64,000 nt of DNA, taken from assembly GCA_951812775.1 (NCBI GenBank), contig OX638326.1:1066335-1130334 (forward strand), written 5' to 3'. Source of the stretch: an uncultured Alphaproteobacteria bacterium (lineage in GTDB: Bacteria; Pseudomonadota; Alphaproteobacteria; MPNO01; UBA2964). This document shows, one piece after another, positions 1 to 64,000 of this stretch; the first letter of the stretch is position 1; each line of letters begins with the position of its first letter. The notes under the pieces were generated by a model. It worked only from the letters and a program-made list of their open reading frames with translations. It was not told the DNA's origin and made no database searches. The position numbers and the translations under genes were made by a program.

Positions 1-1290
1 GGGTTCATGGGCTCGACCGTGACCATCGATCCCCGGGGAGAGCTTTGGTGTATCGCCGCCCGGCGGCGTCGCGAGATGGGCCGGCGCGTGGTTCTGCTCG
101 ATCCCTTCGGCGTCGTCGAGGATCATGCGGCAGCTTTCCCCGAGGCCCATCTGCCGGCCTCGGAGAGCGCGCGTTACAATCCCCTTGAGTTCATCCGCGA
201 GGACGAAGCCCATGCGGTGCGCGACATCAACGCCCTGCTGACCCCGCCGGCGTCCGGCGCGCATCAGAACGCCCGGCACTTTTACGATTCCGCCCGCGCC
301 ATCGTCGCCGGTTATATGGCCTGGGTGCGCTTCAAGGAACCGCCGGAACGGCGGAACCTGGCGCAACTCCACCGGCGGCTTTCCATGGGCCCGGATGAAC
401 AGGCGTTGTTCGCCGAATTGGTGCGCACGCGGCCGCGCTTCGCCGGCGGGCTCACTCATCTCGCCATCGAGCGGCAGGCCCGGACCGGCAAGGAGGAAGG
501 CGGCTCCACCTTCACCACCGTGGCCAATCAGTTGGCCTTCATGGCCTATCCCGAACTGGCCGCCCATACCGCCGCGTCCAGCTTCGATTCGATGTGGCTC
601 GCGGAGGGAAACACCGATATCTTCGTCGTCGCCCCCGAAGAGGCCATCGACCAGGTCAAGGGCTGGCTGCGCCTTTGGATCGCCATCCCCAACGCCGTCG
701 CCGGGCGACGCCCGCTGGAGCGCGACATGCTGATCGTCATCGACGAAATGCCCCGGCTCGGCTATCTCAAGCCGGTCATGGACGGCTACACCATGGCCGC
801 CGGCAAGGGGGTGCACTTCTGGTGCTTCGCCCAGTCCTTCTCCGCCCTTGAGGCCAGCTGGGGCAAAGAGAACCGCCGCACCCTCACCGATCTCGCCGAA
901 GTGGTGCAGATCCTTGGTTTCCCCCGCGCCGACGCCCAGGGCGCCGACGAACTCTCCAAGGCCATCGGCACCGCCACTTTCGAGACCCGCACCGAAAACC
1001 GCTCCGGCACCATCGTCGGCGACCGCATTATCGCTGGAGCCTCCCGCATGCAGGCCGGCGAATCCCAATCCCTCGCCCGCGAGCGCCTGGTCACCCCGGA
1101 CGAATTGATGACGCTCGGTCCGGACGAGCAGTACGTTATCGCGGCGCCCAAGGACATGCCCCGCGACGCGCTGCATCTCCATCATGCCCGCTATTGGAAA
1201 CGCGCCAACGCCCGGCGGCTCGCCGATCCAAATCCCTTCGTGATCCGGAAACAACGGGCGGCGGAGGGGGGTGAGAGTGTATGCATATGA
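1..1290 (+). CDS. virD4: TraG/VirD4-type conjugative coupling protein, 5' partial
   Basis: Inner-membrane coupling ATPase that brings relaxosome DNA to a type IV secretion channel. The frame is open from base 1, so the N-terminal membrane part and Walker A lie outside the window. The visible part opens with GSTVTIDPRGE, the family's VxDPKGE strand, followed by ARRRREMG and VVLLDPFG. Walker B is LIVIDEMPRLG (about residues 242-252 counted from the ATG at base 7), followed by the family's AAGKGV and the AQSFSALEASWG stretch. No lesion is seen in the visible part. It overlaps the next gene by 10 bases, so the two were probably co-transcribed. Family assignment is firm; activity is doubtful because no other transfer gene is visible. 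Confidence 0.9.
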   Translation, partial: GFMGSTVTIDPRGELWCIAARRRREMGRRVVLLDPFGVVEDHAAAFPEAHLPASESARYNPLEFIREDEAHAVRDINALLTPPASGAHQNARHFYDSARAIVAGYMAWVRFKEPPERRNLAQLHRRLSMGPDEQALFAELVRTRPRFAGGLTHLAIERQARTGKEEGGSTFTTVANQLAFMAYPELAAHTAASSFDSMWLAEGNTDIFVVAPEEAIDQVKGWLRLWIAIPNAVAGRRPLERDMLIVIDEMPRLGYLKPVMDGYTMAAGKGVHFWCFAQSFSALEASWGKENRRTLTDLAEVVQILGFPRADAQGADELSKAIGTATFETRTENRSGTIVGDRIIAGASRMQAGESQSLARERLVTPDELMTLGPDEQYVIAAPKDMPRDALHLHHARYWKRANARRLADPNPFVIRKQRAAEGGESVCI

Positions 1291-1954
1291 AACAGGACAT
1301 GGGGAATACGAAAATGAACATGAAAGAAGGAGCGGATCACGGTGACGGCGGCGCGGAAGACGATAGCGCAAATGCCACACAGGGAAGAGATGTTCAGCCG
1401 GAATTGAGCCTGATTGAAAAGCGGGAGCCGTCACAGCAAGTGGAACCGGCTTCGGGAACTGGCAAAGGCGGTAATGGGGAGATTCTGGATGCCGCGCTCG
1501 CCAGGATCAATGACGCGATGTTAGAACAGCGATCTGTTCTGAACAATTGTTTGATGCGGGCACAAGCTACGATCGAGAGCCAGCTAGAAGTGGCAACACA
1601 GAAACTCGAAACAACAGGCGCCCGAGCGGAGGACGACAGCGATGCGATTGACGCGGTGAAGGAACTGGGGTGTGTGATCCGCGTTTACACCGACGACCTG
1701 CATCGCTGGCGTGAGGCCAACCTCCGGCCCTGGCGATGGTTGGTTTTTCCGCCTACATCCTCTCGGCACCCACCCTGTTCGGGCTAGGCGTCGTCGTCGA
1801 GCAGCAGTTCGAGGTCAGCCCGCTACCGGAGCTCTCCGGCGGCTGGAAAGATCATATCTGGAAGCAACACGGACCCGAGATCGTCGCGTGCATGACGAAA
1901 GCCCGCCATGAGAAGCAGGAAATAGCGTGCCGCTTGGTGGTTCGGCCGCGGTAG
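1281..1954 (+). pseudogene. frameshifted membrane protein of the conjugation region
   Basis: Unrecognised protein, probably transfer-associated. The first frame (1281-1787) encodes an acidic, low-complexity N-terminus and a helical region ending in RPWRWLVF. A hydrophobic segment then continues only in the +2 frame (FSAYILSAPTLFGLGVVVEQQ), followed by a soluble tail ending in IACRLVVRPR at 1954. Restoring one T in the five-T run at 1744-1748 joins the two frames into about 224 residues with one membrane span. The topology resembles small mobilisation-linked proteins downstream of traG in alphaproteobacterial plasmids, but I do not assign a family. The lesion is either a deletion or a homopolymer error. 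Confidence 0.6.
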
Positions 1955-2234
1955 GGGTGCGGTTTGCGAAAAATCGGCCGCTGAGCGCGCGCTGGAGGGG
2001 AGATAAAGCGGTTTCGATACTTGGATGGGCTAAAACGGTATATCGGCGTCACTGGTGCTCCATGGCTTGGGAAAGCGAGATAGGGGTTCGAGATCAAAGC
2101 GATGAGCGATGAGCGCCGCCTTGTCGCAAATTGGCTGGGCGTGCACTATGGCCGCGTGAGATGGTCGATATCGGATGCGGCGAACGTGAACGTGCGCAAT
2201 CCGCAAGGCCAAGGATGACATAGGGTCTATTTGA

Positions 2235-2624
2235 ATGGGCGAGGCGAATGAAGAACGCATAACCGCAGGTATGGCGAAAATAATGGCCTTGATGTGTGTT
2301 CGTAACACGATGCTTGAAGATATCCACGCCGGGATCGTGCCTGTCAGCAACACGGGGGATTTCACGGATGTCGTTGTTATCGACGGAGATGGACGGAAAA
2401 TCCCGTGGCGGGACGTCTCGCATTTCGATGACGACGCCATGCGCGATTTGATGCGCCAGATCGTCAATCGGCTCTACACGTTCCATCTGAAATCGGACGA
2501 TCCGAGTTTCCAACGACTAATCGATCGTTGGGAGCTCGCGGCTCGGAAATGGGATGACCCGAATCTGGACGCCTCATTCCTACGAGCTATGGAACAATTT
2601 CGAGAAACATGGAACGACAACTAA
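2235..2624 (+). CDS. conserved hypothetical protein, plasmid/ICE type
   Basis: A 129-residue acidic soluble protein. Recognisable features are MCVRNTMLEDIHAG near residue 20, the GDFTDVVVIDGDGRKIPW segment, and DDDAMRDLMRQIVNRLYTF. This pattern recurs in short proteins near conjugation genes of alphaproteobacteria, but I know no function for it. No membrane span or signal peptide is visible. The 280 bases upstream (1955-2234) hold no gene I can support. The frame is intact, unlike most neighbours. Confidence 0.65.
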   Translation: MGEANEERITAGMAKIMALMCVRNTMLEDIHAGIVPVSNTGDFTDVVVIDGDGRKIPWRDVSHFDDDAMRDLMRQIVNRLYTFHLKSDDPSFQRLIDRWELAARKWDDPNLDASFLRAMEQFRETWNDN

Positions 2625-2639
2625 TGGCCCTTGACGGCT

Positions 2640-3299
2640 TTATGTGGCATTGACCACAGCCCGTTCCATAAATGCGCATCCGTCGTGTCCCTTGATGGAT
2701 GCGAACGGGTGCTGGCCCTCGAATTCGAAGGTCTTGTAGTTAAGGAAGGCGACCTCGGCAAACCCCAACTTGCTAAAGAGGTGCCGGGAGGTAGTGCCCG
2801 TTGCCTCGGCGAACGCAGTGTGGAAGCCTTTCGCCGCACCATGAATAAGACACATCCGCACCATTTCCTGGGCGATGCCTTTGCCGGTCCAATCGTCGAG
2901 AACGCCGATCATGAAGAGATGCAGATAGCAGCCCGGTTTGATCGACCTAGTTTTGCGGTAGCTCTTTTCAAGCTGGTCGAGAAGCGTGAGAACCGGCGCG
3001 AAAACTGGGGTGAGCCGATCCAGGCCAACTGGTGGCGGTGAGGCAAAATCCTCAACCAGCAAAGCCCCGATGACTTGCTGCGTGGCAGTGGATCGTGCAA
3101 TGACGCTAACGCCGTCGTCCGAGGCTTTAGCTCCGAAGGCTGTCACCAGATTTTCGACCTGCGACGCCGAATGGCCGAGTGCCACAGTCGGTGGCTCATG
3201 GCGACTGAAGCTCTCACCGAGCACCTGCGCCAATGCACCAATGTCATTGGTCTCGGCTATGCCGTACTCAATGCCGCAAAAAGCTCCAAGCGGGATCAT
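2640..3299 (-). CDS. GNAT-family N-acetyltransferase
   Basis: A 219-residue protein with the acetyl-CoA binding core of GNAT enzymes: the beta-4 strand HLFMIGVLDDWTGKGIAQEM at about residues 126-145, where WTGKGIA is the pyrophosphate-binding Q/RxxGxG/A motif, followed by the helix VRMCLIHGAAKGF and a C-terminal LFSKLGFAEVAFLNYKTFEF (motif B, the usual xxLGF turn). The substrate cannot be read. It converges on the hypothetical gene ending at 2624. It is one of the few intact genes in the island. Confidence 0.8.
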   Translation of the reverse strand: MIPLGAFCGIEYGIAETNDIGALAQVLGESFSRHEPPTVALGHSASQVENLVTAFGAKASDDGVSVIARSTATQQVIGALLVEDFASPPPVGLDRLTPVFAPVLTLLDQLEKSYRKTRSIKPGCYLHLFMIGVLDDWTGKGIAQEMVRMCLIHGAAKGFHTAFAEATGTTSRHLFSKLGFAEVAFLNYKTFEFEGQHPFASIKGHDGCAFMERAVVNAT

Positions 3300-3533
3300 G
3301 CGCCATTCTCATCCGTTGGCCGAGAGGGGGCTTCCAGGTTACACCGTATGACGTAAATCCTGAAGTTAGGATTTTGACGGTTCCTCGAACGGTTTTCAGG
3401 CGTTCTCTGAGCCGGTGCATAACGGGGCAACCGTGGAGTACGCCGACTGCAGTAACAATAGGTCCCCCAGGTGGGCAATTACCACCACAGAGCGCAATGA
3501 AGCCCGCTTTCTCTGAATCCTCCTGTTCTTTAC

Positions 3534-3554
3534 GGCTCTTCGACGCAGCAAGTG
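3534..3554 (+). repeat. left inverted repeat of the ISL3 element
   Basis: Twenty-one bases that pair with 4870-4890, with mismatches at positions 3, 6, 13 and 15. It lies about 75 bases upstream of the transposase ATG. Confidence 0.7.
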
Positions 3555-3628
3555 AAATTCAAGACATCAGGTAAGCCGTAATCAGCTACCTTTAGTCGGC
3601 ATCGATAACGACGACGAAGGGGTGGACG

Positions 3629-4876
3629 ATGGACGCGAAGGACGTATTGGCTCTGGGGCTTGGGGTTTCGCCGCCGTGGCGACTGGTTGACCAGAGCCAG
3701 AATACGGACAAGTCTGCCCCATGTTGGGGAGATTCTGCTGGAGGCGGATCGTGGCGCTGAGTTCCCTTGCCCCGAATGCGGCCGGCCCTGCAAGGTGCAT
3801 GATTTCAAGGAATTCACTTGGCGTCACCTGAACTTCTTCCAGCACCATTGCCTGATCACGGCGCGGGTACCGCGCACGGACTGCCGCGGGCACGGGGTGA
3901 AGCGGCCCACCGTTCCGTGGGCGCGCGAGGGCAGCGGGTTCACGCTTTTGTTCGAGCAGGCGGCGATGGCGCTGGTCCGAGAGATGCCGGTGCTGGCCGC
4001 CGCCCGGTTCATCGGCATCACCGACAAGCGGCTGTGGCGGATCGTCGCGCATTACGTCGCCAAGGCATTGCGGGGTCTTGATCTTTCTGGCCTCAAGGCG
4101 TTTGCCTTCGACGAGACGGCGTCCAAGCGGGGCACAACTACGTCACCGTGTTCATCGACGCCGACCGCAAGGACGATCCGGTGGTCTTTGCCACGCCGGG
4201 CAAGGGCAAGGAGACGGTCAAGGCGTTCAAGGCCTTTCTGAAAGCGCACGGCGGCGATGCAACCAACGTCAAAGAAGTGGTCTGCGACATGTCGCCCGCC
4301 TTCCTCGTCGCCGTCGCCAGGGAGTTCCCCAAGGCCGAGGTGACCGTGGATTGGTTCCATGTGGTGCAGTTATTCACCAGAGCGGCGGACGACGTGCGCA
4401 AGGCGGAACGCAAGCAAGTGCAAATGCCCGCCGCCGCCCGCTAGGCGATCCTGAAAGCGCATGACGGCGGCAAGTTGACCGACAAGCAGGCCGTCGCCCT
4501 GGCCGAGCTGGAAGCCGGAGACTTCCTGACCGCCAAGGCTTGGCGGATCAAGGAGAAGCTCCGCTGGGTGCGCCGCGCTGCAACCCCGCGGGCCACGCGA
4601 TGGCGGCTCTCGCACTTCCTGCGCCACGCCCGCGCACAGATTGGCGATGGCCCGTTGTTCGAGTCCGTGGGCAAGACCCTGAACACGGTCGAGAAGCATT
4701 CGGAACGCATCTTGGAGCGTTGGCGATCAACCCACAGCAATGCCCGCATGGAAGCGATGAATGACCCGTTCCAGGCTGCAAGGGCGCGGGCCAGGGGTTA
4801 CCGCAACACTGAAACCTTCATCACCATGATCTATTTGATCGCGGCCCCGCTTGGAGATAGATTCAAATCCACTTGA
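3629..4876 (+). pseudogene. ISL3-family transposase, three lesions
   Basis: The reading begins MDAKDVLALGLG at 3629. The frame is lost in a C run near 3716-3719 (one extra base) and continues as the zinc-ribbon region (CPECGRPCKVHDFKEFTWRH) and the ITDKRLWRI helix-turn-helix. It is lost again near 4133, where one C is missing before NYVTVFIDADRKD, the start of the catalytic core. The core contains VVCDMSPAF and VTVDWFHVVQLF, and the tail contains RARGYRN and FITMIYLIAAPLG. A TAG at 4442-4444 replaces what is normally Trp. With two frameshifts and one nonsense codon it cannot give an active enzyme. Confidence 0.9.
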
Positions 4877-4890
4877 TACGTCGAGGAACC
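4870..4890 (+). repeat. right inverted repeat of the ISL3 element
   Basis: Reverse complement of the left repeat at 17 of 21 positions. It overlaps the last codons of the transposase frame. Confidence 0.7.
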
Positions 4891-5032
4891 GAGAAAGAAA
4901 GGCCGCAGGACGGTCGAGGATTAAGGGAGCGGAACAGGCAGGCGCGACGATCGGCCACCGCAGGTGACGACACGCTAAGGGTCAGGTACCGGGAAGTTCG
5001 TCGCGAAGCTTCTCCCAAAGGGCGGGTTCGCG

Positions 5033-5874
5033 CTAATGCTGGTCGCTCGCGAGCGTCTGCTCGTCCGGAGCCATATCGGCGAGAAATCCGAGCCCGTGGA
5101 TACAGTCGGCGGTGATCCGGGCTGAATCGATCATGTGCGTTTTCCGGACAAGCTGGCCAAGATCATCCCAATCGAAGCCCGTGCCGTCTCGGAATTTGCT
5201 CATCAACCGTTCGGGCTCGAAAGTATCGCGGGCCTGCCAGAGCTTGAGGACGACAAGACGGCGGATTAACGGCCGATCCAGGGGCCGGGTTGCAAATATG
5301 GCGAGATCGTAAATATCGCGCGCTTTGTGTCGCTGATAGCAGGCACGAATTTTCTCGGCGATGATCTCCGGGAGGACCAGGCATGTGATGGGCACAGGTG
5401 CAAAAGGTAAGTGCCGGAAATAACTCTGCTCGCACTGTTCGTGCTGTTCCGTCGGTAGTGTCGGGGTTTCCCGGCGACTTATTTGGAGCCTAACCTCGCT
5501 GTCCCCGCCGGTGTTCCAGTCGTGGACATAGACAGGATTGACGCCCCACGAAAGACCATCCTGCGTCTCGTAGTAGCTATCGTCGGGTATGCTGAAGGTG
5601 ATGCCGTGGTACGGGTCCTGGAATGCGGCCATCATGTCCAGAATGATGTCCTCGTGGTCATGCTCTTCGAGGCCGGTGAAGTCCAGGTCTGTCGAAAAGC
5701 GCCCGCCTGCGCCGATGAACATCTTTCGCCGCCCTTGAAGGCGAGCTTGTCCAGGAGACCGTGGTCGGCGAGAAGTTGAAGCAGATAGGTGAGAATGACT
5801 TCCTTCTCCGCGATCATGAGGTCGCGAAGCCCGGACTCGGCCGCATAGCGTTGGACCTGGGGGTGCGTGAGCAT
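5033..5874 (-). pseudogene. abiEii: AbiEii/AbiGii-family nucleotidyltransferase toxin, frameshifted
   Basis: Toxin of a type IV toxin-antitoxin and phage-exclusion system; family members are nucleotidyltransferases that cause reversible growth arrest. The start at 5874 gives MLTHPQVQRYAAESG and continues to LAFKGG, then the frame breaks near 5727. The other frame carries KMFIGAGG, RFSTDLDF (the nucleotidyltransferase DxD-type motif), the LRLQISRRE strand, and EIIAEKIRACYQRHKARDIYD, the conserved KxRDxxD region. Family members read FKGGTALRK here, so the gap fits loss of about 10 bases encoding the TALR part. It begins three bases after the antitoxin stop, in a typical bicistron. Confidence 0.85.
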
Positions 5875-5877
5875 GTT

Positions 5878-6735
5878 TTACGTCCCCCGCTTTATGGGCT
5901 GCCGCCGCGCCAGGCCGGTACTCTCCTGCAACTCCTTTTCGTCCACATGGACGGCAAGTTGCCAGGCGCTTTGGTAACCGATGGCATGGGCGCACGGCTT
6001 TTTGGGTCCCAGGACTGCCTTCCCGCTCCCCGCCGCGAGTTGTCGTAGTCGGTCGCGCACGTCAGCGGGGATTTCGGCCCCGACATGATCGGCAAGCCAC
6101 CCGAAGCGGCGCGTCAGGGCGGCCGAGTCGATCAGGGTCAGATAACTTGCTGCCTTTTGCCAGTCGATGCGGCGGCTCGCGCGGGCCAGGATCGTGGCGG
6201 CTTCTCCAACGCCGCCGGCAAGCTCGGGACGGTCGATGCAGTCGATCGCGGTCTTCTCGCGATCGGACATCATGACCTGATAGCCGAGGACATCGACCGG
6301 ACCGAACCCGAAGAACTTGCGCTCGACCGGATTGACGATGCGAACCTCGGCGTCGAGCAAACGCCGGTCGCGCAGCCGCACCGGCGTGACGAGCCAGATA
6401 ACGTGACGGTGCTGTGTCGTCAGCCCGTAATGGGTAGCGGCCGTGCCGTAGCCGAAATAGTAGGGTTCGGCGATGCGGCTAGCGAGGGCGAGCAGGTTGC
6501 CCTCCCCTATGGCCTCCGGTCCCATGTCCGGCGGAATCAGGAGGTAGCGCCCCCAACTGGCGCGCTCCAGCCATCCTTTCCGGCGCAGGGACCGGATCAC
6601 ATGATCGGCGGCCTGGGGGCTGACGCCGAGACTCCGAATGATCTCCTGGCGGCCCACCTCCCGGTGTCCGTGCTCGGCCAAGCTGAGCACCACGCGGCTT
6701 TCCTAGGGCGACAGAGAGCGGATGGTGAAGTCCAT
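5878..6735 (-). pseudogene. abiEi: AbiEi-family antitoxin/repressor with an early nonsense codon
   Basis: Antitoxin and autorepressor partner of AbiEii. From the ATG at 6735 the reading is MDFTIRSLSP, then TAG (6703-6705), then ESRVVLSLAEHG, so an amber codon interrupts the start of the winged helix. A GTG at 6693 could restart a 271-residue protein missing 14 residues. Following parts are the wHTH (IIRSLGVSPQAADHVIRSLRRKGWLERASWGRYLL), the YYFGYGTAATHYGL helix of AbiEi proteins, and the C-terminal domain. Upstream inverted repeats fit autoregulation. The gene may retain partial function by reinitiation. Confidence 0.8.
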
Positions 6736-6746
6736 AGTTGTTTCCT

Positions 6747-6849
6747 GCACAAAACCTCGTGAAATATTTTGTTTTGACGAAAATATCGTATGCGGCCGCG
6801 ATTGCAAGCGTTCCTGTAACAAAACCCAAATAAACACGATGTTTTGTGC
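6747..6849. promoter_or_regulatory. abiE promoter region with paired inverted repeats
   Basis: GCACAAAACCTCGTG (6747-6761) and CACGATGTTTTGTGC (6835-6849) are inverted copies matching at 14 of 15 bases, 73 bases apart, immediately upstream of the antitoxin ATG at 6735. AbiEi antitoxins are known to repress their own promoter by binding inverted repeats, so these are candidate operators. A second, shorter pair (ATATTTT and AAAATAT, 6764-6787) lies between them in the AT-rich part expected to hold the promoter. Confidence 0.55.
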
Positions 6850-7261
6850 CGAGGATCGTCCCATGAGCAAGCTGGGACGCGCAGGGATTGAATCGTGGCC
6901 GCACGTTGATCACGGACAAACACCACGCCCGCTTGGCCTCGCAGGCATCCACCGGACACCTTCCCTTTCCGGCCGGCGCTTCCGACAGACCTTGCCGGTC
7001 CGACTGTCCCTTCAAGAATGATGCGCGCTTCGCCACCGGCGAAGCGCGCGGCAAATTTCTGGGCGCGGGGCGGCTATCCGCCCGCGTCCTGCGCCAAGGT
7101 GAACAAGCCCGGCTCCCGGTAACGCCCGTCGGTGGTGCGCTCCGACTCCGGCCGGCGGTCATCTTTCAGCTCGAACAAAGCCGGCTGCTGAGACCGTCCA
7201 AGCCCCGCCATAGGCGGGGCTTGGTTCACAAAAGTCCGGTCCTGCAACGCAGGACGCGCAC
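6850..7261. other. gene-free stretch with two strong hairpins
   Basis: No supportable gene. It contains two perfect 12-bp stem, 3-nt loop hairpins: GCGCGCTTCGCC and its complement at 7023-7049, and CCAAGCCCCGCC and its complement at 7198-7224. The minus strand of 7074-7268 is open for 64 codons but resembles nothing I recognise; it could be a gene fragment. Confidence 0.5.
7198..7224 (-). terminator. hairpin downstream of herA
   Basis: Perfect 12-bp GC-rich stem with an ATA loop (TAT when read on the minus strand), 37 bases past the herA stop. No T tract follows, so termination is inferred from strength and position only. Confidence 0.4.
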
Positions 7262-8956
7262 TTACCAAAGATTGATGTCGGTGGAATCAGGCTGGTCCTC
7301 GGGCCTTAAGACCTGAACCGGCATGGTCATGGGTGTGTCGAGGCCAATGACCAATGCCTCTCCCTGCCCGAGAACGGGCAGGAAGGCCGCGGCGGAAGCA
7401 TCAAGGCTGCCGCAAGCGTTTTCAACAACCTGGCGATCCCGGTCGTTAATGAGCCGGTGAACGATAAACATGCCCATCTGGCTGAGTACGTCCTCGGGAA
7501 TATCACGCGGACGCTGGGTCGATAGAACAGTGAGAAGTCCGTATTTGCGACCTTCTTTGGCGATCAAGCCAAACGATTCCAGACGGAAGCGATTGTATTC
7601 GTCGCCAACGCTCTTGTTCAAAAACTGGTGGGCCTCATCCAGCACCGTAAGCAAGGGCCGGTCCCTGAAGGCGCCCGCGCGCGCTTTTGTAAGCAGATAT
7701 CTTCCAAAACCGTTCGCCACGAGCTCGCGTGTATTATGCTCGAACGGCAGATGCTCCATGGAAATGCGCAATATGCTCTGATCGTCGTCAGCCAGAAACT
7801 GATCAAGAATTTCGGTCAGGTCCGGAAAACCTGCTGGCGAGAAGATCGATGCCATTTCATTGGAATGAATTTGGACGGCAATCCGGCTGACCAGTGTTGT
7901 GCAGTAGCCCCGGCTATTCTGGTCTGAACCGCCCCAACTATTCGGGTTGGGATTTTGCGGCGGGCCGCCTGTCGGCCACACGCATTCCTCATAGATTTGA
8001 TCGGGAAGCCGGGTGATATCGTATTCCGCGCCGGGCTCGCGAATAGCGGCGGCATGTTGCTCAAGCGCCGCATTAAAATCCGCCTTGGAACGGTTCACCT
8101 TCTTCAGCAGCCCGTCCTCCGCCAGTGTCGGTTGGCAATGCAGTAATTTCAGGCTGGCGAGCGCTTCACGAAGCTTGGGCGACTGTGATCCCCCGCTCGG
8201 GTGGAACATCGCAAACAGGTCGCCCTCAGAAAGATGTTTGTAGGGAAAGCTTACATATTCTCGGTTACCTTCGGCCCCGGTTGGCCTGCCCCCGAGATTG
8301 ATGTGGCGAACACGTTCGGAGAGCGTATGAAATTCACCGCTGGGGTCGAAAAGAACCACCTTGCCACGGTGCCGCACGACCTCACCTAAAAGCCGGGCGA
8401 CCGTCCAGCTCTTGCCGCCGCCGGTCGTACCCAGGATGGCGCAGTGCCGGCCAAAGAGAGCGGACGGTGAAAATGTTACATGAGTCGTTGGGGCGTTCGG
8501 GACATGCGCGAGACCGACGAACTTACCTTCGGTGTCTGGCTCATCCTCAATAGCGTGCTTCACGAGATCAGGATGCGCGGCATAAGCATACTGACCGATA
8601 CGCGGATGCGTCGGCACGCCCCGTACGGTCTTGCCGGTCGATAATTCGATCGACAACAAGAGCTGCACGATGCCAACCGGGTTGGAATTCGTCTTTTCAA
8701 CCTCGCGGGTCGGCTCGACGGTAAGCCTTTCCCCTTCCGGCAGGCGCACCTGCGTTATGCGCCCGAGTATGGCGTGTGACTCGCCTTCTATGAGTACGAA
8801 TTCGCCAACTTCCCCTTTTCCGATGCGGTGACCTGAATAGCTCGACGACACGGGACCGCTGCCGTAGGGCAGGTTCAGGCGAACATGCGCGGGCTCAACG
8901 TGGATGACCGTTCCCACATAGCGACCGGAATCGAAGGGTGCGGTGGGCAATGGCAT
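7262..8956 (-). CDS. herA: HerA-like ATPase/helicase of a SIR2-HerA defence pair
   Basis: A 564-residue hexameric translocase-type ATPase. Residues 1-90 form the HAS-barrel (RYVGTVIHVEPAHVRLNL). Walker A is GTTGGGKS at 176-183, followed by VVLFDPSGEFH. Walker B is LLTVLDEAHQFL near residue 440, and the arginine-finger region contains LSTQRPRDIPEDVLSQ. The gene starts two bases after the stop of the SIR2 remnant, the order known for SIR2-HerA anti-phage systems, in which HerA assembles with the NAD-degrading SIR2 protein. The frame is complete. With its SIR2 partner cut away it has probably lost its defence role. Confidence 0.85.
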   Translation of the reverse strand: MPLPTAPFDSGRYVGTVIHVEPAHVRLNLPYGSGPVSSSYSGHRIGKGEVGEFVLIEGESHAILGRITQVRLPEGERLTVEPTREVEKTNSNPVGIVQLLLSIELSTGKTVRGVPTHPRIGQYAYAAHPDLVKHAIEDEPDTEGKFVGLAHVPNAPTTHVTFSPSALFGRHCAILGTTGGGKSWTVARLLGEVVRHRGKVVLFDPSGEFHTLSERVRHINLGGRPTGAEGNREYVSFPYKHLSEGDLFAMFHPSGGSQSPKLREALASLKLLHCQPTLAEDGLLKKVNRSKADFNAALEQHAAAIREPGAEYDITRLPDQIYEECVWPTGGPPQNPNPNSWGGSDQNSRGYCTTLVSRIAVQIHSNEMASIFSPAGFPDLTEILDQFLADDDQSILRISMEHLPFEHNTRELVANGFGRYLLTKARAGAFRDRPLLTVLDEAHQFLNKSVGDEYNRFRLESFGLIAKEGRKYGLLTVLSTQRPRDIPEDVLSQMGMFIVHRLINDRDRQVVENACGSLDASAAAFLPVLGQGEALVIGLDTPMTMPVQVLRPEDQPDSTDINLW

Positions 8957-8958
8957 GG

Positions 8959-9264
8959 CTATCGCTCCCGCGACGCGCGCACCCGCTCGATGTGGCGCTC
9001 CAGGTCCGTCATCGCGCTCACGTCCGGGATCTTCGGAACGATGTCTTCGAACGTTGCGGCTACGAGGGAAAGGCGGGCATCACCCTGATCTATCAGGCCC
9101 GATATCTTTGACAGGTGCTGGTTCGCGTTGCCTTGATCTTCGAGCGAAGGCGAGACGACAGCGACCTTCATCGCAAGGTTAGTCTCGATGGCTGCCAGTA
9201 TGGGCTCGGCGATATGATTGTCGTTGAACCCAAAGCCGACAATGAGCAAACCGGGCGCCTCTAA
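8959..9264 (-). pseudogene. SIR2-domain protein, C-terminal remnant
   Basis: Only about 100 C-terminal residues remain. PGLLIVGFGFNDNHIAEPIL is the end of a SIR2-like domain (the family's GFGFND segment), followed by an AMKVAVVSP strand and a helical tail ending RHIERVRASRER. The coding sequence is continuous up to 9264, where the IS5-family element starts; bases beyond that in the same frame are IS sequence. The NAD-binding and catalytic part is missing from the window. Coupling to herA (TAG-CC-ATG) shows the two formed an operon. Confidence 0.75.
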
Positions 9265-10537
9265 ACACCTCGTCATTTTGGCCATGATCTGCTTCACTTC
9301 TCTCATCGGCTTGATGGAGGATGGAATGTCGGCTCAGCCCGGTTTTTTCGATCTTGATGAGCGTTACGCGGCGCTGTCGGCGGCGGGTGATCCGTTGCTT
9401 CGGCTTGGTGAGTTGGTCGATTTCGAGTTGTTTCGCCGGCCCTTGATCCGGGCGCTACGTCGCTCGGACCGGCGCCAGGGTGGCCGGCCTCCCTATGACC
9501 CCGTTCTGATGTTCAAGATCCTGGTGTTGCAGGCACTATACAATCTCTCGGATGATCAAACCGAGTTCCAGATCCGCGACCGGCTGTCTTTCATGCGGTT
9601 CCTGGGCCTGGGGCTTCACGCCCGGGTGCCGGACGCCAAGACGATCTGGCTGTTCCGTGAGTTGCTGGTGCAGGCCAAGGCGATCGAGGCGTTGTTCGAT
9701 CGCTTCGACGAACACCTGCGCGGCCATGGCTACCTGGCGCTGTCGGGCCAGATCGTCGATGCCACGATCGTCGCGGCGCCCAGGCAGCGCAACAGCGTTC
9801 CGGAGAAGGTGGCGTTGAAGGCCGGCAAGGTGCCAGAGGAGTGGAAGGACAAGCCGGCCAAGCTGGCCCAGAAAGACCGGGATGCGCGCTGGACCATGAA
9901 GCGTGGCCGAGTGAAGCGTCTGGAGGATGGGCACCCCAAGGGGCCGGAGATCATGGTGCCGGCGTTTGGCTACAAGAACCACATCTCCACGGACCGGCGG
10001 CACGGGTTGATCCGCAAGTGGCGCGTCACCGATGCCGCCGCCAATGACGGCCGCCAGCTCGCCGGTCTGATCGATCCGGAGAACACGGCGAGCCCGGTCT
10101 GGGCGGATACCGCCTATCGGTCCAAGCGTAACGAGAAGATGCTGGCGCGCCAAGGCAAGCGCTCCCAGATCCACTTCCGCAAGCCGCGCGGCAAGCCGAT
10201 GCCGGCGACCCTGGCCAAGGCCAACGCGGCGCGCTCGGCGGTACGCTCCGCCGTCGAGCATGTCTTCGCCCATCAGAAAGGCTTGATGGCGCTCTCGGTT
10301 CGGACCATCGGCATCGCCCGGGCCGAGGCCAAGATCGGCATGACCAATCTGGCGTATAACATGCGCCGTTTCCTCTGGCTCCAGGGGCGAAGTGCGCCCA
10401 CATGACGCCGGAACGGCCGGTTCGACCGGCTAAACCGATCAAATCGACGCAAAACGGCTCGAAAAAACCGACACTCAGACGCGCCCACCCGGTCAAATCA
10501 CGCCGCAAGCGGCCAAACCGAACGTTCTTCGAGGTGT
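9265..10537 (+). mobile_element. IS5-family insertion sequence
   Basis: A 1273-bp element with one intact transposase gene. The ends are short inverted repeats ACACCTCG (9265-9272) and CGAGGTGT (10530-10537), with a second partial match (TGGCC/GGCCA) further in. The outside bases are CTAA on the left and CCAG on the right, so there is no matching target duplication. The left flank is a SIR2 gene and the right flank a histidine kinase gene, which suggests recombination between two copies or an adjacent deletion. Confidence 0.8.
9326..10405 (+). CDS. IS5-family DDE transposase
   Basis: Cuts and rejoins the ends of the element. The start at 9326 (MSAQPGFFDLDERY) is chosen over upstream in-frame codons because the N-terminal match begins there and the extension is IS-end sequence. 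Landmarks are ALYNLSDDQTEFQIRDRLSF (N-terminal domain), the DDE residues in GQIVDATIV, VWADTAYRS and AVEHVFAHQKG, and the end TNLAYNMRRFLWL. At 359 residues it is near the family's usual length and looks functional. Confidence 0.9.
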   Translation: MSAQPGFFDLDERYAALSAAGDPLLRLGELVDFELFRRPLIRALRRSDRRQGGRPPYDPVLMFKILVLQALYNLSDDQTEFQIRDRLSFMRFLGLGLHARVPDAKTIWLFRELLVQAKAIEALFDRFDEHLRGHGYLALSGQIVDATIVAAPRQRNSVPEKVALKAGKVPEEWKDKPAKLAQKDRDARWTMKRGRVKRLEDGHPKGPEIMVPAFGYKNHISTDRRHGLIRKWRVTDAAANDGRQLAGLIDPENTASPVWADTAYRSKRNEKMLARQGKRSQIHFRKPRGKPMPATLAKANAARSAVRSAVEHVFAHQKGLMALSVRTIGIARAEAKIGMTNLAYNMRRFLWLQGRSAPT

Positions 10538-10721
10538 CCAGATCGATAGCGCCTTCAATCGACGTTATGAAGGAACAGGTTTGGGGCTGCCGCTGTCCAA
10601 GTCACTCGCGGAGATGCACGGCGGTTCGCTAGATATTCAGAGCCAGGTTGATGTCGGGACGACAGTAACCGTCCGTTTCCCTACCGAACGCGTTATACGA
10701 AAGTCAGCGGAAACTCTCTAG
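10538..10721 (+). pseudogene. sensor histidine kinase, 3' stump
   Basis: About 60 codons in one frame from the IS end to TAG at 10719-10721. It reads SAFNRRYEGTGLGLPLSK, the G2 box of a HATPase domain, then SLAEMHGG, DVGTTVTVRFPTERV and a short tail. The kinase core and sensor are absent. The stop overlaps the stop of the convergent acyl-CoA dehydrogenase by two bases (CTAG), a tight native arrangement. This marks 10537/10538 as the break between chromosome and island. Confidence 0.85.
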
Positions 10722-11908
10722 GTCGCAAAAATTGATTTCTTGGGCTTCTTGCGTTTGCGCCGTTTTTTAGGTTGTGCCGCTCGTTCGGCATCCAAACGGG
10801 AATGCCGCGCATAGCTTTCACGATGCTCTGCCGAATTGCCGTACTGAGTTGCCAACGTCATTGCACGGCGAAGATAAAGCCCGGCGTCATACTCATCGGT
10901 AAAACCAATGGCACCATGCATCTGAATTACAGACTTTGTAACTGACAGGACCGCATCAGACGCGCGGGCTTTGACCGCTGCAACCATGGAACGACTCCCA
11001 TGTCCCGCATCAACGGCATTACAAACTTGGTAAAGTAGAGACCTTACAAGCTCTATCTGTATGTGATCGTTCACCGCCCGGTGCTGAAGAGCCTGGAAGT
11101 TGCCAATCGGGCGACCAAATTGCTCGCGAGTTTGCATATAGCCCACGGCCAGCTCCAGCGCCTGTTCCATGACACCAAGCATTTCCGCGGAAACACCCAG
11201 TAACACCCGGTCATGTACATCAGCGACCAAAGCTTCGCCTTGCTTTACGCCAGCGATCAAGAGCTCGTCCGCCATCAACGTTACTTCGGAAAATTCGATG
11301 GTCCCATGCGTCGTACCATCAACTGTTTGCGAGGATTGGACCGAAATTCCAAAAGTATCCCGAGGAACAATTATGAGGATTGTGCCATCCGACGTACTGG
11401 CGTCCAGCAAGTACCCATCCGCTATTTCGGCAAAGGGAACACCCGTTTGGGTGCCCGTCAGCTGATAGCCATAATGATAATGTTCAGCGACCACGCGCTC
11501 ACGTTTGTCATCGGGGGTTGTGGGATCCTGCAAAACGGGAATTAGCAAATTTTCGCCGGACACGAGATTGCTTAATGCTTGTTCTGTGCCTGCCCCGGTC
11601 GCTGCCCGTCCCGTCCCGACCGCACGAGCACTCGCCGCCAGCGCCGTCACCGGTTCGGTCAACAAACCTCTGCCGGCCTGTTCCATGGCTAGGGCAAGCT
11701 CAGTCACACCCATTCCAAGCCCATCCGCTTTTTGAGGCACCATCAGGGAAAGCCAGCCGGCTTCAGCCACTGTTTTAAGCCGTTCCTTATCAAAACCTGG
11801 CTCGCCGTCACGAAGTTTCCGATGCGCATCAGGTCCCCCGCAACGTTCCACCAGTTTCTCAGCACTCTCTCTCAGGAGTCTCTGGTCTTCAGTAAGGACG
11901 AGTTCCAT
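10718..11908 (-). CDS. acyl-CoA dehydrogenase family protein
   Basis: FAD flavoenzyme introducing a double bond into an acyl-CoA. The 396 residues show the N-terminal helical domain (MELVLTEDQRLLRESAEKLV), the middle beta domain, and the C-terminal helices with YMQTREQFGRPIGNFQALQH (FAD and CoA contacts, about residues 255-275) and QMHGAIGFTDEYDAGLYLRR. The tail after AERAAQ is very basic (PKKRRKRKKPKKSIFAT), which is unusual for the family. The substrate is unknown. It follows the acyl-CoA synthetase gene by about 10 bases, so the two form an operon. Confidence 0.88.
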   Translation of the reverse strand: MELVLTEDQRLLRESAEKLVERCGGPDAHRKLRDGEPGFDKERLKTVAEAGWLSLMVPQKADGLGMGVTELALAMEQAGRGLLTEPVTALAASARAVGTGRAATGAGTEQALSNLVSGENLLIPVLQDPTTPDDKRERVVAEHYHYGYQLTGTQTGVPFAEIADGYLLDASTSDGTILIIVPRDTFGISVQSSQTVDGTTHGTIEFSEVTLMADELLIAGVKQGEALVADVHDRVLLGVSAEMLGVMEQALELAVGYMQTREQFGRPIGNFQALQHRAVNDHIQIELVRSLLYQVCNAVDAGHGSRSMVAAVKARASDAVLSVTKSVIQMHGAIGFTDEYDAGLYLRRAMTLATQYGNSAEHRESYARHSRLDAERAAQPKKRRKRKKPKKSIFAT

Positions 11909-11917
11909 TTTTCTTTC

Positions 11918-14104
11918 CTAAATTCCACGCCCCAAAACGGCGAGCGCATCAAGGGCAACGGCGCCTTCTCCATGCGATAACGCTACGAAAGGATTGATAT
12001 CAAGCGATTCAATCGTTTCTGAATTATCCGCTGCCATCTGACCGACGGCAACCAGTGCCTCAATAACGGCGTCCCGATCATAAGGACCATCACCGCGATA
12101 CCCATCGATCAGCCGGCCTGCTCGTGTTTCATTGATCATGCGATCTGCCCGTGCCCTATTGAGGCCGGGACTGGCGAAAGACACATCCTTGATCAATTCC
12201 AGCCATACGCCGCCTAACCCAAACATAACAACCGGCCCCATTTCCGGGTCACGTTGTATGCCAACAACCAATTCCAGACCTTCTCCGGTCGACTGGGCAA
12301 CCAGCCAACCTTCAAGGTTAACCGACGAATCATACTCTGCGACGTTTTTGGAAATATCATTACAAGCGCGTTCGACTTCATCATTACTTGTCAGACCAAG
12401 CATTACCGCACCAGCATCGGATTTATGAGTCAAAGCTGCAGCGACGCCTTTCACAACAACCGGATAGCCAATATCGTCAGCAATTTTTGCGGCTTCTTCA
12501 GCGGTTTTTGCAAATCCCTCACGGGGGAGGTTAAGTCCATATGAGACGAGTAATTTCTTTGAATCAGGCTCGCTAAGAGCAAAAGGTTCTTTGATCGACG
12601 TATCCGTTAGTACGGATTCGATTATCTCGGATGGCGCGCGCTCTACCTGCTCCTGATTCTGTTCTGCATCGCGTATGCGATCGCGATAGTTAAAAGCCGC
12701 CCGAAGCGCTTTAAACGCGCGGTTCGGCTCGCTAAGCACCGGAATTTGTGGAAACTGTTTGCGCGCTGTCCGGCTAAATTCGGTCAAGTCAGCCGATGCG
12801 GGTGATATTAAACCAATGGGTTTACCGCCCTTATTGAGGAAGTGTTCCTGAAAGCCCTTCATTGTGTCCAAAACACGTTTGGTACGTCTTTTATTGGCAT
12901 CATTGATGCCTTCGCTGGGCGGCAAGTCTTCTTGAAATAAAATTGTCCCGATATTGGGGTCATTCTGAATCGCGGTAACCATTTCAAGGATTGATTCCAG
13001 CTTCTGGTTCATAAAGCCTGCCGCATCCAGCGGATTGGTAACCCTTAAACTTTCACCTAGGATTTCTCTGAACTTTGCCGCTGTTTCCGGCGCAAAATCC
13101 GGAAGAGGCACGCCATGTCGGTCCGCTGCATCAAGTGACAAACCTCTTACGCCGCCGGAATATACTAAAACCCCGACATTGTTGGTCTCGGGCAACCCTG
13201 CATTCATCAACAGCTCGATAAGATCGATAGCCGCATCTCCGCTGTCTACGCGGATGACGCCAGCATCGCCTGCAACGGCATCGAAGGCCTCTACTGCCCC
13301 GGCCATTGAACCAGTATGGGCTAGAGCGGCTTGTCTTCCCCCTTCAGAGACACCCATCTTTAGTGCGACAACGGGTTTTCCGGCATCACGCGCCCGACGA
13401 CAGGCGGCGAGGAAGTCCTGTGGCCGTCGTACAGCCTCAATTAAACAAAAGATCAACCGGACATCGGGATCATCAACAAAATAGTTTATGTAATCTGCTG
13501 TTGTTAGCCCTACCTCGTTACCACTGGTAACGATATAGCCCACGTCGATACCGCGATCGATCAGCGTTCGTCCAATCCCAGGCGTCGTCGTGCCACTCTG
13601 ACCTACCATCGCGACGGGACCGCGAACCAATTCACGAATTCGATCATCTGGGAGACATAATGACCGACCCCGAGCAGACATGCTGCCCAGGCAGTTAGGG
13701 CCACAGACCGCAAGACCAGTTTCTTCGATCACTTGCCGAAGCTCGTTTTCGAGTGCTTTTCCTTCTTCGGTCCCAAGCTCGGAGTAACCCGCGGCGTAGA
13801 CAGTCGCGCTGCGCGTACCCAGGGCAGCTGCTTCCCGCAATATGCCACCAACCGACGCCGCAGCCCGCATCACTACTAGCTTGTCAGGAACAGCAGGCAA
13901 ATCAGATAAATCCGCATAACAAGGTACACCCCAAATCTCGTCAAAGCGTGGATTTACGGGCCAAACCGAGCCTTCAAATTCAAAACGCTGATAATTGGCA
14001 AAAATCCGCGCCGTCCAATCCATCGGGTTTTCCCGCGCCCCAAGAATTGCAACGCTTTTGGGGTTCAGCAGGGCCTCAACCTTGCTGGCGGACTCATCTC
14101 CCAT
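11918..14104 (-). CDS. acetate--CoA ligase family protein (NDP-forming acyl-CoA synthetase)
   Basis: A 728-residue fused alpha-beta enzyme that interconverts an acid, CoA and NTP through a phosphohistidine. Domains: CoA-binding Rossmann fold (about 8-110, SVAILGARENP), succinyl-CoA-ligase-like flavodoxin domain (about 150-300) with the swinging histidine in ALAHTGSMAG (His263), a second such domain (about 305-450), and a C-terminal ATP-grasp (about 510-725; YPVVVKGVAA, HKSDAGAVMLG, DINPF). The substrate acid is not readable. It is divergent from the thiolase gene; the 137-base gap between them holds both promoters. Confidence 0.88.
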   Translation of the reverse strand: MGDESASKVEALLNPKSVAILGARENPMDWTARIFANYQRFEFEGSVWPVNPRFDEIWGVPCYADLSDLPAVPDKLVVMRAAASVGGILREAAALGTRSATVYAAGYSELGTEEGKALENELRQVIEETGLAVCGPNCLGSMSARGRSLCLPDDRIRELVRGPVAMVGQSGTTTPGIGRTLIDRGIDVGYIVTSGNEVGLTTADYINYFVDDPDVRLIFCLIEAVRRPQDFLAACRRARDAGKPVVALKMGVSEGGRQAALAHTGSMAGAVEAFDAVAGDAGVIRVDSGDAAIDLIELLMNAGLPETNNVGVLVYSGGVRGLSLDAADRHGVPLPDFAPETAAKFREILGESLRVTNPLDAAGFMNQKLESILEMVTAIQNDPNIGTILFQEDLPPSEGINDANKRRTKRVLDTMKGFQEHFLNKGGKPIGLISPASADLTEFSRTARKQFPQIPVLSEPNRAFKALRAAFNYRDRIRDAEQNQEQVERAPSEIIESVLTDTSIKEPFALSEPDSKKLLVSYGLNLPREGFAKTAEEAAKIADDIGYPVVVKGVAAALTHKSDAGAVMLGLTSNDEVERACNDISKNVAEYDSSVNLEGWLVAQSTGEGLELVVGIQRDPEMGPVVMFGLGGVWLELIKDVSFASPGLNRARADRMINETRAGRLIDGYRGDGPYDRDAVIEALVAVGQMAADNSETIESLDINPFVALSHGEGAVALDALAVLGRGI

Positions 14105-14179
14105 ATTTTTTTCTTTCTCTTATCACAGTTGCTTTGATCTTTGCGCAGCAAGGTCCGGTTTGCAACGGGCGGCCTCCCA

Positions 14180-14207
14180 TTGACAGCGGGTATTCCCGGC
14201 GTAGGCT
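14180..14207 (+). promoter_or_regulatory. candidate promoter of the thiolase operon
   Basis: TTGACA at 14180-14185, a perfect -35 consensus, then 16 bases and TAGGCT at 14202-14207, a weak -10. It lies 35 bases upstream of the thiolase ATG in the divergent gap. Confidence 0.35.
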
Positions 14208-14241
14208 AAATCTTCAGGAAGAAACGAGCCGGAAAAGTAAA

Positions 14242-15423
14242 ATGATAAATCCTCTGGCAAATAAGGACATCGCTATCATCGGCTACGGTGAGGTGAAAAA
14301 TGTCCGCCGCTCAGGCCGAACGACATATGATGTGGCCGCTGAGGCGACATCCCGCGTTTTGGAATATACCGGGCTCGGGACCAAGGATATTGACGGTATG
14401 GCGACGGTCCTGCCATCGAGCGAGGCTGGCAATAATTTCTGGTCAAACTATCTCGGTGATCATCTCGGTCTCCAGACGTCCTGGACGCAGACGACCGATA
14501 TAGGTGGCGCCTCTATGCCTGGAAATATCGCCCGAGCAGCAGCAGCAATTCAATCGGGGTATTGTGAAACGGTTCTATCAATCGCCGCAGCAACGCCGAC
14601 AACGCGCCGCGTCGATGACCAACGCTCATATCGATCAGAGTTCCGCAACCCGACTGGCATTCAAGGACCGCCAGGGGCTTTTGGGCTGATTATGCACCGC
14701 TATATGCATCAATATGATTTGAAGTTCGAAGCCCTCGGCAAGCTTGCCGTGGCCCAGCGCAATGGGGCGGTCGTCAATGAATATGCGGTCGAAGGTCTCC
14801 GGAAACCGATGACCGTTGATGATTATCTGAATGCGCGGATGGTTTCGACGCCGCTCAGACTTCTCGACTCTGTCATGCCTTGCGATGGCGCCAATGCAAT
14901 CATCATTACAACCACTGAACGGGCCAAAAAGTTGGGCGTCAAAAATATGGCACACCCGATTTCTTATGCTGAGCTAACCAATTTCAACGTACATGAACAA
15001 TTACCTGACATCACAGAAACCGGTTTCAGTATTGCCGGGCCGCAGGCATTGGAAAAAGCGGCCATGTCTACTGATGATATCGACATGTTTCACCCCTATG
15101 ACGACTTCCTTATCGCTGAAATGCTGCAGCTGGAACAGATCGGGTTTTGTGGACGGGGAGAAGGATCGGAATATCTCCTTTCAACTGATATTTCGCCGAC
15201 AGGGAAATTGCCAATCAATACAGGCGGTGGGCAGATATCAGCGGGCCAGCCAGGTCTCGCAGGCGGCCAACTCAATATCATTGAAGCCCTGCGCCAGCTT
15301 TTTGGTGAAGCCACAGATCGGCAGGTTCCGAACCCGGCAACGGCAATGTGCACCGGGATCGGTGTTATTCCCTATGTCCGAAATTGGGGGACAAGTGCAG
15401 TACTCATATTGGAGAAAGGCTAA
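14242..15423 (+). CDS. thiolase-like (SCP2/lipid-transfer type) protein
   Basis: The start ATG at 14242 (MINPLANKDIAIIGYGEV) is preferred over an upstream in-frame extension that would run back into the opposite gene. The 393 residues have the thiolase-like double fold: DVAAEATSRVLEYTGL, then TTDIGGASMPGNIARAAAAI, where the usual nucleophilic Cys is absent, then MFHPYDDFLIAEMLQLEQIG and the C-terminal CTGIGVIPYVRNWG. Such proteins often act with a DUF35 partner, as in the Ltp2-ChsH2 retro-aldolase of steroid side-chain breakdown. Its stop overlaps the start of a DUF35 gene (TAATG), so the same pairing is likely here. Confidence 0.85.
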   Translation: MINPLANKDIAIIGYGEVKNVRRSGRTTYDVAAEATSRVLEYTGLGTKDIDGMATVLPSSEAGNNFWSNYLGDHLGLQTSWTQTTDIGGASMPGNIARAAAAIQSGYCETVLSIAAATPTTRRVDDQRSYRSEFRNPTGIQGPPGAFGLIMHRYMHQYDLKFEALGKLAVAQRNGAVVNEYAVEGLRKPMTVDDYLNARMVSTPLRLLDSVMPCDGANAIIITTTERAKKLGVKNMAHPISYAELTNFNVHEQLPDITETGFSIAGPQALEKAAMSTDDIDMFHPYDDFLIAEMLQLEQIGFCGRGEGSEYLLSTDISPTGKLPINTGGGQISAGQPGLAGGQLNIIEALRQLFGEATDRQVPNPATAMCTGIGVIPYVRNWGTSAVLILEKG

Positions 15424-15839
15424 TGGCTGAACGCGAAAAACGGCCTCGCCCGGCGCCGACGCCCACAAACATTACACAGCCCTTCTGGGACGCTGTGAAC
15501 GAACATAAATTTTTACTGCAATACGACCCCGAAGCTGAAAAATATCAGTTCTATCCGCGCGGACTTAGTGTCCATACCGGAAAACGTAATCTCGAATGGC
15601 GTGAGGTAACAGGTAAGGGCACAGTCTACTCCTATACCGATACAGTTATCCCAGCGAGAGGATTTGAAGGCGAAGAACCCTATTTGATCGCGGCCGTTGA
15701 TCTCGAAGAAGGCGTTCGGCTAATGAGCCTTCTCCACAATTGTAAAGCAGAAGAGGTGGGGATCGGCATGGCGGTCAGATTGTGTTGGGATAAAATTGAT
15801 GATGAATTTGAATATTTCGCTTTTGAGCCAGACCGGTAA
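15423..15839 (+). CDS. DUF35 OB-fold protein, partner of the thiolase-like protein
   Basis: A 138-residue protein that normally has a rubredoxin-like zinc ribbon followed by an OB fold. The fold is recognisable: FWDAVNEHKFLLQ, YQFYPRGLS, NLEWREVTGKGTVYSYT, then LIAAVDLEEGVRLMSLL. The four ribbon cysteines are missing (QYDPEAEKYQFYP where CxxC is expected), so it should not bind zinc. The ATG at 15423 overlaps the upstream stop, giving translational coupling. It probably forms a complex with the thiolase-like protein; this is an inference from family knowledge. Confidence 0.85.
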   Translation: MAEREKRPRPAPTPTNITQPFWDAVNEHKFLLQYDPEAEKYQFYPRGLSVHTGKRNLEWREVTGKGTVYSYTDTVIPARGFEGEEPYLIAAVDLEEGVRLMSLLHNCKAEEVGIGMAVRLCWDKIDDEFEYFAFEPDR

Positions 15840-15845
15840 GCACCC

Positions 15846-17006
15846 ATGAGTTCTCTAAGTTTCCTTGTCGACAGCCCGCAAGATGCCAAGTTCAGAGCCG
15901 AAGTCCGTGCCTGGATGAAAGAAAATTTGCCCGAAGAACTTCGGGGTTGGTCGACCCGCCCACCACGCGACATGATTCAACCGTGGCATTTTAAGTTGTT
16001 CGAAAGAGGTTGGATCGCACCCCACTGGCCAAAAGAATATGGCGGTATGGAAGCAAGTATTTCAGAACAACTCATCCTACAGGAGGAGTTGAGCCATGCC
16101 GGAGCTCCCATCCTGTCTCGTCAGGCACTGGGCCATATTGGCCCAATTCTTATGCACCATGGGACGGAGGCTCAGAAGAAAGACCATCTGCCCAAAATGC
16201 TTTCCGGCGAAGTTATGTGGTGTCAGGGATATTCCGAACCTGGTTCAGGCTCAGATCTTGCAAGTCTCAAGACCGCAGGCAGAATCGATGGCGACGAAAT
16301 TGTCATAAACGGGCAAAAAATCTGGACAACTGGCGGGCATTTCGCCGATTGGATGTACGCCCTAATCCGCACAAACCCTGACGCCCCTAAAAAGCAGGGT
16401 GGTATCTCCATGGTACTCATCGATTTGAAAACACCCGGGGTCACCATCCGGCCAATTATGACCATCGCCGATGACGAGGAGTTTGCTGAGGTTTTTTTCG
16501 ACGATGCTCGTATTCCAATTACAAATCTCGTCGGCGAACTCAATGACGGATGGTCGGTGGCTAAAGCCCTCCTCGCCTCAGAGCGCATGGGTAATGCCAA
16601 CCCGCAAATGGCACTTCAATGCCTCGACAAGTTACAAAGAGTTGCCAAAGCCACGGGGGCTATCGACGACCCTGTCTTTCAAGACAAAGTAACCCAGCTG
16701 GAACTCGACGTTCTTGCGCAATCTGCGGTATTTGCCCACGCCGTTCAACAAGCCAAAGCGGGCATGGATATTGGCGCAGGTTCGTCTTTCATGAAAATTG
16801 TGGCCACCGAGAACATACAGCGCATCGCTGATCTGATGTTTGAGGCGGCTGGCGAGCACGCGGCAGATACTGAACCATTGGAAACGGAAGAAGGTTCGGT
16901 CGATGTTTCCGTTCTATGGCGTGAAGTCCGGCGTATTACTATCTACGCTGGTTCAAGTGAAATTCAGCGAAATATCACCGCTAAACGGGTTTTAGGCCTG
17001 CCCTAG
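15846..17006 (+). CDS. acyl-CoA dehydrogenase family protein
   Basis: A 386-residue flavoenzyme, third gene of the operon, six bases after the DUF35 stop. Landmarks are GWIAPHWPKEYGG (N-terminal domain), MWCQGYSEPGSGSDLASL (FAD-binding loop, about 127-144), INGQKIWTTGGHFADWMYAL, the middle-domain end EVFFDDARIP, and IYAGSSEIQRNITAKRVLGLP at the C-terminus. These match the large family of unassigned acyl-CoA dehydrogenases found with steroid or cyclic-acid catabolism genes. The substrate is unknown. The sister dehydrogenase at 10718-11908 might be its partner, since some such enzymes are heteromeric. Confidence 0.9.
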   Translation: MSSLSFLVDSPQDAKFRAEVRAWMKENLPEELRGWSTRPPRDMIQPWHFKLFERGWIAPHWPKEYGGMEASISEQLILQEELSHAGAPILSRQALGHIGPILMHHGTEAQKKDHLPKMLSGEVMWCQGYSEPGSGSDLASLKTAGRIDGDEIVINGQKIWTTGGHFADWMYALIRTNPDAPKKQGGISMVLIDLKTPGVTIRPIMTIADDEEFAEVFFDDARIPITNLVGELNDGWSVAKALLASERMGNANPQMALQCLDKLQRVAKATGAIDDPVFQDKVTQLELDVLAQSAVFAHAVQQAKAGMDIGAGSSFMKIVATENIQRIADLMFEAAGEHAADTEPLETEEGSVDVSVLWREVRRITIYAGSSEIQRNITAKRVLGLP

Positions 17007-17014
17007 CGGTCACC

Positions 17015-17839
17015 TCAACCCGCTGCTGGTTCTTGCTGCTCGATAAAGACTGGCTCCTCGCGCGACCCTTCGGCAGCGGCATCAGGATCGAGTTCCGGAT
17101 TCCAGAGTTTTCCGACAAAACGACAGCCATTTGCTGCATTAGATCTATCCGACGCCAACCAAACGGCCAGCGGATCCATAATATCAACAGGCAATAGTTT
17201 TTTACTTGGATCTTTAGATCGATTGGGGTCAGCGTCAGCCGACCCGCCTGGCAACAACGAATTCACTGTTATCCCCGTGCCATCCATATCGCGTGCCCAG
17301 ATCAGCGTTTCTGATTCGACTGCTGCTTTGGTAACGCCATAGGGTGAGTTACGCGGTCCCGAAAAGTTACGGCGAGATGTCGATACGTTAATTATTTTTC
17401 CTGACCCAACAGAGCGGAAATATTCAATAGCTGCTCGCGCCATAAAAAAGGTGCCGATGACATTCACCTCAATCGTTTGGCGATAAATATCTGGGTCAGT
17501 TTCATAAAATGGCAACGAGTTGCCTTGCGGCGGCAAACCTGGCCCACGCATAAGACGACGGGCATTATTGAACAAAACGTCGCACCGTCCGAATTCGTCT
17601 ACAGCACGGGTGACAGTATTCCGGCACTGGTTGAGATCGAGAATATCTGTCGTGACAGCCAAGCCACCAAGCTCTTCGGCTGCCCGCACACACCCTTCGG
17701 CATCGACGGAGGCAATCACCAACCGAGCACCCCGTTCAGCCATCGCCTGCGCCATGGAAAAGCCCAAGCCGCGGTCTCCACCAGTAACGATGACAACACG
17801 ACCGTCGAGCGAAATATCAGGTAGCGGAAAGGTCGACAT
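17015..17839 (-). CDS. SDR-family oxidoreductase
   Basis: NAD(P)-dependent Rossmann-fold dehydrogenase, 274 residues. The nucleotide loop is TGGDRGLG (about 19-26), the fold motif is NNAR instead of the common NNAG, the catalytic Ser lies in NVSTSRR, and Tyr-Lys are in YGVTK. The C-terminal tail after GKLWNPELD is acidic and unusual. It is convergent with the acyl-CoA dehydrogenase ending at 17006 and coupled to the upstream AhpD-like gene (TGATATG). Neighbours suggest a 3-hydroxyacyl-CoA or related alcohol substrate, which is inference only. Confidence 0.85.
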   Translation of the reverse strand: MSTFPLPDISLDGRVVIVTGGDRGLGFSMAQAMAERGARLVIASVDAEGCVRAAEELGGLAVTTDILDLNQCRNTVTRAVDEFGRCDVLFNNARRLMRGPGLPPQGNSLPFYETDPDIYRQTIEVNVIGTFFMARAAIEYFRSVGSGKIINVSTSRRNFSGPRNSPYGVTKAAVESETLIWARDMDGTGITVNSLLPGGSADADPNRSKDPSKKLLPVDIMDPLAVWLASDRSNAANGCRFVGKLWNPELDPDAAAEGSREEPVFIEQQEPAAG

Positions 17840-17840
17840 A

Positions 17841-18362
17841 TCAGGAAGCTCCGTAATTCATTTTCAGGGCATCCCCTGCGCGGCGTTCTCCATCCACCAC
17901 CAACCCATGCCCTAGCGTAATCCGGTTCATCATGGAAAACCGGGCACAAACGATGATCGCTTCATGAAAAGATTGTTCATCCCAACCGGCGTCAAGGACG
18001 GCGTCGGCGTCTGCTTTGGTAATTCGAGCTGGCGTCAGGGTCAGGATTTTGACAAATCTCAAGAGCGGCTTGAGTTCCTCTCGAACAGGTGCTCCGTCAA
18101 TGCTCTCGGCTAATGGCTCAAACACACCCGGATCGGTACCAAGGTTAACCGCAACCCTCGAATGGCCTGCAAAGCAATATTCTGAATCATTGAGCTGCGA
18201 CACGTAGGCTGCAATCATTTCTTTATCTGCCGCCGTCAACTGTCCTTCGCGGCGCATAAATGCCCGAGAAAACAGCTGCAACCCTTTATGCGCTTCGGGG
18301 TTAAAGACTTCCCAGAGTTTACGAACACCCGCATCTTCGGGCAGTGACGGAAAAAACGGCAT
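17841..18362 (-). CDS. AhpD/carboxymuconolactone decarboxylase-like protein
   Basis: A 173-residue all-helical protein of the AhpD-like, peroxidase-related group. The active-site helix reads NDSEYCFAGHSRVAVNLG: the second Cys and the His of the CxxCxxxH motif are present, but the first Cys is Ser, so a disulphide-based peroxidase cycle is unlikely. The C-terminal half (DADAVLDAGWDEQSFHEAIIVCA) repeats the fold. It is the first gene of a two-gene unit with the SDR. A duplicated 21-bp sequence lies just upstream and may be an operator. Confidence 0.8.
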   Translation of the reverse strand: MPFFPSLPEDAGVRKLWEVFNPEAHKGLQLFSRAFMRREGQLTAADKEMIAAYVSQLNDSEYCFAGHSRVAVNLGTDPGVFEPLAESIDGAPVREELKPLLRFVKILTLTPARITKADADAVLDAGWDEQSFHEAIIVCARFSMMNRITLGHGLVVDGERRAGDALKMNYGAS

Positions 18363-18377
18363 GTTGCGCCTCCACTG

Positions 18378-18419
18378 TCTTAGCTTGGTATTATCCTATC
18401 TTAGCTTGATATAATCCTA
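18378..18419 (-). repeat. two tandem 21-bp repeats upstream of the AhpD-like gene
   Basis: Units 18378-18398 and 18399-18419, TCTTAGCTTG followed by a TAT-rich half, differ at two positions. They end 16 bases before the ATG at 18362. A 21-bp period is two helical turns, so a regulator could bind both on one face. GGATAATA-like sequences inside could serve as a -10. Confidence 0.6.
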
Positions 18420-18454
18420 TTGAGCGCGACAGCGGCTCAGAAAGCAAGGTCTGC

Positions 18455-19351
18455 CTATTTGGTTTTTTGCTCGCCTAAAGTGACCAAGGCAATACCACCA
18501 AGGATAAGGACCAGGCCGCCACCGAGGGTTAATGTCAGAGCTTCACCGAGGAAGAGCACACTAGTCACGATAGCCACCATCGGCCCTCCAAGAAGACCAA
18601 CGGATGTCGTTACAGCACCGAGATAGCGGATGGATGAGGCAACACACCACATGGCGATGGCCGTTCCGATAACACCGCCATAGAGGATGAGAAGAACAAA
18701 GTCGATCGACCATGTTGGTATTTTCGGTTCCGCCAACCAGATCGAGAATGGCAAGGTCACGATGGTCGCCAACAGCAATTGCCAAGGGCCAAGCTGTAAG
18801 GGAGACAGATGCCATTTATGGTTCCGCATCTGTAGAATTGCGATCGACCAGGAAATAGCAGCCAGCACGCATAAACCATTGCCAATCAACGCGTCAGTAT
18901 CGGACCAATCGAGTTCTGCCGGGTTAAACAACACTGCGAGCCCGCTCAGACCCAGGAATACGCCTAGAGCCCGCAAACCCGTCATCTTTTCGCCGAAAAT
19001 CAGGACAGCAGCAGGCGTTACCCAAAGTGGTGTCGAATATCCCAGCAAAGCACCCCGCCCTGCAGGAATAAACTCCATCGCCGTATGAACAAGAGAGACA
19101 TACAGCCCCATCATGCAAATTCCGACGCTCAGTACAGCGGGCATATCAGCCTTCGTTGGAAGTTTTAACTCCCCCCGCACTGCGAGCACTGCCATCAAGA
19201 CAAGGGCCCCTATAAAGACGCGGACAGAGGCGAACCATAGCGGTGGCAGATGTTCAACACCGAGCCGCATGACGGGCCACAGCCAGCCATAAGAGAATAT
19301 TCCGGCGACCAGAAACAGGAGGCCAATTTTACGATTTGTTTGATCAATCAT
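18455..19351 (-). CDS. EamA/DMT-family transporter
   Basis: A 298-residue inner-membrane protein with about ten hydrophobic helices in two EamA repeats (about 10-140 and 155-290). Typical features are YGWLWPVMRLGVEHLPPLW in helix 1, STPLWVTPAAVLIFGEKMT at the end of repeat 1 and SVLFLGEALT at the end of repeat 2. It is probably a metabolite exporter or permease; the substrate cannot be read. It shares its strand with the AhpD-SDR pair but lies downstream of that pair's genes' opposite flank, separated from their leader by the tandem repeat. Confidence 0.85.
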   Translation of the reverse strand: MIDQTNRKIGLLFLVAGIFSYGWLWPVMRLGVEHLPPLWFASVRVFIGALVLMAVLAVRGELKLPTKADMPAVLSVGICMMGLYVSLVHTAMEFIPAGRGALLGYSTPLWVTPAAVLIFGEKMTGLRALGVFLGLSGLAVLFNPAELDWSDTDALIGNGLCVLAAISWSIAILQMRNHKWHLSPLQLGPWQLLLATIVTLPFSIWLAEPKIPTWSIDFVLLILYGGVIGTAIAMWCVASSIRYLGAVTTSVGLLGGPMVAIVTSVLFLGEALTLTLGGGLVLILGGIALVTLGEQKTK

Positions 19352-19585
19352 CTTAGGGGTTTGGACTTAGGGAGCCGGATAAAATGAGGGGAATTTTTAG
19401 ATACGCTGTTTTACGGGCGGAGATATGCCCTTTTCGGACGTTTCATGCCACCGAAATTTTCTATTTCACGGTAAAAAGTTCTCTAAAAGTCATTCTGAGG
19501 AAGACAAGTCGCGGCTCCGCCGTTATAAGATTGTAAATTTTTCGGTCGCAATTTTTCGACTTACTGTTTCAAATAAAGCACCTCA

Positions 19586-21421
19586 ATGCCCCTTCGAACT
19601 TGGCAACAAGAAATCATCGACCAGTATCCGTCGATTATCAAAGAACACCGTAGATTTATTCTCAAAGCACCTACCGGTGCCGGTAAAACTGTCCTAGCCA
19701 GCGAGCTCATTAAACGGTTTTACGAAGGAAAAAAGATTATTGTGCTTTGTCATCGGCTTGTTTTGCTGGAGCAGCTCGAAGGAGCCCTTCGCGATGACCA
19801 CAATGTTCGCAAACTGACCGTTTCCGACACCGGTCCTGCCTTTGACGGTTATGACATTCTGCTTTCAACCAGCATGCGCGCCAAAGACGTTCTGGCAGAT
19901 GCTATTCCTAAAGCCGATCTCATTATTGTCGATGAGGCACACCGGGTCTCCCCCAACGGCAAGGGCTATAAACGAATTCTCGATGACTTCACCAAGTCCG
20001 GGAAAGACGACGCTCAATTTGTTGGTTTAACAGCATCTCCAGAACGCCGTACCGGTGACCAACGCGATCAGCTGAATTTGGCTTTCGACGCGATTATTGA
20101 TTGCGCCAATATCGAGGACCTTATCAATGAAGGGGTTCTGGTCCCGCCGGTCTATCGAACCCATTTTGTCCACGACCTCGACCTCACCGGTATAGACATT
20201 ACATCGGGAGACTTCCCGGTCGCTAAGCTCGCGCCTGCCATCGTCAAATCCTCGATGATCGATTACGCGATGACCAGCTATATTCAAGAGCGGGAAAATG
20301 TCTCGCCCCGCCCCATTTCGGCATGGTTTTGCGCCGATATCAGCGTCGCTGAAGAAACATTGTTCCGTATCCGCAAAGCTGACATTTCCGCCGAAATCGT
20401 GACGGCAAAAACACCGATCAAAGAGCGCATGAAGCTTCTCAAAGCTCATGAAAATGAAGAGGTCGAAGCCATGGTTTCCGTTGGTGTCCTCGCTGAAGGT
20501 TGGGACAACCCGCACTGCAACATCATCGTTCACTTAAGGCCAACGCTTTCAAAAGTACTCTGGGGGCAATCAGTAGGCCGCGGACTTCGCTCAGCACCCG
20601 ACAAAGAAAAATGCGTCATAATTGATGTTAGCTCCAACTGGACAACATTCGGTCCGGTCGAAAAACTCGAATGGAGTCTATGGAGTCATCGCAAGTCCTA
20701 TATGCAATTTACAAACCGGTTCAACTGGGTAGGACAGCAGCAGGAAGGTGAGAATGGGCACGATGCCTATCTGCTTTGCGAAAACAAGCTCCCGAACAAG
20801 ACCCGTTGTTCCCATATATATAAAAAGAACACCTATGAGGATGATACCTGCCCGGTTTGCGGTTCTTATGCCGCAATCGACATTTACAAGGAACAGGCAC
20901 AAGACGGTTCGCTCACTGAAAATAGACTCCACAAACTTTTCTTTGACCGGGTTCCACGCGTATTTGACGAAATGAACCTCTCTGTATGGAAAGATCTTGA
21001 TGGCACCGCCTGGCGAACGGCGACACCAAAAGAACAAGTCTTTCTGTCATTCTGTATGGCCTTTGACGAGGTCTCCGGAGAAACCACACGCTCAGAATCT
21101 GACTATTGGGATATCGCGCTCAAGGCTGAAACCAAGATCCGTGAATATCTCGTCGAAAATGATATCCAGATCATTAAACAAGATGAGTTTGATCTCTCCA
21201 TCATTGCCGACGGCATGCTAACAGGCCGGGAAATTCGCACTGTTCAGGCTCATTACGGCATCCTGATTTGTGGCACCGCTTTCCAGGAACACGATCTGGA
21301 CGAAAGCGAACGGAAATATCAGAAAGCAATCAGAATTGCCGAACGGATGGCCGTCATGGGCTGTTCTCCGCAGGACAACCTGCCCTACTTCAACGCCAAG
21401 GAATATATGGCCGCGCCATAA
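19586..21421 (+). CDS. SF2 DEAD/DEAH-box helicase, stand-alone
   Basis: A 611-residue helicase of the restriction-enzyme-like SF2 type. Motif I is APTGAGKT (about 28-35), motif II DEAH (about 117), motif III GLTASPERR, and motif VI GQSVGRGLRSAP. A zinc-finger-like YLLCENKLPNKTRCSHIY and CPVCGS follow the helicase core at about 395-435. The C-terminal 170 residues resemble nothing I know. No partner gene is adjacent. It ends 42 bases from the tRNA-Lys 3' end. It could be a defence or repair helicase; the function is unassigned. The start is the ATG at 19586; no strong ribosome site is visible. Confidence 0.8.
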   Translation: MPLRTWQQEIIDQYPSIIKEHRRFILKAPTGAGKTVLASELIKRFYEGKKIIVLCHRLVLLEQLEGALRDDHNVRKLTVSDTGPAFDGYDILLSTSMRAKDVLADAIPKADLIIVDEAHRVSPNGKGYKRILDDFTKSGKDDAQFVGLTASPERRTGDQRDQLNLAFDAIIDCANIEDLINEGVLVPPVYRTHFVHDLDLTGIDITSGDFPVAKLAPAIVKSSMIDYAMTSYIQERENVSPRPISAWFCADISVAEETLFRIRKADISAEIVTAKTPIKERMKLLKAHENEEVEAMVSVGVLAEGWDNPHCNIIVHLRPTLSKVLWGQSVGRGLRSAPDKEKCVIIDVSSNWTTFGPVEKLEWSLWSHRKSYMQFTNRFNWVGQQQEGENGHDAYLLCENKLPNKTRCSHIYKKNTYEDDTCPVCGSYAAIDIYKEQAQDGSLTENRLHKLFFDRVPRVFDEMNLSVWKDLDGTAWRTATPKEQVFLSFCMAFDEVSGETTRSESDYWDIALKAETKIREYLVENDIQIIKQDEFDLSIIADGMLTGREIRTVQAHYGILICGTAFQEHDLDESERKYQKAIRIAERMAVMGCSPQDNLPYFNAKEYMAAP

Positions 21422-21463
21422 GCCGACCAAGCAGTAAAGAAACGGCAAGTATTAAAGGGAAAA

Positions 21464-21539
<76 letters not shown>

Positions 21540-21604
21540 GCAGCCCGCTAGATAGCAAAGGGTGGAGCCTTTGTCACTCGCGAATAATCCAGGTGTTTTA
21601 GGCG

Positions 21605-22753
21605 CTAATCTTCGCCGCCGCTACCATGCCGACCCACCCGGACATCGCGGTGGACATAGGAACAGAGAATAAACCCAAATCCTATCATCAGGGATAACAT
21701 TGCGGTCCCGCCATAAGAGACCAGCGGCAACGGTACACCCACGACCGGCACCAAGCCCATGACCATGGCGATGTTTATAAAAACATAGAAAAAGAACGTG
21801 CCTGTGATCCCCAATGTAATCAGCCGCCCAAACTGATTATGAACCCTTAGAGCAATTGCAAACCCGTAAATCAAAACAATTGCGTAGATGCCAAGGAGGA
21901 GTAGACCGCCGGCCATGCCAAATTCTTCTGCGAGCATAGTGAAAATAAAATCAGTCTGTTTTTCCGGCAAAAAATTAAGATGGCTTTGCGTTCCGCCAAG
22001 ATACCCTTTTCCGAAAATCCCGCCTGACCCAAGAGCGATCTTGGACTGCATAATGTGATATCCAGCGCCAAGGGGATCACTTTCCGGATTCAAAAAGGTC
22101 AGAATTCTTTTTTTCTGATATTCGTGCAGCAACGTCCAAGCGACCGGCATCGCTGCTAAAATCGCGCCAATTACAACTCCAAATTTCCAGGCTCGAACGC
22201 CTGCGAGGAAAAAGATGACGCCGGCCGTCATGGTGAGCATGATGGCGGTACCCAAATCCGGCTGGCGAAGCACAAGCACAACTGGCGCGGCCACCAGCAA
22301 TAACGGAATAATCAAGAACATAGGCCGACCTATATCCTCCAGCGAGGCACCATGGAAGAAGCGAGCGAGAGCCAACACCAACGTAATTTTCATTATCTCA
22401 GAGGGCTGCAACTGAATGACACCAAGGTCGATCCAGCGTTGGGCCCCCATGCCGATGACGCCCATAACCTCGACTGCGACCAGAAGACCCAGCACCAAAA
22501 AATAAAGTGTATAGGCGTGGCGCATCCACATTCTGATATCGGTCACCGCAACCATAATCATCAGAAACAGCCCTATGCCAAACCGGATGAGTTGACGCTT
22601 TGCCCAAGGATTCCAGTTCGCATCCCCGGCGGAATAGAGCATTGCACAACCAATTCCCGTCAGGACGATAATAAAGGACACAAGCGACCAGTTTACCTGC
22701 CACAACTTCTGGCCAATCGTCATCGGTCCACGATCTGCCGCACCGATCCTCAT
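21605..22753 (-). CDS. rodA: rod shape-determining SEDS glycosyltransferase RodA
   Basis: Polymerises peptidoglycan for side-wall elongation, with PBP2 as transpeptidase. The 382 residues contain about ten membrane helices. Family marks include GAQRWIDLGVIQLQPSE, then KPxxW-like RQPDLGTAIMLT, the large periplasmic loop with GSGGIFGKGYLGGTQSHLNFLPEKQTDFIF broken across it, and the final VGVPLPLVSYGGTAMLSLM. Its ATG overlaps the mrdA stop (ATGA), so it is translated after PBP2. It is the last gene of the mreBCD-mrdA-rodA operon. Confidence 0.96.
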   Translation of the reverse strand: MRIGAADRGPMTIGQKLWQVNWSLVSFIIVLTGIGCAMLYSAGDANWNPWAKRQLIRFGIGLFLMIMVAVTDIRMWMRHAYTLYFLVLGLLVAVEVMGVIGMGAQRWIDLGVIQLQPSEIMKITLVLALARFFHGASLEDIGRPMFLIIPLLLVAAPVVLVLRQPDLGTAIMLTMTAGVIFFLAGVRAWKFGVVIGAILAAMPVAWTLLHEYQKKRILTFLNPESDPLGAGYHIMQSKIALGSGGIFGKGYLGGTQSHLNFLPEKQTDFIFTMLAEEFGMAGGLLLLGIYAIVLIYGFAIALRVHNQFGRLITLGITGTFFFYVFINIAMVMGLVPVVGVPLPLVSYGGTAMLSLMIGFGFILCSYVHRDVRVGRHGSGGED

Positions 22754-24648
22754 GCTTTTCGGCCCTTCTCATTTTCTCGGGCGACGCCATCCCGGTCGCG
22801 ATAGCCAGAAGGATCCCTCTTCAGCGTTTCGTGCATGATGTCACGGGCTATGGGCGCCGCGACAGCTGATCCACCGCCGCCATGCTCGACCACAACCGCT
22901 ATAGCGTATCGTGGCTTTTCAACGGGCGCATAGGCCACAAACAAAGCGTGATCACGATCCTTCCACGGCCTTTCCTTGTTCTTCAGCACCATGGTTTCCC
23001 GTTCATGTTTGGAAATGCGTTTCACCTGCGCGGTCCCGGTTTTCCCCGCCAACTCAAATCCTGGTTCCTTGATACGGGCGCGGTAAGCGGTACCGCGTTC
23101 AGTATTGCTAACTGAATTCATACCTTCCATGACAAGTCGGCGAACTTCCGGGGCAATTTGAATTTTCTGTGCCGCAGGAACTTGAAGCGTGCGCTTTACG
23201 CCAGCGGAAACTACGCCATGTACAAGATGTGGCTTCACCGATTTCCCACTTGCCAGACGGGATGTCATCACGGCCAGTTGTAATGGTGTGGTAAGAACAA
23301 AGCCCTGGCCGATGCCCGCCACCAGGGTTTCGCCTTTCTGCCAAGGCACTCCGAGGCGCTTCTTTTTCCAGGCAGAAGTCGGCATTAATCCACCGCGTTC
23401 GTTCGGCAAATCAATACCTGTCGATTGACCGAGTCCAAAACGCCGTCCCATCGCCGCGATTTTGTCTATCCCGACGCGTTTTGCAATTTCGTAAAAATAG
23501 GTATCGCAGGATTGCTGTAGCGCAGCGTTCAGATCCATCCAACCATGACCGTGCTTCTTCCAACAATGGAAACGTGCATTTCCGAGTTCGACGTGCCCTC
23601 GGCAAAAGACTTTATGGTCAGGCATGACAACACCGTGTTCAAGCGCCGCCATTGCAACGACCATTTTGAATGTGGATCCCGGCGCATATAGTCCGGAAAC
23701 GGCCTTGTTAGTGAGGGGAGCTAACGGATCACGGATAATCTTTCGCCATTGTTTTCCGCTTAACCCCGTATTGAAGGCGTTTGGGTCATAGCCTGGGACT
23801 GACGCCAAGGCGATAACACCTCCTGAATTTACATCCATGACAACCGCTGCAGCCGATTTCTTATCGCGCAACTTTTCTATCGCCAGATTCTGGATGCCCA
23901 AATCAATCGTGAGAATAACATCATCGCCCGGCTGACCTTCCTGACGCGATAGTTCTCTGATAACGCGACCAAGAGCATTTACTTCGAGTTGACTATTGCC
24001 GGCTTTGCCCCGCAACCGCAGGTCTTGCTCCTTTTCAACACCTGATTTACCGATCCGAAATCCGGGAAGTTCGAGAAGCGGATCGCGACTACGGTCCTGT
24101 TTTTTGTCTTTTTCCGAAACCGACGCCACATACCCCAAGAGATGAGCAGAATCCGCCCCTAACGGGTATTCCCGGCTTTGACCGACATCAATAACGATGC
24201 CAGGAAGATCTGGGGCATTGACCTCAATGCGGGACACTTTATGCCAATCTAGATTTTCCTGAACAGTTACCGGAACGAAGTCCCTTCGCCTTTTAATCTC
24301 ACGTAAAATACGCCGCCGTTCATGACCGGGAATTGAAATCAAACGCCCCAAAGTATCGAGCGTCTGTTTTACATTGCGTGTTCTCTCCGCGATCAAAAGA
24401 ACGCGATAATTTTCTTTATTGATAGCAAGGGGTACGCCAAACCGGTCAAGTATGCGGCCACGGGGCGGCGGCAAAACACGAATATTGATACGATTGTCTT
24501 CCGCCAACATCTTGTAACGTTTGGATTCCAGAACCTGCAGCTGATACATGCGACCGGCGAGCAACCCAAATAAGGCTATCTGGCCGCCGCCGAGAATCAT
24601 CGCCCGGCGCGAAAATTTCTTATAACGTGATGAATCTTCTCGATACAT
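22750..24648 (-). CDS. mrdA: penicillin-binding protein 2 (elongation transpeptidase)
   Basis: Class B PBP of the elongasome. The start at 24648 (MYREDSSRYKKFSRRAMI) is chosen because it follows mreD directly (TGATATG) and gives the usual short cytoplasmic tail and one membrane anchor (about 16-36). It has a pedestal region with PPPRGRILDRFGVPLA, the active-site Ser in GSTFKMV, the second motif SCDTYF (SxN position occupied by SCD, as in many PBP2s) and KTGTAQV near the C-terminus. The 632 residues are full length. Confidence 0.95.
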   Translation of the reverse strand: MYREDSSRYKKFSRRAMILGGGQIALFGLLAGRMYQLQVLESKRYKMLAEDNRINIRVLPPPRGRILDRFGVPLAINKENYRVLLIAERTRNVKQTLDTLGRLISIPGHERRRILREIKRRRDFVPVTVQENLDWHKVSRIEVNAPDLPGIVIDVGQSREYPLGADSAHLLGYVASVSEKDKKQDRSRDPLLELPGFRIGKSGVEKEQDLRLRGKAGNSQLEVNALGRVIRELSRQEGQPGDDVILTIDLGIQNLAIEKLRDKKSAAAVVMDVNSGGVIALASVPGYDPNAFNTGLSGKQWRKIIRDPLAPLTNKAVSGLYAPGSTFKMVVAMAALEHGVVMPDHKVFCRGHVELGNARFHCWKKHGHGWMDLNAALQQSCDTYFYEIAKRVGIDKIAAMGRRFGLGQSTGIDLPNERGGLMPTSAWKKKRLGVPWQKGETLVAGIGQGFVLTTPLQLAVMTSRLASGKSVKPHLVHGVVSAGVKRTLQVPAAQKIQIAPEVRRLVMEGMNSVSNTERGTAYRARIKEPGFELAGKTGTAQVKRISKHERETMVLKNKERPWKDRDHALFVAYAPVEKPRYAIAVVVEHGGGGSAVAAPIARDIMHETLKRDPSGYRDRDGVARENEKGRKA

Positions 24649-24649
24649 A

Positions 24650-25165
24650 TCAGACGTGCTGGAATAGTTTCTGGTGAGTTCGGGTGAAAACCCAGGCGAG
24701 AAAGGGAAAAACAGCAACTGTAATCGCCATTTGAAAAACGATTGGCGTTGGATCAATCAAAGTCAAATGGTAGAGCGCTGTTAGGCCCCAAATGACGCCC
24801 CCCGCGGCAAGCGCCACAAGCCCAAAGCCCCACCAAAGAACGAGAAAAGATTTTCCCCGGAACACCTTTCCTTGAGAGGCGGCAATGGTTCTGACCAGGA
24901 CCAGCACCGCAGCATTTATGCCAGGCGGTAAACCGACGAGGATGTCGAGAAGTAACCCGATGAAAAATACTGTAACTGAGGTAAAAAGGTCGACTCGATG
25001 AATCGCCCAGAAGAACACAGCCATCAGAACAAAATTTGGGGCAACGGGGCCAAATCCAGGAAGGTAAAACGGTATGCTTGAGATCAAAACAAAGAATACA
25101 CCGAGCGCAGCAGGAACGAGGTTGCGTGCAACCGCATCAAAGAGATGCGACAGCGTCGGGGTCAC
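24650..25165 (-). CDS. mreD: rod shape-determining protein MreD
   Basis: A 171-residue integral membrane protein with about five hydrophobic helices. The family's LLLDILVGLPPGINAAVLVLV-like turn is visible as GLLLDILVGLPPG. It bridges MreC and the PBP2/RodA pair. Its ATG overlaps the mreC stop (ATGA). Confidence 0.9.
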   Translation of the reverse strand: MTPTLSHLFDAVARNLVPAALGVFFVLISSIPFYLPGFGPVAPNFVLMAVFFWAIHRVDLFTSVTVFFIGLLLDILVGLPPGINAAVLVLVRTIAASQGKVFRGKSFLVLWWGFGLVALAAGGVIWGLTALYHLTLIDPTPIVFQMAITVAVFPFLAWVFTRTHQKLFQHV

Positions 25166-26055
25166 CGTGAGGCAGCCTGCTTTGGCGGCGCGCCCCTATC
25201 CACTTTTGGTGCAACAGGACTAACCCCGGCAAAATCAATCAACCTGACAAACTCAAGTTGTTCAAAACGGACGTTCGGTTTAACCCGCATAACACCGTCT
25301 GGAGCAACCTCAATACGGCCAACTTGAAGTCCAGGAGGAAATACACCGCCATGACCAGACGTCACGACACGATCTCCTGCTTTGACCGAAGCATTAGCTG
25401 GCAGAAATGTCAGTCTGGGCTTCCCGCTATTATCTCCAGACAGTATGGCGCGATCACGCGAGGATTCGATCAACACAGGAACGCGGGAGTTTATATCCGT
25501 AATGAGTAAGATTCTTGCCGATTGATAGCCTGCTGTTGAAACCCTACCTGCCAGTCCGGCCCCTGAAACAGCAGCCTGGCCTTTGCGGACTCCATCACGG
25601 TCACCGGCATTGACCACGACCGAACGAACAAATACACCACCTGAATCCGCTATCACCCTTGTAGCGATAGATTGAGAGTTTGGAGCTGGTTTAAAATCGA
25701 GAAGAGATTGAAGGGCCTGGTTCTGAGAGGACAACCTTCTTGCAGCTTCCTGCCATACCAGCAGGCGTTCGTTCTCTCGTTTGAGACGAACATTTTCTTC
25801 TCTCATATCCGCGAGACCGCGGACGGTTTTTACTGCGTCGTTAACTGCGGCGGCTGGCCGCGACAATACATCCATAATGGGCGCAAATACATCAACCACA
25901 ACTGTCGAGACTTTCTCAACAACCACAGTCTCCGCCTTGCTCAAAAGCATAATCCCAAAGGCGGCAAGAACGAGAAAAAGAAAGGCGAAGCGCTGCAACA
26001 GCACCTTTGCAGGTACCGCAAGCCGCATTACCGATGATCCGCCTCTTTTATTCAC
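25162..26055 (-). CDS. mreC: rod shape-determining protein MreC
   Basis: A bitopic periplasmic scaffold of the elongasome, 297 residues. It has a short cytoplasmic N-terminus, one membrane helix (about 21-40, FAFLFLVLAAFGIMLL), a coiled coil (about 80-115, MREENVRLKRENERLL), and two beta domains with VVNAGDRDGVRKGQAAVSGAG and VVTSGHGGVFPPGLQVGRI, which are MreC signatures. The tail is Pro/Ala/Lys rich. A 76-base gap separates it from mreB. Confidence 0.95.
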   Translation of the reverse strand: MNKRGGSSVMRLAVPAKVLLQRFAFLFLVLAAFGIMLLSKAETVVVEKVSTVVVDVFAPIMDVLSRPAAAVNDAVKTVRGLADMREENVRLKRENERLLVWQEAARRLSSQNQALQSLLDFKPAPNSQSIATRVIADSGGVFVRSVVVNAGDRDGVRKGQAAVSGAGLAGRVSTAGYQSARILLITDINSRVPVLIESSRDRAILSGDNSGKPRLTFLPANASVKAGDRVVTSGHGGVFPPGLQVGRIEVAPDGVMRVKPNVRFEQLEFVRLIDFAGVSPVAPKVDRGAPPKQAASR

Positions 26056-26131
26056 TTTTACTACTCTCCGGGCTCACTAACGCCCTCTCCTTAAACCGCA
26101 AAAACATTACAAATTTTGCGCTTACCAATCG

Positions 26132-27178
<1,047 letters not shown>

Positions 27179-27212
27179 CTACTTCCTTCGTTTACCAACC
27201 ACGTGGCAAGAT

Positions 27213-28766
27213 TTAAGCGGACAGCGCCCCCGGCGCTGTCTTCTCTCGTTTCACCATCAACTTGTTTAGAGCATTTACATAGGCCCGGGCTGATGCAACC
27301 AGTGTATCCGTATCAGCACCTTGACCGTTTACAGATTTGCCGCCTTCTTCAAGGCGCACCGTCACCTCAGCCTGAGCATCGGTTCCTTCCGTAACAGCAT
27401 GTACCTGATAAAGCTGCAATCGGGCTTCATGTGGCACCAACGCCTTAATGGCATTAAATGTCGCATCAACAGGTCCGTCACCTTCTGCTTTGATCGAGCA
27501 TTGCTCACCATCAACATCAAGCTCCAGTTCAGCCGTTTGCGGGCCTTTGGAACCACAAACCACCATCAAAGACTCAAACTTGATCGTATCATTGGCGCGC
27601 AATACTTCATCATCGACGAGCGCAACCAAATCCTCGTCATAGACTTCTTTCTTCTTGTCAGCCAAATCCTTGAAACGTCTAAACGCTTCCTGAACGGCAT
27701 TTTCACCCAGCTCGTATCCCAATTCCTTGAGCTTGACCCGAAAGGCGTGCCGCCCTGAATGTTTACCCATAACGAGCTTGGACTGCGTCAACCCAACAGA
27801 TTCGGGTGTCATAATTTCATAGGTCTGCGCATGTTTGAGCATGCCGTCCTGATGAATCCCTGATTCATGCGCAAACGCATTTGCACCAACAATGGCTTTG
27901 TTCGGCTGAACCGTGAAACCAGTAACCGTTGAAACCAACTTCGAAGCACGTGTAATGCACTCGGTATCAATTCCGGTTGTGTAAGGTAACCGGTCCTGAC
28001 GGGTTCTCAATGACATTATAACTTCTTCAAGCGCCGCATTGCCGGCACGTTCACCCAAACCGTTAATTGTGCATTCGATCTGGCGCGCGCCATTGGCGAC
28101 ACCGGCCAAAGAGTTGGCAACCGCCAAGCCCAAATCATTATGACAATGGGTTGAATAGATCGCCTTATCACTGTTCGACACACGTTCGACTAACATAGCA
28201 ATCAACTGTCCGAATTCCTCCGGCACTGCATAGCCAACGGTGTCAGGGATATTGATAGTGGTTGCACCGGCATTGATCGCTGCTTCCACGCATCGACACA
28301 GAAAATCATGTTCTGTGCGTGATCCATCTTCCGGAGACCACTCCACGTCATCAGTAAAATTTCGCGCATGGCTGACGCTGTCGATGACAGCCTGATATAC
28401 GTCATCAGGTTCCATCTGCAGCTTGTATTTCATGTGCAATGGGCTGGTCGAAATAAAGGTGTGAATGCGGCTTTTCTTTGCCGATTTCAAAGCTTCGGCC
28501 GCACGATCAATATCGCCGCGCGCTGACCGAGCAAGACCACACACAGTGGACTCCTTAACCAGCTTGGCAACTTCGCTGACGGACTCAAAATCGCCGTTCG
28601 AGGCAATGGGAAAACCAGCCTCAATCACATCAACGCCCATCTCCTCCAGGAGTTCGGCAATGCGCAACTTCTCTTCAAGATTCATTGATGCGCCAGGCGA
28701 CTGCTCGCCATCACGCAACGTGGTGTCAAAAACAATGACTCGGTTTGGATCGGTGCTGCTACTCAT
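27213..28766 (-). CDS. leuA: 2-isopropylmalate synthase
   Basis: First committed step of leucine synthesis: 2-ketoisovalerate plus acetyl-CoA to 2-isopropylmalate. The 517 residues show the HMGL/DRE-TIM barrel with FDTTLRDGEQSPGASM (about 13-28), the metal-binding STHCHNDLGLAVAN, and LGERAGNAALEEV. The LeuA regulatory dimer domain (about 390-510) is complete, so leucine feedback inhibition is expected. The ribosome site AAAGGAGC precedes ATG at 28766. The long leader upstream is described separately. Confidence 0.96.
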   Translation of the reverse strand: MSSSTDPNRVIVFDTTLRDGEQSPGASMNLEEKLRIAELLEEMGVDVIEAGFPIASNGDFESVSEVAKLVKESTVCGLARSARGDIDRAAEALKSAKKSRIHTFISTSPLHMKYKLQMEPDDVYQAVIDSVSHARNFTDDVEWSPEDGSRTEHDFLCRCVEAAINAGATTINIPDTVGYAVPEEFGQLIAMLVERVSNSDKAIYSTHCHNDLGLAVANSLAGVANGARQIECTINGLGERAGNAALEEVIMSLRTRQDRLPYTTGIDTECITRASKLVSTVTGFTVQPNKAIVGANAFAHESGIHQDGMLKHAQTYEIMTPESVGLTQSKLVMGKHSGRHAFRVKLKELGYELGENAVQEAFRRFKDLADKKKEVYDEDLVALVDDEVLRANDTIKFESLMVVCGSKGPQTAELELDVDGEQCSIKAEGDGPVDATFNAIKALVPHEARLQLYQVHAVTEGTDAQAEVTVRLEEGGKSVNGQGADTDTLVASARAYVNALNKLMVKREKTAPGALSA

Positions 28767-28796
28767 AACTCAGCTCCTTTTACTAGTATGGGGTTA

Positions 28797-28934
28797 ACGA
28801 CTTGCGTCTCGATAGCTGCATCCCCTGAACGGCCAACCATAGCTGGTTCCCACTCAGGGGCTACTAAGTCGTAGACCCTCCTCTAGCGTACCAGCGAAAC
28901 TAGGGAATTCATCAAACGAAACTAGGGAATTCAT
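28797..28934 (-). promoter_or_regulatory. candidate leuA attenuator-type leader
   Basis: On the minus strand an ATG at 28934 opens a 26-codon ORF ending at 28854, and a second ATG at 28912 opens MNSLVSLVR and stops at 28883; the short one contains two Leu and two Val. The stop of the longer ORF lies in the CCCCTGA arm of a perfect 7-bp stem (28854-28860 with 28822-28828) that encloses an AACCA/TGGTT stem. An outer ACGACTT/AAGTCGT stem (28797-28803 with 28866-28872) closes the whole. It lies 30 bases upstream of leuA. There is no U tract, so control of translation is as likely as termination. Confidence 0.4.
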
Positions 28935-28938
28935 CAAA
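28895..28938. repeat. perfect tandem 22-bp duplication in the leuA leader
   Basis: Units 28895-28916 and 28917-28938 are identical (CGAAACTAGGG followed by AATTCATCAAA). Each carries one ATG and the first codons of a leader ORF on the minus strand, so the duplication doubled the leader start. Confidence 0.85.
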
Positions 28939-29173
28939 CAAAGGACGCGCAACACCGTTCCAAGCCGATAAGGCCCAGGCATTACCCAAACTTCCTTTGT
29001 ATTCAACGTCGTTCATTCCACACTTCGCCATTGCTTTAGGGCACTTGCTGAGTAAGCGCGCCTGACTGCCGATATAGTTCTCTCAGCTAAATTTAGAATA
29101 CCCGACAGGCCGAGAATCCAAACAAAACCAAGTTAGTAGCCTATTCCTAAGCCTTTATTAACCTTAAAAGCAA

Positions 29174-29202
29174 CGATTTTTAGCGCTTTTCAGCAAAAAT
29201 CG
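29174..29202 (-). terminator. hairpin downstream of ilvC
   Basis: CGATTTTT and AAAAATCG form an 8-bp inverted repeat around a 13-base loop, 29 bases past the ilvC stop on the minus strand. The stem contributes a T run on either strand. Moderate evidence for termination. Confidence 0.35.
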
Positions 29203-29230
29203 CCGGAATTTCACAGAAATCGGCTGATTG

Positions 29231-30268
<1,038 letters not shown>

Positions 30269-30337
30269 TTATCGATTAATGCCACGATCTTCCAATCGCG
30301 CCACATTTGACGGTTAAACGTAATGTTGGGGCGTTTC

Positions 30338-30859
30338 CTAAATCCCCTTTGCGCCGCGTGCAATAGCCACGGCGCCAGTTCTTGAAATTTCTACCAATCC
30401 CAATGAGCGCATCAGGTTGATAAAAGCGTCGAGTTTTTCGGTAGACCCGGAAATCTCAAACACAAAGGAATTGTTTGTACTATCAATAGCCCGCGCCCGA
30501 AAAATATCCGCGATGCGCAATGCTTCAACGCGCTTATTACCCGTTCCCCGCACTTTGACCAAAGCCAACTCACGTTCAACACTGGCGCACCCATCGGTTA
30601 AATCACTAATCCGATGTACAGGAACCAACCGGTCGAGCTGTGCCTTGATCTGCTCAATGATCATCGGAGTCCCGGACGTGACCACCGTTATGCGTGAGAT
30701 GGCGCTTTCAGGGTCAACTTCTGCAACAGTCAGGCTTTCAATATTATAGCCTCGTCCCGAAAACAGACCGATGACCCGTGCCAAGACGCCCGCCTCGTTA
30801 TCGACCAGAACAGCGATCGTATGTCGCTCAATGGGGTCCAATTTTTCCTCCACCTTCAA
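30338..30859 (-). CDS. ilvN: acetolactate synthase small (regulatory) subunit
   Basis: A 173-residue regulatory subunit that confers valine inhibition. The N-terminal ACT domain (about 10-85) reads HTIAVLVDNEAGVLARVIGLFSGRGYN, and the C-terminal domain contains FEISGSTEKLDAFINLMRSLG and LVEISRTGAVAIARG. It begins 18 bases after ilvB, so the two are co-translated. Confidence 0.96.
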   Translation of the reverse strand: MKVEEKLDPIERHTIAVLVDNEAGVLARVIGLFSGRGYNIESLTVAEVDPESAISRITVVTSGTPMIIEQIKAQLDRLVPVHRISDLTDGCASVERELALVKVRGTGNKRVEALRIADIFRARAIDSTNNSFVFEISGSTEKLDAFINLMRSLGLVEISRTGAVAIARGAKGI

Positions 30860-30877
30860 ATATTGATAGGGCTGACT

Positions 30878-32644
30878 CTAAACCAGCACCATTCCCTCTT
30901 CCGAAACCGGTTTTTCAGCTTCGTCTTCAGGGCCAAGAAGCATTTCATTGTGCGGCGCGCCCGACGGGATCATCGGGAAACAATTTTCGCCCTTATCGAT
31001 CGCGATGTCAGCAATTGTAAACTGATCGTTGTTCAGCATTTCCTTGATAACGTCGTCGACTTCGCTAGGCTTCGTCGTACGCAATCCAACCGCACCGTAA
31101 GACTCAGCAAGTTTTACAAAGTCGGGCAATGACGCGGTATAGCTTTCCGAATACCGGCCACCATAAAGTAGCTCCTGCCACTGGCGAACCATCCCCATAT
31201 ATTCGTTATTGAGGATAAATACTTTTACGGGCAGTCGATATTGAATCGCGGTCGACATCTCCTGGATGTTCATTTGAAAAGATGCTTCACCGGCAACGTC
31301 AATAACGGTGGCCTTAGGGTGCGCCAGCTGAACCCCGATCGCCGCCGGAAAACCATACCCCATTGTGCCCAGTCCACCAGACGTCATCCAGCGATTGGGC
31401 TGGTTGAATTTCATATATTGCGCCGCCCACATCTGATGCTGACCCACTTCAGTTGTGATGTAAGTATCGCGATCCTTAGTCAACGCCTGCAGACGCTCTA
31501 AAGCGTATTGGGGCTTGATGATCTCTTTGGACTGCTTATAGGCAAGGCAGTTGCGGCTGCGCCATTTTTCAATTTGGCCCCACCAGCTGTTTAACGCCTT
31601 TGTATCCTTCCGAGGTTTGGTAGTCTTCCATACTTTGATCATCTCGGCCAGTACCGCAGCACAATCGCCGACAATGGGAATGTCTACGGCAACATTCTTG
31701 TTTATCGATGACGGATCAATATCGACGTGAATCTTTTTTGATCCAGGCGAGAATTCTGAAATCAATCCGGTTACGCGATCATCAAACCGGGCCCCAATAT
31801 TGATCATGACGTCGCAATCATGCATCGCCAAGTTGGACTCGTAGGTCCCATGCATTCCAACCATACCGAGGAATTTCTTATCGGTTGCGGGAAACGCCCC
31901 TAACCCCATTAGCGTTAACGTGATGGGATAGCCCGTCATTCGGACGAATTCCGTTAACAACTTCGATCCGCGCGGGCCGGCATTTACGACGCCGCCGCCA
32001 CAGTAAAACAAGGGACGTTTGGCCTTCGCAATTAGCTCAACCGCCTCGCGAATTTTACTGCTATCGCCTTTAATCTGCGGGCGATATGTCTTGTGTTTCG
32101 CGGGTTGTTTCTTTCCTGCTTCATATGTCGTTTCGTTGATCAGAACATCTTTAGGAAGATCAATTACAACGGGACCTGGACGCCCTGAGCGCGCGACATA
32201 CATCGCCTCTTTCATGACCTGCCCGAGGTCTTTTACATCCTTTACGAGATAGTTGTGTTTGGTGCAGGGACGGGTAATGCCAGTGGTGTCGGCTTCCTGA
32301 AACGCATCATTACCAATCAAATGGGTCGGCACTTGCCCGGTCAGACAAAGAACCGGGATGCTATCCATTAACGCATCAGTTAATCCGGTCACCGCATTAG
32401 TTGCGCCAGGACCAGATGTAACTAAGACGACACCCAACTTTCCGGTAGAACGAGCATAGCCTTCCGCCATATGAACGGCACCGCCTTCTTGACGTACCAG
32501 AACATGCTTCAAGCGGTTTTGCTTGAATAACGCATCATATATCGGCAGCACCGCGCCACCTGGATACCCAAAGACGGTATCAACACCTGCATCAACCAAA
32601 CTTTGGATAACAATATCTGAGCCGGACAGCTTGCGTTTAGCCAT
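30878..32644 (-). CDS. ilvB: acetolactate synthase large (catalytic) subunit
   Basis: TPP/FAD enzyme condensing pyruvates for branched-chain amino acids. The start at 32644 (MAKRKLSGSDIVIQ) has AAGGTGGAAG just upstream and is preferred over an in-frame extension into the leader. The 588 residues show FGYPGGAVLPIYDAL, the catalytic Glu in VRQEGGAVHMAEGYAR, the FAD middle domain, and SGGLGTMGYGFPAAIG. The TPP/Mg motif reads AGEAS where related enzymes have AGDAS or DGDGS, so the metal-binding Asp is Glu here. Confidence 0.95.
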   Translation of the reverse strand: MAKRKLSGSDIVIQSLVDAGVDTVFGYPGGAVLPIYDALFKQNRLKHVLVRQEGGAVHMAEGYARSTGKLGVVLVTSGPGATNAVTGLTDALMDSIPVLCLTGQVPTHLIGNDAFQEADTTGITRPCTKHNYLVKDVKDLGQVMKEAMYVARSGRPGPVVIDLPKDVLINETTYEAGKKQPAKHKTYRPQIKGDSSKIREAVELIAKAKRPLFYCGGGVVNAGPRGSKLLTEFVRMTGYPITLTLMGLGAFPATDKKFLGMVGMHGTYESNLAMHDCDVMINIGARFDDRVTGLISEFSPGSKKIHVDIDPSSINKNVAVDIPIVGDCAAVLAEMIKVWKTTKPRKDTKALNSWWGQIEKWRSRNCLAYKQSKEIIKPQYALERLQALTKDRDTYITTEVGQHQMWAAQYMKFNQPNRWMTSGGLGTMGYGFPAAIGVQLAHPKATVIDVAGEASFQMNIQEMSTAIQYRLPVKVFILNNEYMGMVRQWQELLYGGRYSESYTASLPDFVKLAESYGAVGLRTTKPSEVDDVIKEMLNNDQFTIADIAIDKGENCFPMIPSGAPHNEMLLGPEDEAEKPVSEEGMVLV

Positions 32645-32676
32645 CGTCTTCCACCTTTTCCAATCAAATAAAAGGC

Positions 32677-32695
32677 GACCCCGCAAGGCGGAATC
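32677..32695 (-). terminator. hairpin with T-rich tail in the ilvB leader
   Basis: On the minus strand GATTCCGC-CTT-GCGGGGTC folds as an 8-bp stem with two wobble pairs and is followed by GCCTTTTATTTG. It lies 33 bases upstream of ilvB. It could be the end of the miaA transcript or an attenuator; no Ile/Val-rich leader ORF is visible. Confidence 0.4.
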
Positions 32696-32796
32696 CCCTT
32701 AAAAAACATCAAAATTTATTAGCGCCGAGGCTCTTAACTGCCCAAAACCAAGATATTATGGCAGATAAGCGGCGACAAACTAGTCTTTCCGCCGGA

Positions 32797-33735
32797 TCAG
32801 GTCAACATAATTTTGCTAACAAATGAAAAGATATTTGGCTTCGTATTATTACTATATTGCGATTCAACTCGTAAACCCGCAATAAACTGATTTCTAAACC
32901 ACGTCCCCTGCCGTTTTACGTAGTTCCGCGTTGCCTGTTGACCAGCCTTGCAGGCTTCTTCAAAAGTTATTTCTCCAGCCAGGTGTCGTATCAAGTGCGG
33001 AACGCCAAGCGCTTTCATTGTCGGCAAATTTGGATCGAGGTTTCGTTGAACCAAAGCCTGAATTTCCTCCAAAGCTCCGCTTTGCAACATATTTTGGAAT
33101 CGTGCGTCGCAGGTTGAATAAAGGAGGTCGCGTGCAGGCTCCAAAAGGATAGTGCTGAAATCAAATCCGTTGTCTTTTTCAGAACCGTTCAGCTGCCACT
33201 CCGTCAACGTCCTTCCGGTCTCTTCATATATTTCCAGAGCCCGTGCCAATCTTTGACTATCGGACGGTTCGATGCGAGCCGCCGACGATGGATCGATTGA
33301 GGTCAACTCAGCATGCATTGCCTTGCTGCCGCTTCGCACCAAGCGTTCCCTGACATCATTGCGAATTTTAGATGATATTGCGGGCATCTTGGCAATGCCC
33401 GTCATCAACGTTCGTAGATACAATCCGGTACCACCGACCACAATTGGGAGTAACCCTTCACCCTGAGAAATATGAATTTCTCGCGTGGCAAGATCGGCCC
33501 ATTCTCCAGCCGAACATGGCATTGCCGGATCACGGATGCCGTATAGCTTGTGCGGGGCCCGACGACGAGCTGCGTTACTCGGCGCGGCCGTCAATACGTC
33601 CAAACCTTCATATATCTGCATTGAGTCCGCGTTGATGACGACTCCACCAAAATTCTCGGCGACGTCGACAGCCAGGTCGGATTTACCACTTGCCGTTGGC
33701 CCGGCAACGACCAGTACCTTACTGTGGTCAGACAT
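32797..33735 (-). CDS. miaA: tRNA dimethylallyltransferase
   Basis: Adds the isopentenyl group to A37 of tRNAs that read UNN codons. The 312 residues begin with the P-loop VVAGPTASGKSDLAV (about 9-23), then VINADSMQIYEGLDVLTAAPS (DSxQ catalytic Asp), VVGGTGLYLRTL, and the C-terminal YVKRQGTWFRNQF. It lies 11 bases after the restored stop of the MetE-like gene, so it was probably co-transcribed with it. Confidence 0.95.
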   Translation of the reverse strand: MSDHSKVLVVAGPTASGKSDLAVDVAENFGGVVINADSMQIYEGLDVLTAAPSNAARRRAPHKLYGIRDPAMPCSAGEWADLATREIHISQGEGLLPIVVGGTGLYLRTLMTGIAKMPAISSKIRNDVRERLVRSGSKAMHAELTSIDPSSAARIEPSDSQRLARALEIYEETGRTLTEWQLNGSEKDNGFDFSTILLEPARDLLYSTCDARFQNMLQSGALEEIQALVQRNLDPNLPTMKALGVPHLIRHLAGEITFEEACKAGQQATRNYVKRQGTWFRNQFIAGLRVESQYSNNTKPNIFSFVSKIMLT

Positions 33736-33746
33736 AGAACTGGGAA

Positions 33747-34890
33747 TTACCTATCAGCCACCGACCTATACCCCCAATACTCTCGCGCCAGTGCCACCAC
33801 CAATTTAATTTTCGCTGCCTGGTCATCGAAAGAGATCGGATTACCACTATCGAGACTGGCAAAACCGCATTGCGGGGAAAATCCCGAGTCTATCCATATC
33901 GATATATTGTGCAGCATCTTCAATCCGTTGTTTCAATGTATCAATTTGCTCAAGTGCCGATGCTTTTGTCGATACGAGGCCCAGAATAACTGTCTTATTA
34001 TCCGGAACTTCACGGAGGGGTTCAAAGCCGCCAGCGCGCGGTGAATCATACTCCAGAAAGTAAAACTGCACGTCCAGTTTCCGAAAGAGCTTGGAAGCGA
34101 CATCGTCATAGCCTGCCGCTGCTTGCCAGGATCCGCCTTTATTGCCCCGGCACAAATGCATCCCGAGACTTAAGTCTTTAGGGGTACGCTGGGCAATTTC
34201 ATTGATCACGTCCGTGTAAACTTCCAGGAGATCATCCCACCGGTCACCGCGCTTCTCCAGACCTTCGCGTATTTTAGGGTCACCGAGTTTGGCAATAGAC
34301 GTTTCATCAAGTTGAATGTATCGACAACCTGCTGCGTATAGCGCTCCAATCTCTTTCAAGTAGGCCTCAATCAAATCCTGCCAAAATTCATCCAAGTCGG
34401 GATACACATCTGTACTGATATTGTCGCGGCCCGATCTGAAATGGATGTAACAAGGCCCCGGTAGGGTCACTTTCGGTGTACCGGCACCCGCTAGACCCGC
34501 AACAAACTCGAAGTCCTCGACATTGACTGGGCCTGGCCACTCCAGCCTGTCGACAACAATCGGCACTCTGCCTTCCGTCGTTTGACCTTGCACATTGGAA
34601 TATGTCCAGTTCCGGTCTTCTGTTGATCCAATTTTGACGCCTGTAAAAACATCGACCGTAAAACTGTCCGAATAGGCATGGCGACGATATTCACCGTCTG
34701 TAATCGACGACAATCCCAGCTCCAATTGAAGTGCGATGGCCTGCGAAATAGCCTCATCCTCCGCCTGCCGGACTTCCTCATCGGAGATTTTACCTGCGAC
34801 ATGATCAGCACGAAGGGCAAGCAAAGGTGCTGGCCGAAGGAGACTACCGATATGTTCTGCCCGAAAGGGCGGGTTGATAGGTGAGGTCAT
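33747..34890 (-). pseudogene. MetE-like cobalamin-independent methyltransferase, 3' frameshift
   Basis: A short (C-terminal-domain type) methionine synthase II-like zinc methyltransferase. The ATG at 34890 is chosen because GGAG lies 9 bases upstream; a TTG at 34920 is the alternative. The TIM barrel contains ITDGEYRR, the zinc ligands His and Cys in LGMHLCRGN, and the conserved ELDE-like RYIQLDETSIAKL. After MDRLGI the open frame ends as FPAMRFCQSR at 33847. Removing one base in the run at 33874-33881 restores SPQCGFASLDSGNPI, with the third zinc ligand, and a proper C-terminus stopping at 33747. Either a true lesion or a base-call error. Confidence 0.8.
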
Positions 34891-35013
34891 ATCCAAATTC
34901 TCCGAAAATCGATACGTCAATAATTACATCCTACCATGCCATAAATACGCTTGCAGCGCCGTTCAGAGTCAGACGGCTTGTCAGCAACAATTTTCCGACC
35001 CATAAAGACTGAC

Positions 35014-35910
35014 ATGGAATTCGTCATCACACTCATCGCAAACCCTGATCGGGCTAATCTGCAACAAAGACATGTCGATCATGTCCAGACAGAATTTGGT
35101 AACGCCAAATGTGTTTCCGCTTCGCCATCCTGGCTCGCGCCCGATATTGCCTGCGACATTGAATTTGAAGGCGGCGACGTCACAGGTTTACGCAATAACA
35201 TTGCCAGCCAGGTTTCTGAATTTGGGATCGACGCCGTCATACAACCCGTCTTGCACCGACGCAAAGCTCTACTGCTCGCCGATATGGACTCAACAATCGT
35301 CACTGGAGAAACTCTCGATGAGCTTGCAGGCATTGCTGGGCTGAAGGACCGAGTCGCTGCGATTACCGAACGTGCCATGCGGGGTGAGCTGGACTTCAAG
35401 GAAGCGTTGCGTGAACGAGTCAGAATGTTGGAAGGACTGCCCGCTACCTCTCTTGAGGAAACGCTAAATACAACGGAGTTCACCGACGGGGGGCGACAAC
35501 TGATTCAAACGATGCGCGCAAACGGTGCCTATACTGTTTTGGTTTCAGGCGGCTTCAAGTTCTTCACAAACGCTATTGGCAAGAAAGTTGGATTCCACGA
35601 AGACCGATCAAATGAAATGATCATCGAAAATGGTGTTCTGACAGGAGAAGTCGGCGAACCCATTCTTGATCGCGACGCAAAGCTGATGTCCCTGAATTCG
35701 ATCAGCGCCAACCGTGATATTCCCATGGAAAAAACGATGGCGACCGGCGATGGTGCGAATGACCTACCCATGATACTTGCGGCCGGTTTGGGTGTCGCTT
35801 TTCGAGCCAAACCTGTCGTTGAAGAACAAGCCCCCGCAGCTATTCGCTACGGGGACCTGACTGCTTTACTTTATATTCAGGGCTATCGGCGCGAAGAATT
35901 CAGAGAATAA
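35014..35910 (+). CDS. serB: phosphoserine phosphatase
   Basis: Last step of serine synthesis. The ATG at 35014 (MEFVITLIANPD) is preferred to an upstream in-frame codon that overlaps the divergent leader. The 298 residues have an N-terminal ACT-like region (about 1-80) and a HAD core: motif I LLADMDSTIV (about 88-97), motif II VLVSGGF, and motif III ATGDGANDLPMI. Full length for the alphaproteobacterial form. It converges on degP with 23 bases between the stops. Confidence 0.95.
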   Translation: MEFVITLIANPDRANLQQRHVDHVQTEFGNAKCVSASPSWLAPDIACDIEFEGGDVTGLRNNIASQVSEFGIDAVIQPVLHRRKALLLADMDSTIVTGETLDELAGIAGLKDRVAAITERAMRGELDFKEALRERVRMLEGLPATSLEETLNTTEFTDGGRQLIQTMRANGAYTVLVSGGFKFFTNAIGKKVGFHEDRSNEMIIENGVLTGEVGEPILDRDAKLMSLNSISANRDIPMEKTMATGDGANDLPMILAAGLGVAFRAKPVVEEQAPAAIRYGDLTALLYIQGYRREEFRE

Positions 35911-35933
35911 CGCCACCCTGCATCTTTAGCGCC

Positions 35934-37472
35934 TCAGCTTTTCGCCTTTGTCAGCCTTAAGGCGACAAATCGTGAATCGCCACCACGTTCAATCAGAAAC
36001 AGCAAACTCTTGAGCTTGGCCTTTCGGGCGCTCTCAACTTTACTCTTTACCTGATCGGGTGAATTAACGCGTTTCTGCTCTGGTCCGATTTTCCGAATGA
36101 TTGAACCAACGCGAATGTGCTTTTCCGACGCCGGGCTATCATTGGCAACCTTGGTAATGACCACACCAGTGACCTTCTTGCCGAGCTTGAAACGGCGACG
36201 CAGCTCATCTGTGACTGGCGCCATCGTCAATCCGAGAACCGTTACTGCCTTGCCATCATCTTGTTTCTTGCCACTCGCTTTGGCCAAAACAGGCTTTTTA
36301 TCTTCTGGGAATTCGCCAAGTTTGGCATCGAGTGTCACTTTCTTGCCTTTGCGCCAGACATCGACCTTGACGTTTTTACCCACTTCAGTTTCTGCGACAA
36401 TGCGCGGTAAGTTCCGCATCTCAACAATCGGCTTACCGTCAAAACTCAAGATCACATCACCGACCTGAACCTTCGAGCTTTCAGCGGGCCCACCTTTAGT
36501 TACGTCTGTAACCAAAGCACCCCGCGCCTTGTCAAGACCAAGGCTTTCCGCAAGTTCATCCGTAACTGTCTGAATCCGAACGCCGAGCCAACCACGCCGC
36601 GCGCGACCATACTTGGTCAATTGCGCAATGATCGGTTTGGCGAGATTGGTGGGAATGGCGAACCCAATACCAACGCTGCCGCCAGAAGGGGAATAGATAG
36701 CAGTATTAATACCAATCACCTCGCCGGCCATATTAAACATTGGCCCACCAGAATTGCCTTTATTGATAGACGCATCGGATTGAATGAAATCGTCGTAAGG
36801 ACCAGCATTAATATTGCGTGCGCGGGCTGAAATGATGCCGGCCGTCACGGTGCCACCAAGGCCGAAGGGATTGCCAATGGCCACAACCCAGTCGCCAACA
36901 CGTGCCTTATCCGAATTCCCGAATTTCACGTAGGGCAAGTTCTTTTCTGATTTGACTCGAAGTATGGCGAGGTCTGTTTTCGCGTCACGACCAACGACCT
37001 CTGCTTTGAGTCGCGTGTCATCTTGTAATACGACCGAGATATCATCCGCACCTTCGATAACGTGATTATTTGTTACAACGAGGCCTTTGGGATCAATTAT
37101 AAAGCCAGAACCTAGCGAAGTAGCACGTCTGTTTGGTGTGTTCCGCTGCTGCTGACGATCAAAAAACTCTTTGAAAAATTCCTCAAAAGGTGAACCTGGC
37201 GGCAATTGGGGTCGTTGCTGTTGCGTCGCGCCCTCTCGTTTCACAACCTGAGAAGTCGAGATGTTGACAACTGCAGGAAGAAGTTTTGCGGCCAGATCGG
37301 CGAAGCTTGCCGGGGCGGCCTTTGCGAAGGCTGCGCTGGAGAGCATTAGGCCTCCTGCGATTACAAACAGGGAAAGGGACCATATCCTCAACAAATTGCC
37401 CGCATTTTTCTTCGCGTTGCTGGAATATGTATGCCGTGCTGCATACAAGGGGACAAACTCCGAGTTCTTCAT
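35934..37472 (-). CDS. degP: Do-family periplasmic serine protease
   Basis: A 512-residue HtrA/DegP protease-chaperone. It has an N-terminal signal region (hydrophobic LSLFVIAGGLMLSSAAFAKA, about 33-52), a trypsin fold with His in NNHVIEGAD, Asp in KTDLAILRV and Ser in NKGNSGGPMF, then two PDZ domains (about 290-385 and 410-505). Start supported by AAGGAG eight bases upstream. It probably serves envelope quality control; regulation is not readable. Confidence 0.95.
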   Translation of the reverse strand: MKNSEFVPLYAARHTYSSNAKKNAGNLLRIWSLSLFVIAGGLMLSSAAFAKAAPASFADLAAKLLPAVVNISTSQVVKREGATQQQRPQLPPGSPFEEFFKEFFDRQQQRNTPNRRATSLGSGFIIDPKGLVVTNNHVIEGADDISVVLQDDTRLKAEVVGRDAKTDLAILRVKSEKNLPYVKFGNSDKARVGDWVVAIGNPFGLGGTVTAGIISARARNINAGPYDDFIQSDASINKGNSGGPMFNMAGEVIGINTAIYSPSGGSVGIGFAIPTNLAKPIIAQLTKYGRARRGWLGVRIQTVTDELAESLGLDKARGALVTDVTKGGPAESSKVQVGDVILSFDGKPIVEMRNLPRIVAETEVGKNVKVDVWRKGKKVTLDAKLGEFPEDKKPVLAKASGKKQDDGKAVTVLGLTMAPVTDELRRRFKLGKKVTGVVITKVANDSPASEKHIRVGSIIRKIGPEQKRVNSPDQVKSKVESARKAKLKSLLFLIERGGDSRFVALRLTKAKS

Positions 37473-37636
37473 TTCGTTCTCCTTTTTGCGAACATGCCTG
37501 AACAGGCAAGTCTGGTTACCGCATCTTAAACTTAAAGATCAGCGACGGGAGAATTTTTCCCAAATCGCTGCTCCGCTCGGGCACGATATGGGTATCAAAT
37601 GAGGCATCATTTGGGCATTTTCCACCCCTCACACGT

Positions 37637-37668
37637 ATTTTACTACAAATAAATTTTACTACAAATAA
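37637..37668. repeat. perfect tandem 16-bp duplication upstream of degP
   Basis: Units 37637-37652 and 37653-37668 are identical (ATTTTACTACAAATAA). AT rich, 165 bases upstream of the degP ATG in a 285-base gap without a gene. Confidence 0.85.
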
Positions 37669-37757
37669 AGCAAAATTACGTGAGCGGGGCAGCTGACAGC
37701 AGAATATTTCAGAGCTGCCCTTGTCTACTTAACTGATTGATCGCCCAGCGACGATAA

Positions 37758-37928
37758 TCAGGATCCCAGATGGTCCGCTCCTTGTGGAAGGATAAGGGAC
37801 GCGACACCATGTTCAGCAATTTGAATAAATGAATCAGGGGCCACTGTATTCACAGCGATTACAATCCCCACCCCGGCAATCGCAATGACGCATTTCAAAA
37901 TCAGAACTGATCGAAAAAACCTATTCAT
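37758..37928 (-). CDS. small single-span membrane protein
   Basis: A 56-residue protein starting at the ATG at 37928 (MNRFFRSVLILKC), preceded by GGGTGGTGGG; a longer in-frame extension upstream is less likely. One hydrophobic helix (about 8-28) precedes a short polar tail. Unrecognised. It lies between the broken kinase and degP on the same strand. Confidence 0.4.
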   Translation of the reverse strand: MNRFFRSVLILKCVIAIAGVGIVIAVNTVAPDSFIQIAEHGVASLILPQGADHLGS

Positions 37929-38095
37929 AACCCACCACCCTTTAATCCATTTGCGACAGGGCTCAACCAGAGCCAATCTCAGCGGTGGAATAGTAAATAG
38001 GACGGCGTGGTCATAGCGTGGCAAAGGTAAGACAAAATTGTGGCAACGCACAAATGGCTGAAACTCATAATAAAATAAGTTAGTTAGGGATCATA

Positions 38096-39655
38096 TCAGG
38101 GGAGTTTGAGGGTGATTTGAAGGCCACCTTGAGGCCTGTTGCCTGCAAACACGCTTCCGCCAATAGCCTCTGTATTCCGACGAACGATCCACAAACCTAC
38201 ACCAAAATGCTGATCCTGGGCGCATGTCGCTTCTGGACTGCGTTTGGTAAAATACTGATCAAAAACACGTCCCAAATCAGCTTCATCAATACCAGGTCCG
38301 GAGTCCTCTAGCCTGATGATACCGGTTCCGTTTTCCTTGGATATCCGGATTTGAATTGCTTCGCCTTTCGGCGAAAAACTCGCTGCGTTTTCCAAAAGAT
38401 TTTCAAGAACCGTTTCCAACGAGTCTTCCTGCGCGAGAACGACTACTGACTGGCTGGCATCAACTGAAATTGACAGGTCCTTTGACACCAGTGCCGCGGT
38501 ATATTCTTCAGCCATTTTTCGGCACAGCCCTGAGATTTCGACTGGCTCACAGGTCGGGTCAATAATTTCCGCGGAAGCTTCATCCATCCACTTGGCAATG
38601 GAAACGAGATTGTCCAGCCGCTGAACCGAATGCTCAATAATTTCAATGGCGCGCTGTGTTCTTCCATCACTGACGTCTGATGACCTTTTTAGCGGTTCCA
38701 CCGCTTGCGCGATAACCGCAATAGGTGTCTTGAAAGCGGGCGCATTATCTTCCGCCATATAGCGGATCATTTGAGCTGAATGCCGTAAGGCACCCACCAT
38801 CCGATCAAACTCGGTCGCAACCCCGCTCAGTTCGGGAATATGGTTCTCCGCTGCAAAAGTTGTGTTGTCGCGCTTTCGCGTTCTTATACGCCGGGCCAAG
38901 GTTGCAAATCGTTGTAAATTACGGCGACCGTCCAAAAACAACAGGACAACGAATACATCCATAAGGATATAAATTATCGCCGCAAAGCGTATTTCAGGTG
39001 TTTGCCAATAGGGCCGCCCAATACCTGTTTCCAAGAAATCTGCCGCCGCCGTTGATGTGATAACGACCCAGCAACCCGCCCCTGTATTTGCAGCCCGCAT
39101 CGAAACAAGCAATTCTTCTTTACCTTTGGGATTACGATACCGCGCCGCCGTAGAATCTATACGTTCACATGTCGCGGGCACACTATCGAAAATACCCGTT
39201 TGAACCAGTTCCTCCTGTTCACTCGCCAGGTAGCTCGCGGAAACTTTCGGCGCGGATGCAACGTAGTAAAAGCCGTTAGCCGCTGCTGCTTTAACAGGCC
39301 GATACAGAACCTTAATATTTGTTTCTTCGCCGCCGATCCGTGAGAGAACCGCAGCAACGTCACTAATTGTTTTAGGCGTGAATTCTGAAAGATGAGGCTT
39401 GATCGACTCTGCAACGAGGCGCCCTTGTTCCTGCGCCGCTTTCAGCAGAAGAGGCTGTTTATCCTCATCCGCTGCACGAAACTGCCCATACAGAATCTAC
39501 GGCACCGCAATAAAGATCGCCAGGAGCAACGCAAGTTTTGTCGCGAACGCTCTGACAATAAGTAGAGCCCGCGCAACTAAAGAATCCCAAGCCTTACGAA
39601 TCGACGCGCCAGCGGTATCCGAAACCGGGGTAATTCTCGATACGATCGAAGCCAT
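38096..39655 (-). pseudogene. sensor histidine kinase with nonsense codon and lost phospho-acceptor
   Basis: A ChvG-like membrane kinase. From the ATG at 39655 the frame gives a cytoplasmic start, a membrane helix ending LLLAIFIAVP, then TAG at 39497-39499, then an uninterrupted frame to 38096: a periplasmic sensor (ILYGQFRAADEDK onward), a second helix (IIYILMDVFVVLLFL), HAMP-like linker, dimerisation helix, N box LLENAASFSP, DSGPGI and HFGVGLWIV. The H box reads AEDNAPAFKTP: Pro (38738-38740) replaces the His. Two independent lesions argue for decay. It overlaps the regulator gene by 62 bases. Confidence 0.85.
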
Positions 39656-40367
39656 TGTCGACCTCACGAAATTTTTGCCTAATTCTTTTGATAAATGCCC
39701 TGACATTGGCTCGGTAACCCTGCTCCCCCATTCCAGCGATAAAGCCTTCCCCACGGACCAAATCATAGATCTCGCGATATCGGACATCTCGCCCGCACTG
39801 CCGCGCAGGTAAATGGACGATCCTGAACTCGGTAAGGGTAAGGTTTATTCTATCATGTCGCCAGTCCGCGCGACCAATATCAGGGTCGAGTATTAAATCG
39901 CCAAGCGCAAATGTAGCGTCATTATCCTGTGCAATGGCGGTTTCCGTAGCTTGCGCCTTGGGCCCATCCATAATGAGTTCGATCCGGTGCTTCAAAATAG
40001 TATAGCTCCGGGATTTCTCGACAAAGTCGACAGCACCGCCGATCAATGCCGCCTCTTCATACATTTGGTCAGAAAGAGCGGTAAGGAATATGACCGGAAC
40101 TTCGTGGCCGGAGCTTCGCAGCTTTCGCAACACTTCAATCCCCGTCATCCCTGGCATGCGCCAGTCGAGAAGGATTAGGTCCGCCCTGTTACCGTCCTCA
40201 AGAAATGCGAGAACAGTTGGCCCATCACCGAATGCCCAGGAGTCAAACCCGGTATCGATCAGATTTTGCTGTAACGACTCACGAAACAACTCATCGTCAT
40301 CAACGACGAGAACCCTCGTCAAATCCGTCGGTGGGGGGGTCAAAAGAACTTCTGCATTAGCTGCCAT
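39594..40367 (-). CDS. OmpR/ChvI-type response regulator
   Basis: A 257-residue regulator. The receiver (about 17-135) has the acidic pair DDDE, the phospho-acceptor Asp in LILLDWRMPGMTG (about residue 68), Thr in VIFLTALSD and Lys in VEKSRS. A C-terminal winged helix (about 165-255) shows LTLTEFRIVHL, GRDVRYREIYDLVRG and ENYPGFGYRWRV. It is upstream of and overlapping the kinase gene, and its ATG overlaps the lipoprotein-like gene by 11 bases. With the cognate kinase broken it may be orphaned. Confidence 0.88.
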   Translation of the reverse strand: MAANAEVLLTPPPTDLTRVLVVDDDELFRESLQQNLIDTGFDSWAFGDGPTVLAFLEDGNRADLILLDWRMPGMTGIEVLRKLRSSGHEVPVIFLTALSDQMYEEAALIGGAVDFVEKSRSYTILKHRIELIMDGPKAQATETAIAQDNDATFALGDLILDPDIGRADWRHDRINLTLTEFRIVHLPARQCGRDVRYREIYDLVRGEGFIAGMGEQGYRANVRAFIKRIRQKFREVDNGFDRIENYPGFGYRWRVDS

Positions 40368-40851
40368 TGCCTGCTGCCTTTATTTTGCCAAGACATGTTG
40401 GTGAGACCGCGCCCTTCTTACCCGCATTCTTCAGATCAAAAGTAAGCGCACGAAAGGTTTTTGAGCCGACATCCAGATAGAAGAACACATCTAACGCGCA
40501 CCCTTTCGCGCGATAGCTCCAGACGGTGGACGGCGGCGAGTCGGCAATTGTTACCGGCGCTCCTATCATTTCGCGCACTTGATCCCGCGTCAGTCCAACC
40601 AGGGACTTCGGTTGAATTTTAACGACCGGTTTCAGTTTAGGCTTTCGCTTTGGCGCTGGGGCGACCCGCATCGCCAATTGCCGCCTGTCGGCGCCATCCG
40701 GGTGAGAAACAGAATCAACGACAGGCGCTGCGTTTTCCTCACCTGCTTTGGTAGGTTTGGAACGATTGTCTTCGTTCAAAAGCAGGATCGCCGGAAAATT
40801 GCTACACCCGGCACGCGCCAGCCCCGCCGCAATTACCAACGTCCGTTTCAT
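40357..40851 (-). CDS. SmpA/OmlA-like envelope protein
   Basis: A 164-residue protein. The N-terminus MKRTLVIAAGLARAGCSN looks like a lipoprotein signal with Cys16, but the residues before the Cys (ARAG) fit the lipobox poorly. A proline/lysine-rich linker follows, then the C-terminal domain (about 85-150) LVGLTRDQVREMIGAP, TVWSYRAKGCALDVFFYLD, typical of the SmpA/OmlA fold. It is the first gene of a unit with the regulator and kinase. Precise function unknown. Confidence 0.65.
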   Translation of the reverse strand: MKRTLVIAAGLARAGCSNFPAILLLNEDNRSKPTKAGEENAAPVVDSVSHPDGADRRQLAMRVAPAPKRKPKLKPVVKIQPKSLVGLTRDQVREMIGAPVTIADSPPSTVWSYRAKGCALDVFFYLDVGSKTFRALTFDLKNAGKKGAVSPTCLGKIKAAGNGS

Positions 40852-40947
40852 GCCAACCCCGGTCGTCTACCGCACTTGCGACTCAGTGCGTAATATTAGG
40901 ACGATAGCGGAGTTTTCACCCGTTTAGCAATCAATGGCTCATTTTTG

Positions 40948-41136
40948 TCACAACCGTATTAACCATACGATGCCGACCCCGATGATTGCCGCAAGGAGCC
41001 CGGCGGTCCGCATCGACGACGATGGCATCGATAGTGCAGCAACCATCATTCGTTTCATCGCTTCGGGAAACAGTGCGTAAAGCAGGCCTTCGATTACCAA
41101 AACCAGGGCAAACGCAATCACCAGGTCGGGATACAT
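40948..41136 (-). CDS. DUF2065 small membrane protein
   Basis: Sixty-two residues with two hydrophobic helices (about 4-22 and 44-61) and the family pattern EGLLYALFPEAMKRM then GLLAAIIGVGIVWLIR. It commonly follows hflC, as here (21-base gap). Function unknown. Confidence 0.85.
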   Translation of the reverse strand: MYPDLVIAFALVLVIEGLLYALFPEAMKRMMVAALSMPSSSMRTAGLLAAIIGVGIVWLIRL

Positions 41137-41157
41137 CCCGTATTGCGCCTTTACGGC

Positions 41158-42039
41158 CTATTTGTCGCTTGGGTTCTTTCCACCCAAGTCTCTGAAATAG
41201 CGAAAAAATTCGCTATCTGGTGAAAGCACCATCGTGGTGCCGTCGCCAAGCGATTCACCGTAAGCTTCCATACTCCGGTAGAACCCGAAAAATTCTGGAT
41301 CCTGACCGAAAGCATCATTCAGCAATTTGGTTTTAAGGCCTTCCCCTTCACCACGAAGAATCTGGCTTGTCCGTCTTGCCTCAGCAAGAATAACTGTTCG
41401 TTCCCGATCAGCATTGGCTTGGATCTCAGCCTTAATTTGTGCGCCTTCAGAACGAAGTTTAACAGCCTGCTCAACACGTTCCGACCGCATCCTGTTATAA
41501 ACGGCCTGACTTGTCGCTGGTGGCAAATCAGTTCGACCAATGCGGACATCAACGACCTCAACACCAAAATCGGAGGCCTCACTCTTCATCTGTTGTGTAA
41601 TACGGGCCATTACGTCGTCGCGTTTATCAGACAACATATCGCCGAGCAGAATTCGACCGACCTCTGCCCGGACCGCCGCGTTCAGGCGACCACCAAAGAC
41701 CTGTAGGAAGTTGGTTTGTGTGACCGCCCTTTTCTTAAATTTAAGTGGGTTGACGATTTTGTAGCGCACAAATGAATCCACGTTTATGCGTTTTTGGTCA
41801 GCTAGCACCACTTCCTGCGCCGGTGGGTCAAGATCAAGAAGGCGTTTCTCGTAATACTCCACGCTTTCCAGAAACGGCTTCTTGAAGTGCAAGCCCGGGT
41901 CGCTCGCGGTTCGCACATAGCGACCAAACTGCAGGACCAAAGCATGTTTGGTCTGGTGCACAGTATACATTGCGTCAAACGCGAGGACTCCACCGACGAC
42001 AATGACGACACCCATTATGACAAGAATAATTTTGTTCAT
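41158..42039 (-). CDS. hflC: protease modulator HflC
   Basis: A band-7/SPFH membrane protein that forms the HflKC cage around FtsH and limits its activity. The ATG at 42039 (MNKIILVIMGVVIVV) overlaps the hflK stop (TGATATG) and gives an N-terminal membrane anchor (about 3-22). The SPFH domain has KHALVLQFGRYVRT and GLHFKKPF; the helical part includes RMRSERVEQAVKLRSEG. 293 residues. Confidence 0.95.
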   Translation of the reverse strand: MNKIILVIMGVVIVVGGVLAFDAMYTVHQTKHALVLQFGRYVRTASDPGLHFKKPFLESVEYYEKRLLDLDPPAQEVVLADQKRINVDSFVRYKIVNPLKFKKRAVTQTNFLQVFGGRLNAAVRAEVGRILLGDMLSDKRDDVMARITQQMKSEASDFGVEVVDVRIGRTDLPPATSQAVYNRMRSERVEQAVKLRSEGAQIKAEIQANADRERTVILAEARRTSQILRGEGEGLKTKLLNDAFGQDPEFFGFYRSMEAYGESLGDGTTMVLSPDSEFFRYFRDLGGKNPSDK

Positions 42040-42040
42040 A

Positions 42041-43159
42041 TCAGCGAACTCCCTGAGCGTTTCTATCGGATCGTTTCTTGATCTCAGGCAGCGGCAGATA
42101 AGGCACGACACCCTGACCACCTTTGCTGCTATCCATAATTATTTTGTCGGCGTCCTTCAGAACTTCCTGCATCCGCTCAAGATACAAGCGTTGAATGGTT
42201 ACCTGCTTACCGGTTTTGTATGCCTCATAAACGGATAAAAACCTTTTGGCCTCACCCTCGGCTTCCTTGACCAGTTGTTCTCGATAGGCAGTTGCTTGCT
42301 GCACAAGCCGGACGGCTTCACCCTGGGCTTTCGGAATAATGTCATTTTTGTAGGCGTTAGCTTCGTTCTGCTGCCGCTCTTTATCCTGCTTCGCCCGTTG
42401 CACGTCATTAAACGCATCGATCACCGGCTGCGGCGGGTCCACTTTTTGCATCTTAACTTCTGCAACGAATATACCAGCCTTGTAGGTATCCAGAATCTTC
42501 TGAAGCAGCGTTTTGGTTTTTACTTCGACATCCTGGCGTCGTTTTGCCAGAGAATCTTCCAGAGTATTCTGTCCGACAACTTCGCGGATTGCGCTTTCTG
42601 CGGCCAGTTTGGCTGTTGCTTGTGGATCCCGAATATTAAAGAGATAGTCTTTGGCATTCTTGATCCGCCACTGCACAACAAAATCAATATCAATGATGTT
42701 CTGGTCGCCCGTGAGCATCAAACTTTCTTCAGACACATCACGAATTGACGCTGAACGCCCGGAACCACCGGTTTCACGAAAGCCAATCGATATTGTATTC
42801 GTCCGTTCCACATTAGGCGTCGCTACATTGCCAATTGGTGCAGGGAACCAGAAATGAAGACCAGGATTAGTTTGATTAGCAAATTTACCGAACAAAAGTT
42901 CGACACCCTGCTCGCCGGGTTCAACGCGATACATGCCCGTCAGGAGCCAACCGATAACGCCAAGAACCACCAGCACCGAAACTCCGGCTGCTGATCCCAG
43001 TCCGCCAGGCATCATCTGTTTAAAACGATCCTGACTGCGGCGCAGCATTTCCTCTATATCGGGAGGTTGCGCTCCACCACCTGAACCACCGCCCCTGGGT
43101 CCACTGCCCCAGGGGCCGCCGCCGTTGTTGCCACCACCACCCTGTTGTTGCCAAGGCAT
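42041..43159 (-). CDS. hflK: FtsH protease activity modulator HflK
   Basis: Partner of HflC, 372 residues. A Gly/Pro-rich cytoplasmic N-terminus (MPWQQQGGGGNNGGG onward) is followed by one membrane span (about 62-80), the SPFH domain (VEPGEQGVELLFGKF, GLHFWFPAPIG) and helices with NDVQRAKQDKERQQNEANAY. It is the first gene of hflK-hflC-DUF2065, divergent from mrp with 140 bases between. Confidence 0.95.
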   Translation of the reverse strand: MPWQQQGGGGNNGGGPWGSGPRGGGSGGGAQPPDIEEMLRRSQDRFKQMMPGGLGSAAGVSVLVVLGVIGWLLTGMYRVEPGEQGVELLFGKFANQTNPGLHFWFPAPIGNVATPNVERTNTISIGFRETGGSGRSASIRDVSEESLMLTGDQNIIDIDFVVQWRIKNAKDYLFNIRDPQATAKLAAESAIREVVGQNTLEDSLAKRRQDVEVKTKTLLQKILDTYKAGIFVAEVKMQKVDPPQPVIDAFNDVQRAKQDKERQQNEANAYKNDIIPKAQGEAVRLVQQATAYREQLVKEAEGEAKRFLSVYEAYKTGKQVTIQRLYLERMQEVLKDADKIIMDSSKGGQGVVPYLPLPEIKKRSDRNAQGVR

Positions 43160-43299
43160 ATCGTTCTGTCCTCTTCAAAGTTATGGCAGCGCATTGCCAC
43201 CGGACCTATGGGGTATATATGTTAGCTTAAACCCGAACGCAATGCAGTGATTTTACTGTTTTTGCCACAATTAACAGAATTTCAGTCTGGAGTGAATTT

Positions 43300-44433
43300 A
43301 TGGCCGACATCAGCAACGCCCAAATCCTTGACGCGCTGCGAACAATTCAGGACCCCGACAAGGGACAGGATATCGTAAGCCTGAATATGGTTACAGGCCT
43401 GGTAAGTAAAAGCGGCAACATCGGATTCACCATCGAAGTCGACGCAGAACGTGGCCCCAAACTGGAACCGGTTCGCAAAGCCGCGGAGGAAGTAGTCAAA
43501 GCAATCCCCGGCGTTCTCTCTGTTACGGTGGTTCTAACGGCGCCTACGGTGGTTCTAACGGCGCCGACGGCCGCAGCAGCGCCACCGCAACAACCGTCCC
43601 AGCCTCAGGACAGCAAGCAGCAACCAGTCAAATTACTCGAAGACATAGGTGCCGTAATCGCTGTCGCTTCCGGTAAAGGCGGCGTCGGCAAGTCAACCAC
43701 CGCCGTCAATCTTGCATTGGCGTTTTGCCAGAAAGGCCTCAAGACAGCAATTCTAGATGCCGATATCTATGGGCCATCATTACCGTTGATGCTGGGCATT
43801 ACCGAAAAACCGGACTCCCCGGATGGCAAAACGCTAATGCCCATTGAAAAATATGGCCTCAAATGCATGTCGATTGGATTTATGGTCCCCGCAGATACAC
43901 CAATGATATGGCGTGGCCCCATGGTTATGGGGGCGCTTGAACAAATGATGGGCGATGTCAAATGGGGTGAAATAGATGTCCTGATCATCGATATGCCGCC
44001 GGGCACGGGTGATGCGCAACTCACGATGGCGCAACGTGTCGCCCTGGCGGGTTCAGTCATTGTCTCCACACCGCAGGATTTGGCATTGCTCGACGCTCGG
44101 AAAGGCTTGAACATGTTCAAGCGGGTCGAGGTTCCGGTCTTTGGGATCATCGAAAATATGAGCTATTTTCTGTGCCCACATTGCGGCGAACGATCAGAAA
44201 TCTTTACCCACGGTGGCGCGAAAGACGCTGCTGCCCAAATGGAGGTCGATTTTCTGGGGGAAGTCCCTCTGGAAATGGCCATCCGCGAAGGTTCGGATAC
44301 TGGTCGACCCATCGTCGCAAGCTCTCCGGACAGCCCTCAGGCCAAGTCATACCATGAAATTGCTGATCGTTTGTGGGCTAAAATTTCCAGCGGCGACAGC
44401 CAGCCGGCGGCGCCTGAAATTATTGTGGAGTGA
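43300..44433 (+). CDS. mrp: Mrp/ApbC-type iron-sulfur carrier ATPase
   Basis: Carries and inserts [4Fe-4S] clusters. The N-terminal DUF59/MIP18 domain (about 1-80) is followed by a Pro/Ala/Gln linker and the P-loop domain with SGKGGVGKSTTAVNLA (about 125-140), DADIYGPSLPLMLG, DMPPGTGDAQLT, and the cluster-binding CPHCG. The 377 residues are normal. The linker contains a 21-bp in-frame tandem duplication (TVVLTAP twice). Confidence 0.95.
   Translation: MADISNAQILDALRTIQDPDKGQDIVSLNMVTGLVSKSGNIGFTIEVDAERGPKLEPVRKAAEEVVKAIPGVLSVTVVLTAPTVVLTAPTAAAAPPQQPSQPQDSKQQPVKLLEDIGAVIAVASGKGGVGKSTTAVNLALAFCQKGLKTAILDADIYGPSLPLMLGITEKPDSPDGKTLMPIEKYGLKCMSIGFMVPADTPMIWRGPMVMGALEQMMGDVKWGEIDVLIIDMPPGTGDAQLTMAQRVALAGSVIVSTPQDLALLDARKGLNMFKRVEVPVFGIIENMSYFLCPHCGERSEIFTHGGAKDAAAQMEVDFLGEVPLEMAIREGSDTGRPIVASSPDSPQAKSYHEIADRLWAKISSGDSQPAAPEIIVE
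43525..43566 (+). repeat. 21-bp in-frame tandem duplication in mrp
   Basis: Units 43525-43545 and 43546-43566 match at 20 of 21 bases, starting ACGGTGGTTC. The product is the heptapeptide TVVLTAP twice at the end of the DUF59 domain. Confidence 0.85.
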
Positions 44434-44439
44434 TACGGC

Positions 44440-45336
44440 GTGACTGAAGCCGCTATCCCCTTTCGCAAACGCATGGACTTCGAATATGGCGAAGTCCAAC
44501 AGGTAACTCCTCTGGTCCGTCGACTGGTCGCCCGCAACCCAAGCGGCTTCACGTTCCACGGGACAAATACATACATCGTCGGCCACGGCCGGGTCGCAGT
44601 TATTGACCCCGGCCCTCTCCTCGAAGAACAAACCGCTGCATTGGTCAAGGCGCTTGAGGGTGAAACCGTTGAAAACATCCTCGTAACGCATACCCACCAT
44701 GATCACTCCCCCGGTGTTACACCCCTAAAAGATAAAGTAGGTGGAGAGGTCCACGGCGCTATACCAAGAGAAATTCCGACAGGCATCAAAACAGCAGAAT
44801 CGATTCAATACGACTTCGCACCGGATCATGTTTTGGAGAATGGAACAGTTATTGAGGGCGACGGATGGAACCTGGAAGCGGTTCACACGCCCGGTCATAT
44901 GTCCAACCACATGTGTTTTGCACTGGACGGGGAAGATATCCTCTTTTCCGGCGATCACATCATGAGCTGGAACACCACCATCGTCTCGCCGCCGGACGGG
45001 AATATGGCAGAATATTTTTCAAGCCTCGAGGTATGTCTCGCGCGCAACGAAAAAACCTATTGGCCAGCGCATGGCCCCTCAATACCAGATCCAGAACCCT
45101 TCACCCGCGCCTACAGAAATCACCGACGAATGCGGGAAGGAGAGATTCAGAAGTGCCTGGATAATGGCTATCACACAATTCCCGAAATCGTTGGAAGATT
45201 GTACAAACATCTTCCAGAAAAGATGCACGGCGCGGCCTCGCGATCAGTCCTCGCCCATTTAGAACATATGGCGGAAACCGGGCGCGCCACTTGTGATAAC
45301 GCTGAGATGGAAACTGCTACTTACAGGACGGCATAA
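44440..45336 (+). CDS. MBL-fold metallohydrolase
   Basis: A 298-residue metallo-beta-lactamase-fold enzyme of the LACTB2/glyoxalase II-like group. It starts at GTG 44440, six bases after mrp. Zinc motif VTHTHHDHSPG (about 88-98), then GHMSNHMCF, the bridging Asp in ILFSGDHIM, and the last His in WPAHGPSI. A C-terminal helical tail (RMREGEIQKCLDNGYHTIPEIV) matches LACTB2-like proteins. Substrate unknown. It is two bases from the next gene, so both were probably made from one mRNA. Confidence 0.88.
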   Translation: MTEAAIPFRKRMDFEYGEVQQVTPLVRRLVARNPSGFTFHGTNTYIVGHGRVAVIDPGPLLEEQTAALVKALEGETVENILVTHTHHDHSPGVTPLKDKVGGEVHGAIPREIPTGIKTAESIQYDFAPDHVLENGTVIEGDGWNLEAVHTPGHMSNHMCFALDGEDILFSGDHIMSWNTTIVSPPDGNMAEYFSSLEVCLARNEKTYWPAHGPSIPDPEPFTRAYRNHRRMREGEIQKCLDNGYHTIPEIVGRLYKHLPEKMHGAASRSVLAHLEHMAETGRATCDNAEMETATYRTA

Positions 45337-45338
45337 TC

Positions 45339-47675
45339 ATGAATCAGATTGGCAAAGCTATTCCGCGAGAAGAAGACCTGCGACTTCTGCAGGGCCGCGG
45401 TCGCTACACGGATGACGTCAACGCATTACAGCAAGCACATGCCTACGTGATGAGATCCCCAATGGCGCACGCAGACATTCGCTCAATCAATACGGCAACT
45501 GCTGCAAACGCGCCTGGTGTTCTGGCAATTCTTACGGGCGAAGATTTGAACACACGTGGCCTCGGAACACTCAAACCTGCAGCGCCGGGCAAACGCAGCG
45601 ACGGGTCACCTGGCTTTGTCTGCGCCCAACCCTTACTTGCCCAAGGTCGCGTCCGCTATGCCGGTGAGGCCATCGCCTTCGTTGTCGCGGAAACAGTGGA
45701 TCAAGCAAAGGATGCCGCCGAGCTCATTGAGATTGAATTCGATGCTTTGCCGGTTATCGCCTCTGTCGATGACGCTTTGGCGCCCGGTGCCTACACGCTC
45801 TGGGAAGACAATCCCGGCAACGAGGCCTATACATTCGAGAAAGGCGATGCCGCGGCGACTGATGCTGCACTATCGAATGCTGCCCATGTCATCAAACATC
45901 GTGTCGCCGTAAATCGTATCACCGGCAACCCGATGGAGAATCGTGGATGCATTGCCGACTACGATTCCTATGAAGATCGTTACACCCTACGCGCTACGGT
46001 CCAATCAGTTCACGGCATACGGCAACAAATCGCAGGCCAGATCTTTGGCATACCGCAAACCCAGCTCCGGGTGATTTGCGACAATATGGGTGGTGGGTTT
46101 GGCACCAGAGGTGGCTGTCACCCCGAATACAGCCTGGCTTTATGGGCGTCCGAAATAATTGGCAGACCGGTCAAATGGATTGGAGAACGCACCGAAGGGA
46201 TCATGACTGACGAACAGGCGCGTGGTGGACTGGTTGATTGTGAACTGGCACTCGACGCCGACCTGAAATTCCTGGGACTGCGTACCCACACCAAGGTCCC
46301 CATCGGGGCGTATTTTGGAAATGACCGCAATTTCCGTACAGCAACAGGTGGTCTTGGTGGCCTCGCCGGTGTGTACGGCATTCCCGCTATCCATGCGAAA
46401 GTAACTGGCGGTCTCACAAATATGATCGGCAATGCACAATATCGTGGCGGTGCCAAACCTGAACCGGTTTACGTCCTCGAAGTCATGGTAGATGTTGCGG
46501 CGAGAGAATTGGGCGTGGACCCCATCGAATTGCGTCGTCGCAACACCGTCGGCCCCGATCAGATGCCGTTCACGACGTGTTTTGGAGACATCTATGATTG
46601 CGGAGATTTTGTCCGAAATTTCGAAGATTGCCTGAAAGCAGGTGATTATGACGATATCGATAAACGCCAGGCCGATAGCGCTTCCCGTGGCAAAATATTG
46701 GGTGTCGGTTCTTCGAATTCTGTAACCGGTGTCGCCAGCACCAATTTCGAACACGTCGAAATCAGATTTGACCCTTCAGGAAACATAACATTGCTATGCG
46801 GTGCCATGGATCACGGTCAGGGCCATGGCACGACTTTCAAACAGGTCCTGGCGGACAGCCTTGGGATCAACACCGACAACGTCCAGTACCGATATGGTGA
46901 CACTGATAAAGTTGCGCATGGCATCGGCACCTTCAATGCTCGGTGTGCTGTTTTCGTAAGCGCCGCGGTCGTCAATGCCGCCGAAAAAATTATTGAAAAA
47001 GGCAAACGGATTGCCGCACACCTGCTCGAAGCCGCGGACGACGACATCGAATATGGTGACGGCACTTTCACGGTCGCGGGAACCGACAAAAATATTTTAC
47101 TCGAAGAAGTTGCCAAAACAGCATTTCAGAAGCCCAAGCTTCCTGCAGATATCGAACCCGGCCTATACGAACATGGCCAGTTTGGTATGGGCCAAGGCCA
47201 AATGCCGACTTACCCCAACGGTGTTCACCTCGCCGAAATCGAGATCGATGCAGATACCGGCAAGGTAGAACTGGTTCGCTATACCGCCGTTGATGATGCC
47301 GGAACAATCCTCAATCCGATGCTGTTCGATGGCCAGGTACATGGTGGCATTGTCCAGGGGGCCGGCCAGATCCTCATGGAAGACATTAGTTACGACTCTG
47401 AAAGCGGCCAATTGCTAACGGGCTCTTTCATGGATTACTGCATGCCAAGGGCGGATGATTTTTGTACTTTTAATATTGCCGCCAATGAAGTCCCTACTGC
47501 CAGAAACCCGCTCGGTGTAAAAGGTGTTGGCGAAGCAGGAACTGTTGGTGCAATGCCTGCCGTGATGAACGCAATCAACGATGCGCTGCATCGCGTGGGG
47601 GCACCCGCTATTGAAATGCCGGCGACACAGGAAAAAGTTTGGCAGGCGTTGCAAGCCGCAAAGTCTGCCGCCTAG
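45339..47675 (+). CDS. xanthine dehydrogenase-family molybdopterin-binding subunit (CoxL-like)
   Basis: A 778-residue large subunit of a molybdenum hydroxylase. It shows the N-terminal substrate domain (LQGRGRYTDDV, LLAQGRVRYAGEAIAFVVA), the cofactor part with DNMGGGFGTRGG, the active-site loop NAQYRGGAKPE (closer to form II AYRGAGR than to the AYxCSFR of true CO dehydrogenase), MDHGQGHGT, and the catalytic Glu in GVGEAGTVGAMP. No FAD or Fe-S subunit gene is adjacent, so its partners must be elsewhere. Substrate unknown; not a proven CO dehydrogenase. Confidence 0.88.
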   Translation: MNQIGKAIPREEDLRLLQGRGRYTDDVNALQQAHAYVMRSPMAHADIRSINTATAANAPGVLAILTGEDLNTRGLGTLKPAAPGKRSDGSPGFVCAQPLLAQGRVRYAGEAIAFVVAETVDQAKDAAELIEIEFDALPVIASVDDALAPGAYTLWEDNPGNEAYTFEKGDAAATDAALSNAAHVIKHRVAVNRITGNPMENRGCIADYDSYEDRYTLRATVQSVHGIRQQIAGQIFGIPQTQLRVICDNMGGGFGTRGGCHPEYSLALWASEIIGRPVKWIGERTEGIMTDEQARGGLVDCELALDADLKFLGLRTHTKVPIGAYFGNDRNFRTATGGLGGLAGVYGIPAIHAKVTGGLTNMIGNAQYRGGAKPEPVYVLEVMVDVAARELGVDPIELRRRNTVGPDQMPFTTCFGDIYDCGDFVRNFEDCLKAGDYDDIDKRQADSASRGKILGVGSSNSVTGVASTNFEHVEIRFDPSGNITLLCGAMDHGQGHGTTFKQVLADSLGINTDNVQYRYGDTDKVAHGIGTFNARCAVFVSAAVVNAAEKIIEKGKRIAAHLLEAADDDIEYGDGTFTVAGTDKNILLEEVAKTAFQKPKLPADIEPGLYEHGQFGMGQGQMPTYPNGVHLAEIEIDADTGKVELVRYTAVDDAGTILNPMLFDGQVHGGIVQGAGQILMEDISYDSESGQLLTGSFMDYCMPRADDFCTFNIAANEVPTARNPLGVKGVGEAGTVGAMPAVMNAINDALHRVGAPAIEMPATQEKVWQALQAAKSAA

Positions 47676-48199
47676 GGGTGAATTTCGATCGGCGTTCCCG
47701 CGTCGACCATCTTCCAGATTTCATCCATTTGCTGGTTGTTTACGGCGATGCAACCTTGTGTCCAATCGAGGGAAGGATGCCCGACACGGCTGGCCGACAT
47801 CCTGTTCGGCAATCCATGGATCATGATTTTATCGCCTGGGTCTTTGCCCATTGCGCGAGCCCTAGCAATATCCTGCGAGTTTGGATAGCTGACCCGTATC
47901 GCACGATAAAACTGGCTGTTCTTGAGCTTGAAATCCAGAAGATACTCGCCTTCCGGTGTCTTGACGTCCCCCTGAAACTGTTTGTGGCCTTTGGGATAAC
48001 GACCAAGTGCGACAGGGTAAATTTTCAGAACATGATCACCCTTCATTAGGATCAATCGGCGTTCTGATTTCAAGACAATGACACGGTCGGCTTTGGGTAA
48101 AGAAAGGCGTGCCGTTTGGCCTGCCATGGACACAACATTCCAGCTGCTGGTCAGCACCAAAAAGCTTCCTAAAACGATCCCGACAAAAATGGATCGCAT
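47672..48199 (-). CDS. L,D-transpeptidase family protein
   Basis: A YkuD-domain periplasmic enzyme forming 3-3 cross-links or anchoring proteins to peptidoglycan. The ATG at 48199 has GGAGG about eight bases upstream; an in-frame TTG overlapping that site is rejected. It has an N-terminal signal segment (MRSIFVGIVLGSFLVLTSSW), then VLKSERRLILMKGDHVLKIY, the catalytic region MIHGLPN, and DWTQGCIAVNNQQMDEIW with the active Cys. It converges on the CoxL-like gene with overlapping stops (CTAG). Confidence 0.9.
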   Translation of the reverse strand: MRSIFVGIVLGSFLVLTSSWNVVSMAGQTARLSLPKADRVIVLKSERRLILMKGDHVLKIYPVALGRYPKGHKQFQGDVKTPEGEYLLDFKLKNSQFYRAIRVSYPNSQDIARARAMGKDPGDKIMIHGLPNRMSASRVGHPSLDWTQGCIAVNNQQMDEIWKMVDAGTPIEIHP

Positions 48200-48299
48200 T
48201 GCCCTAACCTCCAATTTCCCGATGACACTACAAGTAGCCCCAATGGTTACCGGAATTTGTTAACAGATTATAATTTCGAGGGCCAGTAACGGTGATGTG

Positions 48300-48809
48300 T
48301 CATGCGACATCGTGATCGTACTGTACGAAGCTGTAATCACAGGTTTCTCCGGAGCCCGCTTCACAGAATTCTCGAGACACTTCTTTCCAAACCCGCCTGT
48401 CAATATTGGGAAATCGAACATCGCCCTCAATATCACTGTGCACTTCGGTGACATAGAGGCGATCAGCTTCAGCCAGGGCGGCTTCATATATTTTTGCGCC
48501 GCCGATCACCATAATTTCTTCAGCACTGCTTTTCGTCGCGGCAGATTGCCCAATGGCAATGGCTTCCGACAAACTATTCGCCACCTCAATGCCCTCAGCG
48601 AAGAACTCTGTATCGCGTGTCAAAACAATATTGGCACGTCCTGGCAACGGGCGGACAATAGAGTCGAAAGTCTTACGCCCCATCACAACAGGTTTTCCCA
48701 TCGTCACGGCCTTGAAGCGCTTCAGGTCACCGGAAAGCCTCCAGGGCAAATCATTGTCCCTGCCGATCACGCCGTTCTCGGCGACAGCGACGATAAGAGA
48801 AAGCCGCAT
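48300..48809 (-). CDS. folA: dihydrofolate reductase
   Basis: Reduces dihydrofolate to tetrahydrofolate. The 169 residues begin MRLSLIVAVAENGVIGRDNDLPWRL, with the substrate Asp in the helix KRFKAVTMGKPVVMGRKTFDSI, and continue with VIGGAKIYEAAL and the C-terminal strands. It lies six bases after thyA, whose reaction makes the dihydrofolate it recycles. Confidence 0.95.
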   Translation of the reverse strand: MRLSLIVAVAENGVIGRDNDLPWRLSGDLKRFKAVTMGKPVVMGRKTFDSIVRPLPGRANIVLTRDTEFFAEGIEVANSLSEAIAIGQSAATKSSAEEIMVIGGAKIYEAALAEADRLYVTEVHSDIEGDVRFPNIDRRVWKEVSREFCEAGSGETCDYSFVQYDHDVA

Positions 48810-48814
48810 TCTGT

Positions 48815-49609
48815 TCAGACCGCTACGGGAGCAGATATATGGGGGTGCGGATTGTAACCGTCGAGGATGAAATCTTCGTACTTAAATTGGAAAATATCCG
48901 TCACTTCCGGATTCAAAAGCATTTCAGGCAATGGCCGAGGATCACGGGACAATTGTTCTTGAGCTTGCTCAAGATGATTGTTGTATAAATGCGCATCCCC
49001 AAACGTATGCACAAAGTCTCCCGGTTTTAGACCTGTCGCTTGTGCGATCATCAAGGTCAGAAGCGCATAGGAAGCGATGTTGAAGGGCACACCGAGAAAA
49101 ATGTCGGCGCTGCGCTGGTAAAGCTGGCAGGACAGTTTTCCATCGGCGACATAAAACTGGAACAAGCAATGACAAGGCGGCAAAGCCATCTTTTCAATCT
49201 CGGGAACATTCCAGGCACTAACAATCAAACGCCGGGAATTCGGATTGGTTTTAATGTCCTGTATCAGTTGGCTTATTTGATCCACTGTGCCGCCATCAGA
49301 GGTCGGCCAGGAGCGCCATTGGGCGCCATAGACGGGGCCAAGATCGCCGTTATCGTCTGCCCATTCGTCCCAGATCGAAACCTTGTTGTCGTTCAGGTAC
49401 TGAACGTTGGTGTCACCTGCGAGGAACCACAAAAGTTCATGAATAATTGATCGCAAATGCAGCTTCTTGGTAGTTACCAACGGAAATCCCGCGGCCAGAT
49501 CAAAACGCATTTGATGGCCGAACACGCTCCGCGTTCCCGTCCCGGTGCGATCTCCCTTTTGCGCACCGCTTTCAACCACGAGTCGCATTAGATCAAGATA
49601 TTGCTGCAT
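48815..49609 (-). CDS. thyA: thymidylate synthase
   Basis: Methylates dUMP to dTMP. The 264 residues contain the Arg loop [13 protein letters not shown], the catalytic Cys in [12 protein letters not shown] (about residue 146), [20 protein letters not shown], and [14 protein letters not shown]. First gene of thyA-folA. The left end of the type III R-M transposon lies 47 bases upstream of its ATG, so the native promoter may have been separated from it. Confidence 0.96.
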
Positions 49610-49656
49610 AACACCCTTCTGAACATTTTAGCGGCGACGCCCTTTACTTTCAATTT

Positions 49657-49681
49657 GGGAATTATGTATTTAACTTGACAA
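49657..49681 (+). repeat. left terminal inverted repeat
   Basis: Twenty-five bases starting GGGAATTATG and ending CTTGACAA. Pairs with 55101-55125 except at its fifth position. It contains a TTGACA motif pointing inward that could act as a -35. Confidence 0.9.
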
Positions 49682-49775
49682 CAGGATAAACCATTTCAGT
49701 ACAAAACCTTAAAAAAACCCTGATAATATGTTTACTAATAATATAGTATTTTACAAAGAAGTAGGAGGAAATGTC

Positions 49776-50699
49776 ATGGGTAAAAAGGCAACAGTGTTAA
49801 GTCTCTATGAAATCATGGACTTATATAAGACCGAGGAGGATGCAATCCGGTATTTTGAGGGGATACGTTGGGGTGATAAACCAGTATGTGTCAAATGTGG
49901 CTGTGATGGGAAGATCACAGTGCAGAAGAAAGTAGGCGATTATTGGTGTGGGGATTGTCGTGGATACTTCAATGTATTCACTAATACGCCGATGGAGCGT
50001 AGCAAAGTAGACATCCGCAAGTGGATTTATGCCTCTTATACCCTGATGACTTCACGCAAAGGTATCTCTTCTTTACAACTATCTAAAGAGATTGGGGTAC
50101 AGCAAAGGACGGCGTGGTACATGTTGCATCGTTTACGATTGGTTTGTGGTGAAGACCCCCAGGCGTTGAGTGGCCACATAGAGACTGATGAAACCTACCT
50201 TGGTGGCAAAGAAGCCAACAAGCATGAAAACAAGAAGCTCAAGGCAGGACGTGGGACGGTTGGCAAACAAGCAGTCATAGGCATGAAAGTACGCGGTGGT
50301 CCTGTTCGGGCGGTTCCGATAAGCAATACCGATCAACATACTCTACAGTCTACGATCCATAAAAATATCACTGCTGGAAGTCAGTTATTTACTGATGATC
50401 ATAAGGGGTATGTAGGTCTTGAGCGTTTGTATCAACATGACACGGTTAATCATAGTGCAAAGGAGTTTGTCAACGGCATGGCCCACACAAACGGCATTGA
50501 AAGCGTCTGGGCGGTATTAAAGCGGGGGTTTAACGGGATCTATCATAACTGGAGTAGAAAGCATTGTCGGGCTTATGTAGATGTGTTTTCATTTCGGTTG
50601 AATGAAGGGTGTTGTGAGCGGGATACGCAGGAAAGGCTGAACAGTTTGTTTAGTCAGATGGGTGGAAAAACACTCACCTATAAAGCATTGACGGCTTAA
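49776..50699 (+). CDS. IS1595-family (ISXO2-like) transposase
   Basis: Moves the element. The ATG at 49776 (MGKKATVLSLYEIMD) has AGGAGG-type sequence eight to twelve bases upstream and is preferred over an in-frame start at 49728. The 307 residues have an N-terminal zinc ribbon (CVKCGC then CGDCRGYF), a helix-turn-helix (SLQLSKEIGVQQRTAWYMLHRLR) and a DDE core with HIETDETYLGG, LFTDDHKGY and HTNGIESVWAVLKRG. The gene is intact, so the element could still move. Confidence 0.93.
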   Translation: MGKKATVLSLYEIMDLYKTEEDAIRYFEGIRWGDKPVCVKCGCDGKITVQKKVGDYWCGDCRGYFNVFTNTPMERSKVDIRKWIYASYTLMTSRKGISSLQLSKEIGVQQRTAWYMLHRLRLVCGEDPQALSGHIETDETYLGGKEANKHENKKLKAGRGTVGKQAVIGMKVRGGPVRAVPISNTDQHTLQSTIHKNITAGSQLFTDDHKGYVGLERLYQHDTVNHSAKEFVNGMAHTNGIESVWAVLKRGFNGIYHNWSRKHCRAYVDVFSFRLNEGCCERDTQERLNSLFSQMGGKTLTYKALTA

Positions 50700-50717
50700 A
50701 CATCAAGGTAATAACCA

Positions 50718-52392
50718 ATGCCTATACTTGATTTTCCAAGTAAAGATTTAATCTACGGGCATCACCTAACCGTTCCCTACCGGACCATTAAAGCCCATAA
50801 GGGCAAATCCGTGAGTAACGGCGATTTGGATAACAATCTCATAATCCATGGGGATAACCTTGATACCCTAAAGGCCCTGATGCCGCGCTACTCAGGCAAG
50901 GTTAATTGCATTTATATGGACCCGCCCTACAACACCGGCAACGAAGGGTGGGTTTATAACGACAATGTGAATAGCCCCACGATGCAAAAGTGGCTCAAAG
51001 ACAAAACCCCGGTGGATGGTGAAGACACCGAACGCCACGATAAATGGCTTTGTATGATGCTACCCCGCCTTCAACTGATGAAGGAGTTGTTGGCACAAAA
51101 CGGGGTTATTTTTATATCCATAGACGACAACGAACAGGCACACCTCAAACTTTTAATGGGTGAGATATTTGGCGAAGAAAACTTTGTTGCCACAATAATT
51201 TGGGAAAAGAAATACAGCAGGCAAAATGATGCAAGATATTTTTCAAGGCAACACGATTTCATTGTGTGTTTTGCCAAGGATAAAGAAAGTTGGAAACCAA
51301 TGCTTTTGCCTAGGGATGAGGAAAAAGATGCAACCAGATACAAGAACCCCGACAACGACCCTAGGGGTCCGTGGACAAGAGATAACTTATCAGTTTCCAC
51401 CTACAGTGCCGAATATGATTACCCCATAACCACACCAGCGGGCAAGGTAGTCCACCCACCCAAAGGATCTTCTTGGCGGTATCCTAAAAAGAAATACGAA
51501 GAAATGGTAGCCGATAACCGCATCTGGTTTGGCAGTGATGGTAATAGCAACCCATCGCCTAAAAGATTTTTAAGTGAGGTTCAGCAGGGCTTAGTTCCAC
51601 AAAGTATATTTTATAACAATGACGCAGGAGACACAGGTTCAGCCCGCAAGGAAATTCGTCAATTCTTTGGCGACACGGGGGTTTCCAAACCCCCAAGCCC
51701 ACCCGTTTAATCAAACACATTTTAGAGCCATTGCCACGGGACCCCACGGCATTATTTTAGATTCCACCGCAGGCTCAGGCACCACGGCACAGGCGGTGTT
51801 AGAACTAAACAGGCAAGACGGTGGCAACCGCAAATTCATCTTGGTGGAGTGTGAAGATTACGCCGACACCATCACAGCCGAAAGGGTGCGAAGGGTAATA
51901 AAAGGCATTCCCAATGCTAAAGATGAAAATCTTAAAAATGGCTTAGGCGGTGAGTTTACCTTTTGTTCCTTAGGCAAGGAGCTAAGCGAAAGCAACCTTT
52001 TAGAGGGCAAGGAGCTACCCTCGTTTAAAGCGTTGGCAAGCCACTTGTTCTACAACGCCACCGGTAAATCGTTGCTAACTACTAAAGCTAAAAAGACTAC
52101 GCCTTACTTTTTTATAGCCAGCCATAATAACTGCAATCTTTACCTTATCTACAAACCTAACTTAAAATTTCTAAGAAGTATACAGTCGGCATTGAACGAA
52201 GACATTTTAGAAGAAATAAACAAGCACAAGGGACCAAACAAAGAGGCAATAATTTATTCCACATCCAAATTTTTACGCCACAAAGACTTGGCTAAACATA
52301 GAGTTACTTGGTGCCAGTTGCCTTTTAGCCTTTACGGCTCACCCGTTAATAAACCCACTGCCACTGAGCTTGTGAAACACGCAAAGAAATAA
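50718..52392 (+). pseudogene. mod: type III restriction-modification methyltransferase Mod, two single-base lesions
   Basis: Beta-class DNA adenine methyltransferase giving sequence specificity to a type III system. It starts 18 bases after the transposase stop. The first frame (to 51710) carries motif IV in CIYMDPPYNTGN and the recognition region. It ends after GDTGVSKPPSPPV. Adding one G to the G5 run at 51677-51681 restores FQTPKPTRLIKHILEPL, and adding one T at 51755-51758 restores the frame of LDSTAGSGTTAQAVLELN, the AdoMet motif I, which runs to 52392. As written, catalytic and cofactor motifs are on separate frames, so no active enzyme is expected. Confidence 0.88.
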
Positions 52393-54926
52393 TGGAACTG
52401 AAAAAATACCAAAGTGAAGCCCTAGATACCTTGAAAAAATACTTGAGGCAGATTCAAAATGCCCGTGGTGAGTATGAGGAAAACGAGCACAAAGGTTTGC
52501 CCGATGATGTATTGATACAGATGAAAGATTTTGCCAAACGGGCATGGGATAAAAATAAACTCACCCACCAATGGATATCACGCCATACTGAAAGTGGTGA
52601 GCCCATCCCACACCTTTGCCTTAAAGTGCCTACAGGCGGCGGCAAGACTTTACTAGCGGCTAAGTGTTTATTACCTATTCAGCGCGACTTAGCAGGGCAG
52701 ATGAATGGCTTGGTTTTATGGCTCACCCCCACCAATGCTATTTTCAATCAAACTTACAATGCCCTTAGAAACCGCAACCACCCATACCGCCAAGCCATAG
52801 ACCAAGACTTTAATGACAAGGTGCAGGTATTTCGGAAAAACGACCGCATAACCTGTTTAGACATCCAAGATAAACTGTGTGTGATGGTGGTGATGGTTCA
52901 AGCATCTTACCGCACCAAAAAAGACTTTTTACGAATCTTCAGAACCGACGAAAAGTATCAATCTTTTTTCCCCAATGCGTCTGATTACCAATCCCTAAAC
53001 GATTTACTAAGCCATTACCCCGACCTTGAAAAAGATGAAGATGAGTATGTCAACTTCCAAGGAGTTTCGGTAAGGCAAAGCCTAGTGAATGTATTCAAAA
53101 TGTGTCGCCCGCTGGTGGTGCTAGACGAAGGGCATAAAACCTATAGCGAAAAAGCCCGTGCGGGCATAAACAAGTTCAATCCTAAAATGGTGTTAGAACT
53201 AACCGCCACCCCTGCTGAGAAATTAAGTAATATCTTAGTAGATATAAAAGGCGAAGACCTCAAAAGCGAGGAAATGATAAAACTACCTATCAATGTATCT
53301 ACCCTGCAAGACACCAGTTGGAAAGAAACCCTTAACCAGGCGTTTGAGCAACGCAACAAACTAGAGCAGCAGGCTAAGAAACTTGCCGCCAAAAAAGGAC
53401 AATACATCCGCCCCATATTGCTTATACGGGTGGAGCGAACGGGCAATAAAGAGCGGGGTGGCAAGTTTATCCATAGTGAAGCTGTGAGAGAATATCTAAA
53501 AACCAACTTAGGCATTGAGGAAAACCAAATAGCCCTTAAAACCAGTGAGAATGACGAACTCAAAGACATACCCCCTGATGATGGTGGGCTGCTATCTCCT
53601 AGAAGCACTATCCGTTATATCATCACCAAAGACGCCCTAAAAGAGGGGTGGGATTGCCCCTTTGCCTATGTGTTGGCTTTGCTGGATAATTCCACTTCTG
53701 AAACTTCCCTTACCCAAATGATAGGCAGGGTGCTACGCCAGCCCTATGCCCACACCACAGGCAATATCCACCTAGATAGTTGCTATGTGTTTTGCCACAA
53801 CAAGCAAACGGGCAATGCTATTGAGGCAATAAGCAAAGGCTTAGCCGAAGAGGGGATGAAAGACCTTCGCCGTTATATAACCACCACGGAAAAAACCCCA
53901 AACCCAAAGCAAAAGATTAACCGCCGTAAGAAATTTGAGAACCTTAAAATTATCTTGCCAAAGGTGCTGGTAAAACAGAATGGTAAATATAAACAACTGG
54001 ATTATGAAGCCGATTTATTGGCTAAAGTGCCATACCACAAACTCCAAGCCGATGCCCCCATTAGCACCCGTAGCGGTCAGCCAAAGGCTGAAACCACCAC
54101 CGTGGATATAGGCGGAAGTGCCAGCCTTACTTCCACAAGGTTGCTAGATAGTGGGCCTGTGAGCATTGATTTTTTCTGTCGTCAGTTAGCAGATATAATC
54201 CCCAACCCATTCCAAATTGCAAGAATAGTTCAAGATTGGCTAGCCGATAACAAACTGGATATGGATAAACTAGCCCACAAGAAATTTCTCATAGTCTATA
54301 ACTTGAGAAAGAACCTAAAAGAACAAATAAATGAACATACTAAAACTATTTATCTAAAAAATTTTAAAAACAAAAACTTCGTGTTCAAAAATATAGAGCA
54401 GGATAAACACCTCAACTACGAAGTAGCCAAGCAACTGTGTGGCGTGCCTGAAGGCTCTCCCCTACTTGTAAGGGAGAATAACATGCCCTTACAAAAATCT
54501 TTGTTTGAAACCGAATACGAAGCAGGGGTTAATGAATTTGAAAAGCAGGTTGCCCTTTACCTGGACGCACAAACCTCCGTGGATTGGTGGTGGAAAATGC
54601 TTTCTAGGCGAGATTACGGTATTCAAGGTTGGCTCAAGGATACCATTTACCCCGACTTCTTGTTTGCTTGTACACACGATAAACCTGTAGACAAAAAGTG
54701 GCTGGTAGTAGCCGAAACCAAAGGCGATCACCTAGCGGGCAACGAAGACACAAAATACAAAGCCGAAGTGATAAAAGAGCTAGAAGGTCATTACGATGAA
54801 GTGGGCGAGGTAGAATTGGTGACAGAAGATAACCTAATGGAAGAGCCAAAACCCATAACCAATAACCTCAAAATAAAACTCTTCTTCCAGCATAACTGGG
54901 AACAGTTGATAGAAGAATTGAGGTAA
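52392..54926 (+). CDS. res: type III restriction enzyme Res subunit
   Basis: An 844-residue ATP-dependent translocase/nuclease that cuts after two Mod-Res complexes interact. Motif I is VPTGGGKTLLAAK (about 80-92), motif II VVLDEGHKTYS, motif III LTATPAEK, and motif VI LTQMIGRVLRQP. The C-terminal PD-(D/E)xK nuclease is YPDFLFA then VVAETKGDH (about 755-780). The ATG overlaps the mod stop (TAATG), giving coupled translation. The frame is intact while mod is broken; since Res needs Mod for DNA recognition, the host should be safe. Confidence 0.93.
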   Translation: MELKKYQSEALDTLKKYLRQIQNARGEYEENEHKGLPDDVLIQMKDFAKRAWDKNKLTHQWISRHTESGEPIPHLCLKVPTGGGKTLLAAKCLLPIQRDLAGQMNGLVLWLTPTNAIFNQTYNALRNRNHPYRQAIDQDFNDKVQVFRKNDRITCLDIQDKLCVMVVMVQASYRTKKDFLRIFRTDEKYQSFFPNASDYQSLNDLLSHYPDLEKDEDEYVNFQGVSVRQSLVNVFKMCRPLVVLDEGHKTYSEKARAGINKFNPKMVLELTATPAEKLSNILVDIKGEDLKSEEMIKLPINVSTLQDTSWKETLNQAFEQRNKLEQQAKKLAAKKGQYIRPILLIRVERTGNKERGGKFIHSEAVREYLKTNLGIEENQIALKTSENDELKDIPPDDGGLLSPRSTIRYIITKDALKEGWDCPFAYVLALLDNSTSETSLTQMIGRVLRQPYAHTTGNIHLDSCYVFCHNKQTGNAIEAISKGLAEEGMKDLRRYITTTEKTPNPKQKINRRKKFENLKIILPKVLVKQNGKYKQLDYEADLLAKVPYHKLQADAPISTRSGQPKAETTTVDIGGSASLTSTRLLDSGPVSIDFFCRQLADIIPNPFQIARIVQDWLADNKLDMDKLAHKKFLIVYNLRKNLKEQINEHTKTIYLKNFKNKNFVFKNIEQDKHLNYEVAKQLCGVPEGSPLLVRENNMPLQKSLFETEYEAGVNEFEKQVALYLDAQTSVDWWWKMLSRRDYGIQGWLKDTIYPDFLFACTHDKPVDKKWLVVAETKGDHLAGNEDTKYKAEVIKELEGHYDEVGEVELVTEDNLMEEPKPITNNLKIKLFFQHNWEQLIEELR

Positions 54927-54933
54927 ATGACAA

Positions 54934-55092
54934 ATGAAACAAAAATACTTGGAGAAAGCAGTCAAAATGCTACTGAACGCTGGTCAGCTTCCCAATCATA
55001 AGCGGCCAATACCCAGCGCAAAAGACCTGAAAAGGCGATTTGTCCTGCGGATAGACCAGTGTGGGAAATCCACACTAAGAGAAGTTAAATAA
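54934..55092 (+). CDS. small basic ORF, last cargo gene
   Basis: A 52-residue ORF (MKQKYLEKAVKMLLNAGQ onward, ending TLREVK) starting eight bases after the res stop, with AGG upstream. It is rich in Lys and Arg, has no membrane span, and is unrecognised. It ends eight bases before the right inverted repeat. Position and orientation suggest a cargo gene; length makes chance occurrence possible. Confidence 0.4.
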   Translation: MKQKYLEKAVKMLLNAGQLPNHKRPIPSAKDLKRRFVLRIDQCGKSTLREVK

Positions 55093-55100
55093 TAAAGGCT

Positions 55101-55125
55101 TTGTCAAGTTAAATACATAAATCCC
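55101..55125 (+). repeat. right terminal inverted repeat
   Basis: Twenty-five bases starting TTGTCAAG and ending ATAAATCCC; reverse complement of the left end with one mismatch. It lies about 34 bases upstream of the likely ssrA 5' end. Confidence 0.9.
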
Positions 55126-55158
55126 TTTAATTTAGGGCAGAATCACCCTATATTGAAA

Positions 55159-55437
55159 GTGCTGGGTAACCAGCTATGGCGATAAACGGCCTGTGAAATA
55201 AGCGATGCGGACCCGGGGGCGGTACCCGGCGCCTCCACCAATTCCCTTTCTCCGAAAATATACCGGAGTTCTCTGGGGGCGAAATAGGATCGACGCGCGT
55301 GTAAAGACTGGTTTTTCGCCCGGCATTGTACCGCCGTTATCGGGCTAATTTACAAATGCCAATGATAATGATTTGGCCCTTGCTGCCTAATATTAGGTAA
55401 GCGCGGTCCGGGGGGTACCGGGCAACAGAATCCCCCC
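55159..55437 (+). ncRNA. ssrA: two-piece (circularly permuted) tmRNA
   Basis: Rescues stalled ribosomes and tags the product for proteolysis. The acceptor piece comes first and ends GCGCCTCCACCA at 55240. After an excised spacer the coding piece begins GGGGGCGAAATAGG at 55275. GGGGGCG pairs with CGCCTCC to make the acceptor stem across the two pieces. The tag codons 55358-55387 give ANDNDLALAA, then TAA. Permutation is the alphaproteobacterial arrangement. The ends (about 55159 and 55437) are approximate. The transposon ends 34 bases upstream. Confidence 0.93.
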
Positions 55438-55447
55438 ACTAACAATC

Positions 55448-55471
55448 GTGCACCGGCTTCGGCCGGTGCAC
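55448..55471 (+). terminator. ssrA terminator-like hairpin
   Basis: Perfect 10-bp stem GTGCACCGGC and its complement closed by a TTCG tetraloop, 11 bases after the coding piece. No U tract follows. Confidence 0.6.
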
Positions 55472-55513
55472 CCTTGCAGTGCTACCGGTAAATCCCGTAA
55501 AACTGCACTCATA

Positions 55514-56017
55514 ATGACTGACGATATAATCGATTATGCCAAACTGGTAGACCGCGCCATGCGCGGGGTCTTGCGAGATTCGCTCGAGATTGCACGCGAT
55601 CAAGGACTGCCTGGCGATCACAACTTCTACATCACTTTCGAGACGCAGAAAGCCGGCGTCGATATTTCGTCCATGCTGGTCGCTCAATATCCCGAAGAAA
55701 TGACAATTGTCCTTGAACATCAGTTCTGGGATTTGGATATCACTGATGAATCATTTGCCGTCACCCTCAGCTTTGGCGGAAAACGGGAACGGTTGTTTAT
55801 TCCTTTCGATGCTGTCACAGCCTTCGTTGATCCTTCCGTCAAATTTGGATTGCAGTTTGGTCAGGAAGAAGGCCCCGGCATCACACAGCTGGACAATGAA
55901 GAAGAAAACACAGAATCCAACGAAGTAAGCGCCGAGACCACGCCCGAAGATTCCGCTGCAGATTTCTCTTCCGATGACGGCACTGTTGTCGCTCTCGATA
56001 ATTTTCGCAAAAAGTAA
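55514..56017 (+). CDS. sspB: ClpXP adaptor SspB (alphaproteobacterial type)
   Basis: Delivers ssrA-tagged proteins to ClpXP. The ATG at 55514 (MTDDIIDYAKLVDRAMRGVL) excludes an upstream stretch over the ssrA terminator. The globular domain (about 1-120) contains GDHNFYITFETQKAGVDIS and LSFGGKRERLFIPFDAVTAFVDPSV. An acidic disordered linker leads to the C-terminal ClpX-binding motif VVALDNFRKK. 167 residues. It lies next to its tag RNA gene. Confidence 0.93.
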   Translation: MTDDIIDYAKLVDRAMRGVLRDSLEIARDQGLPGDHNFYITFETQKAGVDISSMLVAQYPEEMTIVLEHQFWDLDITDESFAVTLSFGGKRERLFIPFDAVTAFVDPSVKFGLQFGQEEGPGITQLDNEEENTESNEVSAETTPEDSAADFSSDDGTVVALDNFRKK

Positions 56018-56063
56018 TGCTTAGTAACGCCACTACCCATAACTCTTAAAGCGGATCGCTGTT

Positions 56064-57689
56064 ATGTCGGATTTTACGTATCACGAAATGTTTCCTGTAG
56101 CCCAAGAGGAACCAGAATACCGCAAGCTTACTTCTGACCATGTCGGGGTAAGTAGTCTCAATGGCACAGAAGTTTTAACGGTTGAAACCGAGGCGCTTAC
56201 CAGGCTAGCAGCCGAAGCCTATTTTGATACTGCGCATTTCCTGCGCCCCGGTCATCTCAAGCAACTCGTCGCCATCCTTGATGATAAGGATGCCTCCCCC
56301 AACGATCATTTCGTGGCCTGGGATCTCTTAAAAAACGCCAACATCGCAGCGGGTGGCGTCTTGCCAATGTGTCAGGATACCGGCACCGCAATCATCATGG
56401 GAAAGAAGGGCCAAAATGTCTGGACCAATGGAAATGATGAAGCTGCCTTAGCAGCTGGTGTCGCCAAGACATATACAGAAAGTAACCTGCGCTATTCCCA
56501 GCTCGCACCGCTTTCCATGTATGAGGAAAAAAACACCGGGAACAATCTACCTGCACAGATCGAACTCTACGCGACTGAAGGTGACGCCTATAAATTTCTG
56601 TTTATTGCGAAGGGTGGCGGCTCCGCAAATAAATCGTTTTTATTTCAGCAAACGCCGTCGATGCTAAATCCAGACCGGCTCATCCCCTTCCTTGAAGATC
56701 AAATCCGATTGCTCGGCACAGCTGCCTGCCCGCCATATCATCTCGCAATCGTCATTGGCGGCACGTCCGCAGAGTTGAATCTTAAAACTACTAAGCTTGC
56801 GAGCACGCGCTACCTTGATGGATTACCTACCCAGGGCAACGAAAACGGACAAGCCTTTCGCGACCTTGAAATGGAAGCCCATATCTTGGCGTTAACCCGT
56901 GAGATGGGGATCGGCGCCCAATTTGGCGGAAAGTACTTCTGCCATGACGTCAGAGTCGTCCGTCTTCCGCGACACGGCGCCTCCTTACCAATAGGCATTG
57001 GTGTTTCTTGTTCAGCCGACCGGCAGGCGCTTGGAAAGATCACCAAAGATGGAATTTTTCTGGAGCAACTAGAAACCAACCCCGCACAGTATATGCCTGA
57101 CGTTGAAGAAGATTCACTTGGTAGTGACGCCGTTTCGATCAACCTCAATCAACCGATGGACGATATCCGCAAGACGCTTTCTGGCTATCCAATTAAAACC
57201 CGATTGGCGCTGACAGGTTCTTTGATTGTCGCCCGCGACCTCGCCCATCTGAAAATTTCAGAACGCCTAAAGGCCGGCGAACCAATGCCCGACTATATGC
57301 GCAATCATCCTGTTTATTACGCTGGCCCCGCCAAGACGCCAACCGGTTTTGCATCCGGTTCGTTTGGCCCAACGACAGCCGGTCGTATGGATTCATACGT
57401 TGCCGAATTTCAGGCCCAGGGCGGCAGTTTCGTCATGCTGGCGAAAGGCAACCGGTCGCAACAGGTTACTGATGCCTGTAAGGAACATGGTGGGTTTTAT
57501 CTCGGTTCAATAGGCGGCCCTGCAGCCCGTCTGGCACAGGAATGCATCAAAAAGGTCGAATGCGTAGAGTACGAAGAACTAGGCATGGAAGCCGTCTGGC
57601 GCATTGAAGTCGAAGACTTCCCGGCTTTCATTGTCGTGGACGATAAGGGGAACGATTTTTTCTCGGAAGTTATTCGTCCAAACGCATAA
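56064..57689 (+). CDS. fumA: class I fumarate hydratase (iron-sulfur)
   Basis: TCA cycle fumarase with a [4Fe-4S] cluster, 541 residues. Cluster and active-site regions are [14 protein letters not shown] (about residue 112), [13 protein letters not shown]-like [30 protein letters not shown], and the beta-domain [13 protein letters not shown] then [15 protein letters not shown]. Single-chain form (alpha plus beta fused). Confidence 0.94.
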
Positions 57690-57807
57690 CGTCTGGACGA
57701 ACAGCTAGGCCCCAAACCATCGATTTATTTACCTTTAAATTTCACCGCCTATTAGCGGCAATGGGTGTATAATATCCCTCTAAAGGTACAAATTTTGGTA
57801 TTTCGGC

Positions 57808-58359
57808 TTGTATAAAGATAATTCACTTCTTCCGCGCGAAGCGGTACGTCTCGCTGCTCTCGGCATTCTGGCCGGGGGACCGATGACCTATGCTGCCCTC
57901 GCTGCTGCTGTCCGAAATTTTACCAGCCGTATTGCCGGCCCCTCTCTCGACCTGATGGGAACCTCGATTGAACTTTTAAGATTTGAAGGACTGGTTGAGA
58001 CAGAAGAAACCGAGACCGAAGAAATTCCCGAAGCTATTTTGACCCTGACAGAAGAGGGCCGTTCGGAACTCATCTCTCTTTTGCGCGCAGCCGTACGACC
58101 ACCGGTCAATGATGTCGCGAAACTGATTCTCGCCCTCAAATTTCGTTTCCTCCACCTTCTTGATATTTCTGACCAATGCGATCAGGTGGAGATGATGACC
58201 GAGGCTTGCGAAGGAGAACTCGCCAGACTGGTTGATTTACGAGGTCACCATAGCGACGACCCAGGACTCCTGATTGACTGGTTGGACCATGATATTGGCC
58301 AGGTGGAAGACCGGCTTGAGTGGCTTCGCGGTCTTAAAATAAATCTCAAAACTTCTTAG
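57808..58359 (+). CDS. PadR-like winged-helix protein
   Basis: A 183-residue protein whose N-terminal 85 residues look like a winged helix (REAVRLAALGILAGGPMTYAALAAAV, then ELLRFEGLVETEE and AILTLTEEGRSEL), and whose C-terminal part is helical (LDISDQCDQVEMMTEACEGELARLV), the PadR-s2 layout. No ATG is available at the start; TTG at 57808 follows an in-frame TAA at 57781. A TATAAT box lies at 57768-57773. Ligand and targets unknown. Confidence 0.6.
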   Translation: MYKDNSLLPREAVRLAALGILAGGPMTYAALAAAVRNFTSRIAGPSLDLMGTSIELLRFEGLVETEETETEEIPEAILTLTEEGRSELISLLRAAVRPPVNDVAKLILALKFRFLHLLDISDQCDQVEMMTEACEGELARLVDLRGHHSDDPGLLIDWLDHDIGQVEDRLEWLRGLKINLKTS

Positions 58360-58369
58360 GACAGCTTCG

Positions 58370-59110
58370 TCAAAAAAGGTGCTGGCCACCTGTGACAAAG
58401 ATTTCCGACCCGGTCACATAACCGAAATCTTCGCCGCACAGTTGGAATATTACCGAAGCCACCTCCTCGGCTGTCCCCATCCGGTTTAATGGGATGCGAG
58501 GAATTAGGGACTCATACTCTGCCCCAATCATTTCTGTTGCGATTTCGCCAGGGGCCACGGCATTTACTCTCACACCAAGCTCCGCAAACTCAACTGCCAT
58601 TTCACGCGTGAGAGCTGAAAGCGCAGATTTAGACGTCGAATAGGCTGAGCCCGCGAAGGGATGAATAGCGTGTCCCGCAATTGACGTAATATTGATGATC
58701 GACCCTTCCGCCCGATGTAGCGCTGCGGCGAACCCACGCGCCAATGTGAGGGGCGCAAAAAGGTTTAAGTCATATACCTCGCGCCAGTCATCCAGACTGC
58801 CATTTAGAGACCCCAACCGTTCCTTATAAGGTGTTTTTGGTGACTGGGCGGCGTTATTGATCAACGCATGAAGGCCATCATCCCCTAAAACGTCATTTGC
58901 CTGTTTGACAAATTCATCAACACTCTTCTGATCTGCAAGGTCTGTAGAGATGTGATGCGCCCAATTTGGGTCGCGTCGGCAATCATCAGGAATATCTTCA
59001 CGCGAGCATGTGATTATTCGCCAACCGGCTTCGCTAAATCGTTTCACCGTGGCGTGGCCTATCCCTCGGCTCGCACCTGTCAAAACGATAGATTTAATCG
59101 GTTCGGCCAT
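58370..59110 (-). CDS. SDR-family oxidoreductase
   Basis: A 246-residue classical short-chain dehydrogenase. Cofactor loop TGASRGIGHATVKRF (about 12-26), NNAAQSPKTPY, catalytic Ser in IINITSIAG, Tyr-Lys in YSTSKSAL, and the C-terminal VTGSEIFVTGGQHLF. Substrate unknown. Same strand as the Usp gene upstream (26-base gap). Confidence 0.9.
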   Translation of the reverse strand: MAEPIKSIVLTGASRGIGHATVKRFSEAGWRIITCSREDIPDDCRRDPNWAHHISTDLADQKSVDEFVKQANDVLGDDGLHALINNAAQSPKTPYKERLGSLNGSLDDWREVYDLNLFAPLTLARGFAAALHRAEGSIINITSIAGHAIHPFAGSAYSTSKSALSALTREMAVEFAELGVRVNAVAPGEIATEMIGAEYESLIPRIPLNRMGTAEEVASVIFQLCGEDFGYVTGSEIFVTGGQHLF

Positions 59111-59136
59111 TCAGTTAGTTAATGCGAATGGCCGGA

Positions 59137-60000
59137 CTACTTGCAAAGCAGGACCGGGATTTCTGTCGCCGTGATTATGTGACGAGTACGACCGCCTAAA
59201 ATCATCTGGCGGACGCGGCTTCTCGAGTACGCGCCCTTAATCAACATATCGGCGCCGGCTTCCCTGGCATGTTTCAAATAAGCCGCACCGATTTCGTCCT
59301 CATGTACATCAAAGCGCAATATGTCCGCGTTGATGCCTGACCAAGCCAACCGGGTCACGCCTTCTTCCGGCGGAATTGACGGCGGTTCTGCAGGGTCTGC
59401 AGCGAGCAACGTAACTTTGTCGGCCTTTTCAAGAATAGGCATTGCTGCACCGATCACATGCGCGGCCTCCGGGCTACTTTCCCAGGCCACGGCTACATGG
59501 CTTCCGGTATTCGCCGGCAATTCTGGTGAGGCAACGAGTGTAGGTCGCCCAGTATCCAACAGCGCTGCTTCTAGGGTAATCGGTGACGGTAACGCAGAGT
59601 CCTTCACCGGACGCCCGACCGCTACAACATCAAATAAGCGACCGCGGATCGCAACGATTTCATCTTCACGGCCACTTTCTTCACGCCAGCAGATAGTCGG
59701 TCCGGATTGACCATTTGGTGCTTCTGCGACGGCAATACCGCTAGACTGACAAAACGAGTCAAAAACTTCACGCGCATGTACTGCCCGTTCGCCACCCTCT
59801 TTTTCAGTAACTTCCATGATTTCTTCGATCATGGATCCATCCATCCCTTCCCCTGTATAGGGAACGAGACCACGAGGATCGGCCCGGACATGCAAAACTT
59901 CTATATGGGAATCAAATCGCGTCGCTATTCGGCCGGCTGCCTCAAGCACAGACTGACCTGATTCACCGCTGCTCACACAAGCAAGAATCGTTTTGATCAT
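59137..60000 (-). CDS. tandem universal stress protein
   Basis: A 287-residue UspA-family protein with two domains: MIKTILACVSSGESGQSVLEAAG starts the first, and the second ends with the ATP-binding pattern GAYSRSRVRQMILGGRTRHI. The first domain lacks a clear GxxG(9x)G(S/T) loop. The ATG at 60000 has GGGAGG upstream and is preferred to an in-frame extension. Confidence 0.88.
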   Translation of the reverse strand: MIKTILACVSSGESGQSVLEAAGRIATRFDSHIEVLHVRADPRGLVPYTGEGMDGSMIEEIMEVTEKEGGERAVHAREVFDSFCQSSGIAVAEAPNGQSGPTICWREESGREDEIVAIRGRLFDVVAVGRPVKDSALPSPITLEAALLDTGRPTLVASPELPANTGSHVAVAWESSPEAAHVIGAAMPILEKADKVTLLAADPAEPPSIPPEEGVTRLAWSGINADILRFDVHEDEIGAAYLKHAREAGADMLIKGAYSRSRVRQMILGGRTRHIITATEIPVLLCK

Positions 60001-60109
60001 GTTTTCCTCCCGGTACAAACAAGTACCATTTTGAGCGACGGCCAAATTTCTCCGTCATCCTAGATTTGACGTTTTTCTCGCCGCATTCAAGTGATTTCGG
60101 ACGATAATT

Positions 60110-60700
60110 TTAAGGAAATAAATGACTTACTGACCATTTACCATTCTCCAATCTGTACAAAATTCTTCGATGCAGACGAAAAGGGCGCTCTTCCCAAAAC
60201 TCGATTGTGGAGGGGATCACCCGAAATCCTGACCATTGAGAGGGTCGGGAAATTTTCGAAACACCGAATTTCGTCGTAAATTTCGCGACGTTCTTTTCAA
60301 GATCAAACTGGCTGTTCATAGGTCGTGACTGGTCAGACGCCCACGCCCCAATTTGGGCCCCTCGAGCACGACTCGCGAAATAATCGTCCGCATCCATATC
60401 GCTTACGGATTCCACAGCGCCTGCGACTCTTACCTGACGCTTGAGTGACTTCCAGTGAAAGACCAGAGCGGCCTTCGGATTCTCTGCCAACTCAAGGCCT
60501 TTTTGACTTTCCAGATTAGTGTAAAAGACGAAACCTTTTTCGTTCGCTTCTTTGAGCAACACCATCCTAGCAGAGGGAACCCCGGATCGATCAGCTGTGG
60601 CTAACGTCATCGCTTCAGCCAGACCCGGTTCAGAATCTTCTGCTTCAGCGAACCATTCCCTAAAAAACTCTAGCGGATTTTTATCGTTTTCGTCGGTCAT
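60110..60700 (-). CDS. pdxH: pyridoxamine 5'-phosphate oxidase
   Basis: FMN enzyme making pyridoxal 5'-phosphate. The 196 residues contain [41 protein letters not shown] (FMN contacts), [16 protein letters not shown], and the C-terminal [19 protein letters not shown] with R-L-H-R at the end. Full length. Confidence 0.95.
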
Positions 60701-60815
60701 CTAGGTGCCTAAAACTCATGTTAAATCAATGGGTTGGGTAAATTTTGCAAGACAGATACGATTTAGGAGCTGTATTCGCACATAAAAAGCCTTGCACTAA
60801 TAACGTTTGGATACC

Positions 60816-60839
60816 CATCTATACATGATAGAATAGATG
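60816..60839. promoter_or_regulatory. nested palindrome in the pdxH/lipoprotein divergent gap
   Basis: CATCTAT and ATAGATG form perfect 7-bp arms 10 bases apart; inside them TCTAT and ATAGA form another pair. Likely an operator or promoter element, 79 bases upstream of the lipoprotein start. Confidence 0.35.
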
Positions 60840-60917
60840 TCAGCGAAAAGTCTTTCGAGAATTTTTCCGAGCGTTTCTGTATGAATTTAGTAGAGCATAT
60901 TGCGTGAGGTTTATGGA

Positions 60918-61397
60918 ATGATGAAGAAACTGGTGACCATCGCCGTGATTGGCATGTTCGGATTAGGCCTGACGGCTTGCGCAGGAAACGACCAAAACGA
61001 GACTGGTGGCGCCATTATAGGTGGTGTAATTGGTGGCCTACTTGGATCTCAGATTGGCGGTGGTAAAGGCAGAGTCGCTGCTTCAGCTGCTGGCGCTGCA
61101 CTAGGCGTCTTTCTGGGAAGCCGTATCGGGAAAAAACTCGACAAGGTAGATCAAATGCATGCGGCCAAGACCCACCAAACAGCACTTGAAACAAATCCGA
61201 TCGGACAGACATCCAACTGGTCCAACCCCGACAGTGGCAACTCAGGAACAGTTACTCCCACGCGAACTGTTGCCAGCGCAGATACGGGTCAACCGTGTCG
61301 CGAATATCAACATACAGTCACTATTGATGGCAAAACCGAACAAGCCTATGGCCGCGCCTGTCGTCAGGCTGATGGAAGTTGGCAAATCCAGAACTAG
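60918..61397 (+). CDS. glycine-zipper outer-membrane lipoprotein (17-kDa antigen-like)
   Basis: About 159 residues. Signal peptide with a good lipobox (LGLTAC, Cys at about 21). A glycine zipper of two hydrophobic hairpins follows (GGAIIGGVIGGLLGSQIGGG, then AASAAGAALGVFLGSRIG), and a C-terminal domain with PCREYQHTVTIDGK and YGRACRQADGSWQI, typical of the RT0821/Lpp0805 surface-antigen group. The ATG at 60918 or the next codon at 60921 is the start. Envelope stability is the usual suggestion. Confidence 0.85.
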   Translation: MMKKLVTIAVIGMFGLGLTACAGNDQNETGGAIIGGVIGGLLGSQIGGGKGRVAASAAGAALGVFLGSRIGKKLDKVDQMHAAKTHQTALETNPIGQTSNWSNPDSGNSGTVTPTRTVASADTGQPCREYQHTVTIDGKTEQAYGRACRQADGSWQIQN

Positions 61398-61529
61398 CAT
61401 CAGAACACTTGCTGCAGAAGACATTGAGGCATACACAACTTTTTGTTGGAGACATCCTCCGGCTTTGCCGTGCGAATCCTTTCGTGTAGGATCGCCCATA
61501 CAGTATTTGCGTAAAGGGGTGCGTAACAC

Positions 61530-62351
61530 ATGACCGAGCCGTCATCTCTCATGAAAGGCAAAAAAGGCCTGATCATGGGTGTCGCGAATGATCGTTCAAT
61601 TGCCTGGGGCATTACCAAGGCTGTTGTGGATCAGGGCGCTGAAGTCGCCTTCACCTATCAAAATGAAGTTCTCGAAAAACGCGTAAGGCCACTGGCTGAG
61701 GGTTTGGGCAGTGACCTCTTGGTCGAGTGCGATGTGTCTGATGACCAAAGCATCGAAAAGGTCTTTTCCACCCTTGGTGATAAATGGGGCTCCCTCGACT
61801 TCGTCATCCATGCCATCGCCTTTTCTGACAAGAACGAGCTTACCGGTAAATATCTCGACACCAGTGCTGAGAACTTTGCGCAGACCATGGCAATTTCCTG
61901 CTATTCCTTCACGTCAGTTTGCCGCGTCGCACAGCCATTGATGAATGAGGGTGGTAGCATTGTGACCCTCACATACGCGGGATCTGAACGAGTGGTCCCG
62001 CATTACAATGTAATGGGCGTCGCAAAGGCAGCGCTGGAATGCAGCGTACGCTATCTCGCGGTGGATTTGGGGAAGGATAACATCAGGGTCAATGCAATTT
62101 CTGCGGGCCCCATCAGAACCCTTGCTGCCTCAGGTATCGGCGACTTCCGATATATCCTCAAATGGAATGAGCTAAATGCTCCTTTGAAACGCAACGTGAC
62201 CATCGATGATGTAGGCGGTGCAGGCCTCTATTTGCTGTCCGATCTCTCAACCGGGGTTACAGGTGAAGTTCATCATGTCGATTGCGGCTACAACGTGGTT
62301 GGCATGAAAGCAGTCGACGCACCCGATATCAGTGTGGTAACCGGGGACTAA
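61530..62351 (+). CDS. fabI: enoyl-ACP reductase
   Basis: NADH-dependent last step of the fatty-acid elongation cycle. The 273 residues show the FabI nucleotide region GVANDRSIAWGI (about 17-28), HAIAFSDKNEL, the catalytic Tyr-x6-Lys in HYNVMGVAKAALE, and INAISAGPIRTLAASGI. Ribosome site AAAGGGG upstream of ATG 61530. Followed by aroC 33 bases on. Confidence 0.95.
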   Translation: MTEPSSLMKGKKGLIMGVANDRSIAWGITKAVVDQGAEVAFTYQNEVLEKRVRPLAEGLGSDLLVECDVSDDQSIEKVFSTLGDKWGSLDFVIHAIAFSDKNELTGKYLDTSAENFAQTMAISCYSFTSVCRVAQPLMNEGGSIVTLTYAGSERVVPHYNVMGVAKAALECSVRYLAVDLGKDNIRVNAISAGPIRTLAASGIGDFRYILKWNELNAPLKRNVTIDDVGGAGLYLLSDLSTGVTGEVHHVDCGYNVVGMKAVDAPDISVVTGD

Positions 62352-62384
62352 GCTAAAACGCTTTAGGAATTCGGGGCTTACCAA

Positions 62385-63455
62385 ATGTCCGATAATAGTT
62401 TTGGCACGCTTTTTCGCGTGACCACCTGGGGGGAGAGCCATGGCCCGGCGATAGGCTGTGTTGTTGACGGCGCACCGCCAGGAATCGCCATCACCGAAGC
62501 CGACCTCCAGACCTGGCTCGACAAACGAAAACCGGGCACATCGCGTTTTGTCACACAACGGCAGGAACCCGATCAGGTTTCGATCCTATCCGGCGTCTTT
62601 GAAGGCAAAACCACAGGTACGCCTATTAGCCTGCTAATCCAGAACCAGGATGCACGCAGCAAAGATTACTCGGCGATCAAGGATAAATTTCGCCCGGGGC
62701 ACGCTGATTACGCCTATTGGAAAAAATATGGCCTTCGCGATTATCGTGGAGGTGGGCGCCCCAGTGCTCGGGAAACCGCGATGCGGGTTGCAGCTGGCGG
62801 AATCGCGCGAAAGATACTCGGACGATCCGTAAAAATTCGTGGCGCGATGGTCCAAATGGGAACCGAATCCATTGACCGAAGTAAATGGACGTGGTCACAG
62901 CGCGAAAAGAATCCATTCTGGTGTCCCGATGCTAAGACCGCAGCGCATTGGGAAAATTATCTAGATGATGTCCGCAAATCCGGTTCTTCAGTCGGCGCGG
63001 TTATCGAAATTGTTGCGTCTGGCATTCCGGCCGGATTGGGCGCGCCGATATATGGCAAGCTCGACGGCGAACTGGCAGCAGCCATGATGAGCATTAACGC
63101 CGTTAAGGGCGTTGAAATTGGTGCCGGCTTTGACACCGCCGCTTTGTCTGGCGAAGAAAACGCTGACGAAATGCGCATGAAGAATGGCAAAGTAGATTTC
63201 GGATCAAATAATGCCGGTGGCATATTGGGAGGCATCTCAACCGGGCAGGATATTGTGGTCCGGTTCGCGGTCAAACCAACGAGTTCAATCCTGACACCGC
63301 GAAACACCATCACCCGGCAGGGACGTAATACGACGATTAAAACAAAAGGACGCCATGACCCCTGCGTTGGAATCCGGGCTGTTCCGGTTGGCGAGGCGAT
63401 GATGGCGTGTGTCCTTGCCGATCACCTATTGAGACATCGTGGTCAATGCGGCTAA
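62385..63455 (+). CDS. aroC: chorismate synthase
   Basis: Last shikimate step, EPSP to chorismate, using reduced FMN. The 356 residues contain the three signatures: [18 protein letters not shown] (about 14-31), [17 protein letters not shown], and [17 protein letters not shown] at the C-terminus. Full length. Confidence 0.97.
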
Positions 63456-63458
63456 AGG

Positions 63459-64000
63459 CTACGGACGCGTAAATACACTCACCAGTTCGACATGCGCTGA
63501 CCATAGAAATTGATCGACCGGAATAACTGAATTCAATTTATATCCACCATCTACAAGTTTCCGCGCATCTCGCGAGAAGCTTAGTGGGTTGCAGGATACA
63601 TAGACAATTATTGGAATAGCGCTACCCGCCAGCAACGCGGCCTGAGATGAAGCTCCGGCACGTGGAGGGTCGAGAACGACGACATCCACCTTATCAAGTT
63701 CAACCCCTGCCAAAGGCCGACGGTCAAGGTTTCTCGCTTCAACGGTTACCCGCTCGCCCAACGCATTGGATCGTGCTGCAATCGACAAAGCGTCGAGATG
63801 ATCCTGTGCCAAGTCGACCGCAAAAACATGACTGCCGGCTGCTGCAATGGGCAATGTGAAGGCGCCGCAGCCTGCGAACAGCTCCACAACATTCTGCGCG
63901 CCTTCAACCGCCGACAAAACATGTTCACGCAAAACACCTTCACCCCAGGACGTCGGTTGAACAAATGCATTGGGCGGAATGTTGGTTTGCACTTCACCGA
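63459..64000 (-). CDS. TrmA/RlmD-family RNA (uracil-5) methyltransferase, 5' partial
   Basis: The frame is open to the window edge (GEVQTNIPPNAFVQPT at the cut), so the TRAM and N-terminal parts are missing. The visible part has the SAM loop VVELFAGCGAFTLPIA, ARNLDRRPL, DVVVLDPPRAGAS, and the catalytic Cys in VYVSCNPLSFSRDARKL. Target (rRNA or tRNA) cannot be decided. Convergent with aroC, three bases between stops. Confidence 0.9.
   Translation of the reverse strand, partial: GEVQTNIPPNAFVQPTSWGEGVLREHVLSAVEGAQNVVELFAGCGAFTLPIAAAGSHVFAVDLAQDHLDALSIAARSNALGERVTVEARNLDRRPLAGVELDKVDVVVLDPPRAGASSQAALLAGSAIPIIVYVSCNPLSFSRDARKLVDGGYKLNSVIPVDQFLWSAHVELVSVFTRP

Follow-up and report, generated by a model that had tools for sequence, protein, structure and literature searches.

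The gene for a sensor histidine kinase in the window (the whole stretch of DNA analyzed here, 64,000 nucleotides from an uncultured alphaproteobacterium) contains an in-frame TAG codon and encodes proline in place of the histidine of its H box. At a rough probability of 0.73 we read this gene as a recent loss-of-function relic in an operon that is no longer maintained. Judged by comparison with the sequences of its relatives, it is probably a real, recent pseudogene in an operon that was repeatedly lost; that the loss is recent is what we infer. The kinase gene comprises the following features.

38096..39646, minus strand: sensor histidine kinase frame, interrupted (ORF list, translation, domain search and relatives)
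39497..39499, minus strand: TAG, Trp in four same-genus relatives (translation and alignment)
38738..38740, minus strand: H-box codon CCC (Pro), with His here in 63 of the 64 distinct homologues that reach this site
38096..39181, minus strand: open part past the stop (GTG start, 361 codons), including the catalytic domain

The first-pass annotation of this DNA had described an H box without histidine and an internal stop past the first membrane helix, and both were confirmed. The frame reads AIFIAVP*ILYGQF around its single stop, which falls, as judged by eye, where the first hydrophobic segment ends, and the H box reads DNAPAFKTP. A check of both sites in relatives, which had been proposed alongside, found Trp and His in all four same-genus relatives with the gene (G008, G010, G011 and G005), encoded by TGG at the stop site and by CAT (G008, G010 and G011) or CAC (G005) at the H box. 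The start of the kinase is uncertain, since the in-frame ATG (39644-39646) falls within the regulator gene and shows no conservation in G005, and the first ATG, GTG or TTG downstream of the TAG is the GTG at 39181. A position of the TAG upstream of the true start was rejected: the Pro directly before it is conserved in 57/57 and the Tyr three codons past it in 56/57 kinases from outside the genus, which places the TAG inside coding sequence. Recoding of TAG was likewise rejected, since this codon ends nine of the 30 tabulated ORFs in the window and the relatives have TGG.

The kinases of G008, G011 and G010 share 86-89% identity with the open part and have uninterrupted frames of 575-580 aa, while the G005 kinase (76% identity) has one in-frame TGA. 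A profile built from five intact kinases matched 61 of the 385 genomes of the class. Among 64 distinct kinases covering the H-box column (L120, the same locus as L074, and six alignment rows lacking the column were dropped), the window kinase was the sole exception to His. A proline shared by relatives in an uninterrupted gene, which would have spoken for a functional pseudokinase, was found in none of these 64, and a lineage-wide pseudokinase was rejected, Pro occurring in no other homologue. Conservation was assessed on 62 rows of 450 or more aligned residues, 57 from outside the genus and five from within it, and internal stops were present only in the window and G005, that is in 2/5 genus kinases versus 0/57 outside (p=0.005 with genomes treated as independent). 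In the outside row L074 a stop falls in the second aligned column, which is probably upstream of the start of that gene. The claim of kinase loss was upheld by this comparison, with both lesions confined to the window genome, the His otherwise invariant and the frames of G008, G010 and G011 uninterrupted.

Domain searches placed the window kinase above the cut-off for HATPase_c (74.9 versus 26.4 bits) and below that for HisKA (20.3 versus 26.9 bits). The intact relatives tested also fell short of the HisKA cut-off (25.8 and 25.0 bits, one not listed), so that a sub-threshold HisKA score is weak as a criterion here. The earlier description of the ATP-binding boxes as intact proved correct, as the N, D-x-G-x-G, F and G-x-G residues that are invariant in 57/57 outside rows are all present. 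On the other hand, two further features expected of an active kinase, the phospho-accepting histidine and an uninterrupted gene with the membrane-sensor part, are both missing, and the relatives do not have a conserved non-His residue in an uninterrupted gene as a retained pseudokinase would. Membership of the 361-aa fragment in the best-scoring NCBIfam families, CreC (114 versus a curated cut-off of 356 bits) and then ChvG (108 versus 740 bits), was rejected. Three further loci (L112 in G026, L113 in G230 and L114 in G121) encode the sensor part of this kinase family within long frames of 711-874 aa; the profile match there ends before the H box, a lipoprotein homologue is present at the same loci, and other outputs may be attached to the sensor. 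In the sensor part, 57/57 outside kinases share two cysteines, which may form a disulfide. The AlphaFold model of the sensor part had a mean pLDDT of 48.4 (three sequences, 96-97% identical).

Selection on the kinase was compared with that on its neighbors, the initial 18 codons of the kinase, where it overlaps the regulator gene, being left out of the branch and N:S comparisons (all selection p-values are one-sided and uncorrected for the number of tests). Lineage-specific N:S for the kinase was 28:40 in the window versus 35:108 in G008, G010 and G011 combined (p=0.011), and the five neighbor genes gave 60:196 versus 104:381 (p=0.30); within the window genome, the kinase differed from its neighbors with p=0.003. 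The kinase protein branch was 2.47 times that of G008, compared with 1.26 times for a control concatenate in which 101 of 1,899 columns come from the lipoprotein gene, itself part of the module (p=0.025 as counts). At the near-invariant columns the window kinase departs at one of 32, the His itself, and outside kinases at 0-3. Neither residues never seen outside (8/28 vs 5/37, p=0.12) nor substitutions in columns with conservation of 75% or higher (5/28 vs 3/37, p=0.21) were in significant excess. Four individual substitutions were Ala230Asp, Arg352Lys, Arg353Trp and Arg464Gln, at positions where the original residue is present in 47, 45, 41 and 55 of 57 outside kinases, respectively; Asp at position 230, in the second hydrophobic segment, occurs in 0/57 and Gln at 464 in 1/57. 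Synonymous sites are near saturation between species, with many dS values undefined, so that the lesions cannot be dated.

These data bear on the proposal of an ATP-binding non-kinase retained in the open part, which had been one of two fates offered for the gene. A protein made from 38096-39181 might bind ATP, dimerize and modulate another kinase or the regulator; it would have every catalytic box within its 361 open codons, and there are precedents in a ChrS variant and in DivL, which are taken up at the end. We nevertheless hold this to be very improbable and found the proposal unsupported, given that Pro is found in no relative and kinase N:S is raised on the window branch, that Ala230Asp and Arg464Gln are absent or nearly so from outside kinases, and that other operon genes are damaged as well.

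The order lipoprotein-like gene, PhoB-type regulator, kinase, by which the module was recognized, is present in the window. Of the 57 kinase rows from outside the genus, 56 have a lipoprotein homologue upstream on the same strand and 56 have the regulator next to the kinase; an Azospirillum record shows this triplet too, its first gene being annotated as hypothetical. Within the genus, two small ORFs (s1, about 55 aa, and s2, about 60 aa) follow the module, and the whole set lies between hflC and degP. The libraries searched contain no named family for the triplet, the order of which is conserved in many Alphaproteobacteria, and in the open-licence literature no paper was recognized as being about the operon, searches for FeuNPQ and the Azospirillum triplet included. 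The remaining features of the operon in the window are listed here.

40357..40851, minus strand: small lipoprotein-like gene whose lipobox is RAGC, against LAGC or VAGC in the four relatives
39594..40367, minus strand: PhoB-type response regulator with intact frame and receiver residues
39807-39809, minus strand: regulator Leu187Pro, DNA-binding domain
39795-39797, minus strand: regulator Ser191Cys, DNA-binding domain
38018..38046, minus strand: direct repeat TTGCCAC-N15-TTGCCAC ahead of s1, a candidate binding site of the regulator
37758..37928, minus strand: s1, small genus-conserved ORF with one hydrophobic segment, last codons altered by a deletion
37709..37780, minus strand: remnant of s2, last 23 codons (alignment to G008)

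As deduced from the relatives and general knowledge, the working system would consist of a membrane kinase with a periplasmic sensor containing the two invariant cysteines, probably assisted by the envelope lipoprotein encoded alongside. The kinase would autophosphorylate on the H-box His and then phosphorylate the adjacent PhoB-type regulator, whose probable target in the genus is the direct repeat that precedes s1 and s2. In the window, the TAG would remove everything past the first hydrophobic segment of the kinase, and a protein restarted at 39181 would still be expected to be unable to autophosphorylate, through the change from His to Pro alone. That the operon as a whole has fallen out of use is suggested by the altered lipobox, by Leu187Pro and by the s2 deletion; the functional effect of these and the other missense changes is predicted from sequence.

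A permissive lipobox-like motif was found in 53 of 65 lipoprotein loci (21 repeat loci left out). BamE membership of the lipoprotein was considered and rejected, as PF04355 reached 16.7 bits in the G008 protein against a cut-off of 23.2 and was absent from the scan results of five other homologues. About 130 bp of the G008 sequence are missing in the window between s1 and the last s2 codons. The s1 orthologue of G011 matched no Pfam family above cut-off; we take it as possible that s1 acts as a feedback peptide, like those encoded next to some other kinases. The 22-bp period of the direct repeat would suit tandem binding by a PhoB-type regulator. Each of the five module genomes has a single exact copy of the repeat, and none was found in G009 or G004. 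Since these sites are orthologous and one-mismatch matches (12 in seven genomes) were close in number to those of a reversed-pattern control (eight), the repeat is weak evidence for an operator, and a wider regulon was rejected. Rfam gave no structured-RNA match at gathering thresholds in 37400-41300.

The regulator had been described as complete, which held for the frame and the receiver domain and failed for the DNA-binding domain. Pro187 and Cys191 occur in 0/58 outside regulators, Leu is present at 187 in 44/58, and Leu187Pro is placed in the first helix of the DNA-binding domain; all regulator columns conserved at 90% or more are retained in the window. The test of selection on the regulator that had been proposed was run and showed no rise in N:S (window 9:30 versus 11:51 in G008, G010 and G011 combined, p=0.34). 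In G010 the regulator (L021, start at 8777) lacks one Asp codon of an acidic cluster, which may be either real or an assembly error.

A dead kinase whose regulator is kept as an orphan, served by other donors or acting unphosphorylated and still binding the s1 repeat, has to be weighed against these results. The intact receiver residues and unraised N:S are consistent with it, as are the exact TTGCCAC repeat and the mostly retained s1, at least 20 other kinase-like matches in the window genome and a precedent in Francisella tularensis. However, a normal-looking regulator is expected anyway after a recent loss, Leu187Pro lies in the DNA-binding domain and is seen in none of the outside regulators, and the same genome has most of s2 deleted and the lipobox changed. 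Moreover, regulator and kinase were both found in the same 7/27 genomes of the order and both missed in the other 20, several of the 27 being incomplete, so that at the thresholds used 0/27 have the regulator without the kinase. An orphan regulator seems unlikely to us, though it deserves consideration, and we favor decay of the operon as a whole.

Comparison within and around the genus revealed a range of states of the module. It looks intact in G008 and G011, the lipoprotein gene is interrupted by single-base frameshifts in G010 and G005, and in G009 the module is deleted, with its flanks contiguous on one contig. The G009 interval between hflC and degP aligns to positions 1-472 and 3715-4152 of G011 with nothing between, which indicates a deletion that begins just past the start codon of the lipoprotein gene and reaches into the last part of s2. 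In the tree, G009 groups with G011 and G010 at 99% support (G010 with G009 at 58%). In G001, G002, G003 and G004, degP directly follows hflC and the module is absent; for G004, loss versus never having been present depends on the tree (92 and 85% support). Frame breaks affected 4/20 module genes (four genes in five genomes) versus 2/45 neighbor genes (p=0.067), the latter count leaving out hflC in G011 and G005 as well as a HAD-like gene in G008 with a stop at the fifth codon; when these three are counted the value is 5/45 (p=0.28). The hflC genes of G011 and G005 were rejected as broken, their apparent stops preceding the start. The G011 assembly has frameshifts in several other genes, and G009 and G010 are 72% and 67% complete; assembly errors may account for the single-base events in the draft relatives.

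Six genomes without this kinase (G001, G002, G004, G006, G007 and G009) are smaller, at 1.4-2.8 Mb, and partly incomplete. A first look counted 7-11 kinase candidates in these six smaller family genomes versus 22-48 in the other seven, and signalling is possibly streamlined in the former.

Taken alone, the window kinase is one more pseudogenized sensor kinase. The apparent repeated loss in one genus offers a natural series, intact, damaged and deleted, for the question of whether the module is dispensable or costly. Loss of the module may have been selected for in the genus, by different routes in separate lineages, and not merely tolerated; we regard this as quite unlikely. As truncations in Salmonella are discussed as possibly adaptive in one report (PMC9241588), it is retained as the boldest reading; if true, an active module would be costly under a condition common to these species.

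Sequence or assembly error in the window genome would account for the TAG by a single base, TGG being one base away, and one other gene of the window may carry such an error: a MetE-like gene at 33753-34920 on the minus strand (cobalamin-independent methionine synthase-like, PF01717) shifts frame near 33884 relative to G005, G008, G009 and G011, either really or through an assembly error, at a T run, a common site of errors. However, the CCC codon is two bases from CAT, the commonest codon of the relatives, only one of ten tabulated neighbor genes is frame-broken in the window genome, and that genome is a single contig of 4,149,033 bases with a completeness of 99.58%. The damage in this one operon is also of different kinds, comprising nonsense and missense changes and the deletion of about 130 bp, in genes that are retained or were separately lost in relatives. 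This pattern makes a real recent loss likelier than error, which we consider extremely improbable, and decay likelier than a retained pseudokinase.

Among known systems, the precedent for an orphan regulator is found in Francisella tularensis SchuS4, for which one source lists FTT1543 as an orphan regulator beside the kinase pseudogene FTT1544 (PMC6584805). As in the window, a kinase pseudogene stands next to a retained frame of the partner regulator, and close relatives have an intact pair. In contrast to the window, this concerns other bacteria and another system, the window operon additionally shows marks in the lipoprotein and the downstream genes, and several genomes of its genus are affected. 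According to a second source (PMC9491836), a ChrS variant of Corynebacterium glutamicum is a functional histidine pseudokinase, which resembles the window in that a kinase was disabled by mutation while its regulator remains. The ChrS change, however, is a frameshift in the catalytic domain that arose under laboratory selection with a demonstrated gain, whereas the window kinase, as read from its sequence, has an open catalytic domain and has lost the His and the N-terminal part. The same source describes DivL of Caulobacter as an alphaproteobacterial histidine-kinase relative that works without kinase activity (PMC9491836); the window kinase differs from it in that the change is found in one genome, together with a stop, and the relatives retain the His.
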